Positions 1 through 64,000 of a DNA stretch of 64,000 nucleotides are shown one piece after another (position 1 is the first letter of the stretch; the number at the start of each line of letters is the position of its first letter). This stretch comes from Clostridia bacterium. Lineage in GTDB: Bacteria; Bacillota; Clostridia; Christensenellales; CAG-138. The translations under genes were made by a program, and so were the position numbers. The notes under the pieces are model-generated. The model had not been told where the DNA came from. It saw nothing but the letters and a program-made list of their open reading frames with translations, and did no database searches. The stretch covers positions 62,001 through 126,000 of the forward strand of contig JAFXSG010000025.1 in the NCBI GenBank assembly GCA_017525875.1, read 5' to 3'.

Positions 1-1667
1 GGCGCGGCTATTTCGGCGCGTCCCGCGTCGTGAAGCAGCTCGGGCTCGACACGTTCGTCATCAACTACGGCGGCGCCGTTATAATGGACGCAAGCACGGA
101 CAAGCCGATCTTCACGACCGAGCTCGAGAATAGCTACGTGCACGAGATACTTGGGATGGCAAACGAAATGGATCTTCACGCCCATCTCTACCAAGGCGAC
201 TGCATCGTCTATGAAAAGCCGCATAAATACGCCAGCAATTACGTCGCAGCGCTCAATCTTCCGAGCAGGATCGATCCGGACATCCGCAAAAAAGTCTGGT
301 CGGCCGTTCCGAAGGTGCTCATCATAACCGAGCCGGAACGCGTCCCGGAGCTGCTGCCGTTCTTCCAAAAGCATTTTGAGGGCAGGGTTGCGGTCTCCGG
401 TTCTTCGCCGGGATTCATCGAGTTCAACCGCCTCGGTCAGAACAAAGGCACCGCCGTTGCTCAGCTTGCGAAAATGCTCGGGATAGAGCGCGAGAACGTG
501 GCAGCCATCGGCGACAATACGCTCGATTACGAAATGATAGAATACGCGGGCGTCGGCGTCGTCGTCGAAAACGGGAACGAAAAGCTGAAGGCCATTGCGG
601 ATGTGATAGTGCCGCCCTGCACCGAGAACGGCGTTGCCTATTTCATAAACAATTATCTTTTGAACGATCGGGAAACCGTTGAAAGAGGAGAAAACAACAT
701 GTACAGCATCGGCTTTGATATCGGCGGAACGAACGTGGTCTGCGCACTGATGGACGACGGGTACAGGATAATCAAAAAGCTTTCGAGGCCTTTCAGAAAG
801 AACGATTCCGGCTCGGAGGCCGGCGACGAGAGCTTTATCGCAAACGAGCTGAAAACGCTTGCCGAAGGCGTCTGCCGGGAATCGAACGTACCGCTCGAAG
901 ACGTGCCGTCGGTCGGCGTCTGCATCCCGGGGAGCGTCGATACGGAACGCGGCATCGTGATAGACGCATACAACCTCGGCCTGCATGATTCTCATTTCCG
1001 CGACGCCGCCTGCAAGGCCATGAACAAGCCTGTGAGCCTACTGAACGATGCCGACGCCGCAGCGCTCGCGGAGCAGCGGCTCGGCGCGCTCGCCGAAACG
1101 AAGACCTCCATGCTCGTCACTATCGGGACGGGTATCGGCGTGGGGATCGTGCTTGACGGCAAGCTTTTCCATGGAGGCCGGGGCAACGGCGTTGAAGCGG
1201 GACACGTTCAGATGGATCTCCACGGTGAGCACTGCACCTGCGGAAGACGCGGCTGCATCGAAACGCTGTGCTCCGCCACAAGGCTCAATCGGGAAGCGGC
1301 AAAGCTGTTTGAAAGCGCCGAAGGCGAGACGAAGGCATACTACGAAAAGCTTGCCGCCTCCAACAAATTCGACGCAAAAGCCCTGATCGACGCCGCGAAG
1401 CAGGGCGATCCCGCGTGCGGAGCGATCTGGACTCAATACTTAAGCGACCTTGCGAACGCGCTCGGTTCATACATCAATATTCTCGATCCCGAGATGATCG
1501 CGATAGGCGGCGGGGTCAGCGGCGCGGGCGATTTCCTGACCGAACCGCTTATCGAGCTGACGGCGAAACAGTCGTTCTTCCGCACGCCGACGCCTATCGT
1601 CTGCGCAAAGCTCGGCAACGACGCCGGTCTCGTCGGCGCTGCGCTCTACGGAAGAGAGACTCTATAA
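1..1667 (+). CDS. Cof-type HAD phosphatase fused in frame to a ROK-family sugar kinase (5' truncated by window)
   Basis: The frame is open from base 3, so the true start lies left of the window. The first part, to about base 670, matches Cof/HAD-IIB sugar phosphatases: LGLDTFVINYGGA is the typical cap-side segment and GDNTLD (bases 510-527) is the Mg-binding motif IV. The catalytic N-terminal DxD is outside the window. From base 699 the same frame reads MYSIGFDIGGTN, the ROK phosphate-binding start, followed by VTIGTGIG and the zinc-binding CTCGRRGCIE motif near 1233-1262, so this half should phosphorylate glucose, N-acetylhexosamine or a similar sugar with ATP. No stop separates the halves. 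An AGAGGAG ribosome binding site eight bases before the ATG at 699 suggests that the kinase may also be made alone. Whether one fused or two proteins exist cannot be decided from sequence. Family calls are firm; substrates are unknown. Confidence 0.85.
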   Translation, partial: RGYFGASRVVKQLGLDTFVINYGGAVIMDASTDKPIFTTELENSYVHEILGMANEMDLHAHLYQGDCIVYEKPHKYASNYVAALNLPSRIDPDIRKKVWSAVPKVLIITEPERVPELLPFFQKHFEGRVAVSGSSPGFIEFNRLGQNKGTAVAQLAKMLGIERENVAAIGDNTLDYEMIEYAGVGVVVENGNEKLKAIADVIVPPCTENGVAYFINNYLLNDRETVERGENNMYSIGFDIGGTNVVCALMDDGYRIIKKLSRPFRKNDSGSEAGDESFIANELKTLAEGVCRESNVPLEDVPSVGVCIPGSVDTERGIVIDAYNLGLHDSHFRDAACKAMNKPVSLLNDADAAALAEQRLGALAETKTSMLVTIGTGIGVGIVLDGKLFHGGRGNGVEAGHVQMDLHGEHCTCGRRGCIETLCSATRLNREAAKLFESAEGETKAYYEKLAASNKFDAKALIDAAKQGDPACGAIWTQYLSDLANALGSYINILDPEMIAIGGGVSGAGDFLTEPLIELTAKQSFFRTPTPIVCAKLGNDAGLVGAALYGRETL

Positions 1668-1688
1668 CGAATTTGGGAGGATAAATCT

Positions 1689-2414
1689 ATGTCAGTCATG
1701 TGCGCTGTTTTTGTTCCGGACGGTATCGTAATGGCGGCGGAAAGCCGTCAGACCGTCGGCATAACTCAGGTCAGGCCGGGGCAGCCGCCCCAGGTCCACG
1801 CGGAACCGCGGGTGCTCAATCGCATGAATCAGCCCGGCCAGCCGCCTGTGCAGATGCTCGCCCAATCCGATAACGCGCAAAAGATAATGCTTTTGAGCAA
1901 GGTCAAAGTCGGCATTTCCGCCTGCGGCATCGGCATTCTGAACGGCAAGACCGTTTCCGATTTCATCCGTTCGTTCGAGATCGACAAGGTCGATAAAAGC
2001 GATACCGTAACTCAGGTGGCCCACAAGCTTCAAGATTACGCGAAGGAGTTCTTCCCGCAGGTCAATTTCTTCGTCTGCGGCTACGAAGAGGAGGAGCCTT
2101 TCGTTTACAGCGTCAACAAGGAGATAAAGCGGAGCAATATCGAAAACGGCAAGCTGCGCTACGCTTCGATCTGGTCAGGAGAACAGGCGGCGATCACAAA
2201 GCTTCTGAACGGAAACCCGCCGATGCTCGTGAACCACGTGCTTATGCCCCTCAAGGACGCCGTGGACTTTGCGGAGTTCCTGATCGACCTCACGATCAAA
2301 TCCCAGCGATTTGAGATGAAGGTAGCGACCTGCGGCGGGCCGATAGACCTGCTCGTGCTCACGAAGGACGAATCGTTCTGGTACCGTCACAAGATCTTCA
2401 AACCCGGTTGCTGA
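1689..2414 (+). CDS. Ntn-hydrolase / proteasome-beta-like protein, function unknown
   Basis: 241 aa. The ATG follows GGGAGG by eight bases, 21 bases after the ROK gene. The N-terminus (AVFVPDGIVMAAESR) resembles proteasome/HslV subunits, where a T1 nucleophile is followed by xxDGVVLAADxR. Aligned this way, Ser2 occupies the T1 position and would become N-terminal after Met removal, Glu18 occupies the D17 position, and Lys65 in DNAQKIMLL could match K33. A Pro/Gln-rich insertion (residues about 26-58) sits between strands that are contiguous in canonical subunits. The middle VGISACGIGILNGKTVSDFI resembles the proteasome segment that follows K33. No signal peptide is seen. The fold assignment is my inference from motif spacing; activity is unproven. 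It is followed by a terminator hairpin, so it probably ends the transcript. Confidence 0.6.
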   Translation: MSVMCAVFVPDGIVMAAESRQTVGITQVRPGQPPQVHAEPRVLNRMNQPGQPPVQMLAQSDNAQKIMLLSKVKVGISACGIGILNGKTVSDFIRSFEIDKVDKSDTVTQVAHKLQDYAKEFFPQVNFFVCGYEEEEPFVYSVNKEIKRSNIENGKLRYASIWSGEQAAITKLLNGNPPMLVNHVLMPLKDAVDFAEFLIDLTIKSQRFEMKVATCGGPIDLLVLTKDESFWYRHKIFKPGC

Positions 2415-2437
2415 ATACCGTCCTGTCATAAAGAAAA

Positions 2438-2474
2438 CCCTCATCGCGTAAGATTTCGCATGAGGGATTTTTTT
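2438..2474 (+). terminator. Intrinsic terminator overlapping the next gene's apparent start
   Basis: CCCTCAT (2438-2444) pairs with ATGAGGG (2460-2466), extended by GCG/CGC, followed by A and seven T. The 3' arm contains the ATG at 2460 that opens the flippase frame. Confidence 0.85.
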
Positions 2475-3887
2475 AATATTCACAGGAAAAAAAGGACGAA
2501 GAAAGGGTACATCGGCGCGGCAAAAAAGCGGATAATAGTTTTGACGCTCTCAAACCTCGCGCTGCAGGTACTGTGGTTCTTCTACCGGCTGATGCTCACA
2601 AAGCTTGCCGGCAGCGAAACGCTCGGACTGCAGTCGCTCGTGATGCAGGTGTATTCCATCATGGTCTCAGTCTGCATCGCGGGGCTTAACGTGGCCGTGC
2701 TCACGGTCGGTGCGCGCATCGCCGGGGGATCGAACGCCGCCAACGGCATACGCGCGCTGTTCAGAACGGCGCTCGGGCTGTTCCTGCTGCTGTTCGGTCT
2801 GATGGCCGCGCCGATGTTCGTCTTTCGGGAGAGGCTTGCCGCCAACCTCATCGGGGACAGGGAGGCGGCGCTCTCGATAGTGCTCGTGCTCGGCTGTATC
2901 TTTATGACCGGCATAGAGAACATACAAAAGTCAATCCACGTTGCCGCAGGTCACGTCGCAAAGACGGCGGCATCTGAACTCATGGAGCAGAGCATTCGCT
3001 TCCTGCTCGTCTATATTGCCCTGAAGAACGTCGCTTCCGGGACAGATCACGGCAAGGTCGCACTGATCTTCGGAGGCATGCTCGCAAGCGAATTCTTCAG
3101 CGTCAGCTTTTTGCTGTCGTCGTATAAACGCCTTTTCGGAAGTCGCGGCGGACCGTATCTCGGCGCCGATACTTCCGTAAGATCGATCGTTTCGATACTT
3201 GCTCCGGCGGGGCTGACGAGCATCGTCGGCACGGTATTCGCTTCCGCGGCGTCGCTGCTGCTGCCGGGAAGGCTCATGCTTGCCGGCTTCACCCGCGCGC
3301 AGGCGCTTTCGTCAATCGGCGTGCTGAACGCGGCGGCACTGCCGATAGTTATGATGCCGATGACCTTTGTCGGCGCCGTTTCAACGGTTCTCCTGCCGTC
3401 GGTCTCGGCGGCGTCCGCGAAAGGGGATATGGACCGCGTCAGGCAGCTCACGATGCGCAGCTTTCGCGCGGCGCTGTTGACCGTGATACTGATCAATATC
3501 CCGTTGATGCGCTTTGCCGGGAATATCTCCGGTGCGCTGTTCGGCACGGTCCCGACGGCATTTTGCTTTGAACTGCTGACAATAAAAACAGCTGTGATCT
3601 ACTTTCAGATACTGACGGCAACGGTGCTGAACGGCCTTATGAAGCAGCGGAAAGTGCTCCTGTTTGCCCTGATCGGCGAATCGATGCAGCTCGTTCTGAT
3701 CTGGCTGCTCACTGCCGTTCCGACGCTTCATTTTTACGGCTTTCTCATCGCCCAATGTATCGGAGAGGCGCTGCGGCTCGTTATCAGCATGCTGTACCTG
3801 AGGCGTGTCCTCAGCCCGCGCGGTATAGCGCTGACCAAGGAAACAAAAAAGGCGGACAGGATGCCTGCCCGCCTGCTGAAAGCGTGA
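2460..3887 (+). CDS. Polysaccharide/lipid flippase of the MATE-like SpoVB/MurJ type
   Basis: 475 aa, a multi-pass membrane protein with about 12-14 hydrophobic segments. The start of the first helix (NLALQVLWFFYRLMLTKLAG), the repeated small-residue-rich helices and the length match the oligosaccharidyl-lipid flippase superfamily (SpoVB, MurJ, Wzx). Such proteins move lipid-linked cell-envelope precursors across the membrane. The start is doubtful: the ATG at 2460 lies in the 3' arm of a terminator hairpin and has no free ribosome binding site. A downstream TTG at 2541 begins just before the first helix but also has only a weak site. The basic N-terminal stretch (KKRTKKGYIGAAKKR) could be real cytoplasmic sequence. 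The gene converges on the U32 peptidase gene with a three-base gap, and its last codons encode that operon's terminator on the other strand. Confidence 0.8.
   Translation: MRDFFNIHRKKRTKKGYIGAAKKRIIVLTLSNLALQVLWFFYRLMLTKLAGSETLGLQSLVMQVYSIMVSVCIAGLNVAVLTVGARIAGGSNAANGIRALFRTALGLFLLLFGLMAAPMFVFRERLAANLIGDREAALSIVLVLGCIFMTGIENIQKSIHVAAGHVAKTAASELMEQSIRFLLVYIALKNVASGTDHGKVALIFGGMLASEFFSVSFLLSSYKRLFGSRGGPYLGADTSVRSIVSILAPAGLTSIVGTVFASAASLLLPGRLMLAGFTRAQALSSIGVLNAAALPIVMMPMTFVGAVSTVLLPSVSAASAKGDMDRVRQLTMRSFRAALLTVILINIPLMRFAGNISGALFGTVPTAFCFELLTIKTAVIYFQILTATVLNGLMKQRKVLLFALIGESMQLVLIWLLTAVPTLHFYGFLIAQCIGEALRLVISMLYLRRVLSPRGIALTKETKKADRMPARLLKA
3843..3873 (-). terminator. Terminator of the minus-strand U32 operon, inside the flippase 3' end
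   Basis: On the minus strand GGCGGGCAGG pairs with CCTGTCCGCC (loop 3861-3863, one mismatch), followed by a TTTTTTG tract (3843-3850). It lies within the last 15 codons of the convergent flippase gene. Confidence 0.75.
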
Positions 3888-3890
3888 TGA

Positions 3891-5120
3891 TCAATTGAGC
3901 TGACGAAGGATGTCGCCTTCCCGCAGCTTTTCGGCGCAGCCGATGATAAGCCTTTCGCAGGGATGCGGCGCGCCTCCGACAGCTTCGCCCTCCACGGTGC
4001 GGATGCCGTTTACACGGAATGTCCTCGTAACGTCGCCGGGGGAGAGGATGGAGAGCTCGTCGCCGTCAAAGAAGCGGTTGCGCTGCTCGATGAGCGCGGT
4101 CTTGTTTTCCGGGTCATAGCCGAGCACGACCGCGGCGATGCGGTAATCCTGAACGTATGAGCCTGAATCGGGCGCGGTCATCTCGTGATCGTTTTCGAGC
4201 ATAAAGCCCGTCGTGTACGGCCTGTGGCTGACGCGGCGCAGTTCGTCCAGCACGATACCCATATCCGCCCCGTCAAGCGCCATACGGTAAGCGTTTACGA
4301 CCGTGGCGACGTAAAGGATGGACTTCATCCTGCCCTCGATCTTGAGGCTGACGATACCGGAATCGATGATCTCATCGAGATGCTCCACCATGCACATATC
4401 CCTTGAATTGAGGATATAACTGCCGGAAGGCTCCGTTTCAAGAGTGAAGAACTCGCCGTTCCTGCCGCGCTCGCGGAACTCGAAACTCCAGCGGCAGGGC
4501 TGAACGCATTCGCCCCTGTTGCTGTCCCGACCGGCGATATAATTGCTGAGAAGACAACGGCCGGAGTAGCTGACGCACATCGCGCCGTGCACGAACGCTT
4601 CGAGTTCAAGCGTTTCGGGCAGACGCCTGCGCATCTCTGCGATCTCGGAGAGCTTCAGCTCCCGCGCGAGCACGATGCGGCTTATGCCCTGTTCGTGCCA
4701 GAAAAGAGCGGCTTCGGAATTCAGCGTGTTTGCCTGCGTGCTGAGATGGAGCGGAAGGTCCGGCACAACGCGCCTTGCGGTGCGGATAACGGAGGGATCG
4801 TTGATGATCAGCGCGTCAGCTCCTGCGTTCGCAAGCTCTATGAGCGTCCGGGGCAGATCGTTAAGCTCGCTGTCCCGCATGAAAGCGTTTACCGTCACGT
4901 AGACCTTGACGTTACGCTCGTGCGCGTAGCTGACCGCGGCGCGTAGCTCTTCGATCGTGAAATTATCGGCCATGTTTCTCAAAGAAAACGCGGTCGTGCC
5001 GAGATAAACGGCGTCCGCTCCGAAGCGTATCGCCGTGATCAGCCGTTCCATATTGCCGGCGGGAGCAAGCAGCTCCGCCTTTTTCCTGTCAGATTCCTTT
5101 AACATACGGAAGTTTTGCAA
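3891..5120 (-). CDS. Peptidase U32 family protein (tRNA uridine hydroxylation TrhP-like or collagenase-like)
   Basis: 409 aa. LLAPAGNMERLITAIRFGAD opens the TIM-barrel-like domain. EAFVHGAMCVSYSGRCLLS is the full U32 signature, followed by the cysteine pair in RGECVQPCRWS. Characterised members include the TrhP (YrrN/YrrO) tRNA hydroxylation proteins of Bacillus and E. coli, where the cysteines probably hold an Fe-S cluster; older annotations call the family collagenase. In many Firmicutes a U32 gene lies near mltG, as here. The 5' end overlaps the Gx transporter gene by 32 bases if the TTG at 5120 is used; an ATG at 5105 is the alternative. Neither has a well-spaced ribosome binding site, so translational coupling is likely. 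It is the last gene of the operon, with a terminator at 3843-3873. Confidence 0.85.
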   Translation of the reverse strand: MQNFRMLKESDRKKAELLAPAGNMERLITAIRFGADAVYLGTTAFSLRNMADNFTIEELRAAVSYAHERNVKVYVTVNAFMRDSELNDLPRTLIELANAGADALIINDPSVIRTARRVVPDLPLHLSTQANTLNSEAALFWHEQGISRIVLARELKLSEIAEMRRRLPETLELEAFVHGAMCVSYSGRCLLSNYIAGRDSNRGECVQPCRWSFEFRERGRNGEFFTLETEPSGSYILNSRDMCMVEHLDEIIDSGIVSLKIEGRMKSILYVATVVNAYRMALDGADMGIVLDELRRVSHRPYTTGFMLENDHEMTAPDSGSYVQDYRIAAVVLGYDPENKTALIEQRNRFFDGDELSILSPGDVTRTFRVNGIRTVEGEAVGGAPHPCERLIIGCAEKLREGDILRQLN

Positions 5121-5625
5121 TTCCTTTGCAGATATAGTGGGCGGCAGCCCCGGTAAAAATGCCCGTCGGGACCGAAAGCAGGCTCATTATCGGGAAGTAA
5201 AACAGCATTGCGTTCCCGGCGATGAGGATGCCGACGGCCAGCTGACCGACGTTGAACGCGAATGAACCGAACACGCTTTCGCCGACGGCGGAGATGCGGT
5301 CTTTCCTTCGCAGACCGTCAAGCAGCAGCATCGCCGAAAACGAAAGCAGAGCGCCGGCAAGGCTGTACGGAAGCTGCGAAACGGCGCCGGTGATCAGCGC
5401 AGCCACCAGGCAGCGAAGCACTGCTATCGCAAGCGCGTACGGCGCGCCGAGCAATATCAGCGCACAGAGCGTAAAGATATTCGCAAGGCCGAGCCGCACC
5501 GGAACGCCGATCATAAGCGGGGGAAGCATCGTTTCGACCGTGTGCATAATGATCGCCGCAGCTGTCAGAATGGCCGCAAGCACAAGCTTTTTCGTATTCG
5601 CAGCTGATTTTGAGGAGTTTACCAT
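5089..5625 (-). CDS. Gx transporter family protein (former heptaprenyl diphosphate synthase component I)
   Basis: 178 aa from the ATG at 5625; the open frame extends upstream but only by reading through the previous gene. It has about five hydrophobic segments, with the family pattern of a Thr/Ala-rich first helix, LPPLMIGVPVRLGLANIFTL and SFAFNVGQLAVG. This Pfam family (Hpre_diP_synt_I) is now regarded as an ECF-type S component or small-molecule transporter, and very often lies next to a NusG-II protein gene, as here. Start and previous stop overlap as ATGGTAA, so translation is coupled. The substrate is unknown; quinone or prenyl precursor uptake or supply has been proposed for the family. 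Confidence 0.8.
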   Translation of the reverse strand: MVNSSKSAANTKKLVLAAILTAAAIIMHTVETMLPPLMIGVPVRLGLANIFTLCALILLGAPYALAIAVLRCLVAALITGAVSQLPYSLAGALLSFSAMLLLDGLRRKDRISAVGESVFGSFAFNVGQLAVGILIAGNAMLFYFPIMSLLSVPTGIFTGAAAHYICKGIAKLPYVKGI

Positions 5626-6044
5626 GAAACGCTGTCCGCCTCCTCGCTCCCGGTGACGGTCACGATGACCCTGTTCGGCAGGCATACGATGGGTCTTGCA
5701 GGCGTGGCCGCGCCGGAACGAACACAGCGTTCATCGGCGCATTCCGCGTGCGCCATGCGTGCTTCGCCGTTTTCGATAACGATCGTGTTGAACCCGTCGG
5801 GCGTGGTGATCTCCGCGTCTTTATCGAGGCTCCCGCGGTAGATGACCTCGCCGTGCCAGGTCACGATCACGGTATCGGCAGTTTTTGCATCTGCCTTTGA
5901 AAGAAACAGCAGTGGAAGCAGGCTGACGAGCACGACGGCGGCAACGATCACAAGATCAAGCATCCGAAAAGGCAGAGAGCGGCGACCGCTTTCTGCGCTT
6001 GAAGTGTTTTCGCTATGCTCCTTGTTTTTGCTTCGGGCGGACAA
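5619..6044 (-). CDS. NusG domain II-containing membrane-anchored protein
   Basis: 141 aa. A charged N-terminus and a single membrane helix (residues about 29-48, MLDLVIVAAVVLVSLLPLLF) are followed by an outward NusG-II-like beta domain. HGEVIYRGSLDKDAEITTPD, then the cysteine-containing HAECADERCVRSG and ARPIVCLPNRVIVTV, is the standard signature of this small family. Despite the name it lacks the NusG N-terminal domain and should not bind RNA polymerase. It is usually paired with the Gx transporter, which follows here with overlapping stop and start codons. A role in extracytoplasmic electron transfer or lipid/quinone handling is only a guess from context. Confidence 0.82.
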   Translation of the reverse strand: MSARSKNKEHSENTSSAESGRRSLPFRMLDLVIVAAVVLVSLLPLLFLSKADAKTADTVIVTWHGEVIYRGSLDKDAEITTPDGFNTIVIENGEARMAHAECADERCVRSGAATPARPIVCLPNRVIVTVTGSEEADSVSW

Positions 6045-6056
6045 GCTTTTCTCCGT

Positions 6057-6587
6057 TCAGCCGTTTATGACGTCGATCTGACAGCTGCGCATTGTCGCAA
6101 GCGCGGCTTCGTGTGCAGCGGGGGTAACTCCGGCGCAGCAGGCCGCGTCGACTATGATAGGGGCCTCCGGAAAAGCCGCTTTAAGCAGCAATGCGTTGCT
6201 TACGACGCAGATATCCGTGCACAGGCCGATGAGTTCGATCGAAAACGCTTCATTCAGCGCACAGCTTGCGATGATATGCGGAAGATCCACGGAGCCGAAC
6301 GTGCGCTTCTTGACCGGGATAAAGCTTTTTCCCTCGAGCGCTTTCGCGATCCCTGCATCGAGCTGCCAACCGTCCGTACCGAAAATGCAGTGGGGGACGG
6401 GGAGCTTCGCGCCTTCCGCGGTCGTAAGATAATCCTCAAAATGCGTGTCGAATGTGGCGATGATCGTTCCCGGGAAACTCTTGATCTTCTCCGCTGCAGG
6501 CGGGACGATCGCCAGGGCTTCTTTGGAGCCGAGCGCGCCGTCCACAAAGTCCTTCTGCATATCCACGATCACAAGAAACCTTTTCAT
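6057..6587 (-). CDS. Cysteine hydrolase of the isochorismatase/nicotinamidase family (PncA-like)
   Basis: 176 aa. The triad of the family is visible: Asp9 (LVIVDMQKDF), Lys94 region (PVKKRTFGS) and Cys127 (GLCTDICVVS). Metal ligands typical of nicotinamidase are also placed correctly: Asp47 and His49 in FDTHFED and His66 in VPHCIFG. This favours nicotinamide deamidation to nicotinate in NAD salvage over isochorismate hydrolysis. Length fits compact nicotinamidases. It lies between DUF2461 and NusG-II genes in a long minus-strand operon with no obvious pathway link. Substrate assignment is moderate; fold and mechanism are firm. Confidence 0.85.
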   Translation of the reverse strand: MKRFLVIVDMQKDFVDGALGSKEALAIVPPAAEKIKSFPGTIIATFDTHFEDYLTTAEGAKLPVPHCIFGTDGWQLDAGIAKALEGKSFIPVKKRTFGSVDLPHIIASCALNEAFSIELIGLCTDICVVSNALLLKAAFPEAPIIVDAACCAGVTPAAHEAALATMRSCQIDVING

Positions 6588-6594
6588 ATCATCC

Positions 6595-7278
6595 TCATTT
6601 TCCGGAAGCAGCCGAACAGACAGCCAGCATGAGCTCGTACATCGGCCGCATCGTCTCCATCTCCGCCTTCAGCCTGTCCGCTATGTCGCAAGGGGCGATG
6701 ATATCCTTCGTCTCGCTGAAATGCTTGCTCCATGCAAAGCTTCTGACGTTGATATAGGGCTTGATCTCCGGGGAAGCATCCGGGAAACGGTCGCGCTTGT
6801 ACGCGTCGGCGTCGTAACTGAAGCCCTGCCTTTCAAGCTTGTGCGCAAGCTGCAGGAACCCGGCCGGATCGGCGATAAGGCGCTTCCTGTACGCTGCCAT
6901 GAATTCACTGGTCGCGGCATAAAAGCCAAAACCGTAGGAATATCCGTCGGGCGTGATCTCGAAGTAGATGCAGCAGCCCTCGCTGATCCGCGTATTCGGG
7001 TAGCGGAATCCGATCCACATATGGTTGCGGAAGGGCGATTTATCATAGGTGAAGCGCGTGTCGCGCCGTATGCGGGAAACGCTCGAAGCGATCCGCGGGT
7101 TGAACTCCGGGTCGATCGAGAGCGCCGTGGGCATGAGCTCCGCCGCGAGTTCGCGCATCGGGTCGCGCACGTACTGCTCAAAACGCTTGCGGTTCTCGTT
7201 GAACCACTCCACGTTGTTGTTGAAGGTTATCTCAAGAAGGAACCGGAAGGTTTCCGCTGAAAATCCTTTAAAGCTCAT
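6595..7278 (-). CDS. DUF2461 / TIGR02453 family protein
   Basis: 227 aa. FKGFSAETFRFLLEITFNNN, WFNENRKRFEQYVRDPM and RIRRDTRFTYDKSPFRNHMW are the conserved blocks of this widespread family, with the characteristic FSxExxxFLxxLxxNNxxxWFxxNR opening. No catalytic mechanism is established for the family. It starts six bases after the mltG stop without a clear ribosome binding site and stops seven bases before the PncA-like start, so it is part of the operon and probably coupled. No signal peptide, so cytoplasmic. Confidence 0.85.
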   Translation of the reverse strand: MSFKGFSAETFRFLLEITFNNNVEWFNENRKRFEQYVRDPMRELAAELMPTALSIDPEFNPRIASSVSRIRRDTRFTYDKSPFRNHMWIGFRYPNTRISEGCCIYFEITPDGYSYGFGFYAATSEFMAAYRKRLIADPAGFLQLAHKLERQGFSYDADAYKRDRFPDASPEIKPYINVRSFAWSKHFSETKDIIAPCDIADRLKAEMETMRPMYELMLAVCSAASGK

Positions 7279-7283
7279 ATTTG

Positions 7284-9095
7284 TTACCAGAGCGGGCTGT
7301 ATTTTGCGACGTTCGCGTTGTGCTCGGAAATCGTTTTTGCGTATACGAGCGCACCGGTATCGGGATCCATAAGGCAGAAGAACAGGTACTGCTCCGAAAG
7401 GAACTCCTCGTTGGGGTAGAGGACGGCTTTGAGGGCGATATCGCCGGGGTTGGAGACGGGGCCGAGCGGAAGTCCGGTGTTCGTGTGGGTGTTGTAGCCG
7501 GAAACGGTAGCGAGCTGCTCATCGGTCAGATGCAGCGAACCTGTATGCAGAACGTATTCGAGCGTCGCGTCCGAATCAAGGCTCATATTGTTCCTTATCC
7601 TGTTGAAGAACACGGCGGAAACGCGGGCGAAGTCGTCGGTCAGCCTTGCTTCCTTCTCGATGGTGGAAGCGAGCGTCACTACCTGATACATGCTGAGACC
7701 GAGCTCCGCAGCCCTTGCGGTATAGACGCTGCCGAAGATCTGCTCAAAGCGGGAGAGCATCTTGTCGATGATGGTCTCCTCGTTGGAATCAACGTAGATC
7801 TCATAGGTATCGGGGAACAGGAAGCCCTCGAGCGCGTACGGGCGTTCGCCGCTCTCGTCGGCGGGGATATCCGCGATGAACGGATGATCCTTCACGAACG
7901 CCTCGCCCGTAACACAAAGCTCGATGAAATGATCGGGGCTTGAGAGTATGCCGTCCTCAACGAGCTTGGCGGCCATGGCTTCGATCGTCATGCCTTCCGG
8001 GACACGGAGCTTGACGATCTCCCTCGGGGGAACGCCGCGGCAGATCGTGTCAACAATATCGGGGATGCTCATATTCCTTGAAAGAATATAGGTACCCGCC
8101 TGAAGTCGGCTGGATTTGCCGATAAAATCGACGTAGACCTTGAAGACGGCCTTGTGCGAGATAAGCCCTTTTTCGCCTTCTCCGCCCGCTTCGTAGAGGA
8201 TCTTCGCGATATTTGAGGCGCCGCTTCCGGTCGGGATCGTCACAACGATCGGCGTCGGGTCGTTCGGATCGACGGGCATGATGTAATCGTTCAGCAGCTT
8301 CGTTCCGACCTTGCGCAGCAGAACGTAAACGATCAGCACCGTTGCGGCGATGATGACCGGAATACGGATTATGGACCAAACTTTCCAAAAAACTTTCATG
8401 CGTTTTTTAAACTTTGCCTTTCTGTCCTCGGTGTCGTCATCCTGCTCGTAGGTCTCCCCGGCAGGCTCGTATTCGTCGCTTTGCCAGCCTGAGGACGGCC
8501 TTGAAGGCTTTTCTGCTTCACGCTCGACTTTCTTGGGAATGACGCTGATGTTCTGCGTTGAAAAGATGCGTCCCTCATCGTTCTTTGAAAGATCTCCGTC
8601 CTGGAACTCTGCCATGTCCGGCCCTTTCGCGCCGTAATCATCCGAAACGTCAGCGCTCGTTTCATCCTCAGCGGGTCCGCCGTTCCTGATCCCGCCGCTG
8701 ATATCCTGAAAATCATCGTCGTTCAGCTCAAAATCCTTTTCGTCAGCAGCCTTGCGCTTACCGGTCTTACCGGCTTTTCCGTTCCTGTTGAACACGGAAG
8801 CAATGCCGGAAAGCAAACCGGGGCGCGGCGCTTTGGGCTCTTTTTCGTTTTGCTGCTTGTGAGGACCGGCGGGGTCGACGCCTTCGGGAACGGAGACGCT
8901 TTGCGCAAACGAAGCTTCGTCGTCGTGCTCCGGGTCGAAGTAGTCAAAACCGTCGTCGTCAAAAGGCGCGGGGCGAGGCGCTTCCGCGTCATCGCCCGGT
9001 TCGCTCACAAACCCGAAATCGGCGTCAACAGCCGTCTCGGGAGCTTCGGGCATTGGCTCAGCGTGCGATCTGTTTTTAATATCATTGGATTTCAT
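7284..9095 (-). CDS. mltG: Endolytic murein transglycosylase MltG (YceG-like) with long acidic N-terminus
   Basis: 603 aa. Residues 1-235 are a low-complexity, Asp/Glu-rich cytoplasmic region. One helix (about 241-260) crosses the membrane, and the YceG domain follows outside. LASTIEKEARL places the catalytic glutamate at residue 480, matching the EKE motif of E. coli MltG; SAVFFNRI and PLDSDATL-like segments (here MSLDSDATLEYVL) follow as usual. MltG cleaves nascent glycan strands and sets their length next to the elongation machinery. The N-terminal extension is much longer than in E. coli but common in Gram-positives. The ATG has GGAGG upstream. The next gene is ylbF. Confidence 0.93.
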   Translation of the reverse strand: MKSNDIKNRSHAEPMPEAPETAVDADFGFVSEPGDDAEAPRPAPFDDDGFDYFDPEHDDEASFAQSVSVPEGVDPAGPHKQQNEKEPKAPRPGLLSGIASVFNRNGKAGKTGKRKAADEKDFELNDDDFQDISGGIRNGGPAEDETSADVSDDYGAKGPDMAEFQDGDLSKNDEGRIFSTQNISVIPKKVEREAEKPSRPSSGWQSDEYEPAGETYEQDDDTEDRKAKFKKRMKVFWKVWSIIRIPVIIAATVLIVYVLLRKVGTKLLNDYIMPVDPNDPTPIVVTIPTGSGASNIAKILYEAGGEGEKGLISHKAVFKVYVDFIGKSSRLQAGTYILSRNMSIPDIVDTICRGVPPREIVKLRVPEGMTIEAMAAKLVEDGILSSPDHFIELCVTGEAFVKDHPFIADIPADESGERPYALEGFLFPDTYEIYVDSNEETIIDKMLSRFEQIFGSVYTARAAELGLSMYQVVTLASTIEKEARLTDDFARVSAVFFNRIRNNMSLDSDATLEYVLHTGSLHLTDEQLATVSGYNTHTNTGLPLGPVSNPGDIALKAVLYPNEEFLSEQYLFFCLMDPDTGALVYAKTISEHNANVAKYSPLW

Positions 9096-9124
9096 TGGTG
9101 TTGCCTCCGAAAATACGCGGCAGG

Positions 9125-9472
9125 TCAGTCGCAGACGCTGCTGAGATCCGCATCTACGGCGTCGGCAAGGGTCTTATAGACCTTGCCGAGGAGATTATTC
9201 AAACGGAACTGTGCAAACAGGTATTCGCTTGAAACGGGATTCATCTGCAGCAGTTCTCCGAGCTTTTGCAAGCGCAGCATATCCTCCTCGTCCGCGCCTC
9301 CGGCGAGCTCCGCCGCCTGCACCTTGAGCTGGAGCTTGCGGTAATCGTCGAGCAGCGCTTTTGTTGCGGCGTTTGAAAACGCTGCGTCCTGCGCGGACTT
9401 GAATTCACTGTATTCGCGGCTTGACCGAAGGAGTGCGGCAAGCTCGTTTGCTGCTTGTTCAATATCGTTCAT
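9125..9472 (-). CDS. YlbF family regulator-type protein
   Basis: 115 aa, almost all alpha-helical. The pattern IEQAANELAALLRSSREYSEFKSAQDAA, LLDDYRKLQLKVQAAEL and LNPVSSEYLFAQ-like C-terminus (here MNPVSSEYLFAQFRLNNLLG) is that of YlbF/YmcA. In Bacillus, YlbF acts with YmcA and YaaT in a complex that directs RNase Y and affects biofilm, competence and sporulation. Its position directly between RNase J and MltG fits a link to RNA decay. AAAGGAT lies before the ATG. Confidence 0.85.
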   Translation of the reverse strand: MNDIEQAANELAALLRSSREYSEFKSAQDAAFSNAATKALLDDYRKLQLKVQAAELAGGADEEDMLRLQKLGELLQMNPVSSEYLFAQFRLNNLLGKVYKTLADAVDADLSSVCD

Positions 9473-9515
9473 AAAAGATCCTTTACCGATATAACGCGCG
9501 GGAAAGCGACGCGGT

Positions 9516-11189
9516 TCAGCGTTCGATCTCGACCACGATCGGGACGATGATCGGAGTGCGCTTGGTTTTGCTCAAAAGGAATGCCTTCATAGCGCTCTTC
9601 ATTGCCGCGGTGAAAGCCGTGCGGTCAGGCCCGGGATGCTTTTCGAGCAGCTGAAGCGAAAGGTCGAAAGCATAGTGCTTGGCCTCGTTGATCAGCTCGT
9701 CGGAATCCTTCAGATAGATGAAGCCCCTCGTGATGATCTCCGGCAGACCGATCAGCTCGTCGCTTGATTTTGCAAGCGGGATGATGATCGAGAACAGGCC
9801 TTCCTGGGAGAGCAGGCGGCGCTCGCGCAGCACGGTAGTACCCACGTCTCCGATGCCGAGACCGTCCACCAGGATGGACCCGGAGGCGACGCCGCTGCCG
9901 AGCTTTGCTTCCTTACCGCTGATCTCAAGCACATTGCCGTTGTCGAGCACGAAGATATTGCCCGGATCGATGCCCATCTCCTCTGCAAGGCGGGCGTGGC
10001 GGTACAAATGCCTCGTTTCGCCGTGAACGGGGATGAAATACCTGGGCTTGATTATGTGGAACATCATTTTCAGCTCCTCGCGCCTGGCGTGACCGGAAAC
10101 GTGAACGTCCGCAAGCCGGTCGTAGATAACGTTCGCTCCGCGCTTGAAAAGCTGATTTATGACTCTGCCGACGCTGACCTCGTTGCCGGGAATGGCGGAA
10201 GCGGAGATGATGACAGTGTCGCCCTTGCCGACGATCAGCCTGTGGTTTGCGTTCGCCATGCGGAACAGGCCGCTCATGGATTCGCCCTGGCTGCCTGTCG
10301 TCATAACGCAGACGCGGCTGTTGTCGTAGTTCTTGAGCTGTTCGATATCGACCACGCTGTTTTCGGGTAGGTCAAGATAACCGAGCTCATAGGCGATCCT
10401 AGCGATGTTCACCATCGAACGGCCCTGGAAGCACACCACTCTTCCGTGCGCAACAGCGGTATCTATGACCTGCTGGATGCGGTACACGTTCGACGCGAAC
10501 GAGGCGACTATCACGCGGCCCTCGGCTTCGGAGAACACCTTTTCAAAAGTCTTGCCAAGCTCCCTTTCGGAGGGGGTAACGCCTTCGAGCTCCGCGTTGG
10601 TGCTGTCCATCATCAGCGCAAGCACGCCGTCCGCGCCGTATGCGGCAAAGCGGTTGATGTCGATGGGCTCGTCGTCGATCGGCGTATAGTCGACCTTGAA
10701 GTCACCCGTGTGGATGACGACGCCGAGCGGGGTGGTGATAGCGAGCGCGACGGCGCCGGCGATGGAGTGGCTTACCTTGATGAACTCGATCGTGAAACAG
10801 CCGAGCGTCACCGTATCGCCCGCGTCGATGCAGTTGAGCTGGATATCCAGCATATTATGCTCTTCGAGCTTGTGCTCGATCAGCGCAAGCGTGAAGCGGG
10901 TGCCGTAAACGGGGACGTTGACCTTGTCGAGCGCATAGGGCAGGCCGCCGATATGATCCTCATGGCCGTGGGTGATCACGAACGCACGAAGCTTTTCTCT
11001 GTTCGTTTCAAGGTATGAAATGTCCGGAAGGACCATATCGATACCGAGCATATCTTCATCGGGGAAGGCAAGACCGCAGTCGACGACGATCATGTCGTTT
11101 CCGTATTCGATAACGGTCAGGTTCTTGCCTATCTCGCCGAGACCGCCGAGCGGTATTATTTTCAGTTTTTCAGTTTTCTTAGAGGACAA
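9516..11189 (-). CDS. rnj: Ribonuclease J
   Basis: 557 aa metallo-beta-lactamase/beta-CASP nuclease. The metal site THGHEDHIGG holds His74, His76, Asp78 and His79. The beta-CASP region contains TTGSQGE and the C-terminal HVSGHARREELKMM and PVHGETRHL motifs are intact. RNase J carries out 5'-3' exonucleolytic and endonucleolytic turnover and maturation of mRNA and rRNA. It starts at a TTG with AAAGGAG six bases upstream, which decides the start. A weak terminator precedes the gene. A single rnj copy is seen here; whether a second paralogue exists elsewhere is unknown. Confidence 0.95.
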   Translation of the reverse strand: MSSKKTEKLKIIPLGGLGEIGKNLTVIEYGNDMIVVDCGLAFPDEDMLGIDMVLPDISYLETNREKLRAFVITHGHEDHIGGLPYALDKVNVPVYGTRFTLALIEHKLEEHNMLDIQLNCIDAGDTVTLGCFTIEFIKVSHSIAGAVALAITTPLGVVIHTGDFKVDYTPIDDEPIDINRFAAYGADGVLALMMDSTNAELEGVTPSERELGKTFEKVFSEAEGRVIVASFASNVYRIQQVIDTAVAHGRVVCFQGRSMVNIARIAYELGYLDLPENSVVDIEQLKNYDNSRVCVMTTGSQGESMSGLFRMANANHRLIVGKGDTVIISASAIPGNEVSVGRVINQLFKRGANVIYDRLADVHVSGHARREELKMMFHIIKPRYFIPVHGETRHLYRHARLAEEMGIDPGNIFVLDNGNVLEISGKEAKLGSGVASGSILVDGLGIGDVGTTVLRERRLLSQEGLFSIIIPLAKSSDELIGLPEIITRGFIYLKDSDELINEAKHYAFDLSLQLLEKHPGPDRTAFTAAMKSAMKAFLLSKTKRTPIIVPIVVEIER

Positions 11190-11211
11190 ATTAGTCTCCT
11201 TTCATATCAAA

Positions 11212-11231
11212 GCAAAAGCATCTTTCGATGC
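11212..11231 (-). terminator. Short hairpin between the ABC-F and rnj genes
   Basis: Minus strand: GCATC-GAAA-GATGC followed by TTTTGCTTT. The stem is only 5 bp but has a stable GAAA tetraloop and a T-rich tail, so it may terminate part of the upstream transcript. Confidence 0.5.
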
Positions 11232-11244
11232 GGTCAAGTTTTCG

Positions 11245-13173
11245 TTAATCGCTGCCGGAGCCGGTGAGCTCGGCAAGGCGCGCTTCGGCTTCCTCCCATT
11301 TTTTATAGAGATTTTCAAGCTCGCCGCGCAGTTTGTCCGCCTTTGCGGAAAGCTCGATCGCTTTTTTATAGTCGGAAGAGGCGGCGGGGGAGGCCAGCTC
11401 ATGATCGAGCTGCTCAAGCTCCGCTTCGGCCTTTACAACGGCTTTTTCACAGCGCTCGGCCTCGCCCTTTGCGCGGTTTATAAGGCTTTGGGCAAGCTTG
11501 CGGTCGCGGTAGTCAAGCGCGTTTTTCGATAGGCTTTTTTCAGAGTCAGCCGCGTTCTGCTGCTTTTTCGAAAGCGCTTCGATGTAATCGTCATAGCTGC
11601 CGATGTATTCCTCGAGCCCGTCTGCGGTCATGTGGAAGATCCTGTCCGCAAGCCTGTTCACAAGGTAGCGGTCGTGCGTGACGATCACCATCGTGCCGTT
11701 GTATTCGTCGAGCGCAGACTCGAGCGCTTCGCGTGAAGCGATATCGAGATGGTTGGTCGGCTCGTCGAGCAGCAGCAGGTTGCATTTGGTGAGCATCAGC
11801 TTGAGCAGCTGGACCCTCGCAAGCTCGCCGCCCGAGAGCAAACCGAGCTGTTTGTTCACGTCGTCTCCACGGAACAGGAAAGCCGCAAGCGCGTTGCAGA
11901 TATCCTTGTGGGAAATGGTCGTATAGTATCTGTCCCAAACCTCGCGAAGTACGGTATTGTTCGGGTCGAAAGAGCCAAGCGTCTGCTCGTAATACGCCGC
12001 CTCGACGTGCGCGCCGAGATAGAAGCTGCCGGAGGTAGCGCGCAGCCTGCCCGCAAGGATATTGAGCAGAGTTGTCTTTCCGCAGCCGTTATCGCCGAGG
12101 ATAAACACTTTTTCGCCCTTCTTGATCAGCAGATCGACGTTTTTGAACACCGGCTTGCCGTCGAAGGATTTTGAAAGCTGCTTCGCAACGAGCACGTCGT
12201 TGCCGCTCACTTCTTTCGCCTCGAAATGGAAATGGATGGATGCGCTGTCGCGCTCGGGCTCAACGAGCGTTTCGCGGATCCTGTCGGCCTGCTTCTGCTT
12301 GGAGGCAGCGGTAATAAAATTGTGCGCCTGGCCCCAGCGGCGCTGCTGTTCGACCATGCCTTCGATGCGGCGGATCTCCTTTTTCTTGCGGAGGTATTCG
12401 CGCATCTCAAGCTCGCGGGCGGTGCTGCGCAGCTCGATATGGCGGGAATAGTTCCCGCGCGAGATGTAAAGCCGGCGATCCTTCATCTCGATCGTTCGGT
12501 TAGTGACCTTGTCGAGGAAGTAACGATCGTGCGAGATAACGATGAACGCGCCGCGGTAGGCCGAGAGGAAATTCTCAAGCCATTCGATCGAAGAGATATC
12601 AAGGTGGTTGGTCGGCTCGTCAAGGAGCAAAAGATTCGCGTCGGACAGCAGAAGCCTTGCAAGCTGAGCCTTGTTGCGCTGACCGCCGCTGAAAGTGCTC
12701 ATCGGGCGGGAAAGCTCGTCGTCCGTAAAGCCAAGGCCGAGCAGGGTGGAGCGGGTCCGCGCGCGGTAGGTCGCGCCGCCGTTGTCGTAATAACGGTCAT
12801 GCAGGCGCTGCTGCCTGTCGAGGATGCGTGCATCGGCTATGCCGGTCTCCGCGATAGTCGAAGCGATCCTGTCAAGCTCCTCTTCGGCGCGTATCAGCCC
12901 GGAAAAGACTTCCAGCGTGTAGTCATACAGCGGAAGCGAATCGTTCGAAACGGTCTGCTGCATGCTGCCGATCTTTGCTTCGGAGCTTATCGATATATAG
13001 CCTTCGTCGGCGGGCTCTTCGCCGAGGATCATGCGGAACAGCGTTGACTTTCCGCAGCCGTTCACGCCCACAAAACCGATGTGGTCGCCGTATTCGACGT
13101 CGAAGGAGATACCCTCGAACAGAACACGCGTCACGAATGATTTTTTTAAATTATTGACACCCAGTAAAGGCAT
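11245..13173 (-). CDS. ABC-F family ATPase (Uup/YdiF type)
   Basis: 642 aa. Two ABC domains without membrane helices: Walker A GVNGCGKST and GDNGCGKTT, signatures FSGGQRNKAQLARLL and LSGGELARVQLLKLM, each with LLLLDEPTNHLD. A charged linker of about 80 residues separates them and a C-terminal coiled coil follows (about 545-640), typical of Uup/YdiF. ABC-F proteins act on the ribosome, relieving stalled translation or protecting against antibiotics; members with a coiled-coil tail are usually housekeeping. The start at 13173 is chosen because GGAG lies seven bases upstream; a slightly longer in-frame ATG has no such site. It follows the SLOG gene closely. Confidence 0.9.
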   Translation of the reverse strand: MPLLGVNNLKKSFVTRVLFEGISFDVEYGDHIGFVGVNGCGKSTLFRMILGEEPADEGYISISSEAKIGSMQQTVSNDSLPLYDYTLEVFSGLIRAEEELDRIASTIAETGIADARILDRQQRLHDRYYDNGGATYRARTRSTLLGLGFTDDELSRPMSTFSGGQRNKAQLARLLLSDANLLLLDEPTNHLDISSIEWLENFLSAYRGAFIVISHDRYFLDKVTNRTIEMKDRRLYISRGNYSRHIELRSTARELEMREYLRKKKEIRRIEGMVEQQRRWGQAHNFITAASKQKQADRIRETLVEPERDSASIHFHFEAKEVSGNDVLVAKQLSKSFDGKPVFKNVDLLIKKGEKVFILGDNGCGKTTLLNILAGRLRATSGSFYLGAHVEAAYYEQTLGSFDPNNTVLREVWDRYYTTISHKDICNALAAFLFRGDDVNKQLGLLSGGELARVQLLKLMLTKCNLLLLDEPTNHLDIASREALESALDEYNGTMVIVTHDRYLVNRLADRIFHMTADGLEEYIGSYDDYIEALSKKQQNAADSEKSLSKNALDYRDRKLAQSLINRAKGEAERCEKAVVKAEAELEQLDHELASPAASSDYKKAIELSAKADKLRGELENLYKKWEEAEARLAELTGSGSD

Positions 13174-13196
13174 AGATAACTCCATAATAAACGGGC

Positions 13197-13700
13197 TCAG
13201 GGCCGGATAAAGCGAACCGGGAGCCCCTTTTCTTCGGCAAGCAGGATGGTCCTATAGGTGCCGCCCGTAAGCCTGCCGTCATAGCCTGCGATAAGGCAGG
13301 AAGCGTTTTCAACAAGAAAACGGTTGCGAAGCTGCATACAGCCCGCGCAGTATTCATCGCAAACGGCAAAGCTGCCGTCAGCCTCGGAAGCGATGCGAAG
13401 CGCAGCTTCGTCCCACATCGGGTAGGGGAAAACGCAGATGAGGCGGATGTCTGCAAGCTCCGGCCTGAGGGTCAGCACTTCCTCTGCGGCGATCGTGTCC
13501 ACGCCGCTTGCCATGCCGCTCAAAAAGACGCGTTTGCCTTCGCGATACAGGTCGGTCACGCTTTGCCTCAGCCTTGCGCGAAAATCTATGCAGCGGGGAG
13601 AGCCGGCGTCAAAGCCCCAGGGCAGGGAGTCCGCTCTGTGCCCCGTGAAGGCGACGGTCAGCAAAGGATCGATAATAGGTTTTGCCCGGCCCGTAAGCAT
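13197..13700 (-). CDS. SLOG-family protein (DUF1273, YpsA/YoqJ-like)
   Basis: 167 aa. TVAFTGHRADSLPWGFD at the start and FLSGMASGVDTIAAEEVL match DUF1273, a SLOG (SMF/DprA-LOG) Rossmann-like nucleotide-binding domain. ICVFPYPMWD and NRFLVENASCLIAGYDG continue the fold. Relatives include YpsA, linked to cell division in Bacillus and Staphylococcus, and sensors of nucleotide ligands. The start overlaps the P-loop ATPase stop (TGATG), so the two are translated in concert. Function here is unknown. Confidence 0.8.
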   Translation of the reverse strand: MLTGRAKPIIDPLLTVAFTGHRADSLPWGFDAGSPRCIDFRARLRQSVTDLYREGKRVFLSGMASGVDTIAAEEVLTLRPELADIRLICVFPYPMWDEAALRIASEADGSFAVCDEYCAGCMQLRNRFLVENASCLIAGYDGRLTGGTYRTILLAEEKGLPVRFIRP

Positions 13701-14410
13701 CAGAGACCGCTTTCGGTGAAGCTTGCCCAGTCCCTGTGGATATAACGCGCGATAGGGAGGATCTCGCCGACGAAGCGCTTATCGAGGCCTTTTTCTTCGG
13801 CATACTTCGCGAATTCGCCGATCACAGGCTCGCAGCCGGTGGTGTACTTCACGGGCAGACCGGTCTCGAGCGATACCCTGCGCACCATGTCATAGCCGTC
13901 GATGAGTTCCGCGATCGAAGTCTCCTGCGACAGATTTGTGTTGTTCACGAGCGCGTCGATCCTGATCCTGCCCGCTTCGGTGACCTTCGAGATCATGTCG
14001 AGGTTGAGGTCGAGCTCACAGCTGAACGGACGGCGCATATTGATGACGTAAAGCGTTTCCACGTTTTCGACGTCCTTGAAGAAACGCCTGTACTGACCGA
14101 GCGCGATAGCGCCCGCCGCGTCTCCGCCGACGTCGAAGATAACGACGTCGCTCATGTCGGAAAACACGGAATAGATCTCGGCCGGCAGGCTCGGGACTTC
14201 AACGCCTGCGGAAACGTAGTTGGGGCAGAGCAGGCGGACGCCGGCGGCTTCAAGCTCTTTTTTGCGTTCCGACGAACGGAAATAGGGGTTGATGATATCG
14301 AGGTCAACCAGCGTGACCTTGTTGTTCTTCGCCGCGTCGAAAGCGAGGTTGAGTGAAAGCTCCGTTTTGCCGGAACCGAAATTGCCGATAACGATGATGT
14401 ATTTCTTCAT
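13700..14410 (-). CDS. P-loop ATPase, MinD/ArsA-like, function unknown
   Basis: 236 aa. GNFGSGKTELSLNLA is a Walker A loop at the N-terminus; VDLDIINPYFRSSE is a Walker A' / switch-like motif with the MinD-type DLDxxxP pattern, and VVIFDVGGDAAGA is Walker B. Conserved blocks YVINMRRPFS and ALVNNTNLSQET follow. Such proteins appear as single-domain SIMIBI ATPases in clostridial genomes. No membrane-targeting helix is seen. It sits between the FAD oxidoreductase and the SLOG gene, overlapping the latter by one base. Function cannot be stated. Confidence 0.75.
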   Translation of the reverse strand: MKKYIIVIGNFGSGKTELSLNLAFDAAKNNKVTLVDLDIINPYFRSSERKKELEAAGVRLLCPNYVSAGVEVPSLPAEIYSVFSDMSDVVIFDVGGDAAGAIALGQYRRFFKDVENVETLYVINMRRPFSCELDLNLDMISKVTEAGRIRIDALVNNTNLSQETSIAELIDGYDMVRRVSLETGLPVKYTTGCEPVIGEFAKYAEEKGLDKRFVGEILPIARYIHRDWASFTESGL

Positions 14411-14430
14411 TTTGATACCAGATCCGTTAA

Positions 14431-16029
14431 TTATTTCCCGGGCTTGTACCTGCCCATGATCCGCTCCGCTGCGCGCATTCCGTCAACAGCGGCGCTTACG
14501 ATGCCGCCCGCGTAGCCCGCGCCCTCGCCCACGGGGTAGAGCCCCTTCATGCGGGTCGCTTCGCCGAGCTCGCCGCGCATGATCCGCACGGGAGCGCTCG
14601 AACGGCTTTCAACTGCGGTGAGCACCGCGTCGTACATATCGAAATTCCGTATCTGCCTTGCAAAAGCATGGATGCCGTCCCTGATGCCGTTCACGATCGT
14701 GGGCGGCAGGCAGCGGGAGATATCCTTCGCCGCAACGCCGGGACGGTAGGTCGGCTGAACGCCGCCGAAACCGGAGGGCTTCCTGCCCGCAAGGAAATCA
14801 CCGACGCGGACAGCAGGAGCGGTGTAATCGCCGCCGCCAAGCCTGAACGCCGCGTTCTCGATCTTCTCCTGGAAGATCATGCCGCCGAGCGGATCGGCGC
14901 CGAAGTCGGCGGGATTTACCTGAACGATGATCGCGGAGTTCGCGTTTTTGCCGTTCCTTGCGTGATAGCTCATGCCGTTCGTCACGACCTGATCCTTGTC
15001 GGAGGACGACGCGACCACAACACCGCCGGGACACATGCAGAAGGTGTACACGCCGCGATTGCCGCTCTTGCCCGTGAGCCTGTACTCTGCGGCTCCGAGG
15101 CGCGGATGCCCCGCGAATTTGCCGTACTGCGAACGGTCGATCATATCCTGCGGGTGTTCTATGCGAACGCCGACGGCGAAGGGCTTCGGCGAGAGTTCAA
15201 GCCCGCTTGCCGCGAGCATACGGTAGGTATCCCTCGCGGCCTGACCGATCGCAAGCACGCAGGCACAGCATTCGATCCTTTCGCCTCCGTTAACGCTCAC
15301 TGCGGTGATCGTTCCGTCCTTTGATTCAAGCCCGGTCAGGGTCGTGTTAAAGCGAATCTCAACGCCGGCCTCTTCAAGCGAGCCGCGCATGCGGAGCACG
15401 ACTTCGCTGAGAACGTCCGTCCCGATATGCGGCTTGGCCTCGATGGCGATATTCCTGTCCGCGCCGAACCCGATGAGCGTGTCGAGAACGTCCTTCGCGC
15501 GAGGGTCCTTGATGCGCGTGGTCAGCTTGCCGTCCGAGAACGTGCCTGCGCCGCCTTCGCCGAACATAATGTTGCTGTTTGTATCGAGCACGGCGGTCGA
15601 AAAGAAGGTCTCAACGTCCTTTTTACGCTCCGAAATCGGCTTGCCGCGTTCGATAACAATGACTTTATAGCCGTATTTTGCAAGCTCGTGCGCCGCAAAA
15701 AGGCCGGCGGGACCGAGGCCGACGACAACGACCGGCGCGGGCTGCGCCTGCTCGCCGAAAACCGGCTGGGCGCTCTCGTGCACGGGCGCGCGGCCCACGT
15801 TTTTAAGACCGAGCTCTGCGATCCGCTTTGTGTTCTCGGGCGAAAGCTCGAAGAGCACCGAATAGATGCTTCGGATATCGGCCTTGTCCCTCGCGTCGAG
15901 GGAATGGCGCACGATGCGCAGGTCCTGTATCTCGGCTGCGGGTATGCGGATATGTGATGAGAGCAGCAGAGGGAGCGCCGCTTCATCCGCGTTGAACGGT
16001 AGATCGAGATTGGTTGCTATAAGCTGCAT
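14431..16029 (-). CDS. FAD-dependent oxidoreductase of the COG2509 type
   Basis: 532 aa. Residues 1-90 form the family's N-terminal alpha/beta domain (IRIPAAEIQDLRIVRHSLDAR). A dinucleotide-binding fold begins with VVVVGLGPAGLFAAHELAKYG. MFGEGGAGTFSDGKLTTRIKD and the C-terminal YPVGEGAGYAGGIVSAAVDG (FAD contact) are hallmarks of this uncharacterised dehydrogenase group, common in Clostridia and Bacteroidetes. Cytoplasmic. GGAG precedes the ATG, 23 bases after the cdaR stop. The substrate is unknown. Confidence 0.85.
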   Translation of the reverse strand: MQLIATNLDLPFNADEAALPLLLSSHIRIPAAEIQDLRIVRHSLDARDKADIRSIYSVLFELSPENTKRIAELGLKNVGRAPVHESAQPVFGEQAQPAPVVVVGLGPAGLFAAHELAKYGYKVIVIERGKPISERKKDVETFFSTAVLDTNSNIMFGEGGAGTFSDGKLTTRIKDPRAKDVLDTLIGFGADRNIAIEAKPHIGTDVLSEVVLRMRGSLEEAGVEIRFNTTLTGLESKDGTITAVSVNGGERIECCACVLAIGQAARDTYRMLAASGLELSPKPFAVGVRIEHPQDMIDRSQYGKFAGHPRLGAAEYRLTGKSGNRGVYTFCMCPGGVVVASSSDKDQVVTNGMSYHARNGKNANSAIIVQVNPADFGADPLGGMIFQEKIENAAFRLGGGDYTAPAVRVGDFLAGRKPSGFGGVQPTYRPGVAAKDISRCLPPTIVNGIRDGIHAFARQIRNFDMYDAVLTAVESRSSAPVRIMRGELGEATRMKGLYPVGEGAGYAGGIVSAAVDGMRAAERIMGRYKPGK

Positions 16030-16052
16030 TTAATGCTCCGTTATTCTGTCGG

Positions 16053-17516
16053 TTATGCGCCCGTCGCCGTGGTCAGGACGCAGATGATCTTTCCCGAACT
16101 GATCTGTACGCTTCCGTCCTCGGCCCAAGCGGGGTCGCCGACGATCCTGACGATCGGCGTCAGCTCGTTATACCCACGGGAAAGACCTGAAACGTCGATC
16201 TCGAGGATCACGTCCTCGGCGGTTAAGTTCTTAATTAACCTTGCGGGACCTGTGAACTCAACGATGCAGTTCCTGCTCGTGAACTGGTATTTATACTGGT
16301 CGTCACGGCCGGTGATGTTGGCGTCGTCGACAGAGCAGGTGAGGCTCGTAGTGATGGACTTGTCCTCGACCTCTATCGTTACAATAAAGTTGTTGTCCGA
16401 AAGCAGCGTCACGTCGGAAGGCAGGCCGAGCATACTGACCTTCTGGATGTAGGTGCCGGTCTCGTTGAACTCGGAAACGTTTATGGGTTCGATCGAGACG
16501 GATGACGGGATCGCCTGCAGTGTTGCTTCGGTAGCCGCGACGCTGAGGAATGCGGGGTTGATGCTTATGCTGCTGATCTCGTAATCCTCATTGAGATCGC
16601 CGATGGCGGTGATGTACTGATCGAGCGGGATGTCTATATAGGGCAGGATGTTCATGCGCACGACCGTCGCAAGAACAGTATCCTTGACGAAGGAGGAGTC
16701 GATCACGTTTCCTTCATGGTCGAGCAGATCGATGGCGAACGAGTCAAAGACGGGGTCCGTGCGTTCGCTCAGATCCACAACGCAGATCGCTCTTGAAATG
16801 AGCTTGAGCGTGCTTTCCGGGCCGAGCACCTCGAGGATGGAAGTGTCGAGCGAGGGTTCGTCGTGCCAATAGCCGTCGGGCAGCTCGCCCTCAAACGAGC
16901 AGGTAACGGGGACCTGCCTCTTAACGTAGTTTTCAACCGTGATCGTGATCTCGGAGGGCTCAACGGATTCAACAGCGCCGATCGTGGAAGTGGCGGCGAT
17001 CCTTCTGGTGTAGGTACCGGGTTCGCGGATGTCGCCGATGTTGACGGTCGCAGTCACGATATCGCCTACACTGTTTTTGAAGCGCGGCAGATCGTTGAGC
17101 GTCGTGCGGACGTTCACGTCGACGTTCGTCAGAACGGTGTCGATATCGCCGCTGATGATGAGGCCGCGGGCTTTCAGGTCCGCCTCGTTACCACCGGCAA
17201 AACTGACGCTCACGTTTTCGATACGCTTGATGCGGACCGGGTTTTCGCTCATCAGCACGTAGCCCCAAAGCGTGATCGCAACGAGCAGCGCGATAAAGGC
17301 ATAGCGCAGCTTCCGCGCGAGCTTGCGCTTGTGCCACGGCAGATCCTTTTCGTCCTTCACGGTATTCTGATAACTGACGGTACTGACCGTGCCCGTCATC
17401 GTATTTGAAAACTTGCGGTCCCTTTCCGCCTTATCGGAAGCGCCCGTCCTTTCAACGGGGGGCAGGTTCCCGGTCGCGGAGAAATCGTCCCGATCATTTC
17501 CGTCGTCTATGGTCAT
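16053..17516 (-). CDS. cdaR: YbbR-domain protein CdaR, regulator of diadenylate cyclase
   Basis: 487 aa from the ATG at 17516, one base after the cdaA stop; an in-frame ATG at 17534 is possible. A basic segment and one helix (about 77-97, YAFIALLVAITLWGYVLM) anchor the protein, followed by several YbbR repeats outside the membrane (IENVSVSFAG, PSEITITVEN, VVDLSERT, EIDVSGLSRG). CdaR binds CdaA and modulates c-di-AMP synthesis. The usual third partner, glmM, does not follow; an FAD oxidoreductase gene does. Coupled translation with cdaA is likely. Confidence 0.9.
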   Translation of the reverse strand: MTIDDGNDRDDFSATGNLPPVERTGASDKAERDRKFSNTMTGTVSTVSYQNTVKDEKDLPWHKRKLARKLRYAFIALLVAITLWGYVLMSENPVRIKRIENVSVSFAGGNEADLKARGLIISGDIDTVLTNVDVNVRTTLNDLPRFKNSVGDIVTATVNIGDIREPGTYTRRIAATSTIGAVESVEPSEITITVENYVKRQVPVTCSFEGELPDGYWHDEPSLDTSILEVLGPESTLKLISRAICVVDLSERTDPVFDSFAIDLLDHEGNVIDSSFVKDTVLATVVRMNILPYIDIPLDQYITAIGDLNEDYEISSISINPAFLSVAATEATLQAIPSSVSIEPINVSEFNETGTYIQKVSMLGLPSDVTLLSDNNFIVTIEVEDKSITTSLTCSVDDANITGRDDQYKYQFTSRNCIVEFTGPARLIKNLTAEDVILEIDVSGLSRGYNELTPIVRIVGDPAWAEDGSVQISSGKIICVLTTATGA

Positions 17517-17517
17517 G

Positions 17518-18366
17518 TTATTTACTCTTAGCATTTTTGAAGATCCTCTTTGCAAATGTTGCGAGCGGTTTCTCGGGCTCGGCGGGCGTGTACTCCTTTT
17601 CGAGCAGTTCGGTAAGCGCGGCTTTGTCGAGATAACGGGTCAGCTTGCCGTTCTCGGCGTACGAGATAACGCCGGTCTCCTCGGAAACGACGAGGGTCAG
17701 GCAGTCCGACACGGAAGAGATGCCGAGCGCGGCACGGTGGCGCGTGCCGAGTTCGCGGGAGATGTTCGGGTCGTTGAACAGCGGGAGCACGCATGCCGCG
17801 TAGTGGATGCGCCCGTCGCGGATGATGACGGCGCCGTCGTGCAGAGGCGTGTTCGGCTCGAAGATGTTCTCGATGAGCGCTCCGGAGATCTGCGCGTCGA
17901 CGCAGGTGCCGGTGGGCAGGTATTCGTCCAGCCTCTGATCCCTTTCGATGACGATCAGGGCGCCGACCTTGCGCTTGGAAAGGCGAATGAGCGAATTCGT
18001 CATTTCCTTAACGATCTTGCTGCCGTCCGTTCCGGATCTGCCGGCCAGGTTGAGCTTGAACCTGCCGCCGATGTGGGCAAGGCCGCGGCGCAGCTCCGGC
18101 TGGAACAGCACGAACACGATAACGATTCCCGAAACGAGCAGGGTATTCAGCAGATAGCTGACCGTGTAAAGGTTGAATAACGTACTCAATAGCATGATAA
18201 CGAGCAGAAGCCCGAGGCCCTTGAGCAGTTGATACGCCCTCGTGTTTATCGAAACGTCTATTATTTTATAAACGATGAAGGCAATGATAAGGATATCGAG
18301 CAGATCCTGAAACCGGAACTGCGCAAATCCGTTGCCTATCGCGTAGATTATATCATCAAAGTGCAT
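17518..18366 (-). CDS. cdaA: Diadenylate cyclase CdaA
   Basis: 282 aa. The start at 18366 is fixed by GGAGG just upstream; the frame is open further but without a site. Three N-terminal membrane helices (about residues 20-90) precede the DAC domain, where PLHDGAVII gives the DGA motif (177-179) and GTRHRAALG the RHR motif (209-211) for ATP and metal binding. It makes c-di-AMP from two ATP, controlling potassium and osmolyte transport and cell-wall homeostasis. It forms a membrane complex with CdaR, encoded next. First gene of a minus-strand run through the ABC-F gene. Confidence 0.95.
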   Translation of the reverse strand: MHFDDIIYAIGNGFAQFRFQDLLDILIIAFIVYKIIDVSINTRAYQLLKGLGLLLVIMLLSTLFNLYTVSYLLNTLLVSGIVIVFVLFQPELRRGLAHIGGRFKLNLAGRSGTDGSKIVKEMTNSLIRLSKRKVGALIVIERDQRLDEYLPTGTCVDAQISGALIENIFEPNTPLHDGAVIIRDGRIHYAACVLPLFNDPNISRELGTRHRAALGISSVSDCLTLVVSEETGVISYAENGKLTRYLDKAALTELLEKEYTPAEPEKPLATFAKRIFKNAKSK

Positions 18367-18597
18367 GCGGTCCTCCTTCAATACACTTACTTGCGTTATC
18401 GGAAGGGAAAGCCCATACTTTCCCACATTACCTATAATCTCAACTATATCATAACACAGATCGAAGAAAAATTGAACAGGTTTTTGAAAAAAAGATTTGG
18501 CGAAACGTTTAAGGTGATTTGGAAGAAAAAGCTCCGTGGTCAGGACGGTCCGCTTTTCGGTCAGCAGGAGTGAGTTTCTTTTCTTCATTATGTGTGA

Positions 18598-18603
18598 TAT
18601 AAT
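18598..18603 (+). promoter_or_regulatory. Extended -10 element for the ycxB-like gene
   Basis: TGA-TATAAT at 18595-18603, 51 bases before the ATG. The -35 (TTTCTT, 18575-18580) is poor. Confidence 0.5.
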
Positions 18604-18653
18604 CAATAAAACCAAACGATACGGCAAGCCGCTCTGCGGGAAGGGAGAAGTTC

Positions 18654-19220
18654 ATGAATATCACAGCAAAATGCAAAGTCGATATGCGCTACGCGAAGCT
18701 GGTCGCCGGCGCGGTGCGTCCGAAAACGAAGATCATACGCCTCCTTCTTTTTTTGCTCTATCTGGGCGTGTTCATTTACAACATCGTGTATCTCATTCAA
18801 ATAACCGGCTCCGGATACAGCATCAGCGAACTGATCCGACGCGGCTTTCTAAGCCTCTGGGATATCGCTCTGGTCGTTTTACCGCTCGCATTCATCATTA
18901 TCGGCGTCGTGATGCAGCTCACGCTTCCGCGGCGGATGTATAAGCGCAGCGGCGCCTATCGGGACACCGTCAACGAATTCGTCTTCACTGACGACGCTCT
19001 GACGGCGCGTACGAACGCCGAAGGCATGAACGAAAGCGCAAGCGTCGCCTATTCCGGCTTGGTGAAGCTGACAGAAACAGACGATTATTTTATGATCTTC
19101 CCTGACAATAAGCGCTTTTTGGTTGTTGACAAGGCAACGGTCGAGGGCGGCACCGTGGACGAGCTGCGGGAAAAACTGCTTTCCGTGCCCGGCATAGAAT
19201 ACAAAAGAAAGAGGCGCTGA
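18654..19220 (+). CDS. YcxB-like membrane protein
   Basis: 188 aa with two helices (about 25-45 and 65-90) and a C-terminal soluble beta domain. NEFVFTDDALTARTNAEGMNESASVAYSGLVKLTETDDYFMIF is the YcxB-like domain pattern, where a TDDxL segment and a W/Y-x-x-(I/L)xKxxExxDYF block recur; here GLVKLTETDDYFMIFPDNKRFLVVDK. The family is of unknown function and occurs as small membrane proteins in Firmicutes. GGGAAGGGAG precedes the ATG. It ends ten bases before the SanA-like gene, with which it is probably co-transcribed. Confidence 0.75.
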   Translation: MNITAKCKVDMRYAKLVAGAVRPKTKIIRLLLFLLYLGVFIYNIVYLIQITGSGYSISELIRRGFLSLWDIALVVLPLAFIIIGVVMQLTLPRRMYKRSGAYRDTVNEFVFTDDALTARTNAEGMNESASVAYSGLVKLTETDDYFMIFPDNKRFLVVDKATVEGGTVDELREKLLSVPGIEYKRKRR

Positions 19221-19230
19221 GAGAAACGTA

Positions 19231-19920
19231 ATGAAAAAGAAAGCCAAAGCAAAAAGAAAAACCGCGGGCAAAGTGCTGCTGGCGCTGCTCCTGCTCGCCG
19301 CTTTCGCTGCCGCGGCGGTATTCGTTCCGAACGCGGTCGTAAAGGCAGGCCGGGAAAAGCGGATAATCACGATCGAGGAGGCGGCGGAGCTTGAAAAGGC
19401 CGACTGCATCCTTGCGCTCGGCTGCCGCGTGTATTCAAACGGGAGCATGAGCCCGATGCTGCGGGACCGGGTTCAGCTCGCTCTCGACGTTTACAGGACC
19501 GGCGTTAGCGATAAGCTCCTGATGAGCGGCGATCACGGGAAGACGGACTACAACGAGGTGCAGGCGATGAAGGATTACCTGATCGAAAACGGCGTGGCTT
19601 CATCGGACGTGTTCATGGATCACGCAGGCTTTTCGACCTACGACAGCATCTACCGCGCGAAAGCGGTGTTCAACGCCCAAAGGATCATCATCGTGACGCA
19701 CCGCTTCCACCTTTACCGTGCGCTCTACATAGCCGAAAAGCTCGGTATCGAGGCGTACGGCGTGGCGGCGGAGGACTGGTACGCCGGGAGCACGCGCCGA
19801 GAACTGCGGGAGATCCTCGCGCGGGATAAGGACTTTGTGAAGTGCATCTTCAAGCCGGAGCCGACCTATCTCGGCGACGTGATCGACATACACGGCAGCG
19901 GAGACAGCACGAACGACTGA
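19231..19920 (+). CDS. SanA/ElyC/YdcF-like DUF218 membrane protein
   Basis: 229 aa. One N-terminal helix (about 14-32) anchors a DUF218 domain: ADCILALGCRVYSNGSMSPML, LLMSGDHGKTDYNEVQAMKDYL, FSTYDSIYRA and VTHRFHLYRALYIA are the conserved blocks. SanA/ElyC proteins influence envelope integrity and peptidoglycan or ECA precursor balance in enterobacteria; the function in Firmicutes is not established. It lies ten bases after the YcxB-like gene. Confidence 0.85.
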   Translation: MKKKAKAKRKTAGKVLLALLLLAAFAAAAVFVPNAVVKAGREKRIITIEEAAELEKADCILALGCRVYSNGSMSPMLRDRVQLALDVYRTGVSDKLLMSGDHGKTDYNEVQAMKDYLIENGVASSDVFMDHAGFSTYDSIYRAKAVFNAQRIIIVTHRFHLYRALYIAEKLGIEAYGVAAEDWYAGSTRRELREILARDKDFVKCIFKPEPTYLGDVIDIHGSGDSTND

Positions 19921-19983
19921 TCCCTTTATAAAAAAGCCAATGAAACATAGCATCGCACGCTTTCCGTGATGCCAGAAATATGC

Positions 19984-19989
19984 TATAAT
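19984..19989 (+). promoter_or_regulatory. Extended -10 element for pepF
   Basis: TGC-TATAAT at 19981-19989, 48 bases before the pepF ATG. No convincing -35 was seen. Confidence 0.5.
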
Positions 19990-20036
19990 ATAACTTGATA
20001 AACAACAGCACCTTTGCGTGCTGACAGGAGGAAAAA

Positions 20037-21839
20037 ATGGCAAAACCGAAACAGATCCCCAAGAGGAACGAAGTCAAAAAGGAATACACCTGGGCGCTCG
20101 AAGATATCTTCGCGACCGACGAGCTTTGGAATGAAGCACTCGAAGAACTGCGCGGCGTTCCCGAAAAGATCTCAAAATTCGTCGGCAGGCTCGGCGAGAG
20201 CGCCGAAACGCTCTATGAGTATCTCCGTTATTCGGACGAGGTCGAGGTCAAGCTGGTCCGCGCTGCGGAGTACTGCATGCGCCGCGCCGATGAGGACACA
20301 GGCAACAGCTATTATCAGGGAATGAAGGGCCGTTTCATGGGCGTCTACGTTGCTGTCTCAAGCGCGGCAAGCTTTGACACGCCCGAGCTGCTCGCGATCC
20401 CGGACGAGGTACTTGAAGGCTTCTATGATGCAAAGCCGGAGCTCAAGCTCTACCGCCGCAAGCTCGACAAGCTTCGCAGCCAGAAGGATCACGTGCTGTC
20501 CGACGCGGAGGAAAAACTGCTCGCCTCCGTCGGCGAAGTGGCCGATTCCGCCTCCGAGATCGCAGGCACCTTCCGCAACGCCGATCTTAAGTTCCCCTCC
20601 GTCCACGACGCCGCGGGCAACGAGCTCCAGGTCACCCAGGGCTCCTACGTGCCCCTTCTTGAAAACCCCGAAAGGGAAGTCCGCCGCCAGGCGTTCGAAT
20701 CCCTGCACGGCACATTCGACAGCTACAAGAACACCTCCGCCGCTTTCCTGAACGCGCAGATGAAGCAGCTCACCTTCTTCTCAAGGGCAAGGAAATACGG
20801 CAGCAACCTCGAAGCGGCGCTCTCGCGCACCGAAGTCCCGGAATCCGTCTATCATAATCTGATCGACACCGTAAACGCCAACCTCAAGTACCTGCATCGC
20901 TACGTCGCCCTGCGCAAAAAGCTGATGGGGCTCGACGAAATGCACATGTACGACCTCTATATGCCGATCATCGCGGACGCCGATACCGAGATCCCGTACG
21001 AGAAGGCGAAGGAGATCATCGTCGAAGCGCTCGCGCCTCTCGGCGAGGAATACCTCACCGTGCTTAAGTCCGGCTTTGAGAACCGCTGGATCGACGTGTA
21101 CGAGAACGAGGGCAAACGCAGCGGCGCCTATTCCGCCGGCGGCGACCCGCACCCCTACGTGCTGCTCAACCAGAAGGACACGCTCGACAGCATGTTCACG
21201 ATCGCTCACGAGATGGGCCACTCCATGCACACCTATTACTCCATCAAGAATCAGCCCGTCGCCTACCGCGATTACGTCATCTTCGTTGCGGAGGTCGCCT
21301 CCACCTGCAACGAGGTGCTGCTGATGAGGCATCTGCTCGGCAAAACGACCGATAAGAAGGAAAAGGCATACCTTCTCAACCACTTCCTCGAGCAGTTCCG
21401 CGGGACCGTTTATCGCCAGACCATGTTCGCGGAGTTTGAGCTTTGGATGAACGAAAAGGTCGAGGCGGGGGAAACGCTGACAGCCGACGTGATGAACGAA
21501 GCTTATTACGCGCTCAACAAGAAGTACTTCGGCGACGACCTCGTTGTCGACAAGCTGATCTCCGTGGAGTGGGCGCGCATCCCGCATTTCTTCTACAACT
21601 ACTACGTGTTCCAGTACGCGACCGGCTTCTCCGCCGCCGTCGCCATCGCGAACCGCATCCTTACTGAAGGCAAGCCCGCCGTGGATGATTACCTCCGCTT
21701 CCTCAGCGGCGGCTCGAGCACCGACCCGATCTCCCTGCTCAAGATCGCGGGCGTCGATATGGCGTCCCCGAAGCCCATCGAGGACGCGCTCAGGCTCTTC
21801 AACGAGCTGCTCGACGAGATGGAAGAGCTTACAAAATAA
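20037..21839 (+). CDS. pepF: Oligoendopeptidase F (M3B)
   Basis: 600 aa, the normal length. The zinc site HEMGHSMH is near residue 389, with the downstream Glu in EVASTCNEVLL. The N-terminal helical domain begins VKKEYTWALEDIF, a constant feature of PepF. It hydrolyses peptides of about 7-17 residues in the cytoplasm. AGGAGG precedes the ATG. No signal peptide. Single transcription unit ending in the hairpin at 21875-21901. Confidence 0.95.
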   Translation: MAKPKQIPKRNEVKKEYTWALEDIFATDELWNEALEELRGVPEKISKFVGRLGESAETLYEYLRYSDEVEVKLVRAAEYCMRRADEDTGNSYYQGMKGRFMGVYVAVSSAASFDTPELLAIPDEVLEGFYDAKPELKLYRRKLDKLRSQKDHVLSDAEEKLLASVGEVADSASEIAGTFRNADLKFPSVHDAAGNELQVTQGSYVPLLENPEREVRRQAFESLHGTFDSYKNTSAAFLNAQMKQLTFFSRARKYGSNLEAALSRTEVPESVYHNLIDTVNANLKYLHRYVALRKKLMGLDEMHMYDLYMPIIADADTEIPYEKAKEIIVEALAPLGEEYLTVLKSGFENRWIDVYENEGKRSGAYSAGGDPHPYVLLNQKDTLDSMFTIAHEMGHSMHTYYSIKNQPVAYRDYVIFVAEVASTCNEVLLMRHLLGKTTDKKEKAYLLNHFLEQFRGTVYRQTMFAEFELWMNEKVEAGETLTADVMNEAYYALNKKYFGDDLVVDKLISVEWARIPHFFYNYYVFQYATGFSAAVAIANRILTEGKPAVDDYLRFLSGGSSTDPISLLKIAGVDMASPKPIEDALRLFNELLDEMEELTK

Positions 21840-21874
21840 CCAATCCGATCCGAAACAAAACCCATAAAGTGCAC

Positions 21875-21901
21875 AAGCCGGGAAGTCCATCCTCCCGGCT
21901 T
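21875..21901 (+). terminator. Hairpin between convergent pepF and regulator genes
   Basis: AAGCCGGGA (21875-21883) pairs with TCCCGGCTT (21893-21901), loop of nine. The T-run after it is interrupted (GCTTTCGTTTC). It may serve both strands. Confidence 0.65.
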
Positions 21902-21919
21902 GCTTTCGTTTCACCTTGC

Positions 21920-23083
21920 TTATTCCTCGTCATCCTCCGGCTTCCAACCATTCAAAAGATAATCGCGCAGTGAGTTTAGTTTATCATAGACGTTGCGTTT
22001 GTTCATTGTGTAAAGCATACGGTATTCAGAAGACCTGAGTTCTATCATTCCGATACCCATAAGCTTTTCAAGGTGATAGTACATTGCGCTTCGCGTGGTC
22101 TTGTATTTTTCAGCAAGCTCCTGACCATAGGCCTCCCTGTCGCACATATCGTGCAGTATATTGAAGCGCATGGGATCTGAAATCTTTTTCAAAAGGTCGA
22201 GATGTGTTTCAGCTTTACCGAAATCTTCGTCCGCTCTCGTCACCACTGCCATATAGACCCCGCCGACTATGAGCACCCTTGACTCGTTCGAACCGTTTTT
22301 TGAGTCGGAAGAAGCTGCACCTTCGTCATACGGCGAGGAGTAAAAGTTGAATTCATCAAATGAGAACAGACTGAGCCTGACGACCGCATCCTTGATCCAT
22401 TCATCAGGAAGCTTGACCTTCAATATTGAATGGATTATCTTTTCATTATCTCCGAAAGAGCTTAATTCGTGCGCTGTATTTATAAGGTATGGCTCAAGTC
22501 CACGGCTTCTGAGCTCAATTTCCTTTGCAACATTTGTCACGAGCGGACGAAGCCTTTCAAGATGCGGAAACGGATTTGTGGCGGCGTCCACAAGCGCCCA
22601 TTTATCCTTATAATCTGTAAGCAGTTCATCGGCTGCGGCAACAAAGCCCGATATACCACTTTCAGTTTCAGAGGGATCAGAGAAAAAATACGCGATTGAG
22701 GTCATGAAGAAAAACCTGATGAGTCGCTCCTTTGGCCATGATTTGTACATAGCGATCATTTCGTCGAAACCGAAGGGCTCGTCCATCTCGCCGGAAAGTG
22801 CAAGCAGCATCCCTCCGATAGTGATCGGGAAATCTGCAACAGTGCTGTGCTTGGTTTTCAGCGGAGTAAAATACTGCCGAATAAGGTGATCCGTTTCAAA
22901 CCTCGCATCAAGCTCGTTTTGCAGCTTTACTATTCTATCGTAGAATGCAAAATCAGAATTATTCATCCTTGATGATACTGTTTTCAACTTTGCGATTCTA
23001 TCGGATGTCCTTATGTCAGACAGACGCTCCATAAGATATATCCTTGCTTCATGCAGTGGGACAATTCTGTGATCGATATCCAT
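21920..23083 (-). CDS. Winged-helix (ArsR-type) transcriptional regulator with large N-terminal domain
   Basis: 387 aa from the ATG at 23083, which has GAGAGG upstream and lies downstream of a promoter; an upstream in-frame TTG at 23146 falls on the -35 and is rejected. Residues about 1-290 are an unrecognised helical domain. The C-terminus (LLKKISDPMRFNILHDMCDREAYGQELAEKYKTTRSAMYYHLEKL) is a clear winged helix-turn-helix of the ArsR class, without the metal-binding cysteine box. Divergent from the LRR-dockerin gene, with overlapping control regions, so it may control that gene and itself. Base composition is AT-richer than in most of the window. Confidence 0.75.
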   Translation of the reverse strand: MDIDHRIVPLHEARIYLMERLSDIRTSDRIAKLKTVSSRMNNSDFAFYDRIVKLQNELDARFETDHLIRQYFTPLKTKHSTVADFPITIGGMLLALSGEMDEPFGFDEMIAMYKSWPKERLIRFFFMTSIAYFFSDPSETESGISGFVAAADELLTDYKDKWALVDAATNPFPHLERLRPLVTNVAKEIELRSRGLEPYLINTAHELSSFGDNEKIIHSILKVKLPDEWIKDAVVRLSLFSFDEFNFYSSPYDEGAASSDSKNGSNESRVLIVGGVYMAVVTRADEDFGKAETHLDLLKKISDPMRFNILHDMCDREAYGQELAEKYKTTRSAMYYHLEKLMGIGMIELRSSEYRMLYTMNKRNVYDKLNSLRDYLLNGWKPEDDEE

Positions 23084-23117
23084 TAAATGACCGTCCTCTC
23101 TGAATATTATCCCATTT

Positions 23118-23146
23118 ATTGTAACATGAAAATTTTCACAAATCAA
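23118..23146 (-). promoter_or_regulatory. Promoter of the winged-helix regulator gene
   Basis: Minus strand TTGATT (23141-23146), 17-base spacer, TACAAT (23118-23123). It is back to back with the promoter of the secreted LRR protein gene; the -35 elements are 12 bases apart. Confidence 0.6.
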
Positions 23147-23158
23147 GCTAAATGGCTA

Positions 23159-23187
23159 TTGACAATCAAATATACATTGCTTATAAT
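23159..23187 (+). promoter_or_regulatory. Consensus sigma-A promoter of the LRR-dockerin gene
   Basis: TTGACA (23159-23164), 17-base spacer, TATAAT (23182-23187): a perfect match to consensus. Confidence 0.8.
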
Positions 23188-23244
23188 AAATGCATAACAG
23201 CCGTTAATCATAATACTTGATCAATGGCAATAAGGAGGTAACTA

Positions 23245-24678
23245 ATGAAAAACCGTATCTTTGCCGTTTTGACGGCGCTTCTGCTTTTACTTGCAGTGAC
23301 CTCACCATATTCGCTGACCCAGATGCGTTTAATGGCAGAGGCTGCAAGCGAATGGACCGTACCCGAAGGCTACAACGAGCACGATTACAACGCAATTGCT
23401 TCCTTCCTTGAGCAGACCGATGGAGACGGGGTAAAAAACGGTTATAAGCTCAACTCTGATTACGATGTCAATGATCCGAACACTTGGATAGGTACCGGAG
23501 ATAATCGTATTATCACATGGACAGAGCATGATGGCCTTCATTTCTTGGAATCGGTTTACCTTGACAATCTATGCCTGTGTGGAGAACTGGATCTGAGTAA
23601 TTGTCAATGGATTGAAGCTGTGTCGTTTGAGAAAGATGATGTAGTTTCAGCAAACTTGTCGAATTGCCGTAACCTGTGGTATGTGGCTGCTGACTACAAC
23701 TATGCCCTCGCAGATCTTAACATTTCTGATTGCCCTGCAATGCAAAGAGTTTTCTGTGATGGAACCTTAGTATCCGAATTGGATCTCAGCAACAAGCCGC
23801 TTCTGTATAGCATTGGATGCAGTGATACACAGATTACTGAGCTGGATGTTTCAGGAGCGCCTCAACTTTGTTTTTTGAACTGTGCGTTCAGCAATATCAG
23901 CTCCCTTGATTTATCTAACTGCAATTTGCTATACAGCGTGACGTGCGGCGCATGCGGATTGGAGGAACTGATCTTGCCTGCTGAGTTGGAAACACCGCTC
24001 ATCGTAAACTGTACTTTGAATGAACTGACCGAGCTTGATCTGTCGCACTGTTTAGCGCTCTGCGGTCTGTATTGCTCGGATAATCACCTCACATCGCTTG
24101 ATGTAACTCATTGTCCTAATCTTAAGTATCTTGATTGCAGTGTTAACGAGCTCACCGAGATCGACGTCTCTCACTGTCCTTTGCTCCGTCAGTTTTATTG
24201 TACCCAGAACAGGATAACGCAGTTCTTCCTTATGAACAATCCGGAGCTTGCTCTTGATTTCGTAATGGTTGAGGGCATGGAAGGAAGCGGCACCGTTTCG
24301 TATGGTTATTCGAATAATGATGGTGAAATTGTCGCACGCGTTTTTGCCGTACCTGACGAAGGAAGCGTTTTTGTTGGATGGGTCAACATCGCTGGGCAGA
24401 TCGTTTCAACAGATTGGGATTATGATTTTACGAGCATTATAGGTATTGAGCCGGGTCTTATAGCTCGCTTTGCCTTAAAGACAGTGGAACCCGGTGACGT
24501 CGATGAAGACGGAACAGTCTCCGTTGCCGACGCTCTGCTTGTGCTCCGCTCCGCAATGGGCATCCTCGAGCTTGCGCCGGACCAGATCTCATTGGGCGAT
24601 ATGAACGGCGACGGCTCCATAAGCGTTGACGACGCGCTTGTTATACTGAGGCTGGCAATGGGTCTGATCGAGCTCTGA
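23245..24678 (+). CDS. Secreted leucine-rich-repeat protein with C-terminal type I dockerin
   Basis: 477 aa. A signal peptide (IFAVLTALLLLLAVTSPYS) starts the protein. About eight or nine repeats of about 20 residues follow, of the internalin-J type with cysteines (LTSLDVTHCPNLKYLDCS is one). After them comes a bacterial-repeat-like segment (GEIVARVFAVPDEGSVFVGW). The C-terminus carries two dockerin repeats, GDVDEDGTVSVADALLVLRS and GDMNGDGSISVDDALVILRL, with the Ca-binding DxDxDG pattern. Dockerins bind cohesins on scaffoldins or cell surfaces. The LRR part would mediate protein or carbohydrate contact. AAGGAGG sits before the ATG. The 5' two thirds are AT-richer than neighbours, consistent with a laterally acquired or fast-evolving surface protein. 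Confidence 0.9.
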   Translation: MKNRIFAVLTALLLLLAVTSPYSLTQMRLMAEAASEWTVPEGYNEHDYNAIASFLEQTDGDGVKNGYKLNSDYDVNDPNTWIGTGDNRIITWTEHDGLHFLESVYLDNLCLCGELDLSNCQWIEAVSFEKDDVVSANLSNCRNLWYVAADYNYALADLNISDCPAMQRVFCDGTLVSELDLSNKPLLYSIGCSDTQITELDVSGAPQLCFLNCAFSNISSLDLSNCNLLYSVTCGACGLEELILPAELETPLIVNCTLNELTELDLSHCLALCGLYCSDNHLTSLDVTHCPNLKYLDCSVNELTEIDVSHCPLLRQFYCTQNRITQFFLMNNPELALDFVMVEGMEGSGTVSYGYSNNDGEIVARVFAVPDEGSVFVGWVNIAGQIVSTDWDYDFTSIIGIEPGLIARFALKTVEPGDVDEDGTVSVADALLVLRSAMGILELAPDQISLGDMNGDGSISVDDALVILRLAMGLIEL

Positions 24679-24713
24679 CGGATCCAAGGAACTTCATTAT
24701 CCTTTCGGCAGGG

Positions 24714-24737
24714 GAGGCGTTTCACAACGCCTCTTTT
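24714..24737 (+). terminator. Terminator of the LRR-dockerin gene
   Basis: GAGGCGTT (24714-24721), loop TCAC, AACGCCTC (24726-24733), then TTTT. Confidence 0.85.
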
Positions 24738-24752
24738 GCCATATCGGAAAGG

Positions 24753-24781
24753 TTTACAATATTCTTGCTTAATGGTATAAT
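24753..24781 (+). promoter_or_regulatory. Promoter of tldD-pmbA
   Basis: TTTACA (24753-24758), 17-base spacer, TATAAT (24776-24781), 33 bases before the TTG start. Confidence 0.75.
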
Positions 24782-24814
24782 GTATATGTAAAACTATATT
24801 TGGAGGTGCTAAAC

Positions 24815-26206
24815 TTGATCAAAAGCAGCATCGTAACAGCCGTTTTGGACGAAGCGCTCCGCACGGGCGGAGATTTTTCGGAGCTGTATCTGCAGGATAC
24901 GGAATCGAACACGCTTTCGATGATCGACGGCAAAGTGGAAAACGCGAACTACAACCGAAAGGTCGGCGCCGGCGTGCGCGTGCTTTCCGGCACGCGTTCG
25001 GCCTATGCCTACACCGCGGACACGAGCGACGAGGCGCTGATCGCTGCGGCAAGAGCTGCGGCGTCCGCCCTCAAAGGGACCAAGTCATCCGAAGCCAAGT
25101 CGATCTGCGTTGAGCGCGTCGGCAGGTCCTGCGCGCAGATCCCGTTCAGCGAGATCGACAACGCAAAGCGCATGCAGCTGCTTCGCACGGCTACTTCCGC
25201 CGCAAGGTCGCAGTCGGGCGAGATAACTCAGGTCGTGGCGAACTTTATGGACGTCACGCACCGTATTGCCGTCTACAACAGCGAAGGCGTACACGCGGAG
25301 GACGTCCGTCCCCGCACGAGGCTCTCTGTTCAGGCGGTTGCGATGGCGAACGGCGAAGCGCAGACCGGCGGCGTCTCTCCCGGATACGGCATGGGCTTCG
25401 AAGCTTACCGCGACCGCATAGACCCCTCCGCTGTCGGGCGTGAAGCGGCAAAGACGGCTGTCACAATGCTGCACGCACCCGAGTGCCCGGCAGGCGCCGT
25501 GCCCGTCGTGATAGACGGCGGCTTCGGAGGCGTCATCCTGCACGAGGCCTGCGTTCACGCCCTCGAGGCAACGAGCGTCGGCAGGGGCAACTCCGTTTTC
25601 TGCGGCAAGCTCGGCCAGCAGATCGCAAGCCCGATCGTCAACGCGGTGGACGACGGAACGCTCCCGGGAGAATGGGGCTCGATGCACTACGATGACGAGG
25701 GCAATCCGGCGCAGTGCAATCACCTGATCGAAAACGGCATCCTCAAGACCTATCTTGTGGATATCCTCGGCTCGCGCCTGATGGACCATCCCGTCACCGG
25801 CAGCGGCAGAAGGCAGAACTACACCTTCGCGCCGACCTCCCGAATGACCAACACCTTCTTCGCACCCGGTCAGGATGACGAAGAGGAGATGATCCGCACG
25901 ATGGGCAGCGGCCTCTTCGCCGCGAAGATGGGCGGCGGCTCCGTCAACCCGCTCACCGGTGAATTTAACTTCGCCGTCAGCGAAGGCTATTGGGTCAAGG
26001 ACGGCAAGATCCTCTGCCCGGTCCGCGGCGCAACGCTGATCGGCAAAGGCGCGGACGTCCTTATGAAGATCGACCGCATCGGCAGGCGCATGTGGATGGC
26101 TCCCGGCATGTGCGGTTCCGTCTCAGGCAGCATTCCCACCAACGTAGGCCAGCCCAGGATCCGCGTCAGCGAGATCACCGTCGGCGGCAAAGGAGGTGCT
26201 TTATAA
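24815..26206 (+). CDS. tldD: TldD-family metallopeptidase
   Basis: 463 aa. It starts at the TTG at 24815, eight bases after GGAGG; a TTG at 24800 overlaps that site and is rejected. SELYLQDTESNTLSMIDGKVE and VGAGVRVLSGTRSAYAYT open the family fold. The zinc site is HEACVHALEA (HExxxH) in GGVILHEACVH near residues 243-248. TldD pairs with PmbA (TldE) to form a heterodimeric protease that degrades unfolded peptides and matures microcin- or RiPP-like precursors. The downstream pmbA gene overlaps it by one base, so 1:1 synthesis is expected. No RiPP precursor was recognised nearby. Confidence 0.93.
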   Translation: MIKSSIVTAVLDEALRTGGDFSELYLQDTESNTLSMIDGKVENANYNRKVGAGVRVLSGTRSAYAYTADTSDEALIAAARAAASALKGTKSSEAKSICVERVGRSCAQIPFSEIDNAKRMQLLRTATSAARSQSGEITQVVANFMDVTHRIAVYNSEGVHAEDVRPRTRLSVQAVAMANGEAQTGGVSPGYGMGFEAYRDRIDPSAVGREAAKTAVTMLHAPECPAGAVPVVIDGGFGGVILHEACVHALEATSVGRGNSVFCGKLGQQIASPIVNAVDDGTLPGEWGSMHYDDEGNPAQCNHLIENGILKTYLVDILGSRLMDHPVTGSGRRQNYTFAPTSRMTNTFFAPGQDDEEEMIRTMGSGLFAAKMGGGSVNPLTGEFNFAVSEGYWVKDGKILCPVRGATLIGKGADVLMKIDRIGRRMWMAPGMCGSVSGSIPTNVGQPRIRVSEITVGGKGGAL

Positions 26207-27537
26207 TGACTTTTGAACAGTTCAAGGACGAATGCTTCCGCTTGGCGCTTGAAAACGGCTGTGAAGCGGCGGAGGTTTACTCCGTTTCAAACGACGGCTT
26301 TTCGGTCAACGTGCTCAATGCGGAGATAATTAAATATTCGGTGGAGCGCGACAACGGCTTCAACCTCCGCGTCATCTTCGGCGGCAAAAGCGGCTATGCT
26401 TATACCGAAGCGTTCGAGGATCCGGAGAGCCTCGTCGCTCACGCGATCGATAACGCAAAAGCGATCGAGAATACCGATGAGAACCCGATGCAGGACAGCT
26501 GCGAATACCCGGTGATCGAGCGTAAGCCCAATCCCGTCGTCGATCTGACCGAGGATGAAAAGATCAATATCGCACTCAATCTGGAGCGCGACACCCTCGC
26601 TTTTGACGACCGCGTGAACAGGCTCGGCTACTGCGCCGTCTCCACCGGCGTCTCCGGAAAGCATATCTACAATACCAAGGGCCTGCATGCCGACGCCGAA
26701 GAAAAGTATTCCTACGCAGTCGTCGGCCCGATCCTTCGTCAGGGAGAGGAAGAGCGCGAAGCCTACGCGTTCAAATTCGGTCCCGACGTGATGCAGTATG
26801 ACGAGATCATTAAAGAAAGCGTAGACAACGCACTGATGCAGTTCAACGCAAAACCCGTCGAGTCCGGCGAGTACCGCGTCCTGCTCAGGAACGACGTTGC
26901 GGGAGACCTGCTCCAGGCATTCTCCTCCATGTTCTTTGCGGACCGCGTGCAGAAAGGCCTTTCGCTCCTCGCAGGCAAGAAGGGGGAAAGAATAGCCTCG
27001 AGCGCCGTGACGATCCTCGACGACCCGTTCGAAAAGGACAATCCTCGCGAGTTCGACGACGAGGGCGTGCCTTCCGTGCTGACCGAAGTTGTCAAGGACG
27101 GCGTGCTTCAGGGCTATCTCTACAACCTCAAAACGGCCCTTAAGGACGGCGTGCAGTCCACCTCCAACGCGGGCAGGGGAGGCGCCTCCGCGCCGGTGGA
27201 CACAGCGCCAAGCAATTTCTACATCGTCAAAGGCGAAAAGAGCTATAACGAGCTCGTATCGGAGCTCGATTCCGGCCTCATCATCACGGAGCTCAGCGGC
27301 ATGCACGCGGGTCTCAACCCCGTGAGCGGAGATTTTTCGCTGATCGCGAAAGGTCTGCTCGTCGAGGGAGGGAACATCATCCGCTCGGTCGACCAGATCA
27401 CCTGTGCCGGTAATTTCATCAGCATGATGACGAGCATACTTGCCGTTGGCTCAGATCTGCGCTTCGGCATCCCCGGCTTCGGCAGATTCGGTTCACCCAG
27501 CCTGCTGATCGAAAAGCTGGTAATAGCTGGCAAGTGA
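26206..27537 (+). CDS. pmbA: PmbA/TldE-family subunit
   Basis: 443 aa. The ATG shares a base with the tldD stop (TAATG) and has its own AGGAGGT. NGCEAAEVYSVSNDGFSVNVLNAEI and NLRVIFGGKSGYAYTEAF parallel the TldD N-terminus. As in other TldE subunits the HExxxH zinc site is absent (the equivalent region reads YRVLLRNDVAGDLLQAF), so it should be the non-catalytic partner. The C-terminal GIPGFGRFGSPSLLIEKLVIAG is the family end. It ends in a strong terminator. Confidence 0.9.
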   Translation: MTFEQFKDECFRLALENGCEAAEVYSVSNDGFSVNVLNAEIIKYSVERDNGFNLRVIFGGKSGYAYTEAFEDPESLVAHAIDNAKAIENTDENPMQDSCEYPVIERKPNPVVDLTEDEKINIALNLERDTLAFDDRVNRLGYCAVSTGVSGKHIYNTKGLHADAEEKYSYAVVGPILRQGEEEREAYAFKFGPDVMQYDEIIKESVDNALMQFNAKPVESGEYRVLLRNDVAGDLLQAFSSMFFADRVQKGLSLLAGKKGERIASSAVTILDDPFEKDNPREFDDEGVPSVLTEVVKDGVLQGYLYNLKTALKDGVQSTSNAGRGGASAPVDTAPSNFYIVKGEKSYNELVSELDSGLIITELSGMHAGLNPVSGDFSLIAKGLLVEGGNIIRSVDQITCAGNFISMMTSILAVGSDLRFGIPGFGRFGSPSLLIEKLVIAGK

Positions 27538-27559
27538 TTTTCCATAGCTTTAATAACAA

Positions 27560-27585
27560 AAAGGGCAGTCAAATGACTGCCCTTT
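27560..27585 (+). terminator. Bidirectional terminator between pmbA and the UDPGP gene
   Basis: AAAGGGCAGTC (27560-27570), loop AAAT, GACTGCCCTTT (27575-27585). It has A-rich sequence upstream and Ts downstream, so it can serve both convergent units. Confidence 0.9.
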
Positions 27586-27598
27586 CGTAATTGATCTA

Positions 27599-28819
27599 TC
27601 AGAGCTCCACGCCGTTCAGCCTGAGGAGCTCCCTCGCGCTTTCGACCGAATCGATACCGGTCGGGTTCTTGATAGGAGCGAACTCGCGCTTGCGCTCCAC
27701 CTCGAAAACGAGGCAGCTGTCGAGCAGATGGATCATGTCGAGGATCAGGGTCTCGTACTTATAACCGTTCGGCTTTTCGGGCTTGAAAAGATTACCGTCC
27801 GCGTCGAGGCAGGGGATCTTCTTCTCGACTACGTGAAGAGGCATCTTCGCATCGACGATCGCGCTCAGCTCCGGAACGCGGAACAGATAGTTGAGGATGA
27901 CGCCGAAGTTGTATGCGGGCTTGCCGTCTTCGGTCTTTGCATTCATCATCTCGTCGGTCAGCTCGTAGTATTCCACAACTGAGGGATGCCCGTCCTCAAG
28001 GCAGATAACGCCGACGCGCTCGTCGGGAGCGGCTTTTTTGATGACCTTCGCGCCAACGACGCAGTTCGCAAGCTTCGTCGCCCCGATAAAGACGGGATCG
28101 GCAATGCGCTGGAGCACGTTATCCACCGCAAATACGTTCAGCCACTCGATGCCGCTTTTGCGGACGATGTCGAGCATACCGCCCTTAGCCATGGAGGAGT
28201 ACCAGCCGCCGTTGCCGTTAGGCGAGGTGGAGAGGCGGAATTTGTCTTCAAGATAGACCTTGCCGTTATAATCCGCGGCGGGAGCCATCTCCTGGCGGAA
28301 GAAGTGGACGAAGCTGCCGTCATAGCCGAAATAGTTCTTTTCATTGAGGAAGCTGACGGTCGCGTCGTGGTTCTTGTCGCTCGTCATTATGAACAGGTGG
28401 ATGGGATTGCCGGCCTTATCGGTAACGTCCATCAGATTGCGGAAAAGGCACTCGAAGATGTAGAGGTCACGGGTAACGCCGATATTGTAAACACCCTTCG
28501 GCCCGTCGGAGCCGAGGCGCGTGCCCATGCCGCCGGCGAGCAGCACGGCGCCGACCTTGCCCGCGCGGATCTCTTCAAGACCGGCCGCCTCATACTCATC
28601 GCGGCGCGCGTTGATCTCGTCGAGCTCGGTGCAGGGGATGGGGGTGATCACGCCGCGCACTTCGTCGGATTTTCCAACGCGTACGACGGAAAAATCGGTG
28701 TCGTCTATCTGCGCAAGGAGCGCCGCCTTTTGATCTTCAGTGAGCTCGTCATAATAGCGGAGCAGGTGCTGCTGGCCGTATTTTTCGAGCTTAGCCTTCA
28801 TGCATTCAAAACAAGCCAT
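27599..28819 (-). CDS. UDPGP-type nucleotidylyltransferase (UDP-N-acetylhexosamine/glucose pyrophosphorylase)
   Basis: 406 aa from the ATG at 28819, preceded by GGGAGGT. The nucleotide-binding loop is AVLLAGGMGTRLGSDGPKG; IMTSDKNHDATVSFL and NVFAVDNVLQRIADP follow the UDPGP (PF01704) plan, close to eukaryote-like UDP-GlcNAc pyrophosphorylases rather than bacterial GalU. It forms a UDP-sugar and pyrophosphate from UTP and a sugar 1-phosphate. Which sugar is used is not clear from the sequence. It begins 14 bases after the dihydrolipoyl dehydrogenase stop, in the same transcript. Confidence 0.85.
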   Translation of the reverse strand: MACFECMKAKLEKYGQQHLLRYYDELTEDQKAALLAQIDDTDFSVVRVGKSDEVRGVITPIPCTELDEINARRDEYEAAGLEEIRAGKVGAVLLAGGMGTRLGSDGPKGVYNIGVTRDLYIFECLFRNLMDVTDKAGNPIHLFIMTSDKNHDATVSFLNEKNYFGYDGSFVHFFRQEMAPAADYNGKVYLEDKFRLSTSPNGNGGWYSSMAKGGMLDIVRKSGIEWLNVFAVDNVLQRIADPVFIGATKLANCVVGAKVIKKAAPDERVGVICLEDGHPSVVEYYELTDEMMNAKTEDGKPAYNFGVILNYLFRVPELSAIVDAKMPLHVVEKKIPCLDADGNLFKPEKPNGYKYETLILDMIHLLDSCLVFEVERKREFAPIKNPTGIDSVESARELLRLNGVEL

Positions 28820-28832
28820 ATTGACCTCCCAA

Positions 28833-30236
28833 TCATTTCTTCTTCGGCAGCGCGTGGCAGCAAAGGCCTTCGAAATCGTGCGCCGCTTCGTAAACGGATT
28901 CGCTGACGGTGGGATGCGGATGAATGGTGGAGGAGATATCCTCGATCGTGCCGCCCATCTTGAGCACGGCAGCAAGCTCGGCGATCATGTCGGTAGCGCG
29001 GGGCGCCATGAGCTGTGCGCCGAGAAGCTTGCCGTCAGGCGTCGCGATCAGCTTCGCGGTGCCAAGCGCGTCGCCCATGATCATCGCTCTGCCGTTGCCC
29101 GCAACGTTGAAGGAGCCGACCTTGTATTCGATCTCCTGCGCCTTGCATTTTTCCTCGCTGAGACCGACGAAAGCGATCTCGGGCGAGGTGTAGATGCAGG
29201 AAGGAACTACGGAATAATCCATGACCTCTTCCTTGACCTCGCAGGCGTTGGCGGCGGCAACGAAGCCCTGCGCGCTCGCGACGTGCGCAAGCTGGATCTT
29301 GCCGGTGATATCGCCGATCGCGTAAACGTTCGGGACGTTCGTGCGGCAGTGCTCGTCGATGACCACGAACGCGCGGTTCATCTCGATACCGAGGTTTTCA
29401 AGGCCGATATTCGCGGTCATCGCGCGGCGGCCGACGGAAACGACGCAGCAGGCGCCTTCCGCGGTCTTCTCCGCGCCGTTAAGCTCATAACGTACGGTAA
29501 CGTTTTCACCGCCTTCGATGCCGGTGACCTTAGCGTTGTTGATGACGCTGACTTTCTTTTTCTTGAGCACGCGGGAGATCAGGCGCACGATATCGGGATC
29601 CACGCCGGGCATGATGCTGGGCATCATTTCAATAACGGTGACGGGTTTGCCGAGGGTCGCAAACAGCGTCGCGAACTCGATGCCGATAACGCCGCCGCCG
29701 ATGATGACGAAGCTCTCGGGCAGTTCCGTCATGGAAAGGATCTCATCGGAGGTGACGACGTTCTGCCCGTCAATGCCGGGGATAGGCGGGCGGGCGGGGG
29801 AGCTGCCGGTCGCGAGGATGAGCTTATCGAAGGTGAAGGTCTCCTCACCTTCGCCGTCCGCGACGGTGAGGGTATGCTCGTCAACGACCTTTCCGAAGCC
29901 CTTGATGACTTTAACGCCGTGCGCCTTTTCAAGGCCGGCAACGCCGCTGCGCAATTTGGCGACGATACCGTCCTTGTATTCGGCGAGCTTTGCAAAATCA
30001 AGTCCGACTTCGCCGGTCATAACGCCGCAGTCAGCCGCGTTTTTCGCGGTCTCATAGATCTCCGCGCCATGAAGCAGAGCTTTGGTGGGGATGCAGCCGC
30101 GGTTGAGACAGGTGCCGCCAAGGTCGCGCGCTTCGACGAGGGCGACCTTTTTGCCGTATTGAGCGCAGCGGATGGCGCATTCATAACCGCCGGGACCGCC
30201 GCCGAGAACGATGATATCAAATGAGTATTCGGCCAT
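28833..30236 (-). CDS. lpdA: Dihydrolipoyl dehydrogenase
   Basis: 467 aa from the ATG at 30236 (AAAGGAT upstream). FAD fold IIVLGGGPGGYECAIR, redox disulfide GGTCLNRGCIPTK, NAD fold FVIIGGGVIGIEFATLF, and the C-terminal HPHPTVSESVYEAAHDF with the catalytic His-Glu pair. It reoxidises protein-bound dihydrolipoamide with NAD. No lipoylated partner (E2 or GcvH) is encoded in the window. The paired gene is a UDP-sugar pyrophosphorylase, a surprising companion. Glycine cleavage is a plausible role in an amino-acid fermenter but is inference. Confidence 0.93.
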   Translation of the reverse strand: MAEYSFDIIVLGGGPGGYECAIRCAQYGKKVALVEARDLGGTCLNRGCIPTKALLHGAEIYETAKNAADCGVMTGEVGLDFAKLAEYKDGIVAKLRSGVAGLEKAHGVKVIKGFGKVVDEHTLTVADGEGEETFTFDKLILATGSSPARPPIPGIDGQNVVTSDEILSMTELPESFVIIGGGVIGIEFATLFATLGKPVTVIEMMPSIMPGVDPDIVRLISRVLKKKKVSVINNAKVTGIEGGENVTVRYELNGAEKTAEGACCVVSVGRRAMTANIGLENLGIEMNRAFVVIDEHCRTNVPNVYAIGDITGKIQLAHVASAQGFVAAANACEVKEEVMDYSVVPSCIYTSPEIAFVGLSEEKCKAQEIEYKVGSFNVAGNGRAMIMGDALGTAKLIATPDGKLLGAQLMAPRATDMIAELAAVLKMGGTIEDISSTIHPHPTVSESVYEAAHDFEGLCCHALPKKK

Positions 30237-30295
30237 AACATTTATCCTTTCGTATTTGTTCTGTATGCGAAAAACCGCATATTCCATCAACTTCA

Positions 30296-30324
30296 AGAAT
30301 AACACAAATCCGTGTTTCTTTCAA
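30296..30324 (-). promoter_or_regulatory. Promoter of lpdA
   Basis: Minus strand TTGAAA (30319-30324), 17-base spacer, TATTCT (30296-30301), 60 bases before the start codon. Confidence 0.6.
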
Positions 30325-30376
30325 TAGTTTATTACGATCTCGTTTTGTATTTGATGAGTTCAAAATGAACGGGAAC

Positions 30377-30400
30377 GGCGCATCCTTATGCGGATGCGCC
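30377..30400 (-). terminator. Hairpin after the GNAT gene
   Basis: GGCGCATCC (30377-30385) pairs with GGATGCGCC (30392-30400), loop of six. The minus-strand tail (GTTCCCGTTCATTTTG) is only moderately T-rich. Confidence 0.55.
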
Positions 30401-30407
30401 GATATGC

Positions 30408-30791
30408 CTATTTTCTTTTCTTTTCAATTATGAAGGACTGCATGCCCTTCCTGCAGCCGTTCTTCTCATAGAAGCCTTCGACTCCGGGCTGCGAGCCGAA
30501 ATACAGCATTGTCGGCGTGTTGGATTTTGCCAATTGAAGAAGGCTGCTTCCGATACCTTTGTTCTGATACTCCGGAAGAACAAGCAATTCGGTGATGGTC
30601 CCGAAATAATAACCGTCCGAAAGGATGCGCAGGCATCCTACCAGCTTTGCACCGTCATAAGCTGTTATGTTCAGTGTTTTGGATAAGGCGTTTTGCGTAC
30701 GCTGCGCATCATAGCTGCCCGGCCATATTTTGTTCACAAAGGAAAGAAAAACGGCTGCATCCAGTTGCTTGTCATCAACTATATAGTCCAT
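30408..30791 (-). CDS. GNAT-family N-acetyltransferase
   Basis: 127 aa. The acetyl-CoA-binding motif A is ITELLVLPEYQNKGIGSSLLQLA (Q/R-x-x-G-x-G/A form QNKGIG), followed by the motif B region FYEKNGCRKGMQSFIIEKK. The N-terminus (LSFVNKIWPGSYDAQRTQNAL) is typical of small single-domain members. The substrate is unknown. GGAGGCGGAAG precedes the ATG. Probably a monocistronic unit. Confidence 0.85.
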   Translation of the reverse strand: MDYIVDDKQLDAAVFLSFVNKIWPGSYDAQRTQNALSKTLNITAYDGAKLVGCLRILSDGYYFGTITELLVLPEYQNKGIGSSLLQLAKSNTPTMLYFGSQPGVEGFYEKNGCRKGMQSFIIEKKRK

Positions 30792-30841
30792 CTTCCGCCT
30801 CCATATACTGGAATTCGATCATTCTTTTATCCGCTTATTGA

Positions 30842-31153
30842 TCAGTACGGCGACACAATTGCATAAATGATGACGCCGGACGCCAAGGGTATCTCAAGCA
30901 AAAAAAGCCGGTCATTATGAAGTATGAGAGATATGCCGATAACTATGAAAACTTCACTCAAAATGCAAAAAACAATCGCAGACTGTTTATAGCACGGCTT
31001 CTTATTCATCGTTTTTCGTTCTTCCTATGAAGCATACAGGTATGCATTGTTCAACAAAAAGCCCTTCTCTAAAAATGATCGTATGCTAAGAAGCATCAGC
31101 ACCCCGGCAAAAGAAAAGACGATGATCACTGTGATCCATTCTCCGGCAGTCAT
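30842..31153 (-). pseudogene. DUF3784-like small membrane protein gene split by an in-frame TAG
   Basis: An ATG at 31153 with AGAGGTG five bases upstream opens 42 codons (MTAGEWITVIIVFSFAGVLM at the start, a GKGFL-like EKGFLLNNAYLYAS at the end), then TAG at 31025-31027. Reading straight on in the same frame gives EERKTMNKKPCYKQSAIVF and a second helix pair up to TGA at 30842-30844, 103 sense codons in all plus the amber. The joined product has three hydrophobic segments and the layout of DUF3784-type proteins, in which a K or Q in the S-x-E-E-R stretch would be one base from TAG. The second half also has its own ATG at 31009, with AGGAAG 11-12 bases upstream, so two small peptides could be made. 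A nonsense-mutated pseudogene is the simplest reading. Confidence 0.65.
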
Positions 31154-31165
31154 ATTTCACCTCTG

Positions 31166-31340
31166 CAAATCCCGATTCATTGATATGATTATATCATATT
31201 CAAATGGATGGAACAACAGAAAAACCTCTATTGTCTTGGCAGGCAGAAGAGGTCCCTTTGATTTGTAAGCGCGTCAAAATGCTGCAAAGTCATGAAGGGA
31301 ACGCCAAAATGATCCGCTCGTTCGGCGCGACAAACAGGAA
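31166..31340. repeat. Terminator-promoter repeat, copy A
   Basis: About 170 bases aligning end to end with 32392-32572. Shared marks are AAATCCCGATT at the left end, TTATATCATATTCAA, a hairpin in ACCTCT/AGAGGT (31224-31253), TGTAAGCG and CTCG..CGGCG at the right. On the minus strand it supplies TTGTTC (31211-31216), a 17-base spacer and TATAAT (31188-31193) for the DUF3784-like gene. Confidence 0.7.
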
Positions 31341-31341
31341 T

Positions 31342-32379
31342 TTAATGATGTAAAGCTCCCGGCAGCAGTTCCAGTTCTCCGCTCTTGTGATGATGACCGT
31401 GTCTGTCATCCGTCACATAATGATTATGGTCGTGAGAATGAGTGACTGTATGCGTATGCGTTGTTCCATTATGGGTATGCGTAAATGTATGTTGATGCTC
31501 GTGCGCGTGATGCCTTATCAAGGTATCTGCGACAACAAGCGCAGATCCGCCGGCCATGACGATCAATGCGACAAAGTACATCCATGACAGTTGTTCTCCA
31601 AGAACCACAAAAGACAGGAAAGCCCCTACGAACGGCGCGACTGCATAGTATGCGCTGGTCTTTGCCGCGCCGAGGGCATTCTGCGCCCGAACGTAAAGGA
31701 AAATACTCAGTCCATAGGCCACAAAGCCAAGCAGCAGCGCAGCAACCATATACCGGATTTCCGGCATGGGCTCTCGCTTGATGAGCGCAATCACAAGCGC
31801 ACCCAATCCGGAGAAGATACCTTTCAGCACTACGATCTCGTAAGTGCTTTTTGAAGATATGTTTCTCGTACAGTTATTCTCAAAGCCCCAGCATACCGTT
31901 GCGGCAAGTACAAGCAGAGAGCCGTAGGAGAAGTGGAAGCTGTCAGTTCCTTCAAAAGACAGCAGGATGCTGGAAAGTGTGATCAAAGCGATTGCCGCCC
32001 ACAATCTTTTGGAAACAGCCTCTTTGAAAATGAAAAGGGCGATCACGGTTGTTGCAGCGATCTCGAAATTCCCGAGCAGGGATGCGTTTGCGGACAAACC
32101 ATAGCTGATCCCAAGCATCAGGAAAATCGGTGCGGCAATATCAAGAACGATCATACCGATCACAAAAGGCAGGTCCTTCCTTGACATTTTTTCTGAACTC
32201 TTTCTGCCTTTCTTGTTGAACAGCGAAAGGATCCCTATTCCGATCCCCGCGCCAAGATACAGGAGCGCGGCCATTGTAGTCGGTCCGACATTACTGAGAA
32301 GTACTTTGGATATCGGTACATTGATGGCATAAAACACAGCTGCAAACAATGCGTATGTAATAGCTTTTGTTTTACTCAT
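31342..32379 (-). CDS. EamA/DMT-family transporter with histidine-rich C-terminal tail
   Basis: 345 aa. Ten predicted helices in two EamA repeats; ITYALFAAVFYAINVPISKV begins the first, and YGSLLVLAATVCWGFENNCT begins the second, both standard. After the last helix (about residue 290) comes a tail of about 55 residues containing about 20 His (for example HHAHEHQHTFTHTH, HSHDHNH, HGHHH), a likely cytoplasmic metal-binding segment for Zn, Ni, Co or Cu. DMT exporters usually carry amino acids or metabolites, so the tail suggests metal sensing or metal-linked cargo; this is inference. GGGGGCTGCT precedes the ATG. The promoter lies in repeat copy B. Confidence 0.87.
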   Translation of the reverse strand: MSKTKAITYALFAAVFYAINVPISKVLLSNVGPTTMAALLYLGAGIGIGILSLFNKKGRKSSEKMSRKDLPFVIGMIVLDIAAPIFLMLGISYGLSANASLLGNFEIAATTVIALFIFKEAVSKRLWAAIALITLSSILLSFEGTDSFHFSYGSLLVLAATVCWGFENNCTRNISSKSTYEIVVLKGIFSGLGALVIALIKREPMPEIRYMVAALLLGFVAYGLSIFLYVRAQNALGAAKTSAYYAVAPFVGAFLSFVVLGEQLSWMYFVALIVMAGGSALVVADTLIRHHAHEHQHTFTHTHNGTTHTHTVTHSHDHNHYVTDDRHGHHHKSGELELLPGALHH

Positions 32380-32391
32380 AGCAGCCCCCTA

Positions 32392-32572
32392 CAAATCCCG
32401 ATTTGTTGAAACAATTATATCATATTCAATTCCATGAAACAATAAAGAAACCTCTCTTGCCACGGCAGACAAGAGAGGTTTCTTTGATGTGTAAGCGTGC
32501 CCAAAAGCATACCAAACCATAGAAAGAACGTCAAAAGAAACGCGCGCTCGGCGTGATAAACCGGTAATTGCC
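32392..32572. repeat. Terminator-promoter repeat, copy B
   Basis: Second copy of the module at 31166-31340. It contains a 16-bp perfect stem, AAAGAAACCTCTCTTG (32444-32459) with its complement at 32470-32485, acting as terminator of the upstream gene. It also holds a minus-strand promoter TTGTTT (32437-32442), 17 bases, TATAAT (32414-32419) for the EamA gene. Confidence 0.75.
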
Positions 32573-32576
32573 GGGA

Positions 32577-33263
32577 TCAATTCTTTTTCTTGCCGGAGTC
32601 CCCGAGCCTTTCATTCGAAATCTCAAGAAACCGCTTAAGTGTTTCGTTTGACAAAATCTGCCCGCGCACTCTCTCGTTAAAAATGTTTGCGAAATCTTCA
32701 ATGGTACAGCCGACATAAAAGTCCCGAGGTAAAGGGTTGGCGTATTCGCCTCCGCCGTAACTGCCCGCCGAGCTTCCCGGGGTGAAACAGTTGTAATGGA
32801 TATCGCTTGAGCCGTCTTCAAAAAAACGCAGAGTTATAATATCGTGTTCGTGCGCGATCTCTATGTCATCGTCAGCCAGATGAATGTCGCTGTGAAGAAA
32901 TTTAAGGCCGTTCTCACCCGCGAACCTTTCGGCAAAGGTGTCGTATTCACCGCAGATCATAACCTTTCTTTTACGCCAGAGTTTCAGAAGTTCAGGCGAT
33001 GCAGCAAGTGATCCTACCGTTCGGCTGAGGATAAGGCAGTCTATATGCGAAAAGAATTCGATAAAACCACCGCAAATTCCGGTTATCCCTTCGGTCACGC
33101 TGAGCGTATCATATTCTTTTGCCCAATTTCTGCTTGATTCGTGCCATAACTCGGTGTCTTCCGGGCAGAGTACGCCCTCGCCCTCAACTTCAAGCAGACC
33201 GCTGTAATGGTTTATATACGTAATGTTCTTGTTGTGTTTTGAAAAAAACATCCTCCGCCTCAT
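32577..33263 (-). CDS. Unknown protein with a short LRR/BspA-like segment
   Basis: 228 aa; not recognised with confidence. FSKHNKNITYINHYSGLLEVEG begins the protein. LSVTEGITGICGGFIEFFSHIDCLILSRTVGSL resembles one or two BspA-type (LRR_5) repeats (TEGITxIxxxxFxxxxxLxxLxLxxTVxxL). An acidic beta-rich region follows (HLADDDIEIAHEHDIITLRF). No signal peptide or helix, so cytoplasmic. Two in-frame ATGs (33263, 33251) lie around AGGCGGAGG; the second has that site directly abutting it, so the start is uncertain. Its own strong promoter lies upstream, and the strong hairpin of repeat copy B terminates it. Confidence 0.6.
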   Translation of the reverse strand: MRRRMFFSKHNKNITYINHYSGLLEVEGEGVLCPEDTELWHESSRNWAKEYDTLSVTEGITGICGGFIEFFSHIDCLILSRTVGSLAASPELLKLWRKRKVMICGEYDTFAERFAGENGLKFLHSDIHLADDDIEIAHEHDIITLRFFEDGSSDIHYNCFTPGSSAGSYGGGEYANPLPRDFYVGCTIEDFANIFNERVRGQILSNETLKRFLEISNERLGDSGKKKN

Positions 33264-33297
33264 TAAACCGAAATTTGTCGGTTTCTTTTCACGATTT

Positions 33298-33326
33298 ATT
33301 ATACTCAGAACTTATGAGCTTTTCAA
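33298..33326 (-). promoter_or_regulatory. Promoter of the LRR-like unknown gene
   Basis: Minus strand TTGAAA (33321-33326), 17-base spacer, TATAAT (33298-33303). A small hairpin (AAACCGA/TCGGTTT) lies in the 5' leader. Confidence 0.7.
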
Positions 33327-33354
33327 CCTGCTGCAAAAAACCCGCAAACCCGCT

Positions 33355-33378
33355 GTTATGGTCGGGGCGACGGGATTT
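33355..33378 (-). repeat. tRNA-Pro 3'-end copy 0
   Basis: Matches, with its flank, the 3' end of the tRNA-Pro gene: the complement of GTTATGGTCGGGGCGACGGG plus ATTT, identical to 33896-33919. The terminator stem is not present next to this copy. No tRNA body precedes it. Confidence 0.75.
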
Positions 33379-33643
33379 CTTTTTCGCGCATCGTTTCTCC
33401 TCGTCGCTGCAAGCTCCATATAGTTCGCTTCCGCAAGTATGCGAAAGCTCGCTCATTCCGCTGTTCCTCCTCTCCGCAAAAGACTCCGCTCGGCTTGCCT
33501 GCTCGGTTGCAAGCGCGCTCGCCGCGGCTCACCGTCGCTAACGCTCTTTTGCGGGGTTCGCTGCGCTCGCTTTTTCTCACTCCGCTTCGCACTCGCCCTG
33601 CGGCGAAAAAGCCGGGGCGGGAAAACCATCCACCGGAAAGTTC
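33379..33643. other. Non-coding spacer of the tRNA-tail array
   Basis: GC-rich sequence with many short inverted and direct repeats such as CTCACTCCGCTTCGCACT and CGCTCG/CGAGCG. Several frames are open but have no ribosome binding site or protein character. I see no gene. Confidence 0.55.
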
Positions 33644-33735
33644 GCTGATCCGCCATTCAAATCTCTTCGATTCAATACATTACAAAAGAGAGGCATTTAG
33701 CCTCTCTTTCGTTATGGTCGGGGCGACGGGATTTG
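33644..33735 (-). repeat. tRNA-Pro tail plus terminator, copy 1
   Basis: A 92-base segment nearly identical to 33829-33920. It contains a full copy of the terminator hairpin (33685-33709) and the last 20 or so bases of tRNA-Pro including CCA (33714-33735), without the rest of the tRNA. Confidence 0.85.
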
Positions 33736-33828
33736 TTTCGCAGAGATGCGTCTTGTGCTCGCTCACTCCGCTTCGCACTTCGCGCCTCTGCAAAACCCGG
33801 GGCGGGCAAGCGCAACACTGTTGCCCTT
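33736..33828. other. Second spacer of the tRNA-tail array
   Basis: GC-rich; forms an imperfect hairpin (GTTTCGCAGAG near the left end, CTCTGCAAAAC near the right) around the repeated CGCTCACTCCGCTTCGCACTT motif shared with the first spacer. No gene. Confidence 0.55.
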
Positions 33829-33920
33829 GCTGTTCCGCCCTTCAAATCCCTTCGATTCAAAACATAACAAAAGAGAGGCATTTAGCCTCTCTTTCGTTAT
33901 GGTCGGGGCGACGGGATTTG
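33829..33920 (-). repeat. tRNA-Pro tail plus terminator, authentic copy (copy 2)
   Basis: The true 3' end of the tRNA-Pro gene with its downstream terminator (stem AAAGAGAGGC 33870-33879, GCCTCTCTTT 33885-33894), duplicated at 33644-33735. Confidence 0.85.
33870..33894 (-). terminator. Terminator of the tRNA-Thr/tRNA-Pro operon
   Basis: Ten-bp stem with loop ATTTA; on the minus strand it ends CTCTCTTTTGTTATG. Confidence 0.85.
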
Positions 33921-33976
33921 AACCCACGGCCTTTTGGTCCCGAACCAAACGCGCTACCAAACTGCGCTACGCCCCG
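33900..33976 (-). tRNA. tRNA-Pro (anticodon CGG)
   Basis: 77 nt with encoded CCA. Acceptor CGGGGCG/CGCCCCG, discriminator A, D-arm GCGCAGTTTGGTAGCGC, anticodon loop TTCGGGA on stem TTTGG/CCAAA, T-arm GTGGGTTCAAATCCCGT. It follows tRNA-Thr by two bases in the same transcript. Confidence 0.95.
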
Positions 33977-33978
33977 AA

Positions 33979-34054
33979 TGGAGCCAATGAAGGGACTCGA
34001 ACCCTTGACCCGCGCATTACGAATGCGCTGCTCTACCAACTGAGCCACATTGGC
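33979..34054 (-). tRNA. tRNA-Thr (anticodon CGT)
   Basis: 76 nt with encoded CCA. Acceptor GCCAATG/CATTGGC, D-arm GGCTCAGTTGGTAGAGC, anticodon loop TTCGTAA on stem GCGCA/TGCGC, T-arm GAGTCCC side clear. Confidence 0.95.
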
Positions 34055-34068
34055 TTGCACAGTTTCTT

Positions 34069-34097
34069 ATTATAGCAGATGAAAACAGATTTGTCAC
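34069..34097 (-). promoter_or_regulatory. Promoter of the tRNA operon
   Basis: Minus strand GTGACA (34092-34097), 17-base spacer, extended TGC-TATAAT (34069-34074), 15 bases before tRNA-Thr. Confidence 0.7.
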
Positions 34098-34151
34098 TAT
34101 GTTTTTAAAATATATCAATTTAGTGTCGTTCGTTCCGCCTGAAACTCAAAA

Positions 34152-34997
34152 TCAAGGCTTCTCAACGATCATCCTGAGGACTTTTTCGCCGTCTTCACTG
34201 TGCAAAACGAACTTCACCGCAGTCCCTCCGGACTGGATCTCAACAAACTTATCGACCGCATACAGGGTTCGTCTGCCGCATTTTCCGTCCTCGGTAAGCG
34301 GTTTCCCGTCCGCGTCCGTGTAGCCGAGGCCGTTCAGCGCAAACTGCAGCGCGAGGATCGCATCTCCCCGGATCATAGGCGATTTCAGTTCGAGCCTGAT
34401 CGGTTCAACGGCCCTGCCGCCGTCATATTCAAACAGCTTGGTCATCAGCCCGCGATGAGTGAAGCTGCGCTCAGAGAGCCTGGAAATGGTCACTCCGTAG
34501 CGGATTCCGCGCGCTTCTACAACAAGCGGTTCTCCCAAAACACTGCCGCAGATCCAGCCGACGTGCGTCATTCGCCCGGCTGAATTGGCAGAAAACACCG
34601 CCTCGCCGATCAGGTACGGCCTTGATACTTCATCGATCCTGTATTTATCCGTGCACCAATAGAGCCAGTTATGGTTTACGTTAACGTCAGTCGGTTCATC
34701 CATCTCGTAAGTGAGCCAGGCGTCAAGAAGTCCCTGGCAGTCCGTTGCGTAGCCGTTTGGGCTCCAGTTTGCCGTAACAGCATCAAATTCGGTTCGAGTC
34801 ATCTCGTCTGCATAGTGTTCGTTGTAGAAATAATCGAGGTTTGCCGGAGTGGTCTTCACCATGATACTGCCGAAAAGGTATTGCCAGGGATCGAGCGCGC
34901 ACAGCGCGTCGGAGGATGCGAGGGCCGCACCTTCGGGAACGGAATCCTTTTGAACGTGGGTCAGCGCCCACCTTACGAACTCAAGAACAGAAAACAT
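34152..34997 (-). CDS. NlpC/P60- or CHAP-like cysteine hydrolase with C-terminal peptidoglycan-binding domain
   Basis: 281 aa. ATDCQGLLDAWLTYEM places a Cys at the start of a helix as in NlpC/P60 or CHAP peptidases; RMTHVGWICG offers the His and LVVEARGIRYGV the third polar site. The C-terminal part (SPMIRGDAILALQFALNGLGYTDADGKPL, GKCGRRTLYAVDKFVE) is a PG_binding_1 helix bundle. This layout is common in phage endolysins and in cell-wall hydrolases found as prophage remnants. No signal peptide, as in endolysins. Its ribosome binding site (GGGAGG) lies in the 3' arm of the hairpin at 35004-35029. Confidence 0.72.
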   Translation of the reverse strand: MFSVLEFVRWALTHVQKDSVPEGAALASSDALCALDPWQYLFGSIMVKTTPANLDYFYNEHYADEMTRTEFDAVTANWSPNGYATDCQGLLDAWLTYEMDEPTDVNVNHNWLYWCTDKYRIDEVSRPYLIGEAVFSANSAGRMTHVGWICGSVLGEPLVVEARGIRYGVTISRLSERSFTHRGLMTKLFEYDGGRAVEPIRLELKSPMIRGDAILALQFALNGLGYTDADGKPLTEDGKCGRRTLYAVDKFVEIQSGGTAVKFVLHSEDGEKVLRMIVEKP

Positions 34998-35003
34998 AAA
35001 ACA

Positions 35004-35029
35004 CCTCCCGCATGATACTATGCGGGAGG
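35004..35029 (-). terminator. Hairpin ending the ornithine operon and holding the next gene's ribosome binding site
   Basis: Minus strand CCTCCCGCAT (35020-35029) pairs with ATGCGGGAGG (35004-35013), loop of six, followed by TGTTTTATG. The Ts and the ATG of the downstream gene follow directly. Confidence 0.8.
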
Positions 35030-35049
35030 CGTTTATTCTATGATGAAGT

Positions 35050-35385
35050 TTATTCCGCCGTTTCGTCGGGCTTTTTGATGAGCTTCATTACCGCTTCAAC
35101 GTCGAGCACTTTGCCCATGCTGACGAGCCTTCCGTCGACTATCAGCGCGGGCGTGGTCATGATCCCCATGCGCATTATGCGGGCAAGGTCGGTCACGATC
35201 TCGATCTCGCTTGAAGGGATGCCGAGCCTTTCGGCTGCTTCGAGCGTGTTGTCACGAAGCTTTGCGCAGTGGCTGCAGCCGCCGATGAGCACCTTTATCC
35301 TTTCGCCGGGAAGCGCGGAAGGAACGACGCGGACTTCCTTCTTGCCGCGTTTTTTCAACATATCATTGATCTTTATGTATGCCAT
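35050..35385 (-). CDS. Thioredoxin-like small redox protein
   Basis: 111 aa. KVLIGGCSHCAKLRDNTLEAAERLG has a CxxC active site (CSHC) in the thioredoxin position; MTTPALIVDGRLVSMGKVL supplies the cis-Pro. It matches the archaeal/bacterial small redox-active disulfide protein family, with a basic N-terminal extension (MLKKRGKKEVRVVPSAL). It is the last gene of the ornithine operon, 23 bases after orr. It could reduce a disulfide in one of the pathway enzymes, but no role is established. GGAGGT before the ATG. Confidence 0.8.
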   Translation of the reverse strand: MAYIKINDMLKKRGKKEVRVVPSALPGERIKVLIGGCSHCAKLRDNTLEAAERLGIPSSEIEIVTDLARIMRMGIMTTPALIVDGRLVSMGKVLDVEAVMKLIKKPDETAE

Positions 35386-35408
35386 ATCAAACCTCCGAAG
35401 GCGGTGCG

Positions 35409-36488
35409 TCAGTCTTCGCCGCCGTTTATATAAACTCTCTCAACGTATTTCTCGGCAGTACAGAGCTTTAAAAGAGCGCCGTAATCGGGAATGAACCTGA
35501 GAACATCGCCGACCTTGTGATCGGGACTGCCGTTCAGATTAACGAGCAGGTGGTCGCTGCTCGCGCCGATGATCTCAACGCCGTTATCGAGCGGAACGAG
35601 CCCGTCCGGGTTGACGTCCTGCCTGCCGATCGCAAGGATCCCGCGGATCATAGGCCCGCGGTCCTCGAACGTCACGCGCTCTCCGAACGCGTTCAGACCG
35701 CTCATGCCGATGGGCTTGCTGGGCTTTGGCTGAACTTCAACGAGCTCAGCTTCGAGCACGAAGCAGTCGGTATTGAGTTCGGCCATCGGGAGACCGGATT
35801 CCGTGTTGTTGCCGAGCACGAAGCTCTCGCCGAGGCGAAGCTGCGTTACGCCTTCGGGAACACGGTTTTCCGTCAGCATCGTCATCATCGAGGAGTTCCC
35901 GCCGGAGACGACGGGGAGGGGGACGCCGTATTTTTCGCGGATCCGCTCCGCAAACCGCACGAGCCCGCCGACGTTCGTCTCATCGGGAACGATCGCGCCG
36001 TAGCAGGTGAGGTTCACGCCCACGCCGTACAGCTCGAGACCGTCCTCCGCGAGTATCGCTTCGACTGTTTCAAAGATGCGGTCCTCGTTTTTGAAGAAAA
36101 TTCCCTCGCGCAGGTCGCCCATGTCGATCATCAGAATGATCTTATGCGTTTTGCCGAGCTTTCGTGCGGCTGCGCCAAGCAGGCGGATGGTATCGATACT
36201 GCTCTGCATGGAGATGTCGGCCGATCGTACGACAGCCTCGGCTTCGCTCTGCATCGCGATCCTGAGGAGCTGCTTGGGCTTGTTTGTTCGGATCGAGCGA
36301 AGATTCTGCACGCGGGAGTCCGCAAACCCGTCCGCGTCGCTCGCGTCGATAACGGCGCAGATCTCGGGATCGGCACAGAAAACCTTAGTAACGACGGCAA
36401 CTTTAATGCCAATAGCATGGCATTTTGCAGTCAGCCAATCGAGGTTTTCACGAAGTTTTTTCAGGTCGATAACAAGTCTCGGATACAT
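35409..36488 (-). CDS. orr: Ornithine racemase
   Basis: 359 aa PLP fold-type III enzyme. YPRLVIDLKKLRENLDWL starts the barrel; the PLP lysine is Lys35 in VAVVTKVFCAD. ADSRVQNLRSI, MIDMGDLREGIF and VSGGNSSMMTML agree with the Orr group (alanine racemase-like N-terminal domain, distinct from Alr). It interconverts L- and D-ornithine, supplying D-ornithine to OraSE. GAGGAC before the ATG. It follows glmL with a two-base gap. Confidence 0.9.
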   Translation of the reverse strand: MYPRLVIDLKKLRENLDWLTAKCHAIGIKVAVVTKVFCADPEICAVIDASDADGFADSRVQNLRSIRTNKPKQLLRIAMQSEAEAVVRSADISMQSSIDTIRLLGAAARKLGKTHKIILMIDMGDLREGIFFKNEDRIFETVEAILAEDGLELYGVGVNLTCYGAIVPDETNVGGLVRFAERIREKYGVPLPVVSGGNSSMMTMLTENRVPEGVTQLRLGESFVLGNNTESGLPMAELNTDCFVLEAELVEVQPKPSKPIGMSGLNAFGERVTFEDRGPMIRGILAIGRQDVNPDGLVPLDNGVEIIGASSDHLLVNLNGSPDHKVGDVLRFIPDYGALLKLCTAEKYVERVYINGGED

Positions 36489-36490
36489 AA

Positions 36491-37861
36491 TCAGTCCTCT
36501 TTGATGCCCAGGCTCTGCTTCATAAGGTCGAGCGCGGCCTCGGGGTAAGTCTTGCTGAGAACGCCTAATGAAGCCATGATATAGTGGTTGTCAAACAGCA
36601 GACGGAGCCTTCCCGGGCGGGGATAGAGCATCATCCCGCCCGTATTGCAGTCCGCTATGCGCCTTGCGATCTCCTCGTGATGGTGGAGCCTCGTGAGCGC
36701 TCCGCCGGTGCCGATGAGGTATTTGATAACGGTAAGGTCCTTGCCCTCCGCAATGGTCTGCCTGCCCCGGGGCGTGTAGATATAGCGGAACGCTCCGGCG
36801 TGGCGCTGAATGGCGGTGAGCCCGGCTTCATAGCAGAGCCGCTCCGTCAGCCTGAACTGCTCCTCGGTTTCGGGGATAGGCTTATAGTTGGCCATAACGG
36901 CGTCCATGTCGATGCCGAGTTCCTCGGCAAGCTTGTCGCTGCCGATCATCTTTACAAGGTTTTTCGCGTTCACGAACAGGCCCAGATCGCCCTCCACGGT
37001 GCGCTTTGCAAAGGGCTCGGGCGTGGTCTGAAGCACGGCCACTTCGTCGGAACCCGCGGTGACGGAGTGTACGTCCGTCGTGGCGCCGCCGATGTCGATG
37101 ACGGCGAGGTCTCCGAGCTCTCCCTGGAGCAGCTGCGCGGCCTCCATAACGGCGCCGGGCGTGGGGATGATCTTGCCGTTTACCATGTCGCGGATGTGCT
37201 CCATGCCGGCGGCTTTGACGATATGCTCCTCAAAAACGCTGTGGATGATGCGCCTTGCGGGCTCGATATTCAACAGGTCGAGCTTCGGATAAACGTTTTC
37301 GGTGATGTAATACGGTACGCCTGCTTCGGAAAAGATCTTTTCGATGATCCTGTGGTTCTGGATATTGCCGCCGTAGATGACCGGAGTTTTCAGCCCCGAG
37401 GCGGCGATGAGCTTCGCGTTGTGAACGGCGGTCTCTCTCTCACCGTAATCGGTACCGCCCGCAAGGAGGATCAGGTTGGGATCTATCGCACGGATATCGT
37501 CGATATCGAACTCATTCAGCTTGCCGGCCGTCGCGTGCTTGATGATCGCACCAGCGCCGAGCGCCGCGGCCTGTGCCGCCTTGACGGTCATATCGTAGAC
37601 GAGGCCGTGAACGGTCATGCGAAGACCGCCCGCGGCGCTTGAGGTCGCGAACATCTCTCCGTATTCGATCTTATCTGCTCCGAGATTTCCCGCAAGATCG
37701 TCGACGGCGGCGGTGAGGCCGATGCGCACGTCGCCTGCGAGAACGCTGGTAGGCGCCTGACCCTGCCCGATGAAGCGCGGGCAGCCGGACTTCACGCCGG
37801 AAAAGGCGTTTACAAGCGTCGTTGTGGAACCGATCTCGGCAACAAGAATATCAATAAACAT
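36491..37861 (-). CDS. glmL: GlmL/MutL-type chaperone-like ATPase of B12 mutase systems
   Basis: 456 aa, ASKHA fold. DILVAEIGSTTTLVNAF is the phosphate-1 loop and DLAVIDIGGATTDVHSV the phosphate-2 loop. Such MutL/GlmL proteins accompany glutamate and ornithine aminomutases and are thought to help reactivate or assemble the adenosylcobalamin enzyme. It lies directly after oraE. The ATG at 37861 is chosen over an upstream TTG; neither has a strong ribosome binding site, and a long hairpin lies 12 bases upstream, which may tune its level. Confidence 0.9.
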   Translation of the reverse strand: MFIDILVAEIGSTTTLVNAFSGVKSGCPRFIGQGQAPTSVLAGDVRIGLTAAVDDLAGNLGADKIEYGEMFATSSAAGGLRMTVHGLVYDMTVKAAQAAALGAGAIIKHATAGKLNEFDIDDIRAIDPNLILLAGGTDYGERETAVHNAKLIAASGLKTPVIYGGNIQNHRIIEKIFSEAGVPYYITENVYPKLDLLNIEPARRIIHSVFEEHIVKAAGMEHIRDMVNGKIIPTPGAVMEAAQLLQGELGDLAVIDIGGATTDVHSVTAGSDEVAVLQTTPEPFAKRTVEGDLGLFVNAKNLVKMIGSDKLAEELGIDMDAVMANYKPIPETEEQFRLTERLCYEAGLTAIQRHAGAFRYIYTPRGRQTIAEGKDLTVIKYLIGTGGALTRLHHHEEIARRIADCNTGGMMLYPRPGRLRLLFDNHYIMASLGVLSKTYPEAALDLMKQSLGIKED

Positions 37862-37873
37862 AAGCAATAATTT

Positions 37874-37910
37874 GCGGAACGGCTTCCGGGATGACCCAAA
37901 GCCGCTCCGC
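37874..37910 (-). other. Intercistronic hairpin between oraE and glmL
   Basis: GCGGAACGGCTT (37874-37885) pairs with AAGCCGCTCCGC (37899-37910), one mismatch (wobble in the transcript), with inner pairs. There is no T-tract after it, so it looks like an mRNA processing or stability element rather than a terminator. Confidence 0.7.
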
Positions 37911-37923
37911 GTTATAAAGTCGG

Positions 37924-40173
37924 TCAGTTATCTTTCTTGCCGTTCTTCGCGGCTTCTGCGGCTTCCATCTCCCACCTGCGCTTGATCAGGAATGTGGCGT
38001 TGTGCACGCCGTGGCTGCCGCGGCCAAAGCCTTCGTCCGCGCCGGCTTTCCTTGCAAGCTCCGGTGTGACCTGGGTGCCGCCCGCGATGAAGATGATCTT
38101 ATCGCGGATACCCATCTCGCGGGCGATCTGGTCGATCTTCGCGATGTTCTTGTAGTGGATATCGTCGTGGCTGATGATGGTCGAGGCCATGATAGCGTCC
38201 GCGTTCAGCTCAACGGCCGCGTTGACGAGCTTCTCGGGCGGGCAGGAGGTTCCGAGATAGACGACCTCCATGCCGTACTTCTCGATACCGCCGTGCTTGA
38301 TGTCGATGATCTCGCGAAGGCCGACGGAGTGTTCATCCTCGCCCACGGTCGCGGCGACGATCTTCATGGGACGGCGCTCGATATCCTTGCGGATAACGTC
38401 GTCGGAAAGCACGTCGGGCTCCTTGGGGATCACGAGGGAATCAACGTCGATCGCGAAGGGCACCTTGCCCTTGACCTCGATGCGGGTACCGTCCTGCGGG
38501 TGCATGATCTCGCGGCTGATGACCTCGCACTCGGTGAGGTTCATGCGCTTTGCGCATTCAAGCGCGGCTGCTTCCGCGATGGGCTTCGGGGCGGGGAAGA
38601 ACATGGTCAGCATGACCGTGCCGTCCGCAAGCCACTCCATTTCGGGGCGGATCTGCTTGCCGCCGGGAACGAAGTCCTTGACCTCGTTCATACGGACGTT
38701 GACGTTGTCCTGCTCGTCGAGCTCGTCGATGTAAATGATCTTCTCGGGGCACTCGAGAGTGCAGCCGCCGATGAGTGCGGACGGGTTCTGCTCGTATTCC
38801 TTGCCGTACTGAGCAACGTTGTTGTAGCCGTAGTGCGCGGTGACGGGGGCCATGTAGTCCTTCGCACGCTTGAAGATGGTGCCGGCGCCGATGCCGCCGT
38901 CGATCTTCCTCGCGATGCCGTCGCCGTTGCGCTCGGGGTAGATGCCGCTGTCGACGAACATGCCTTCCTGTACGGCGTTGAAGTAGCCGCCAAGTTCGAT
39001 CATCTCTTCCATGAACATGATGGCGCGCTCCTTGAGCTCGCGCGCTTTTTCACGGAGATAACCGTCCTTCTTGAGCTCGACCATCTCCATCAAACCGTCG
39101 AGACCGACGAGCGTCTGCTTCGCGGTGTCGCAGGCTTCGATGTTGTAGATGTGCCACGGAACGTTCCTGCCCTCATCGGGGGTGATGGTGGACTGGATGT
39201 CCGCGCTGGTCAGCTTGGAGATGAACATGTTGAGCACGTGGGTGACGGTCGCTTCACGGGTGCTGGACTCGATGTACTTGGTGTTCATCTGTGCGCGCAT
39301 GCGGTACTCATGGAACAGGTCGCGAAGCGCGACGGCGTAGGGCAGGTCCATGTGTACGCAGGGTGCGGGCGTTGCGGTCGGCGGAACGGTGGAGAGGCAG
39401 ATGTTCTTCTTGTTGATGCCGACCCTTGCGGAGAAGATAGCGTTGATGCCGTGCTGGACCATCAGCTCGGGCATGACCTTCCACGCTTCGCGCGCGGTCG
39501 CGTTCGCGTTGTGAGCGCCGTCGATCTGCGCCATGCCGGCCCACGCGATCAGCTTCTTGCTCTCGCACGCGTCGACGAAGGAACGGATCATGTTGATATT
39601 GCGGTAGATAACGTTGTACTGCGGGTCCTGATGAACGCCGTTGACGCCTTCCTCGGCGAACATGACGGCGATATCCGGGCCTGCGACGCCGGAAACGTAG
39701 CTGTGATAGTTGATGGGCCTGCCGACTTCGTCCTCGATCATGTCGAGCGCCTTGCGCTGCGCGCGGACCTGCTTCCTCGTGATCGGAACGCCGCCCATGC
39801 CCTGCGGAGTGCCTTCGATCAGGCCGTCGAAGTGGCTCTGACCGGCGGTGCGGATGACCATGATATGGTCCGCGCCATGGTGCGCCGCCATGCGCATACG
39901 GCGGATATCGTCCTCAAAGCGGCCGGAAGCGATCTCGGTGGTGATGACCGGGCCGGGCTGGGGATCGATGTCGCCGAAGTAATGGGCCGGGGGAAGGGGG
40001 ACGCTGGCTTTCAGCGGCTCGGTGCAGTCGAGATACTCGAACGGACCCATGTGCAGGTGATCCACCGGCTTGCGCCAGGTCCAGCCCCTGCGGCGGGGAC
40101 GGTAGGACTCAAGGTCCTTCAGGATCTCAGCAACGTCGATCGGCTTATTCGGATCAAGTTTATAGTCGCTCAT
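37924..40173 (-). CDS. oraE: D-ornithine 4,5-aminomutase, catalytic subunit OraE
   Basis: 749 aa, TIM barrel plus C-terminal Rossmann B12 domain. The cobalamin motif DEHSVG (613-618) gives His615 as cobalt ligand. Lys626 lies 11 residues on, the same spacing as His618 and Lys629 of the Clostridium sticklandii enzyme, so it should form the PLP Schiff base. It shifts the omega-amino group of D-ornithine to C4, giving 2,4-diaminopentanoate. The start overlaps the oraS stop (TAATG). Confidence 0.95.
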   Translation of the reverse strand: MSDYKLDPNKPIDVAEILKDLESYRPRRRGWTWRKPVDHLHMGPFEYLDCTEPLKASVPLPPAHYFGDIDPQPGPVITTEIASGRFEDDIRRMRMAAHHGADHIMVIRTAGQSHFDGLIEGTPQGMGGVPITRKQVRAQRKALDMIEDEVGRPINYHSYVSGVAGPDIAVMFAEEGVNGVHQDPQYNVIYRNINMIRSFVDACESKKLIAWAGMAQIDGAHNANATAREAWKVMPELMVQHGINAIFSARVGINKKNICLSTVPPTATPAPCVHMDLPYAVALRDLFHEYRMRAQMNTKYIESSTREATVTHVLNMFISKLTSADIQSTITPDEGRNVPWHIYNIEACDTAKQTLVGLDGLMEMVELKKDGYLREKARELKERAIMFMEEMIELGGYFNAVQEGMFVDSGIYPERNGDGIARKIDGGIGAGTIFKRAKDYMAPVTAHYGYNNVAQYGKEYEQNPSALIGGCTLECPEKIIYIDELDEQDNVNVRMNEVKDFVPGGKQIRPEMEWLADGTVMLTMFFPAPKPIAEAAALECAKRMNLTECEVISREIMHPQDGTRIEVKGKVPFAIDVDSLVIPKEPDVLSDDVIRKDIERRPMKIVAATVGEDEHSVGLREIIDIKHGGIEKYGMEVVYLGTSCPPEKLVNAAVELNADAIMASTIISHDDIHYKNIAKIDQIAREMGIRDKIIFIAGGTQVTPELARKAGADEGFGRGSHGVHNATFLIKRRWEMEAAEAAKNGKKDN

Positions 40174-40538
40174 TACTCGTTACCTCCTTTGAAAAGCTCC
40201 TCGGCCTTTTCCCAAAGCTTGCCTCCCGCGAGGGCAAGGCCCGCTTCGCGGAGGGGCATATCCTCCTCTTTGGAAAGGCGGTAGACGACGTGGCCCGCGC
40301 CGTGGGAGATGACGTCGTGCTTGATGCAGCCCTCGACGATGGCCTTCGCCTCGATGGAGGAGAAGCCCATGCGGAGCAGCACGGAACGCTCGACGGCGGG
40401 GGAGGTGTATTCATAGCCCATCTGGAGGAGAGGATCCACGAGCTTGTTCGCAAGCTCCCAGAACCTTGCCTCGAGCTGCTCGTCGGTCAGATCCGCGAGG
40501 TGAGCTCTGCGCTCGGTGTAATCATCGTTTCTCTTCAT
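40173..40538 (-). CDS. oraS: D-ornithine 4,5-aminomutase, small subunit OraS
   Basis: 121 aa, all helical. YTERRAHLADLTDEQLEARFWELANKLVDPL and HDVISHGAGHVVYRLSKE are typical of OraS, which binds OraE and is needed for activity. AAAAGGA precedes the ATG. One-base overlap with oraE secures matched synthesis. Confidence 0.93.
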   Translation of the reverse strand: MKRNDDYTERRAHLADLTDEQLEARFWELANKLVDPLLQMGYEYTSPAVERSVLLRMGFSSIEAKAIVEGCIKHDVISHGAGHVVYRLSKEEDMPLREAGLALAGGKLWEKAEELFKGGNE

Positions 40539-40562
40539 AATTATTTTTCCTTTTCGATTTAT

Positions 40563-41960
40563 TTACAGGGAAGCGACAACGCCGCGCACGAACTCTTCGC
40601 TCGCGTTCGTTTCTTCCATGAGGAACCTGATATCCTCGTCTGTGAGCTCGTCCTTATGCGTGCCGACAGCCCTCTTGATCCTCGACTTGCGCATGTGGTC
40701 GAGATCGAGATCGGTGACCTGGATGAGGGAGGGGTGTGCGGGCAGGATGATGCTCTTGCCGGGGACCTCGTCCTTCGGGTCGCCGAAGCGGATATCGATA
40801 CCGTTCCGGCGGGCGAAAGAGAGCTGGGGATTGATGTGCTTGCCTGCGCCGGTGTACTCGGTCTCCTGAACCACGATGATCTGATCCTCGTCCATATCCT
40901 GCGCAAGGCGGAACGCCGCCGCGAGGGACGTATTGCCGGCGGGGCCCTTCTCAAGGCCTTCGAGGGAGGCGAGGCATTCGGTGATGTAGAACACGCTGCC
41001 CTGGGTGACGGTCACGTAGCGGTCCATGTAGCGCAGGGGCCTTGCGGCGCTCCGCGGAACGTCGGAATGGTCGGGATTGACCGCGTAGGGAACGCCGAAA
41101 CCGGTGTGGCCGGTGGTGAAGCTCTTTTTGTTGAACTGCTCGTCGCTCGCCATGTGCAGGCCGGAGAGGTTGACGGAAGCAGCGATGACCTTGGCGCTGC
41201 AGCCGGCCTTGCGGAGGCCGCGCGCGGTGCCGGTCAGGTTGCCGCCGCCCGCGTTGGTGCAGACGACCACGTCGGGATCCTTGCCGACTTTCGCGCGGAA
41301 CTGCTCCGCGATCTCATAGCCAAGGGTCTCGACGCCCGCGATGCCGAACGGGGTGTAGAGCGAGGCGTTGAAGTAGCCGGTCTCCTCTAAAAGACGGAGC
41401 ACGGTGCTGAAAAGCTCCGGTCCGACCGTGAGCTGAACGACTTCCGCGCCGAGCGCCTCGCACTTGCGGGCCTTTTCGATGATCTCGGGCTGACCGACGG
41501 CCTTGCTGTCGTAGCACTCCTGAACAACGATGCACTTGAGGCCTGCCATAGCCGCGCAGCAGGCGACCGCAGCGCCGTAGTTGCCGCTCGTTGCGGTGAC
41601 TACGCCCTTGTAGCCGAGCTTCTTTGCCTGATAAACGCTCGTGCAGGCACGGCGCGCCTTGAAGCTTCCGCTCGGGTTGGTGGCTTCATCCTTGATGAAG
41701 ATGCGCGCGCCCTTGCCGGGAGCAGCGCATTTCCTTGCGAGCGCGGTGAGGTTCTTGAGCTCGATGATCGGAGTGTTGCCGATGGAGAACAGGGACTGAA
41801 CGCGCCTGATCTCGTCGATGGTGTAGCCGGTCGCAGCCATCATCGCTTCGTAATCGAAACCTATGCCGGGTTTTTCGAACTGATCAAAATCCATTCCGAC
41901 GGCTTCTTTAATGATATCGTTCTTGCGTGCCATTATCGCCGCATAGCTGTTATCCATCAT
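40563..41960 (-). CDS. ortB: 2-amino-4-ketopentanoate thiolase, beta subunit OrtB
   Basis: 465 aa, fold-type II PLP protein. The PLP lysine is Lys101 in NPSGSFKARRA, the phosphate cradle is AGGGNLTGTA, and ATSGNYGAAVA is the Asn contact loop, as in threonine synthase relatives. With OrtA it cleaves 2-amino-4-ketopentanoate with CoA to acetyl-CoA and D-alanine. Two ATGs in tandem (41960, 41957) overlap the ortA stop (ATGATG). Confidence 0.95.
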   Translation of the reverse strand: MMDNSYAAIMARKNDIIKEAVGMDFDQFEKPGIGFDYEAMMAATGYTIDEIRRVQSLFSIGNTPIIELKNLTALARKCAAPGKGARIFIKDEATNPSGSFKARRACTSVYQAKKLGYKGVVTATSGNYGAAVACCAAMAGLKCIVVQECYDSKAVGQPEIIEKARKCEALGAEVVQLTVGPELFSTVLRLLEETGYFNASLYTPFGIAGVETLGYEIAEQFRAKVGKDPDVVVCTNAGGGNLTGTARGLRKAGCSAKVIAASVNLSGLHMASDEQFNKKSFTTGHTGFGVPYAVNPDHSDVPRSAARPLRYMDRYVTVTQGSVFYITECLASLEGLEKGPAGNTSLAAAFRLAQDMDEDQIIVVQETEYTGAGKHINPQLSFARRNGIDIRFGDPKDEVPGKSIILPAHPSLIQVTDLDLDHMRKSRIKRAVGTHKDELTDEDIRFLMEETNASEEFVRGVVASL

Positions 41961-42256
41961 TTTTCACCTCCGAAAGTGATCTCGCGCACCATATCGCCGA
42001 TCTTGAGCACTTCGGGAACGAGGAAACCGAAGTTATGAGTGAAATAGGGTGCCTCATCCACGAGCTTGCCCTCTGCGTGACGGCCGGTGCGGGTGATGAC
42101 CTCCACCTCGTCGCCGAGCTCCGCGTCCTGCTGTAGCCAGCCCTTTACCCACATTTCGAGGGGATGCTGTTTGGTGTCCTCAGGGAGTGCGTCTGAGCGC
42201 TCTTCGGGCTGAAGAACGATGCTGTGCACCTGGACCCAATCGCCTTTCTTTGCCAT
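41957..42256 (-). CDS. ortA: 2-amino-4-ketopentanoate thiolase, alpha subunit OrtA
   Basis: 99 aa, a small beta-rich protein. VQVHSIVLQPEERSDALPEDT and GDEVEVITRTGRHAEGKL are the recognisable blocks. It works as the partner of OrtB. GGAGGTTAAA precedes the ATG. The stop overlaps the ortB start by four bases. Confidence 0.92.
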   Translation of the reverse strand: MAKKGDWVQVHSIVLQPEERSDALPEDTKQHPLEMWVKGWLQQDAELGDEVEVITRTGRHAEGKLVDEAPYFTHNFGFLVPEVLKIGDMVREITFGGEK

Positions 42257-42299
42257 TTTAACCTCCTGCTGTGCTTAACTTATGTTAAACGGAATGGAA

Positions 42300-42325
42300 G
42301 GAGAAGCCCGGCAAAGAGCTTCTCC
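42300..42325 (-). other. Hairpin between ord and ortA
   Basis: GGAGAAGC (42300-42307) and GCTTCTCC (42318-42325), loop of ten. Only a weak T-run follows on the minus strand, so partial termination or transcript processing after ord is possible. Confidence 0.55.
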
Positions 42326-42334
42326 AAACCTGAA

Positions 42335-43381
42335 TTATTTCTCGATGTAGTCGCGGAAATCGCCCATGATCGCGCGCGGCACGGGCAGGTCGAGCATGGT
42401 CTTGAGACCGGGGCGTGCGTTGATGACGTGGGGTATCATATTCACGACCATAGCGATCGTGCCGATGCCGCCGTCGACCTCGGGACGGATGCTCATATTG
42501 ACTTCGGGGGTGCCGTTCAGAACGATGTAGTCGCCGGTGTGGGTGCCTTCCATCTCGGGTTCGATCTGCTGGGGATGGATCATGTCGATCTTGACTTCGC
42601 CGTCGACCCAGCCCTGGCCGGTCATGTTGACGCCGGCAACGTCGCCCGCCTTGGCAAAGCCGTAGGGGGACTTGCGGTCAACGCTCGTGACGATGGGCTT
42701 CATCTGCTGCTCGAACTTCTCTACCTTCCAGCCGAGCGCTTCGCTGATCATGCCGACGGACTCCGCAAAGCCGACGTGGCCTGCGAGCGTGCCGTCCTCA
42801 ACGCCCTTCATGAACGCGTCGACGGTGAGACCCACGCCCTGCTCCTCCATAACGGCGGGGCCGAAGGGGGAGAGGCTGTTTACGCGGCGGCAGGTGACCT
42901 TCTCAACGTCGGTCATGCAGCCGGTGAGGCAGATGGCGAGCAGGTCCATCATGAGGCCGGGGTTGATGCCGGTGCCGAGGATGGAAACGCCGTGCTCCTT
43001 GGCAAGCCTGTCCATTTCAGCCGCAAGCTCGGGTTCCTGCGCCTTGGGGTAGCTCATCTCCTCCGCGGTGGAGACCACGTTGACGTTCTGTTCGACAACA
43101 TACTTGATCTTGTTGAACGCCTTGCGGGTGAAGGAATCGGTGGCGATAACGCAGATATCGCAGTTGCCGTCATGAACGACTTCCTCGATCTTCGGGTTCA
43201 CGAAAACGTCCTCGCGGCCGTTCTGCTCAACGCCGAGCAGGTCGAAGATGCTCTTGCCGACGCGCGCCGGGTGAATGTCGCAGACGCCGACGATGTCAAC
43301 GCCCTTTTTGCCGAGAAGGACCTTTGCGATGCCGGAGCCCATTGCGCCGAAGCCCCAAAGTGCGACCTTTACATTTTCCAT
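42335..43381 (-). CDS. ord: 2,4-diaminopentanoate dehydrogenase
   Basis: 348 aa from the ATG at 43381 (AGGAGG upstream); a longer open frame is rejected because it lacks a site and crosses the promoter. KVALWGFGAMGSGIAKVLL is the NAD(P)-binding turn of a dihydrodipicolinate reductase-like fold. VICVIATDSFT and GTGINPGLMMDLLAI follow as in Ord. It oxidatively deaminates 2,4-diaminopentanoate to 2-amino-4-ketopentanoate with NAD(P) and releases ammonia. First gene of the ornithine operon. Confidence 0.94.
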   Translation of the reverse strand: MENVKVALWGFGAMGSGIAKVLLGKKGVDIVGVCDIHPARVGKSIFDLLGVEQNGREDVFVNPKIEEVVHDGNCDICVIATDSFTRKAFNKIKYVVEQNVNVVSTAEEMSYPKAQEPELAAEMDRLAKEHGVSILGTGINPGLMMDLLAICLTGCMTDVEKVTCRRVNSLSPFGPAVMEEQGVGLTVDAFMKGVEDGTLAGHVGFAESVGMISEALGWKVEKFEQQMKPIVTSVDRKSPYGFAKAGDVAGVNMTGQGWVDGEVKIDMIHPQQIEPEMEGTHTGDYIVLNGTPEVNMSIRPEVDGGIGTIAMVVNMIPHVINARPGLKTMLDLPVPRAIMGDFRDYIEK

Positions 43382-43455
43382 AGAAATATTGCCTCCTGCT
43401 TTGATTTTATGGGTTGGATACGGACCTTTCTCGAAGGCCCATGCATACACAGTAA

Positions 43456-43461
43456 TTATAC
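43456..43461 (-). promoter_or_regulatory. Extended -10 of the ornithine operon
   Basis: Minus strand TGG-TATAAT, with the TATAAT complement ATTATA at 43456-43461, about 75 bases before the ord ATG. The -35 region (TTCCTT) is poor, suggesting an activator or reliance on the extended -10. Confidence 0.55.
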
Positions 43462-43533
43462 CACAGAACGATATAAAAAGGAACCCCGTTTTTCGCTTTT
43501 TGAGCGCTTCGGGGTGTATATAATAACAGAAAA

Positions 43534-43557
43534 GCGGGCACGGTTTTCCGTACCCGC
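43534..43557 (-). terminator. Terminator of the sigma factor unit
   Basis: GCGGGCACGG (43534-43543) and CCGTACCCGC (43548-43557), loop TTTT; minus-strand tail TTTTCTG. One wobble pair. Confidence 0.8.
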
Positions 43558-43573
43558 AGTGGGAGGCTCGAGG

Positions 43574-44590
43574 TCATTCGATAAGCCCGATCACGGCTTG
43601 AGCTTCATCCGAAGAAAGGGGGAGCACACTTTTTACGGAGCTCAATTCATAGAAGGCGTAAGCCGGATCCAGCTGTATGAGCAGCAGCAGATAGCTGTCG
43701 CCAAGCTGCATGCTGTTCTTGAATGCAGTCACCCGTATCGTCTCTTCGCAGCTGCCCTTGAAGGTATCGGTGACGGTGCAGAGGTATGTTGTCCTTGCGT
43801 GGAATTCGTTTATCAGCACTCTTTCCGGGCGGACCGAGATGATCAGATCGGAATAATCCACGATGGCGGGAAGTGCTGTCGAGGTGCAGTAGGCTCCGAT
43901 CACGGTACCGGTCCCCGTGTACGGATGAGAGGGAAGCATCCCGGTCAGATACTCGATAACGCTGTCATGATCAAGCTGCTCGAGGCCGACGAGGTCATCG
44001 CCGAGAATAACGCCGTTACGATCTTCACGACACGCGGCAAGCGGGGCAAAATACAGCTCGATCTGTTCGAAGACGGAGGCATAGGCTTCCGCAAGGATCA
44101 GATGCGTTTTGCCGACCGCGAAACCGAAATCCTCCGCGGATCGAACTATGATCTCATCGCCGGACTCGAGATCGCCGCGGAAGACCCTTTCAACGCGGAA
44201 AACGTACGAAGGCATGGGGGAGTACATATCGGTATCTCCGGCGCTATCCGGCGCGCTCAGGCATACGCCCTCGAAGATATACGGTGAGATATCCATCGCC
44301 ATATCGAAGCTCCAGCCGTGGATGTACTCATGCTCCGTTTCGATCTCGGGAGCGCGGGTGATTCTCGGAGCGGCGGTCGGCGCCGGCGTTGCTGCGGCCA
44401 TCTGCTCGCCTGGCACGGCGCTGCGGTTGTTTATAAGCTTGAAAATACCGAAAACGAGCAGCAGCACGGCGGATGCGCAGACGGCGGCGACGGCCGCGTA
44501 ACGGGCGGGGAAGGCGGAAGGCTTTTCGCTTTTTGCCAAAAGGCTTTCGTCGATATCGGAAAAAGCATTGAACAGATCTTCATTCTTCAT
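43574..44590 (-). CDS. Membrane protein encoded with an ECF sigma factor (probable anti-sigma or sigma-linked sensor)
   Basis: 338 aa from the ATG at 44590, with GGAGGG upstream; start and sigma stop overlap by 11 bases. MKNEDLFNAFSDIDESLL is a short cytoplasmic segment that could contact the sigma factor. One helix (about 29-51, YAAVAAVCASAVLLLVFGIF) is followed by a Thr/Pro-rich linker (AATPAPTAAPRITRAP) and an outward domain with two similar halves (SPYIFEGVCLS.., VFRVERVFRGDL; LIISVRPERV.., YLCTVTDTFKGS). No zinc anti-sigma motif (HxxxCxxC) is present. The anti-sigma role is inferred from linkage alone. Confidence 0.7.
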   Translation of the reverse strand: MKNEDLFNAFSDIDESLLAKSEKPSAFPARYAAVAAVCASAVLLLVFGIFKLINNRSAVPGEQMAAATPAPTAAPRITRAPEIETEHEYIHGWSFDMAMDISPYIFEGVCLSAPDSAGDTDMYSPMPSYVFRVERVFRGDLESGDEIIVRSAEDFGFAVGKTHLILAEAYASVFEQIELYFAPLAACREDRNGVILGDDLVGLEQLDHDSVIEYLTGMLPSHPYTGTGTVIGAYCTSTALPAIVDYSDLIISVRPERVLINEFHARTTYLCTVTDTFKGSCEETIRVTAFKNSMQLGDSYLLLLIQLDPAYAFYELSSVKSVLPLSSDEAQAVIGLIE

Positions 44591-45146
44591 TGAGTAGACC
44601 CTCCTTTTCAAGATAGGATCGGAGCTTTTGCCTTGTTCTCGAAAGGATGACCGAAGCGTTGTTCTCGCTGATCCGGAACCGCTTTGCGATCTCGGCGATC
44701 GGTTCCGCATAAAAACAGCGGCGGATGAAGACGCCCGCGTCGCGGCGGCTGAGCGTGTGCAGGAAGGCGTTCACGGCGCGCGACAACTGCTTTGCGTCGA
44801 TCTCGCCAATAACGCTGTTTTCGGACGGGATACACTCCGAGAGCTCATCGAGCACCAGCGCGGTCTCGCCGCCTCCGCGTTTTTCGGCGTGAAGCGTATT
44901 GTAGCGGTTGACGGCGATATTCCGTGTCAGCTTGGCAAGGTAGAGCCGAAGGTTTCCTGGCCTTGTGGGCGGGATGGAATCCCATGCGGCGAGCAGCGCG
45001 TCGTTGACGCACTCCTCGGCGTCCTCGGCGCTGTGCAGAATATTGTTCGCAACGGTGAAGCAATATGCTCCGCAGCTCGCTTTCGTTTCGGCAGCGGCGC
45101 GCGCATCCCTGCCGAAATACAGTGCGATGATCTCCTCGTCCTTCAT
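44580..45146 (-). CDS. ECF-type RNA polymerase sigma factor
   Basis: 188 aa from the ATG at 45146, with AAAGGA six bases upstream; in-frame GTG and ATG codons further up are less well placed. Region 2 is AYCFTVANNILHSAEDAEECVNDALLAAWDSIPP with RLYLAKLTRNIAVNRY; region 4 is FIRRCFYAEPIAEIAKRFRISENNASVILSRTRQKLRSYL. It directs transcription of an unknown regulon. Coupled to the membrane protein gene downstream. Confidence 0.88.
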   Translation of the reverse strand: MKDEEIIALYFGRDARAAAETKASCGAYCFTVANNILHSAEDAEECVNDALLAAWDSIPPTRPGNLRLYLAKLTRNIAVNRYNTLHAEKRGGGETALVLDELSECIPSENSVIGEIDAKQLSRAVNAFLHTLSRRDAGVFIRRCFYAEPIAEIAKRFRISENNASVILSRTRQKLRSYLEKEGLLNEE

Positions 45147-45222
45147 GGTGTGTCCTTTCATAGGGCATTCGCTCCTCACCCTATAAGACAGGAAAAATAC
45201 ACAAAGCTTACAGAAGAATCAA

Positions 45223-45251
45223 AAAGGCTCCCGCGTTCTGCGGAAGCCTTT
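45223..45251 (-). terminator. Terminator of the NifU-like/GGGtGRT unit
   Basis: AAAGGCT-C-CCGC (45223-45234) and GCGG-A-AGCCTTT (45240-45251); the minus strand ends in TTTTTGATTC. Confidence 0.8.
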
Positions 45252-45263
45252 GATGCGGCCTGA

Positions 45264-46265
45264 TTATTTCTTCATCGCTTCTTCGATGGCGACTGCGGTC
45301 GCGACGGTCGCGCCGACCATCGGGTTGTTGCCCATGCCGATGAGGCCCATCATCTCAACGTGCGCCGGAACGGAGCTGGAGCCTGCGAACTGCGCGTCGG
45401 AATGCATACGGCCCATGGTATCGGTCAGACCGTAGCTTGCGGGACCGGCGGCCATGTTGTCGGGGTGCAGGGTACGGCCGGTGCCGCCGCCGGACGCGAC
45501 GGAGAAATACTTTTTCTTGTTCTCGATGCACCACTTCTTGTAGGTGCCTGCGACCGGGTGCTGGAAGCGGGTGGGGTTGGTGGAGTTGCCGGTGATGGAG
45601 ACGTCCACGTTCTCATAGCGCATGATCGCAACGCCCTCGTTGACGTCGTCCGCGCCGTAGCAGCGGACAGCGCTCCTCTCGCCCTTGCTGAACGCCTTTT
45701 CCCACTTGATCTCGAGCTCGCCGGTGAAGCGGTTCAGCTCGGTCTCGACGTGGGTGAAGCCGTTGATGCGGGAGATGATGTAGGAAGCGTCCTTGCCGAG
45801 GCCGTTGAGGATGACCTTGAGGGGCTCCTGGCGGACCTTGTTCGCGGTGCGTGCGATGCCGATCGCGCCTTCCGCCGCGGCAAAGCTCTCGTGGCCGGCG
45901 AGGAACGCGAAGCACTTGGTCTCTTCCTTGAGGAGCATCGCGCCGAGGTTGCCGTGGCCGATGCCTACCTTGCGGTGATCTGCGACGGAACCGGGGATGC
46001 AGAAGCTCTGCAGGCCCTGGCCGATGTATTCGGCGGCCTTAGCGGCGGTCTTCGCGCGGTGCTTGATCGCGATCGCGGCGCCGACGGTGTATGCCCAAAC
46101 GGCGTTCTCGAAAGCGATGGGCTGTATGCCCTGAACGATCGAACGCACGTCGATGCCCTTCGCTTCGACTATATTCTTTGCTTCCTCAAGGCCGGAGATC
46201 TTGTGGTCGTTGAGGATGTAGTTGATCTTGGAGATCCTTCTTTCGTAGCCTTCAAAAGTGATCAT
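45264..46265 (-). CDS. GGGtGRT protein
   Basis: 333 aa from the ATG at 46265 (GAGGTGG eight bases upstream). It bears the name-giving motif SVASGGGTGRTLHPDNMAAG near residues 272-291. FEGYERRISKINYILNDHKI, SFCIPGSVADHRKVGIGHGNLG and FLAGHESFAAAEGAIGIAR are conserved in this family, which is known from Clostridia and some archaea beside a NifU-like scaffold gene, as here. The biochemical role is unknown; a link to Fe-S handling is inferred from the constant pairing. Cytoplasmic. Confidence 0.88.
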   Translation of the reverse strand: MITFEGYERRISKINYILNDHKISGLEEAKNIVEAKGIDVRSIVQGIQPIAFENAVWAYTVGAAIAIKHRAKTAAKAAEYIGQGLQSFCIPGSVADHRKVGIGHGNLGAMLLKEETKCFAFLAGHESFAAAEGAIGIARTANKVRQEPLKVILNGLGKDASYIISRINGFTHVETELNRFTGELEIKWEKAFSKGERSAVRCYGADDVNEGVAIMRYENVDVSITGNSTNPTRFQHPVAGTYKKWCIENKKKYFSVASGGGTGRTLHPDNMAAGPASYGLTDTMGRMHSDAQFAGSSSVPAHVEMMGLIGMGNNPMVGATVATAVAIEEAMKK

Positions 46266-46275
46266 GGTTTCCACC

Positions 46276-46968
46276 TCATTCCTTGCGGGGGTCGATGACC
46301 TTGGCGGCTTCGTTGAACCTGCCGTAGGTCTTAACGAATTTTGCGTAAGCGTCGTTGGGCGTTTCGCCGGCCTTGATCGCTTCCATCATTTTGCCGAGGT
46401 TGACGAACTCATAACCGATGATCTCGTCGTTCTCGTCGAGCGCGAGCCTGGTGATATAGCCCTCGGTGAGGTTCAGATAGCGTGCGCCCTTTGCGCGGGT
46501 GCTGTAGGTGGTGCCGATCATGCTGCAAAGGCCTTTGCCGAGGTCTTCGAGGCCTGCGCCGATCGAAAGCCCGTTCTCGGAGAACGCGCTCTGGCTGCGG
46601 CCGTAGACGATCTGGAGGAAGAGCTCGCGCATGGCGGTGTTGATCGCGTCGCAGACGAGGTCGGTATTGAGCGCTTCGAGGAGAGTCTTGCCGGGAAGGA
46701 TCTCCGCCGCCATAGCCGCGGAGTGCGTCATGCCGCTGCAGCCGATGGTCTCCACGAGCGCTTCCTCGATGACGCCGTCCTTGACGTTGAGCGTCAGCTT
46801 GCAGGCGCCCTGTTGGGGAGCGCACCAACCGATGCCGTGAGTGAAGGCGCTGATATCGCTAATCTGCTTCGCCTTTACCCACTGGCCCTCTTCGGGTATT
46901 GGGGCGGGTTCGTGCACCGCGCCTTTGCGGACGCAGCACATGTTCTTTACGTCGATCGTGTATTCCAT
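46276..46968 (-). CDS. NifU/IscU-like iron-sulfur cluster scaffold protein
   Basis: 230 aa. VETIGCSGMTHSAAMAAEILPGKTLLEAL matches the IscU block GCxxSxAS..; further cysteines lie in KNMCCVRKG, GIGWCAPQQGAC, DLVCDAIN and KGLCSMIG. The N- and C-terminal extensions make it longer than IscU (about 130 aa). It should bind transient Fe-S clusters, probably for the GGGtGRT protein whose gene follows after ten bases. AAAGGG precedes the ATG. Confidence 0.82.
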   Translation of the reverse strand: MEYTIDVKNMCCVRKGAVHEPAPIPEEGQWVKAKQISDISAFTHGIGWCAPQQGACKLTLNVKDGVIEEALVETIGCSGMTHSAAMAAEILPGKTLLEALNTDLVCDAINTAMRELFLQIVYGRSQSAFSENGLSIGAGLEDLGKGLCSMIGTTYSTRAKGARYLNLTEGYITRLALDENDEIIGYEFVNLGKMMEAIKAGETPNDAYAKFVKTYGRFNEAAKVIDPRKE

Positions 46969-47015
46969 ATAAAAACCCTTTCTGTTTAGATTCTTTGATT
47001 TAATATATTTGTGTT

Positions 47016-47043
47016 ATTATACCATATTATTCCCGCATTGCAA
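47016..47043 (-). promoter_or_regulatory. Promoter of the NifU-like/GGGtGRT unit
   Basis: Minus strand TTGCAA (47038-47043), 16-base spacer, TATAAT (47016-47021). Confidence 0.7.
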
Positions 47044-47064
47044 TAGGCAATCCCGGAAAAGAGA

Positions 47065-47094
47065 AAAACTCCGGTCATATATCCCCGGAGTTTT
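47065..47094 (-). terminator. Terminator of the typA-ccdA-alr run
   Basis: AAAACTCCGG (47065-47074) and CCGGAGTTTT (47085-47094), loop of ten, minus-strand tail of Ts. Confidence 0.88.
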
Positions 47095-47105
47095 ATAAAG
47101 CAGTT

Positions 47106-48230
47106 TCAGCCGATATACACCCTCGGGACGCGCTTTGATACAAGGCACGCAAGCTCATAGTTGATGGTCCCGACGATCTGGGAGACCTCCTCAAGGCTCA
47201 TGCCGCCCTTGCCGAACAGGATCGCCTCGTCGCCGGGTTTCACGTCGCCGCCGGTGACGTTCGCCATGGCAACGTCCATGCAGATCCTTCCGATCTGGGG
47301 ATAGAACCGGTTGTTGATAGCGATACGCGCCTGATTGGAGAGCCGGCGGTTGTACCCGTCCGCATAGCCCGCGCAAATGACCGCGCTCCTGATGGGCTCG
47401 GTCACGGTGAAGGTCCTTCCGTAGCTGACCGTGGCGCCGGCGGGGAGCTCGCGCACCTGCGTAACGCGGGATTTCAGCGTCATTACGGGCTCGAGCACGC
47501 CGTATTCGACGGGACGGCTGTTAGGATAAAGGCCGTAGAGGATGATTCCCTCGCGGATGGAGTCGAAATGCACGGGGCTTGAAAGGATCGCAGCGGAATT
47601 GGAAACGTGGCAGTTCGGGATGCGGATGCCGCGCTCCGCAAGGCCGTTAAACACGGTCGCGTAGTTGCGATATTGGAACGAGGTGAAATCATATTGAGCG
47701 GGGTCGTCCGCCGCGGCAAAGTGGGTATACATGCCGGTGACGTCCAGATTGCTCATGTTGCAGATGCGCTCCACGGCGTCCACGGCTTCGCGGTGGTTCG
47801 CCTGCGCGAAGATGCCGATGCGGCTCATGCCCGTGTCGATGCCGACGTGCACCTTGACGGTCACGCCAAGCTCCTTTGCCGCGCGGTTCATGGCGACGGC
47901 GTGCGCTTCGTCAACGATCGTCTGTTCAAGGTCGAGCGCTGCGATCTGCTCAGCGTGGACGGGATCGGTATAGCCGAGGACGAGGATGGGCAGTTTGATG
48001 CCGGCGTCGCGCAGCTCGAGCGCTTCCCAAAAGGTTGCGACGGCGAACATATCGGCGCCGTTTGCTTCAAGATATTTTCCGCACTGTACCGCGCCGTGGC
48101 CGTATGCGTCCGCTTTGATGACGCAGATGACCTTTCGGCCGATATTGCGCTTGGCGTAGTCGAGGTTGTGTTTGAGAGCCTTGAGGTCGATCTCGACCCA
48201 TGTCCTTGCGGTCTTGTCCTCGTTTTGCAT
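47106..48230 (-). CDS. alr: Alanine racemase
   Basis: 374 aa from the ATG at 48230 (AGGAGG). ARTWVEIDLKALKHNLDYAK opens the barrel, Lys39 in VICVIKADAYGHGAV carries PLP, and the C-terminal domain has ICAGYADGYNRRLSN with RICMDVAMANV. It makes D-alanine for peptidoglycan. In this genome it could also turn the D-alanine released by OrtAB into L-alanine; that is inference. Confidence 0.95.
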   Translation of the reverse strand: MQNEDKTARTWVEIDLKALKHNLDYAKRNIGRKVICVIKADAYGHGAVQCGKYLEANGADMFAVATFWEALELRDAGIKLPILVLGYTDPVHAEQIAALDLEQTIVDEAHAVAMNRAAKELGVTVKVHVGIDTGMSRIGIFAQANHREAVDAVERICNMSNLDVTGMYTHFAAADDPAQYDFTSFQYRNYATVFNGLAERGIRIPNCHVSNSAAILSSPVHFDSIREGIILYGLYPNSRPVEYGVLEPVMTLKSRVTQVRELPAGATVSYGRTFTVTEPIRSAVICAGYADGYNRRLSNQARIAINNRFYPQIGRICMDVAMANVTGGDVKPGDEAILFGKGGMSLEEVSQIVGTINYELACLVSKRVPRVYIG

Positions 48231-48287
48231 GAAAACCTCCTGCATTTTCAGGTGATACAACTGTTTGCTATATAAAGAAAGCAAGCC

Positions 48288-49013
48288 TTAATGCATGCCT
48301 TCGGTGAACGCGTCGATAAAGAGATACACTGCGATCAGCAGGATGAAGACGCCGAGGACGATCCTGATGATCCTGCTCACACGCTCGTATTTGGGGCTTG
48401 CCATGAGCTTCTGAACGAAGCCGACGCTCGTCCCGGCGACGACGGAGAGCACGGCGTGACCGATCGAGAAGAACAGCAGCAGCAGAACGCCGAACAGGGT
48501 GCTGCCTTTGCCCGCGCCTGCGGCGACCGCCATCAGCGCGATCACGACCGGAAGCGCGCAGTGCGAAGCGAATACGCCGGCGAGGACGCCCGCGATGAAC
48601 GCGCCGAACCAGCCGGTGAGGCGGTTTTTCGCCATGATCGAGCTGCCGGAGGGGATGATGTTGATAACGTCCCACATCTGCAGCGCCATCAGAACGAGAA
48701 GGACGCCCATTGCGATATGCAGCCAGAATTCGGACTTTTCAAGCAGCCCGCCGATCAGCGAGGCGATGAGCCCGAACACGCAGAACACGACCGCGGAACC
48801 CAGCGCAAAAAGCAGGCTGAGCCAGAACGCGCGGCGCGAGCTCGGCATTTCGCCGCTCTCGCCTGCGCCGCCGACGTAGCCTATTATAAGAGGTATCGTC
48901 GAAAGCGAACACGGCATCAGCGAAGTAAGAACGCCGGAAACGAGCGCGGCCACGGGGCCGAGCCAGGGCGTGACGTTTATAAGCTGCGAAAGCTTGTCGA
49001 GAAGAGCATCCAT
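48288..49013 (-). CDS. CcdA-like cytochrome c biogenesis/thiol-disulfide membrane protein
   Basis: 241 aa with six helices. The redox cysteines are in LTSLMPCSLSTIPLIIGYVGG (first helix) and FASHCALPVVIALMAV (fourth helix), the DsbD-beta/CcdA arrangement. It would carry reducing power from cytoplasmic thioredoxin to the outside. No cytochrome c gene is seen. A gap of 17 bases separates it from typA. Confidence 0.87.
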   Translation of the reverse strand: MDALLDKLSQLINVTPWLGPVAALVSGVLTSLMPCSLSTIPLIIGYVGGAGESGEMPSSRRAFWLSLLFALGSAVVFCVFGLIASLIGGLLEKSEFWLHIAMGVLLVLMALQMWDVINIIPSGSSIMAKNRLTGWFGAFIAGVLAGVFASHCALPVVIALMAVAAGAGKGSTLFGVLLLLFFSIGHAVLSVVAGTSVGFVQKLMASPKYERVSRIIRIVLGVFILLIAVYLFIDAFTEGMH

Positions 49014-49030
49014 TCTTTACGGTTAATTGA

Positions 49031-50875
49031 TCAACCCTGCTGATCCTCGAGCGACTGGGCCTGCTTGCGGTTGAAATCCTTGACGCGCTGGTCCTTCGTG
49101 AGAAGGCGCTTGCGCATGCGGATGGATTTGGGCGTAACTTCCACGAGCTCGTCGTCGCGGATGAACTCAAGGCACTGCTCGAGGCTGAATTCGAGCGGGG
49201 GAGTGAGCCTCAGCGCTTCGTCGGAGCCGGAAGCGCGCATGTTGGTGACATGCTTCTTTTTGCAGACGTTGACGGTGATATCCTCGTTGCGCGAGCATTC
49301 GCCCACGATCTGACCTTCGTAGATCGGGTCGCCGGGGCTGACGAACAGCCTGCCGCGGTCCTGCGTGTTGAACAGGCCGTAGGAGTTGGCTTCGCCGCTC
49401 TCGCTTGCGACGAGGCTGCCGCGAGTGCGCTCCGCGATCTCGCCGGTGAAGGGTTCGTAGCCCTTGAAGATGTGGCTCATCACGCCGTTGCCGCGGGTAT
49501 CGGTCAGCAGCTCGCTGCGGTAGCCCATGAGGCCTCGGGCAGGGATGTCGAAAACGAGTCTGACGCTGCCCTCGTCATCGCTGATCATGTTGTTCATGAC
49601 CGCGCGTCGGGAGCCGAGCTTCTCCATGACGGTGCCCATGTATTCGCTCGGAACGTCGACGGTGAGCTCCTCGATGGGCTCGAGCAGATGGCCGTGCTCG
49701 TCGCGCTTCATGATAACGCGCGGGCGGGAGACGGCGAATTCGTAATCCTGGCGGCGCATCGTCTCGATGAGGATGGAGAGATGCAGCTCGCCGCGGCCGC
49801 TGACCTTGAACGCGTCGGTGGAGTCGGTCGTCTCAACGCGCATGGATACGTTCGTTTCGACCTCTTTGAAGAGACGGTCGCGGAGATTGCGGGAGGTCAC
49901 GTACTTGCCCTCGCGGCCGGCGAAGGGGCTGGTGTTGACGATGAAGTCCATGCTGACCGTCGGCTCGTCGATATGTACGAACGGCAGAGGCTCGACGTTC
50001 AGCGGGTCGCAGACGGTCTCGCCGATGGAGATCCCCGCGATGCCCGCGACGGCAACTATGTCGCCCGCGCCGACGGAGTCGACCTCAACGCGCTTCAGAC
50101 CTTCGAACCTGTACAGCCTGGAAAGCTTTGCTTCCCTGGGCTCGCCGCCCAAAGTGCAGACGGAGACCGTGCGGTTGCGGACGGCGGTGCCGCGTTCTAT
50201 GCGGCCCACGCCGATACGGCCTACGTAATCGTCGTAATCGACCGTTGAAATGAGCAGCTGCAGGGGTTCGTCCTCCTCGCCGCCGGGCGCGGGGACCGAG
50301 GAAATGATCGTGTCGAACAGCGGCTGCATCGTGTTTTCGAGCTTATCGGGCTCAAAGCCGGAGATACCCTGCTTCGCGGAGGCGTAGATGATCGGAAAAT
50401 CGCACTGTTCGTCCGTCGCGCCGAGCTCAAGGAACAGGTCCAGCGTTTCGGAGACCACCTCGTAGGGGCGTGCGCCGGGGCGATCGATCTTGTTGATGAC
50501 CACGACGGGGATCTTGCCGAGCTCCAGCGCCTTGCGGAGCACGAAACGGGTCTGGGGCATGCAGCCCTCGAACGCGTCGACAAGAAGCAGGACGCCGTCA
50601 ACCATCTTGAGGATGCGCTCAACCTCGCCGCCGAAATCGGCGTGGCCGGGAGTGTCAACGATATTGATGCGGTAGCCCTTGTAGTTTACCGCGGTATTCT
50701 TTGAAAGGATGGTGATGCCGCGCTCACGCTCGAGATCGTTGGAGTCCATAACGCGCTCCTGAACGGCCTCGTTCGCGCGGAATACGCCGCTCTGGCGGAG
50801 CAGCTGATCGACCAGCGTCGTCTTGCCGTGGTCGACGTGTGCAATGATCGCAATATTGCGGATTTTATCGTTCAT
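49031..50875 (-). CDS. typA: Translational GTPase TypA/BipA
   Basis: 614 aa from the ATG at 50875 (AAAGGTAG). G1 [16 protein letters not shown]2 RGITI, G3 [15 protein letters not shown]4 [10 protein letters not shown], then EF-G-like domains and the TypA-specific C-terminus. It binds the ribosome and helps 50S assembly and stress growth. First gene of its transcript. Confidence 0.96.
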
Positions 50876-50931
50876 AAAAACTACCTTTTCACAAAGTTCG
50901 GAGCGGTGCTCCCGTGTTTCCACAAAACCTT

Positions 50932-50960
50932 ATTTTAACCCTTTGACGCAATATTTTCAA
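50932..50960 (-). promoter_or_regulatory. Promoter of typA
   Basis: Minus strand TTGAAA (50955-50960), 17-base spacer, TAAAAT (50932-50937). Confidence 0.65.
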
Positions 50961-51010
50961 GCGGTTGAACGATTATATTATTCATGATGAAAAAACGGCG
51001 GACGAAAGCG

Positions 51011-51040
51011 AAAAGAAAAGAGCCTCCTTTTAGGAAGCTC
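51011..51040 (-). terminator. Terminator after the rRNA methyltransferase gene
   Basis: Minus strand GAGCTTCCT (51032-51040) and AGGAGGCTC (51020-51028) with one wobble pair, then TTTTCTTTT (51011-51019). Confidence 0.8.
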
Positions 51041-51054
51041 AAGACGGGAAAGCG

Positions 51055-52416
51055 TTATCTGTACGAGCCGACGGTAAGCCCCCTCGGAAGATGGTTCTTC
51101 AGCTGACCGTCCGAGACCTTGCCGAAACCGACGGCGAAGCCGCTGACCGTCACCGGGCAGAAACAGCCGGAGAACTCTTCGGCGTCACTTTCCGAGACGG
51201 GCAGCGTATTCCCTCCGAGGAATGAAAGCAGGAGCGGATCGTCCGGTGCGAAATCGAAGCATTTGCGGTAGCCGAGCCCGTGCGCCGCCATAAAGAACGC
51301 GTGCGAAGGCCTGAGCCTGCCCTTTGTGAATTCACCGACCTCGACCCCGAAAGAAACGATCGGCAGTGAAGCGAGCTCGTCCGGGTATTCGAACGGGCAG
51401 TAAACGAGCTTTTGCCCGTAAACGCAAAGAGGCAGAGCGGACGCGTTTTCGACCGACGCGGAAAGGAACTCCCGAACGGGTCTTTCGAGCGATTTGTCGG
51501 GCAAGCGGAGCGCTGAGCTTTTCTTAGCGGCGTTTCGTTCATCCTTCCTGCCGACCGCGGCGGATCGATCAAGGCTACCGCTGCGAACGAGCCTCGCGGC
51601 GAAATGACCTTCGCCCGTGCAGGTGTGCGGATAAAGGCGGCGGGTCATTTCCGGGGAAAAGTCGGGATGATCCGACAGGAAACCTTCGATCACGCCTTCG
51701 TTTTCTTCCTGCGAAAACGTGCAGGTGGAATAAATGAGCTTGCCTCCCGGCGCGACGCATCGCGCGGCGCTCTCCATGATCGCACGCTGGCGCACGGCGC
51801 AGGAAGCAACGTGCTCTAAGGACCATTCAGCGATCGCCTGCGGGTCCTTGCGGAACATCCCCTCGCCGGAGCAGGGCGCGTCGACTATCACGCGGTCGAA
51901 GTATCCCGGCAGAGCGTTTGCGACCGCATCCGGGTGAGCGCTCGTCACGACGGCGTTTGTCACGCCGAGCCGTTCGAGGTTCCTCGCAAGCTGTTTGGCG
52001 CGGGAGGGGACGATCTCGTTTGAAACGAGCAGGCCTTTGCCGCGGAGCCGCGCCGCCGCGCCGCCGCTCTTTCCGCCCGGTGCGGCGCAAAGATCGAGCA
52101 CCTTCATTCCGGGTTCGATCCCCGCCTCGGCAATAACGCTCATCGCGCTCGGCTCCTGCATATAGAACAGCCCGGCGATATGGTACGGGTGGGTGCCGAT
52201 ATGCTCCGCTTCTTCCAGGAGGACGAGCCCCTCGTCCAGCGTTTCGCTCCGGCCGACCTTCCACGGCGAAAGCTCGAGAAAACGCTCCTTCGAGAGCCGG
52301 AGCGTGTTGACGCGAAGACCGCGCACGGGCGGGAGATCGTACTGCGCGATGAACGCGTCGAACTCTTCTCCGAGCACGGTCTTCATTCTTTCGGTAAATC
52401 CTGCAGGCAGATCCAT
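51055..52416 (-). CDS. rsmF: RsmF-type 16S rRNA (cytosine-C5) methyltransferase
   Basis: 453 aa. SAM loop LDLCAAPGGKSGGAAARL, release cysteine in DAPCSGEGMFRKDP, and catalytic cysteine in YSTCTFSQEENE. The N-terminal PxVRGLRVNTL and the C-terminal RNA-binding/PUA-like part (AAHGLGYRKCFDFAPDDPL) fit RsmF rather than RsmB. It should methylate a cytosine in 16S rRNA. It follows the ABC exporter genes after eight bases and may share their attenuator control, which would be of note if the exporter responds to a ribosome drug. Confidence 0.9.
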   Translation of the reverse strand: MDLPAGFTERMKTVLGEEFDAFIAQYDLPPVRGLRVNTLRLSKERFLELSPWKVGRSETLDEGLVLLEEAEHIGTHPYHIAGLFYMQEPSAMSVIAEAGIEPGMKVLDLCAAPGGKSGGAAARLRGKGLLVSNEIVPSRAKQLARNLERLGVTNAVVTSAHPDAVANALPGYFDRVIVDAPCSGEGMFRKDPQAIAEWSLEHVASCAVRQRAIMESAARCVAPGGKLIYSTCTFSQEENEGVIEGFLSDHPDFSPEMTRRLYPHTCTGEGHFAARLVRSGSLDRSAAVGRKDERNAAKKSSALRLPDKSLERPVREFLSASVENASALPLCVYGQKLVYCPFEYPDELASLPIVSFGVEVGEFTKGRLRPSHAFFMAAHGLGYRKCFDFAPDDPLLLSFLGGNTLPVSESDAEEFSGCFCPVTVSGFAVGFGKVSDGQLKNHLPRGLTVGSYR

Positions 52417-52424
52417 ATTATCCG

Positions 52425-54284
52425 TCAGTTCAGCACGTCCCGAGTGCTGTTTTCGGTGAACTGGGTGGTGTAGAGGTCGTAGTAGTAGCCGCGCAGTTTC
52501 AGCAGTTCGCGGTGGGTGCCGCTCTCGGTGATCTTTCCGCCGCGGATAACGAGGATGCGGTCACAGGAGCGGATCGTCGAAAGCCTGTGCGCCACGATGA
52601 AGCTGGTCCTGTTCTGAAGCACCGTGCCGATCGCGTTCTGTATCAGCGCTTCGGTCTCCGTATCGATGGAGCTCGTCGCCTCGTCGAGCACGAAAATGCG
52701 CGGATCCGCGAGGATGACCCTCGCGAAGCTGATCAGCTGCTTCTGGCCCGTGGAGAGCCTTGCGCCGCCTTCGCCCACTTCGGTGTCGTAGCCCTTTTCA
52801 AGGCTTTCGATGAAGCTGTCGGCATGCACCATCTGAGCGGCGCGGACGACCTCTTCGTCCGTCGCGTCCTTGCGCCCGTAGCGGATATTGTCCCTGATGC
52901 TCCCGCTGAACAGATGCGGGCTCTGCAGCACATAGCCGAGGCGGTCCTGCAGCCAGAGCTGGCTGCGCTCGCGGTAGTCGATGCCGTCGATAAGGATCGC
53001 GCCCCCGGTCGGCTCATAGAAGCGGCAAACGAGGTTGACGATCGTGCTCTTGCCCGCGCCTGTCTCGCCGACGAGCGCGATCTTTTCGCCGGGTCGGACG
53101 GTCAGATCAAAGTGATCGAGCACCTTTTCGCCCTCCTTATAGCTGAAGGAAACGTCGCGGAACTCGACTCCGCCCTCGATCTCCTCCCAGTTCTCGCGCT
53201 TCGGGTCGAAGCAGTCGCCGTACTTCTCGATGACCTCGTCGGAATCGGTGATGTCGCAGGGCGTATCGAGCAGGGAGATGACGCGCTCGGCGCTGGCCTG
53301 CGCGCTCTGCAGCTCCGCGAAGATGCCGGCAAGCTGCTGCATCGGGTCGAAAAGGTTGGTACTGTACGAAATGAAGGAGGACAGCACGCCAATGGTCATC
53401 GTCGTTCCGAAGATCGTGGGTGCGATGACCGTCCTGCCGCCCGCGTAGAGCGCGATGGCGGTCGCGATGGAGCCGAGCGTCATAACGATGGGCGTGAACA
53501 TCGCGGAGAGCACCGCGGCGCGGATCGAGGCCTTCTTCATAGTGCCGGCTTCGGCCTTGAACTCCTCGAAGTTCTTTTCCTCGCGCACGAGGGTCTTGGT
53601 CGTTACGGCGCCCATGATGCCCTCGTTGAAGGCGCTCGTGATGCGGGAGTTCTGCTTGCGCACGATGCGGTGCTGCCTGAGGATCCTGCGCTGGAAATAC
53701 ACGCTGATGACCGCGAGCGGGGGAAGCACAGTGAGGATCACGAGGCCGAGCTTCCAGTTCATAGCAAGCAGGAAGATGATGCAGCCGATGATGTAGCCGC
53801 TCGACCAGAAGATATCGGTCAGGCTCCACGCGATCATCTCGGAAAGGCGGGGGATATCGCCGACCATTCGCGCCATGATGTAGCCCACGGCCGTCTTGTC
53901 ATAATAAGAGAAGGAAAGCTGCTGAAGCTTTTTGAACGCGTCCTGACGGATGTCGTACGCGATCTTCACCTCGAGCTTGCCGCAGAACAGGATGAACGAC
54001 ACGACGCCCGCGCCCTGGAAGAGGACGAAGCCGAGGTAAACGAGCCCGAACGGGAGGAGCTTGCGCAGGCCCGCCTCGCCCTCCGCAACGATGTTGTCGA
54101 TCGCGTAGCGGGTGAGCTGGGGGTAGAGGATGTCCACGAACGCGACGACGAGCATCAGAAAGATGACGCCTACGAAAAGCCAACGGTAGCGCAGCGCGTA
54201 GCGGAGCAGCCGCTTCCAAAGCTTGAGATCTATCTTTTTGCTGAATTCTTCTTCACGAAGAGCGCTGGTCTGAAGGTCTTCCAT
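52425..54284 (-). CDS. Heterodimeric ABC exporter subunit B (non-canonical signature)
   Basis: 619 aa: six helices (residues about 35-330), then one ABC domain. Walker A VGETGAGKSTI, Q-loop YVLQSPHLFSGSI, Walker B with catalytic Glu FVLDEATSSIDTE. The signature is LSTGQ instead of LSGGQ. With subunit A this creates one consensus and one degenerate ATP site, as in BmrCD, LmrCD and TM287/288. Likely cargo: drugs, lipids or peptides. Starts directly after the subunit A stop (TGAATG). Confidence 0.92.
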   Translation of the reverse strand: MEDLQTSALREEEFSKKIDLKLWKRLLRYALRYRWLFVGVIFLMLVVAFVDILYPQLTRYAIDNIVAEGEAGLRKLLPFGLVYLGFVLFQGAGVVSFILFCGKLEVKIAYDIRQDAFKKLQQLSFSYYDKTAVGYIMARMVGDIPRLSEMIAWSLTDIFWSSGYIIGCIIFLLAMNWKLGLVILTVLPPLAVISVYFQRRILRQHRIVRKQNSRITSAFNEGIMGAVTTKTLVREEKNFEEFKAEAGTMKKASIRAAVLSAMFTPIVMTLGSIATAIALYAGGRTVIAPTIFGTTMTIGVLSSFISYSTNLFDPMQQLAGIFAELQSAQASAERVISLLDTPCDITDSDEVIEKYGDCFDPKRENWEEIEGGVEFRDVSFSYKEGEKVLDHFDLTVRPGEKIALVGETGAGKSTIVNLVCRFYEPTGGAILIDGIDYRERSQLWLQDRLGYVLQSPHLFSGSIRDNIRYGRKDATDEEVVRAAQMVHADSFIESLEKGYDTEVGEGGARLSTGQKQLISFARVILADPRIFVLDEATSSIDTETEALIQNAIGTVLQNRTSFIVAHRLSTIRSCDRILVIRGGKITESGTHRELLKLRGYYYDLYTTQFTENSTRDVLN

Positions 54285-56213
54285 TCAGATCGCCTCCTTT
54301 CCGTTTCCGTTTCCGGAGTCAGTGGAATCATCGCCGGAGTTCAGCTCGTCCTCGAGCAGGTTCTGGATATCGGCGATGCGCTTATACAGGCCGTCTGCGC
54401 GGGCGAGCTCGCTGTGAGTGCCCTCCTGGACGAGTCGGCCGTTTTCAAGCACGAGGATCTTGTCCGCACGGCAGAGCGTTGTGATCCTGTGGGAGATGAT
54501 GAACGTGGTCGTACCCTCGCGCCGTGCCTGGAGCGCGTCGCGGATGGCGGCGTCCGTCTCGGTATCGACGGCGCTCATCGAGTCGTCGAGGATGATGATC
54601 GGCGCCTTCTGCATCAGCATGCGCGCGATTGCGACGCGCTGCTTCTGTCCGCCGGACAGCGTGATGCCCTTTTCGCCGACGACCGTGTCGTAACCCTTTT
54701 CAAACGAGGTGATGACGTCGTGCACGGAGGCGACCGAAGCGGCGTCATACACCTCTGCTTCGGGCGCTTCGGGGTCCACGATGCGGATGTTCTCCATGAT
54801 CGTCCTCGAATAGAGGAACGGCTCCTGGAGCACGATGCCGATGTTCTTCCTCAGATGATGCCGTTCGATATCGTTGATGTTTATGCCGTCGATCAGGATC
54901 TCGCCCTCGCGGACGGTGTAGAGCCTTTGAAGCAGCTGAACGAGGCTGGACTTGCCGCTGCCGGTGGAACCGAGGATCGCCACGGTCTCTCCGGGCCGGG
55001 CTGTGAAGCTGATATCCTTAAGCACGTCCTGACCGTCCTCGTAGCCGAAGCCCACGCCGCGGATCTCAACGGCGCCGCGGATCTCGGGCCGGAGCGCCTT
55101 GCCGGGCTCCGCTTCGACCGGGACTTCGAGGATCTCGTTGAGCCTGCCGAGCGAAACGCCGGCCTTCTCAAGGTCCGCAAGGATCCTGCCGAGCTGGCGT
55201 ACCGGCCAGACGAGCATCGAGGTGTAGCTCGAGAATACGAGCATCTCGCCGACGGAGATCCTTCCGCGGATGGTGAAAACGATACCGACCACGAGCGAAA
55301 TGCCGATCTGGATATAGCCGAAGGTGTCGGAAATGCCCCAGAACATCGCCATCAGCCTGTTGAGGCGCAGGTTCTTTTGGGTGTAGTCCTTGTTCTTTGC
55401 GGTGAAGGAATCGAGCTCCGACCTCTGCTGACCGAATGCACGCACGACGCGCATCCCAGCGGCGTTCTCCTGAATGGCGGCGGAGAGCACGCCCTCCGCT
55501 TCGTCGGACGCGGTGAAGTCCTTCTTGACGTTCTTGCAGTAAATGTACGCAGCGACCGCAAGCAGGGGCATCATCATGACGGAGTAGAGCGAGAGCATCG
55601 CGTTCATGCGAAGCATGATGAACGCGGCGATAATGACCATCGTGACCGTACGGACGATCTCGAGCAGCTGGTTCTGAACGAAGCGGCGGATGGTATCCAC
55701 GTCGGACGTGCAGCGCTGGATGATGTCTCCGCTCGAGATATGCTTATGATAATCATAAGGAACGTTCGCAAGGTGGTCGTACAGCCTCGTGCGCATGTTG
55801 TAGGCAAGCAGCTCCGAGCCCCTGGCGACCTCGCTGCGGCGCAGATACACGGAGAAGGCGTTTATGCCGGTCATAAGGATGAGCGCGATCCCCATCAGAT
55901 ACAGGTGGTCGACGAGGAACGCCTTCCCGCCAAAGCCTTCAACGAGCTTTTCGATCCACGGTGCAACGACCATTCCGCCCTGATAACCCGCCTCGGCGTA
56001 ATCGAGCAGCACGTAGTCGATCGTGAAGCTCGTGATGAGCGGGATGCAGTAGGCGGAAAGGTTCGCAGTCAGTATAGCGATCATTCCGGTCACGAAGTGG
56101 TGCACGGTGCCGCGGCTGAACTCGCCTATAAGCTTTCTTATCGAAGCGGCGCGCTGCTTCTTTTTGATCTTTTCTTCTTTTGTGAGTTTAACTTTTTCAG
56201 TCTTCTTTTCCAT
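54285..56213 (-). CDS. Heterodimeric ABC exporter subunit A (degenerate Walker B)
   Basis: 642 aa: a basic N-terminus, six helices, then one ABC domain. Walker A LGSTGSGKSSL, signature LSGGQKQRVAIARML, and Walker B IIILDDSMSAVDTE, where the catalytic Glu is replaced by Asp. This is the expected mate of subunit B: its LSGGQ completes the active site of B. Expression is probably governed by the leader peptide and attenuator just upstream. AAGGTAAT precedes the ATG. Confidence 0.92.
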   Translation of the reverse strand: MEKKTEKVKLTKEEKIKKKQRAASIRKLIGEFSRGTVHHFVTGMIAILTANLSAYCIPLITSFTIDYVLLDYAEAGYQGGMVVAPWIEKLVEGFGGKAFLVDHLYLMGIALILMTGINAFSVYLRRSEVARGSELLAYNMRTRLYDHLANVPYDYHKHISSGDIIQRCTSDVDTIRRFVQNQLLEIVRTVTMVIIAAFIMLRMNAMLSLYSVMMMPLLAVAAYIYCKNVKKDFTASDEAEGVLSAAIQENAAGMRVVRAFGQQRSELDSFTAKNKDYTQKNLRLNRLMAMFWGISDTFGYIQIGISLVVGIVFTIRGRISVGEMLVFSSYTSMLVWPVRQLGRILADLEKAGVSLGRLNEILEVPVEAEPGKALRPEIRGAVEIRGVGFGYEDGQDVLKDISFTARPGETVAILGSTGSGKSSLVQLLQRLYTVREGEILIDGININDIERHHLRKNIGIVLQEPFLYSRTIMENIRIVDPEAPEAEVYDAASVASVHDVITSFEKGYDTVVGEKGITLSGGQKQRVAIARMLMQKAPIIILDDSMSAVDTETDAAIRDALQARREGTTTFIISHRITTLCRADKILVLENGRLVQEGTHSELARADGLYKRIADIQNLLEDELNSGDDSTDSGNGNGKEAI

Positions 56214-56246
56214 ATTATTACCTTGTGCGCTCAGCGCATATCTCCT

Positions 56247-56282
56247 AAAACAAAACGAGCCGGGGCATATACCTGCGGCTCG
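56247..56282 (-). terminator. Attenuator terminator upstream of the ABC exporter genes
   Basis: Minus strand CGAGCCG (56276-56282) pairs with CGGCTCG (56256-56262), with inner GG/CC pairs, followed by TTTTGTTTT (56247-56255). Two competing pairings exist: AAACGAGC (56294-56301) with GCTCGTTT (56253-56260), and CTGCGGC in the leader ORF (56323-56329) with GCCGCAG (56273-56279). Confidence 0.8.
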
Positions 56283-56311
56283 CGTTCCGTTAAGCTCGTT
56301 TGACCGGAAAA

Positions 56312-56404
56312 CTAATCATGAGGCCGCAGAGAGGGGCAAAAAAGGGCATAGCTATAGCTGCTGCGTGCGATAGAGCGTACCCGGACGAATGAAACTTTGC
56401 GCAT
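56312..56404 (-). CDS. Leader peptide (30 aa) of the ABC exporter operon
   Basis: ATG at 56404 with AGGAGG nine bases upstream, stop TAG at 56312-56314. The peptide is basic at the start (MRKVSFVRVRS), then Ser/Tyr-rich (ARSSYSYALF), and ends CPSLRPHD. It lies between a strong promoter and an intrinsic terminator ahead of the exporter genes, which is the layout of ribosome-mediated attenuation (compare bmrB before bmrCD in Bacillus subtilis). The codons for Leu-Arg at its end can pair with the terminator's 5' arm, so where the ribosome stands should decide termination. Too short for a homology call; identified from signals and context. Confidence 0.75.
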   Translation of the reverse strand: MRKVSFVRVRSIARSSYSYALFCPSLRPHD

Positions 56405-56438
56405 TGCAAGCGGCCTCCTTTCCGTAAAAATCATTTAT

Positions 56439-56467
56439 ATTATAACGGCAATGTGGAGAGATTGCAA
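56439..56467 (-). promoter_or_regulatory. Promoter of the leader-ABC exporter operon
   Basis: Minus strand TTGCAA (56462-56467), 17-base spacer, TATAAT (56439-56444), 35 bases before the leader ATG. Confidence 0.75.
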
Positions 56468-56518
56468 CAGGATTTTGACAAAACCGGATATATATTATCG
56501 TTTGCGCTTTCTGCTCGC

Positions 56519-56546
56519 TTGACATAATTTTGCGCATGAATATAAT
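56519..56546 (+). promoter_or_regulatory. groESL promoter
   Basis: TTGACA (56519-56524), 16-base spacer, TATAAT (56541-56546). An inverted repeat AATTAT-N6-ATAATT (56550-56567) covers the expected transcription start and could be an operator. No CIRCE element is present. Confidence 0.8.
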
Positions 56547-56624
56547 ACCAATTATCGGAAAATAATTACCGTGGGCGCAGTATGCACTGTATACCCGCCC
56601 GCGATCACCTAAGGAGGCAGTATT

Positions 56625-56909
56625 ATGAAACTCAGACCCTTGTTTGACAAAGTCGTGCTCAAAAGCTGCGAAACGGAAGAGACCACCAAGAGCGGCCTTA
56701 TCCTCGCGGGCAACGCCAAGGAAAAGCCGATGATGGCGGACGTCATCGCGGTCGGCCCCGGCGGCATTGTTGACGGCAAGGAGATCGAAATGACGGTCAA
56801 GGCCGGCGACAAGGTCTTCTATTCCAAGTATGCGGGCAACGAGATCAAGCTCGACGGTCAGGAATACATCATCGTCCGTCAGAGCGATATCCTCGCAGTT
56901 GTTGAGTAA
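56625..56909 (+). CDS. groES: Co-chaperonin GroES
   Basis: 94 aa, standard length. [22 protein letters not shown], the mobile loop ([15 protein letters not shown]), VIAVGPGG and the C-terminal [15 protein letters not shown] are canonical. It caps GroEL. AAGGAGG precedes the ATG. The groEL start is 25 bases downstream. Confidence 0.97.
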
Positions 56910-58562
<1,653 letters not shown>

Positions 58563-58590
58563 TCCAAAGCGAAAAACAAATAGTTTCGGC

Positions 58591-58621
58591 AGTTCGGAGC
58601 TGTGAAAAACAGCTCCGAACT
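58591..58621 (+). other. Perfect 13-bp hairpin between groEL and proS
   Basis: AGTTCGGAGCTGT (58591-58603), loop GAAAA, ACAGCTCCGAACT (58609-58621). No T-run follows, so it is not a plain terminator; it may protect the groESL mRNA 3' end or be a processing site. Confidence 0.75.
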
Positions 58622-58646
58622 CATGAATAGAGTAATTGGGGGAAAT

Positions 58647-60386
58647 ATGAAGGTCAAGAATATTCTCGGCGAGCGTTTCAAGGAACGTGCGTACGATATC
58701 GAAAGCCAGAATCTGATGACGCGCGGCGGCTACATGAAGCAGGTCGGCAACGGCATCTATTCGCTTTTCATGCCCGCGAAGCGCATCCAGAACAAGATCG
58801 AGCAGATCCTGCGCGAGGAGATGGACGCGATCGACGGCCAGGAGGTCCTCTTCCCGGTCGTAATGCCCGCCACGCTCTGGCAGAGCTCCGGCAGGTTCGA
58901 TTCCATCGGCAGGGAGCTGCTCCGCTTCAAGGACAGGAGCGGCGCGGACATGGTCCTCGGCATGACCCATGAGGAAGCGGCGGTCCAGCTCGCGATGAAC
59001 GTTGCGGGGACCTACCAGAAGTATCCTTTCATGATCTACCAGATCCAGACCAAGTTCCGCGACGAGCCCCGCGCAAGGGGAGGCCTGATCCGCGTACGCG
59101 AGTTCACCATGAAGGACGCGTATTCCTTCCACACCTCGCAGGAGGACCTTGAAAAGTACTACGAGCGCGCCTACCGTGCCTACGAGCGCATCTACGCGCG
59201 CGCCGGCGTGCCGGAGGTGCTTGCCGTCAAGTCCGACAGCGGAATGATGGGAGGCAAGGTCAGCCATGAGTTCATGCTCCTGACCGATATCGGCGAGGAT
59301 ACGATCGTGACCTGCCCGGAGTGCGGCTTCCGCGCCAATATGGAGGCCTGCGACGCGATCACCGAGAACACGGCCGACGCGGAGCTCCTGCCGCTCACCG
59401 AGGTTTTCACCGGCGAAGCCAAGACCATCGAGGACGTCGGCGAAATGCTGCACATGAGCTCTGAAAAATCCTGCAAGGCCGTCGTCTATCAGCGCAATGA
59501 GGACGATTCCTACGTGCTCGTCTTCTGCCGCGGCGACCGCGAGATCAACGAGACAAAGCTCACGAATTATCTCAAGGCGGAGATTCATCCCGCGCAGGAC
59601 CTCACGAACGCGAACCTCGCGGCCGGCAATATCGGCCCCGTCGGCCTTGAAACGAAGGCGACCGTGCTGTTCGACCGCTCGCTCGTCGGAGCGACGAACC
59701 TCGTCTGCGGCGCGAACAGGGAGGAGTACCACTTCACGGGCTTCACTCCCGCGCGCGATCTTCCCGAAAACACCGTTTATTTCGACCTTTGCAAGGCCGT
59801 TGCGGGCGGCGTCTGCCCCGGCTGCGGCAAGCATTCGCTCAAGATCAGCCGCGGCATCGAGGTGGGCAACATCTTCCAGCTCGGCAAGCGCTATACCGAG
59901 GCAATGGGCATGACCTACGACAGCGAGAACGGCGAAAGAAAGAACCCGATCATGGGCTGCTACGGCATCGGCGTCGGCCGCCTGATCGCCTCCGTCTGCG
60001 AGGCGCATCACGACGATTACGGCCCCATCTGGCCGATCACCATCGCGCCCTGGCAGGTGCAGATCTGCGCCCTCAGGATCGACGACGAGAACGTCAGAGC
60101 CGCCGCGGACAAGCTTTATGAAGAGCTCGAAAAGGCAGGCGCCGAAGTGCTGTATGACGACCGCGCGGTCTCCGCAGGCGTCATGTTCTCCGACGCGGAC
60201 CTGCTCGCGGCTCCCGTGCGCGTGGTCATCAGCCCCAAGACGCTCCAGCGCGGCTGCTTCGAGCTTGCCGCACGCGATAAGAGCTTCCGCGAAGATATCA
60301 GCGCGGAAGGCGCGTGCGAGGCCGTACTCGCGAAGATCCGCGAGCTGACCGAGGCCGTCAACGCCAAAGTCCCCGAAAGACTGTAA
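58647..60386 (+). CDS. proS: Prolyl-tRNA synthetase, bacterial type
   Basis: 579 aa from the ATG at 58647, preceded by GGGGGA; an upstream GTG falls in the hairpin and is rejected. Class II motifs are visible (MPATLWQSSGR; motif 2 YQIQTKFRDEPRARGGLIRVREFTMKD; motif 3 near MGCYGIGVGRLIAS). The INS editing domain (about residues 225-385, SEKSCKAVVYQRNEDDS) marks the bacterial form. No T-box leader is seen ahead of it. Confidence 0.96.
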   Translation: MKVKNILGERFKERAYDIESQNLMTRGGYMKQVGNGIYSLFMPAKRIQNKIEQILREEMDAIDGQEVLFPVVMPATLWQSSGRFDSIGRELLRFKDRSGADMVLGMTHEEAAVQLAMNVAGTYQKYPFMIYQIQTKFRDEPRARGGLIRVREFTMKDAYSFHTSQEDLEKYYERAYRAYERIYARAGVPEVLAVKSDSGMMGGKVSHEFMLLTDIGEDTIVTCPECGFRANMEACDAITENTADAELLPLTEVFTGEAKTIEDVGEMLHMSSEKSCKAVVYQRNEDDSYVLVFCRGDREINETKLTNYLKAEIHPAQDLTNANLAAGNIGPVGLETKATVLFDRSLVGATNLVCGANREEYHFTGFTPARDLPENTVYFDLCKAVAGGVCPGCGKHSLKISRGIEVGNIFQLGKRYTEAMGMTYDSENGERKNPIMGCYGIGVGRLIASVCEAHHDDYGPIWPITIAPWQVQICALRIDDENVRAAADKLYEELEKAGAEVLYDDRAVSAGVMFSDADLLAAPVRVVISPKTLQRGCFELAARDKSFREDISAEGACEAVLAKIRELTEAVNAKVPERL

Positions 60387-60403
60387 ACTATCTGAACAAG
60401 CCG

Positions 60404-60436
60404 GGCCTGTCGTACGAGCGTACGACAGGCCGTTTT
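60404..60436 (+). terminator. Terminator of proS
   Basis: GGCCTGTCGTA (60404-60414), loop CGAGCG, TACGACAGGCC (60421-60431), then GTTTTC. Confidence 0.88.
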
Positions 60437-60488
60437 CATATTCATGCTCAGGAAAAATCAAAAGGATATTCATTTTTTGACCGATCTG

Positions 60489-60497
60489 TGTTATAAT
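60489..60497 (+). promoter_or_regulatory. Extended -10 of pgi
   Basis: TGT-TATAAT about 32 bases before the pgi start. The -35 is not clear; TTGACC lies too close. Confidence 0.55.
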
Positions 60498-60528
60498 GAT
60501 AAAAGCCTGAATCTGGAGGTATAATAGA

Positions 60529-61971
60529 ATGACCGAACGAGCGACGATCTATACTGATTCCGAGATCAGAAAAGCTATGCGCGTGCGCGTGGACTACAAC
60601 AACATGCTGTCAACTGCCGTTGGCGAGCACGGCGTCACCGAGCAGGAGATCGCCGATATGCAGCCCCGGCTCAAAGCCGCTTTTGAATCGGCTAACGCGA
60701 AGCGCGACATGATGCGCTGGCGCGATCTCTATAAGACGATGCCCGCCGTAGTCGACTCCATCCTCGAAGCGGCTGCGTTCGTGCGCGAAACCGCGGAAAA
60801 CTTCGTCGTGCTCGGCATCGGCGGCAGCGCTCTCGGCCCGATCGCCGTTCAGCAGGCGCTTTGCCACCTCCATCACAACGACCTCGGCAAGGAGCGCACG
60901 GGCAGCCCGCGCATCTTCGTTGAGGACAATATCGACCCGGAGCGCATGACCGCTCTGTTCGACGTCATCGACCTTGACAACACCGTTTTCAACGTCATCA
61001 CCAAGTCCGGCAGCACCTCGGAGACCATGGCGCAGCTGCTCATCGTAACGCGCCTGCTGCTCGACAGGTTCGGTGAAGAGGGCCTTCGCGACCATCTCAT
61101 CGCCACTACTGATAAGGAAAAGGGCAATCTGGTCGGTATCGCAAGAAAATACAACCTCCGCACCTTCGTCGTTCCGGACGGCGTGGGCGGCAGGTTCTCG
61201 GAGCTTTGCCCGGTAGGTCTGCTTCCCGCAGCTGTCGCGGGCGTGGATATCCGCACGCTGCTCGACGGCGCGGGCTTTATGGACGAGCTCTGCTCCGTGC
61301 CCGAACCCGAAAAGAACCCCGCGCTGGTGCTCGCCGGCCTCGAAGTGCTCGCGATGGAGGACCACGGCGCGAACGTCGGCGTGCTGATGCCCTATGCGGA
61401 CTCGCTCAAGTACATGTCCGACTGGTACGCGCAGCTCTGGGCGGAATCCCTCGGCAAGAAAAAGACCGTGAACGGCGAGATGAAGCGCTTCGGCCAGACC
61501 CCGGTCAAGTCGCTCGGCGTGACAGACCAGCACTCCCAGGTCCAGCTCTACACCGACGGTCCGTTCGACAAGACGATCACCTTCCTCGGCGTTATGAACT
61601 TCCGCACGGAAGTCACGATCCCGCACGCCTTCGACGATATCCCGAACGTCGCCTTCCTCTCCGGGCACACGCTCAACGAGCTCATCACCGCGGAGCGCAT
61701 CGCGACCGAACACGCCGTCACCGTCAGCGGCCACATGAACAAGACCGTCCTCATCCCGGAGGTCAACGAGTTCACGCTCGGCCAGCTGCTGATGCTGTTC
61801 GAAATGCAGACCGCGTTCGCGGGCGAGCTTTTGGGCATCGACGCTTTCGACCAGCCCGGCGTTGAAGAGGGCAAGAACGCAACCTACGCGCTGCTCGGCA
61901 AGCCCGGCTACGACGAAAAACTCGCGGAGCTCAAGTCCTCCGCCGTCAAGCAGGAAAAATACGTTATCTGA
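60529..61971 (+). CDS. pgi: Glucose-6-phosphate isomerase
   Basis: 480 aa. The SIS sugar-phosphate site is VLGIGGSALGPIAVQQAL, with NVITKSGSTSETMAQLL and the closing GQLLMLFEMQTAFAGELLGIDAFDQPGVEEGK (the P-glucose isomerase signature 2 region). It interconverts glucose 6-phosphate and fructose 6-phosphate. GGAGGT precedes the ATG. The ROK kinase at the window's left edge could feed it. Confidence 0.96.
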   Translation: MTERATIYTDSEIRKAMRVRVDYNNMLSTAVGEHGVTEQEIADMQPRLKAAFESANAKRDMMRWRDLYKTMPAVVDSILEAAAFVRETAENFVVLGIGGSALGPIAVQQALCHLHHNDLGKERTGSPRIFVEDNIDPERMTALFDVIDLDNTVFNVITKSGSTSETMAQLLIVTRLLLDRFGEEGLRDHLIATTDKEKGNLVGIARKYNLRTFVVPDGVGGRFSELCPVGLLPAAVAGVDIRTLLDGAGFMDELCSVPEPEKNPALVLAGLEVLAMEDHGANVGVLMPYADSLKYMSDWYAQLWAESLGKKKTVNGEMKRFGQTPVKSLGVTDQHSQVQLYTDGPFDKTITFLGVMNFRTEVTIPHAFDDIPNVAFLSGHTLNELITAERIATEHAVTVSGHMNKTVLIPEVNEFTLGQLLMLFEMQTAFAGELLGIDAFDQPGVEEGKNATYALLGKPGYDEKLAELKSSAVKQEKYVI

Positions 61972-61980
61972 TGAAAGGTA

Positions 61981-61995
61981 CCGCCGGTCCGGCGG
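61981..61995 (+). promoter_or_regulatory. GC hairpin abutting the rodA start
   Basis: CCGCCG-GTC-CGGCGG ends seven bases before the rodA ATG and covers the only purine-rich stretch (GGCGG) placed like a ribosome binding site. It may lower rodA translation. Confidence 0.5.
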
Positions 61996-62001
61996 CTTGA
62001 A

Positions 62002-63189
62002 ATGAGCCTTTTCAATAAAGAAAGTCTCAAAAGAATAGATTGGTTCACGCTTATCATCGTCCTTGCGCTCGTTGCGTTCGGAACGGTCGCGCTCGCCTCC
62101 GTCATGGCAAAGCCCTTTGACGGGAGCGAGAGCGGCTTTGCCGATTACTGGAGCAAGTTCAACGTTGAGTACCTGCAAAAGCACGTCATCAACTTCATGA
62201 TCGGCTTTGCGGCGATGATAATCGTCTTACTGCTCGATTACAGCTTTATAAAGCCCTTCGCGCTCTGGATCTACGCCGCTGTCATCGGTCTGCTCGCGCT
62301 GCTGTTCGTGTTCGGCAAAGTCCGCGGCGGCGCGCAGGGCTGGTTCGTCTTCGACTCCCTCGAGCGAGCGATACAGCCCGGCGAGCTGAGCAAGATCGCG
62401 CTCATAATCACGCTTTCAAAGTTCGTCTCCACGGCGATGGACGAGCAGGGAGGCCTGCGCCGCTTCAAGGACGTTATGACGGCGGCGGGACTCACCGCGC
62501 TGCCGTTCATTCTGATCGTCCTTCAGCCCGACTACGGCACGGCGAGCGTTCTGCTTGTCATAATGATCGCCATATTCTTCGTCGCGAGGATCTACTGGCT
62601 GTACGTTGTCATCGCCGCGGTTCTCGCGGGCGTCGGCCTGCCGGCTGTATACGCGTTCGTGCTGACGAAAAACCAGCGCCAGCGCATCGACGTGTTCATC
62701 AATCCGGATGCCGCAAGCGACGACGCGAAGTATCAGGTCAACCAGTCGAAGATGGCGATAGGCTCGGGCCGGCTGCTCGGCAAGGGCTTTTTCCGAGAGC
62801 AGACGCTTGCGCAGCTGCGCTACGTTCCCGCGAGGCATACCGACTTCATCTTCAGCGGCATCACGGAGGGCGTGGGCTTTGTCGGCAGCGCGATACTGAT
62901 CGTCGCGTTCTTCGCGCTGATGCTGCGCTGGCTCTATATCGCCGCGCGCGCAAAGGACAGCTTCGGCACCTGCATTGCGGTGGGCGTCGTTGCGATGTTC
63001 GCCGCGCATATCTTCGAGAATATCGGCATGACGATGGGCATAATGCCGGTCACCGGCATCCCGCTGCCGTTCATCAGCTACGGCGGCTCGAACATGCTTA
63101 CCAACATGATAGGCGTGGGGCTCGTTATGAACGTCCACATGCACCGCAACTTCAAGAAAAAACATAAGTACGGAGATACGCTTGACTGA
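62002..63189 (+). CDS. rodA: RodA-type SEDS peptidoglycan glycosyltransferase
   Basis: 395 aa, about ten helices. [20 protein letters not shown] opens the SEDS fold; [18 protein letters not shown] holds the catalytic-type Asp, and [29 protein letters not shown] and [16 protein letters not shown] are the family signatures. It polymerises lipid II with a class B PBP during wall elongation. RodA rather than FtsW is favoured by the N-terminus ([10 protein letters not shown]) but is not certain. Thirty bases follow the pgi stop. Confidence 0.92.
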
Positions 63190-63212
63190 GTTTCGGTCAG
63201 GCGCCTTTCTTT

Positions 63213-64000
63213 ATGAAGACTGAACAATACAGCAAAAACTCAATAGATGCGCTCGAGCTTGCGAGGGCGGCGTCCGCGCGGCTCGGGCACGGCTTCGTCG
63301 GGTCGGAGCATATCCTGCTCGGCCTTGCACAGGCGCATGGCGCAGCGCGCACGGCGCTCAATGAAGCGGGCATTACTGAGGAAACGATCCTGCCGTACGC
63401 GGATACGGTCATCCCCGATACCGCACGCAGGCAGTTTACGGACAGCACGGGCTACACAGCCGACGCAAAGCGCGTACTCGAGCTTGCGCTTTACGAGGCT
63501 AAAGGAGACCGCGCTTCCGAGATCGGGACGAAGCATATCCTTCTCGGGATCCTGCGCGGCGAAGAGATCTTTGCCTGCCGCATCCTGGAGATCCTACTTC
63601 AGGACTTTTCGCTTATTAAAAAAAGCCTTACAAGTCTGTCGGACGACCGTCCGACTGAACCGGAGGATCCGGACGCCATAAGCAAAAACGAATTCGATGA
63701 AAGAGGCAGCTGTGAATTCGGAGCCGACCCACTCAGCGCGCCCGTTTTCGGCGAGCAGAATCGCAGGCGCGCCTTCGAAGGCGGGAAAGACGCTTATAGA
63801 GAGAGCGGAGAGCAGGCCGAAGGGAACGACGATCCGCTGCGCTTTTTGACGGATCTTACTGCCGCTGCCCGCGAGGGGCGGCTCGATCCGCTTATCGGAT
63901 GCGAGAACGAGCTTTCAAGGCTCTCTCAGACGCTGCTTCGCAGGGGCAAGAATAATCCCGTCCTCGTCGGCCGCCCCGGCGTGGGCAAATCGGCGATCGT
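63213..64000 (+). CDS. ClpC/ClpA-like AAA+ ATPase (3' truncated by window)
   Basis: 262 codons up to the window edge. Two Clp-N repeats ([20 protein letters not shown] with [30 protein letters not shown] with [13 protein letters not shown]) occupy residues 1-140. A long polar, acidic linker (about 145-208) follows, then the first AAA+ domain begins: [20 protein letters not shown] and Walker [14 protein letters not shown]. The linker is longer than in typical ClpC. It would unfold substrates for ClpP. ATG with a weak site (CAGGCG), 23 bases after rodA. Confidence 0.88.

Follow-up and report, generated by a model that had tools for sequence, protein, structure and literature searches.

A candidate ribosome-mediated attenuator with a paired Shine-Dalgarno sequence ahead of a heterodimeric ABC exporter in Christensenellales

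Ribosome-mediated transcription attenuators are known from vmlR, cplR, hflXr and bmrB. In the bmrB-bmrCD system of Bacillus subtilis, a translated leader ORF, a terminator, an antiterminator and a predicted anti-antiterminator precede a heterodimeric multidrug ABC exporter; bmrB encodes 53 aa and contains the three RNA structures between its nt 60 and 162, induction by antibiotics has been demonstrated, and the available text of the paper does not describe the bmrB Shine-Dalgarno as a switch strand (PMC4191407). In cplR and vmlR, stalling of a ribosome on a uORF of minimal length blocks a 5' hairpin and thereby permits an antiterminator, the hairpin being an anti-antiterminator in vmlR and said to sequester the uORF in cplR; both have three-codon uORFs of consensus sequence (MIN; MR[I/M]) and an ABC-F protein as target (PMC10201436; PMC9226507). 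A cplR figure legend also names an anti-SD element, for a Shine-Dalgarno that it does not specify clearly (PMC10201436). At hflXr (lmo0762/rli80), the uORF lies in the anti-antiterminator region and a start-codon mutation there prevents activation; the peptide has 14 aa with an RLR motif, and the target is not an exporter (PMC6310831). A predicted terminator, antiterminator and anti-antiterminator also stand ahead of the ABC exporter pair patAB of Streptococcus pneumoniae, with no leader ORF mentioned in the available part of that report (PMC4319486). Other uORF motifs have been described, among them a leader of the Phe type upstream of Acholeplasma aroF (PMC8632094).

Here we analyze a leader in a 64,000-nucleotide stretch of DNA (hereafter the window) from a Clostridia bacterium of the order Christensenellales. 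It resembles bmrB-bmrCD and patAB in its observed and putative RNA parts and in preceding an ABC exporter pair, hflXr in a uORF located in the region of a putative anti-antiterminator, and cplR and vmlR in the proposed effect of a stalled ribosome. Unlike bmrB, it is known from sequence alone, and its architecture differs from that described for bmrB (PMC4191407). The leaders of its own family carry unconserved uORFs of 21-39 codons whose last codons pair with their own Shine-Dalgarno, whereas the Shine-Dalgarno of the vmlR uORF is described as single-stranded in the text available. A literature search, conducted mostly outside subscription papers, returned no description of this leader or of any leader peptide in this order, no paper combining Christensenellales and leader peptide, and no attenuator of the known kind in the variant where the Shine-Dalgarno is a strand of the switch.

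Leader and exporter genes in the window

On the minus strand at 56467-56247, a promoter, a 30-codon ORF behind AAGGAGG and an intrinsic terminator lie upstream of two ABC half-transporter genes and an RsmF-type methylase gene (Table 1). These parts had been reported in a first-pass annotation of this DNA, and all are present; its likening of the locus to bmrB-bmrCD, as a leader ORF and attenuator before a heterodimeric ABC exporter, is also supported. The locus thus contains the elements by which a uORF attenuator is recognized, namely a promoter, a translatable uORF and an intrinsic terminator ahead of the target.

Table 1. Positions of the leader elements and downstream genes in the window
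Feature	Position	Strand	Basis
Sigma-70-type promoter, TTGCAA-17-TATAAT	56439..56467	-	10/12 consensus positions
Shine-Dalgarno AAGGAGG of leader ORF	56414..56420	-	sequence
Leader ORF, 30 codons + TAG, ATG 56404 to TAG 56312, MRKVSFVRVRSIARSSYSYALFCPSLRPHD	56312..56404	-	peptide not conserved
P1 5' strand GAGGCCGC, overlaps Shine-Dalgarno; putative strand 1 of anti-antiterminator	56410..56417	-	pairing, alignment
Anti-Shine-Dalgarno GCGGCCTC, codons 26-29; P1 3' strand (strand 2)	56320..56327	-	pairing, alignment
TTTTCCG, predicted to pair with CGGAAAG 56424-56418, extending P1	56305..56311	-	predicted MFE fold of the window leader alone
Candidate antiterminator 5' strand TCTGCGGC, overlaps anti-Shine-Dalgarno	56323..56330	-	complementarity
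Candidate antiterminator 3' strand GCCGCAGG, overlaps terminator 5' arm	56272..56279	-	complementarity
Intrinsic terminator GCGAGCCG / CGGCTCGT, 13-base loop, T-rich tract	56247..56283	-	sequence, alignment
ABC half-transporter 1 (ABC1), 642 aa, Walker B ends LDD, likely degenerate site	54285..56213	-	Pfam, sequence
ABC half-transporter 2 (ABC2), 619 aa, Walker B LDE	52425..54284	-	Pfam, sequence
RsmF-type 16S rRNA m5C methylase, 453 aa, 8 bases behind ABC2	51055..52416	-	Pfam

Both half-transporters match Pfam ABC_membrane and ABC_tran. LDD in one half and LDE in the other are what a heterodimer should show when one of its sites is degenerate, and the two adjacent genes, one with Asp in place of the catalytic Glu, have the sequence features of a BmrCD / TM287-288-type heterodimeric ABC exporter. 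Among relatives of solved structure, ABCB1-type full transporters score highest; below them come the half-transporters Sav1866, the 6raf/5mkk pair, TM0288 and the BmrCD chains (BmrC/BmrD, YheI/YheH). The divergent plus-strand neighbors resemble groES and groEL.

The first-pass annotation had extended the control to the methylase gene. All six same-genus loci with enough flank (L022, L023, L025, L026, L027 and L036) have an RsmF-type gene after the two exporter genes, and no match at E <= 1e-20 was found in six of six other loci whose sequence extends 1 kb or more beyond ABC2 (L028, L030, L031, L033, L035 and L037). The window methylase falls in a housekeeping-type 16S m5C methylase family, and co-control of a methylase is not supported as a general feature.

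The terminator is absent from the output of our initial terminator scan, which accepts loops of 3-8 only. The whole leader is no better folded than shuffled sequence (z = 0.78; 159/200 shuffles fold equally well or better), so folding energy alone is no evidence for it, and an Rfam scan of the window returned two tRNAs only, with no match at the leader. Right after the terminator, at 56227-56246 on the minus strand, AGGAGAT stands before a mini-ORF of two codons, ATG CGC TGA (Met-Arg); a small inverted repeat, GCGCTGAGCGC, then precedes ABC1.

Conservation of the leader among relatives

Of 103 family genomes searched at the protein level, 83 contain ABC1 (E <= 1e-170), and upstream DNA was examined for 70 of these loci (30 + 40; of the remaining 13, G032 was fetched later). 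A leader consisting of AAGGAG, a start codon, a 21-39-codon ORF and a terminator is located ahead of ABC1 in 36 of the 70 same-family regions, and a 37th, in G029, has a divergent Shine-Dalgarno and was detected by a covariance model. The other 33 regions, from six other genera, are without a leader by this definition, which may miss leaders without AAGGAG and which had only 132 upstream bases to work on in G080. At L034, a leaderless locus from the separate set of ABC loci described below, a PriA gene immediately precedes the ABC gene, and by eye the DNA before several other leaderless loci reads like the same tail.

Across the 36 leaders, AAGGAG lies 6-13 nt from the start codon, and 35 of them have a -10 box (at least 5/6) no more than 45 nt ahead of the Shine-Dalgarno. 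Conservation of the ORF and of its stop-terminator spacing had been named in the first-pass annotation as a check, and the comparison bears it out: the stop codon is followed by the terminator after 14-34 nt in 35 of the 36 leaders and after 53 in one. Because orthologues are preceded by these parts in the same arrangement, the leader goes beyond chance; on this comparison, it is a real and conserved element.

The 37 best matches of the covariance model in the 103 family genomes (E <= 2.1e-7) all precede ABC1-type genes; 35 come from the leaders on which the model was built and G008 is a near-copy of one of these, which leaves G125 as the single new match, with its gene identified by eye. Matches with weaker E values (e.g., G089, G086, G114 and G107) lie in gene ends before terminators and look like chance. 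When the model was run on 297 genomes of the order, 29 had a match at E <= 0.001, among them 14 outside the family with one match each. Nine of these 14 precede ABC1 orthologues (39-44% identity over 455-508 residues; families f4, f17 and f23), one stands before a gene that by eye resembles DAHP synthase, and at the remaining four no leader of this kind is seen. An order-wide protein search at E <= 1e-220, a threshold too strict for out-of-family orthologues, returned 14 of the 297 genomes, all in the family. A 22-row alignment including out-of-family leaders misplaced the anti-Shine-Dalgarno and was dropped.

A strict pattern matched once in each of 14 of the 103 genomes, 13 times at the ABC1 leader and once (G035:C43) at a site resembling the start of another gene. 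Under a simple rule applied to a separate set of 79 ABC loci, nine (L022-L029 and L036; 57-78% identity) have a Shine-Dalgarno-led ORF and a terminator, with a weak helix in L027; at least several of them share leader ORFs with the genomes above, those of L026 and L027 being identical to those of G005 and G004, and they were not counted again. The other 70 loci have no leader by this rule, which divergent leaders can escape, and L060 and L076 among them are without upstream DNA.

The Shine-Dalgarno helix and the terminator arm

The best-supported element of the leader, absent from the first-pass annotation, is a helix (P1) between the Shine-Dalgarno of the leader ORF and the end of that same ORF. 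In the window, the two P1 strands in Table 1 are complementary to each other, the second lying in the last codons. P1 statistics were obtained from a MAFFT alignment of 35 family leaders made on sequence alone, G008 being dropped as a near-duplicate of G007. The nine pairs of P1 are paired in 85.4% of 308 cells versus 29.5-41.9% when slid by 1-3 columns. Changes on both sides occur in 29 cells versus 12.9 in column shuffles (0/500 shuffles as high), with a covariation score of 0.307 versus 0.210, the shuffles leaving relatedness in place; two measures are less clear, namely double-change pairs (6; 23/500 shuffles as high) and further pair types (16; 49/500). The pair types include GGCCGC/GCGGCC, GGTCGC/GCGACC, GAGCCGTG/CACGGCTT, AGACCGC/GCGGTCT and TCGCGAGG/CCTCGCGG, and RNAalifold, unprompted, predicts P1 together with the terminator from the 35-row alignment.

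Shuffle tests on single leaders are modest, with p <= 0.05 in 24/36 and p <= 0.01 in 8/36; in the contiguous-helix test, 12/36 leaders have p > 0.05, with G067, G068, G004, G113 and G030 at 0.29-0.99. For leaders outside the model, the combined p is 1.4e-6 for nine from other families (shuffles of the ORF), of which G329, G216, G231 and G211 are not at p <= 0.05, and 4e-5 for three from the same family; the model holds six P1 pairs, so its matches lean towards having P1. Helices of 12 pairs in G260 and G029 exceed the modelled pairs. By these comparisons, P1 corresponds to the conserved anti-antiterminator helix expected of a uORF attenuator.

We consider the leader to be probably a ribosome-mediated transcription attenuator of the anti-antiterminator/antiterminator/terminator kind, in which the Shine-Dalgarno serves as one anti-antiterminator strand. 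Strand 1 would be the leader ORF's own Shine-Dalgarno, strand 2 the anti-Shine-Dalgarno near the ORF end, and strands 3 and 4 the terminator arms. With no ribosome loaded, strand 1 would pair with strand 2 and the terminator would form. A ribosome translating through would reach the stop codon and cover strand 2, and the terminator would again form. A ribosome held at the start or the first few codons would cover strand 1 and leave strand 2 free to pair with strand 3, allowing read-through into the exporter genes. The sequence of the peptide would be irrelevant, the location of the ribosome alone being decisive. Comparison across relatives reveals the architecture, the 1:2 helix, the terminator and the absence of peptide constraint; we infer translation of the leader ORF, the direction of control, drug export as the output and, as the trigger, antibiotics that stall initiation or early elongation.

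Strand 1 ends 1-9 nt before the start codon in the 36 leaders; given the usual size of a ribosome footprint, strand 1 would be hidden only while the ribosome stands on roughly the first four codons. By analogy, drugs or stresses that arrest ribosomes at initiation or early in elongation would be expected to act on the leader regardless of the peptide, and the Shine-Dalgarno pairing in this way changes which stalls should turn the exporter on. Likeness to vmlR, hflXr, bmrB and cplR makes a start-stalled ribosome that lets the polymerase pass the most likely mechanism.

The pairing of strand 2 with strand 3 bears on a further claim of the first-pass annotation, that two mutually exclusive pairings can undo the terminator. 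Both pairings exist, with eight pairs each. The first joins the two candidate antiterminator strands in Table 1. The second, AAACGAGC (56301-56294) with GCTCGTTT in the terminator 3' arm, is probably incidental, because no comparably strong form occurs in 10 same-genus leaders (best helix score 8-16 versus 20.5). Six pairs between strands 2 and 3 are compatible in 82.4% of 210 alignment cells versus 24.8-45.0% when slid; their covariation relative to shuffles is not clear, with 36/500 reaching the paired-cell value and 137-207/500 the four change measures. The 2:3 duplex energy is better than in shuffles (p <= 0.05) in 8/35 leaders, with a combined p of 2e-7 from which relatedness is not removed; for the window leader, p is 0.33 with the whole segment and 0.043 with the anti-Shine-Dalgarno alone. 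An antiterminator of strands 2 and 3 is compatible with the design and partly supported by these comparisons. In many leaders, TATGCCCG lies ~15-25 nt before the anti-Shine-Dalgarno (about alignment columns 88-96) and is complementary to CGGGCA of many terminator arms, which suggests a two-part antiterminator; the segment upstream of the anti-Shine-Dalgarno, paired with the terminator arm, gives a combined p of 6e-4, with 6/35 leaders at p <= 0.05.

The effect of ribosome position was calculated by folding the 36 leaders with a 31-nt mask in six ribosome states. Before the 3' arm exists, the 5' arm is predicted to be engaged upstream with medians of 0.66 (none), 0.81 (start), 0.73 (codon 6), 0.58 (codon 10), 0.57 (codon 15) and 0.71 (stop). 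Engagement with a start-stalled ribosome is higher than with none in 33/36 leaders and higher than at the stop in 29/36; relative to shuffled sequence, it reaches p <= 0.05 in 12/36 and falls below the shuffled mean in seven (G002, G006, G007, G008, G034, G107 and G109). The engagement with a ribosome at the stop is unwanted by the proposed mechanism, and this state is not well explained by the model. In G001, G002, G006, G007 and G008 the stop codon lies 25-32 nt past P1, too distant for a terminating ribosome to fully cover strand 2. The full transcript folds into the terminator with a median probability of 0.94 in each of the six states, clear exceptions being G067, G004, G020 and G023. Since the equilibrium fold keeps the terminator in most leaders, the switch, if real, would have to be kinetic.

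Such equilibrium folding without a switch, together with covariation in P1 and the terminator that is not clear in strands 2:3, would also fit a simpler arrangement, in which the Shine-Dalgarno helix limits translation of the leader ORF only and the terminator is autonomous. No functional antiterminator would then exist, and read-through would come about through NusG/NusA pausing or a coupled ribosome pushing the polymerase, for example. The complementarity of strands 2 and 3 in register and their combined p, read with the relatedness it contains, argue against this arrangement, as do leaders ahead of beta-lactamase-fold genes (described below), which by eye apparently keep the same overlap with different letters. 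We regard it as unlikely, though it survives better than the other alternatives.

Leader peptides and leaders ahead of other genes

Whether the peptide itself matters separates position sensing from a specific arrest peptide by which a drug or ligand would be sensed inside the exit tunnel. The first-pass annotation had raised the latter, suggesting that the Ser/Tyr-rich body and the CPSLRPHD end may be a stalling or sensing sequence. ORFs of 21-39 codons are long enough to extend into the tunnel, and a number of the peptides share endings of the form xRP or xRS. However, no peptide sequence or motif, an arrest motif such as RLR included, is shared by eye among the 36 exporter leaders, and a search for the 30-aa peptide in 61 genomes returned, besides itself, weak matches only (15/61 genomes at E <= 10, best other E 0.033). 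The anti-Shine-Dalgarno core falls in ORF frames 2, 0 and 1 in 18, 9 and 8 of 35 leaders, or in 18, 8 and 6 of 32 without G004, G035 and G068, where the aligned core is a poor anti-Shine-Dalgarno. Since it occurs in all three frames, the repeated endings are a by-product of the RNA, and the LRP of the window peptide is anti-Shine-Dalgarno RNA in one reading frame. Six close leader pairs of equal length differ at codon positions 1, 2 and 3 by totals of 28, 32 and 38, about evenly; G081, G082 and G084 account for three of these pairs, and G110/G113, of unequal length, was left out. The use of all frames and the even spread over codon positions argue against a sequence-specific stalling peptide, which we hold to be highly improbable; the leader most likely senses the position of the ribosome. 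An open-frame test (0 stops in 975 codons of frame 0 versus 51 and 36 in the two other frames, with 939 codons each) was discarded, the open frame having been pre-selected.

An amino-acid attenuator, in which the ribosome would stall when one charged tRNA is scarce, has equally little to recommend it. Leaders of that kind do seem to exist in this order. At L221 (G017) and L233 (G084), a Met-rich leader ORF and a terminator stand ahead of an ABC ATPase gene; the G084 gene has Pfam ABC_tran and NIL domains (MetN type), and the leader is a possible methionine attenuator. Phe/Tyr-rich leader ORFs with terminators precede DAHP synthase at L230 (G119, by Pfam), L237 (G124) and L255 (G143), the latter two by eye. 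Ala and Ile are present in 36/36 exporter leaders. Against this explanation, the exporters are not biosynthetic genes, the 36 exporter leaders share no codon run (triple runs occur in five only, of Tyr, Gly, Gly, Ala and Ala), and the Shine-Dalgarno helix is missing in four of the five amino-acid-type leaders tested (combined p 0.48); in the G143 leader, with 7 pairs and p 0.085, it may exist. Least probable of all is a ligand riboswitch or protein-binding leader with an incidental ORF, since the conserved helix and terminator that would suit it come with no Rfam match, and the letters invariant in the 35-row alignment are AAGGAG, by which the leaders had also been selected, and TG in the start codon.

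Short, mutually similar leader ORFs of a second type, TEYSxMTS, were found by the model and pattern searches in G074, G077, G079, G098, G111 (L219:3013-3162) and G113 (L247). A beta-lactamase-fold protein (Pfam) is encoded behind all three that were scanned (G111, G113 and G079), in G079 fused to a GNAT acetyltransferase; the gene in G074 and G077 looks alike by eye, and the G098 contig ends before it. The Shine-Dalgarno helix has a combined p of 5e-7 over the six leaders, which are related to one another, and 0.17 in G111 and 0.11 in G113 alone.

We tentatively raise the possibility, to which we give somewhat less credence than to its opposite, that these leaders form an undescribed, order-level class that uses the ribosome-binding site as the sensor strand, is blind to the peptide and reads the presence of a ribosome on the start region, and that has been put to use repeatedly, before exporters, before beta-lactamase-fold/acetyltransferase genes and perhaps before one DAHP synthase. 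If true, the class would sense stalled initiation and early elongation in general, not one drug. A leader with conserved Shine-Dalgarno pairing and a drifting peptide would make ribosome-position sensing separable from peptide-specific stalling. The exporter pair, itself uncharacterized, and the beta-lactamase-fold family may be under ribosome-stress control in uncultured Clostridia, of which several come from the rumen or gut.
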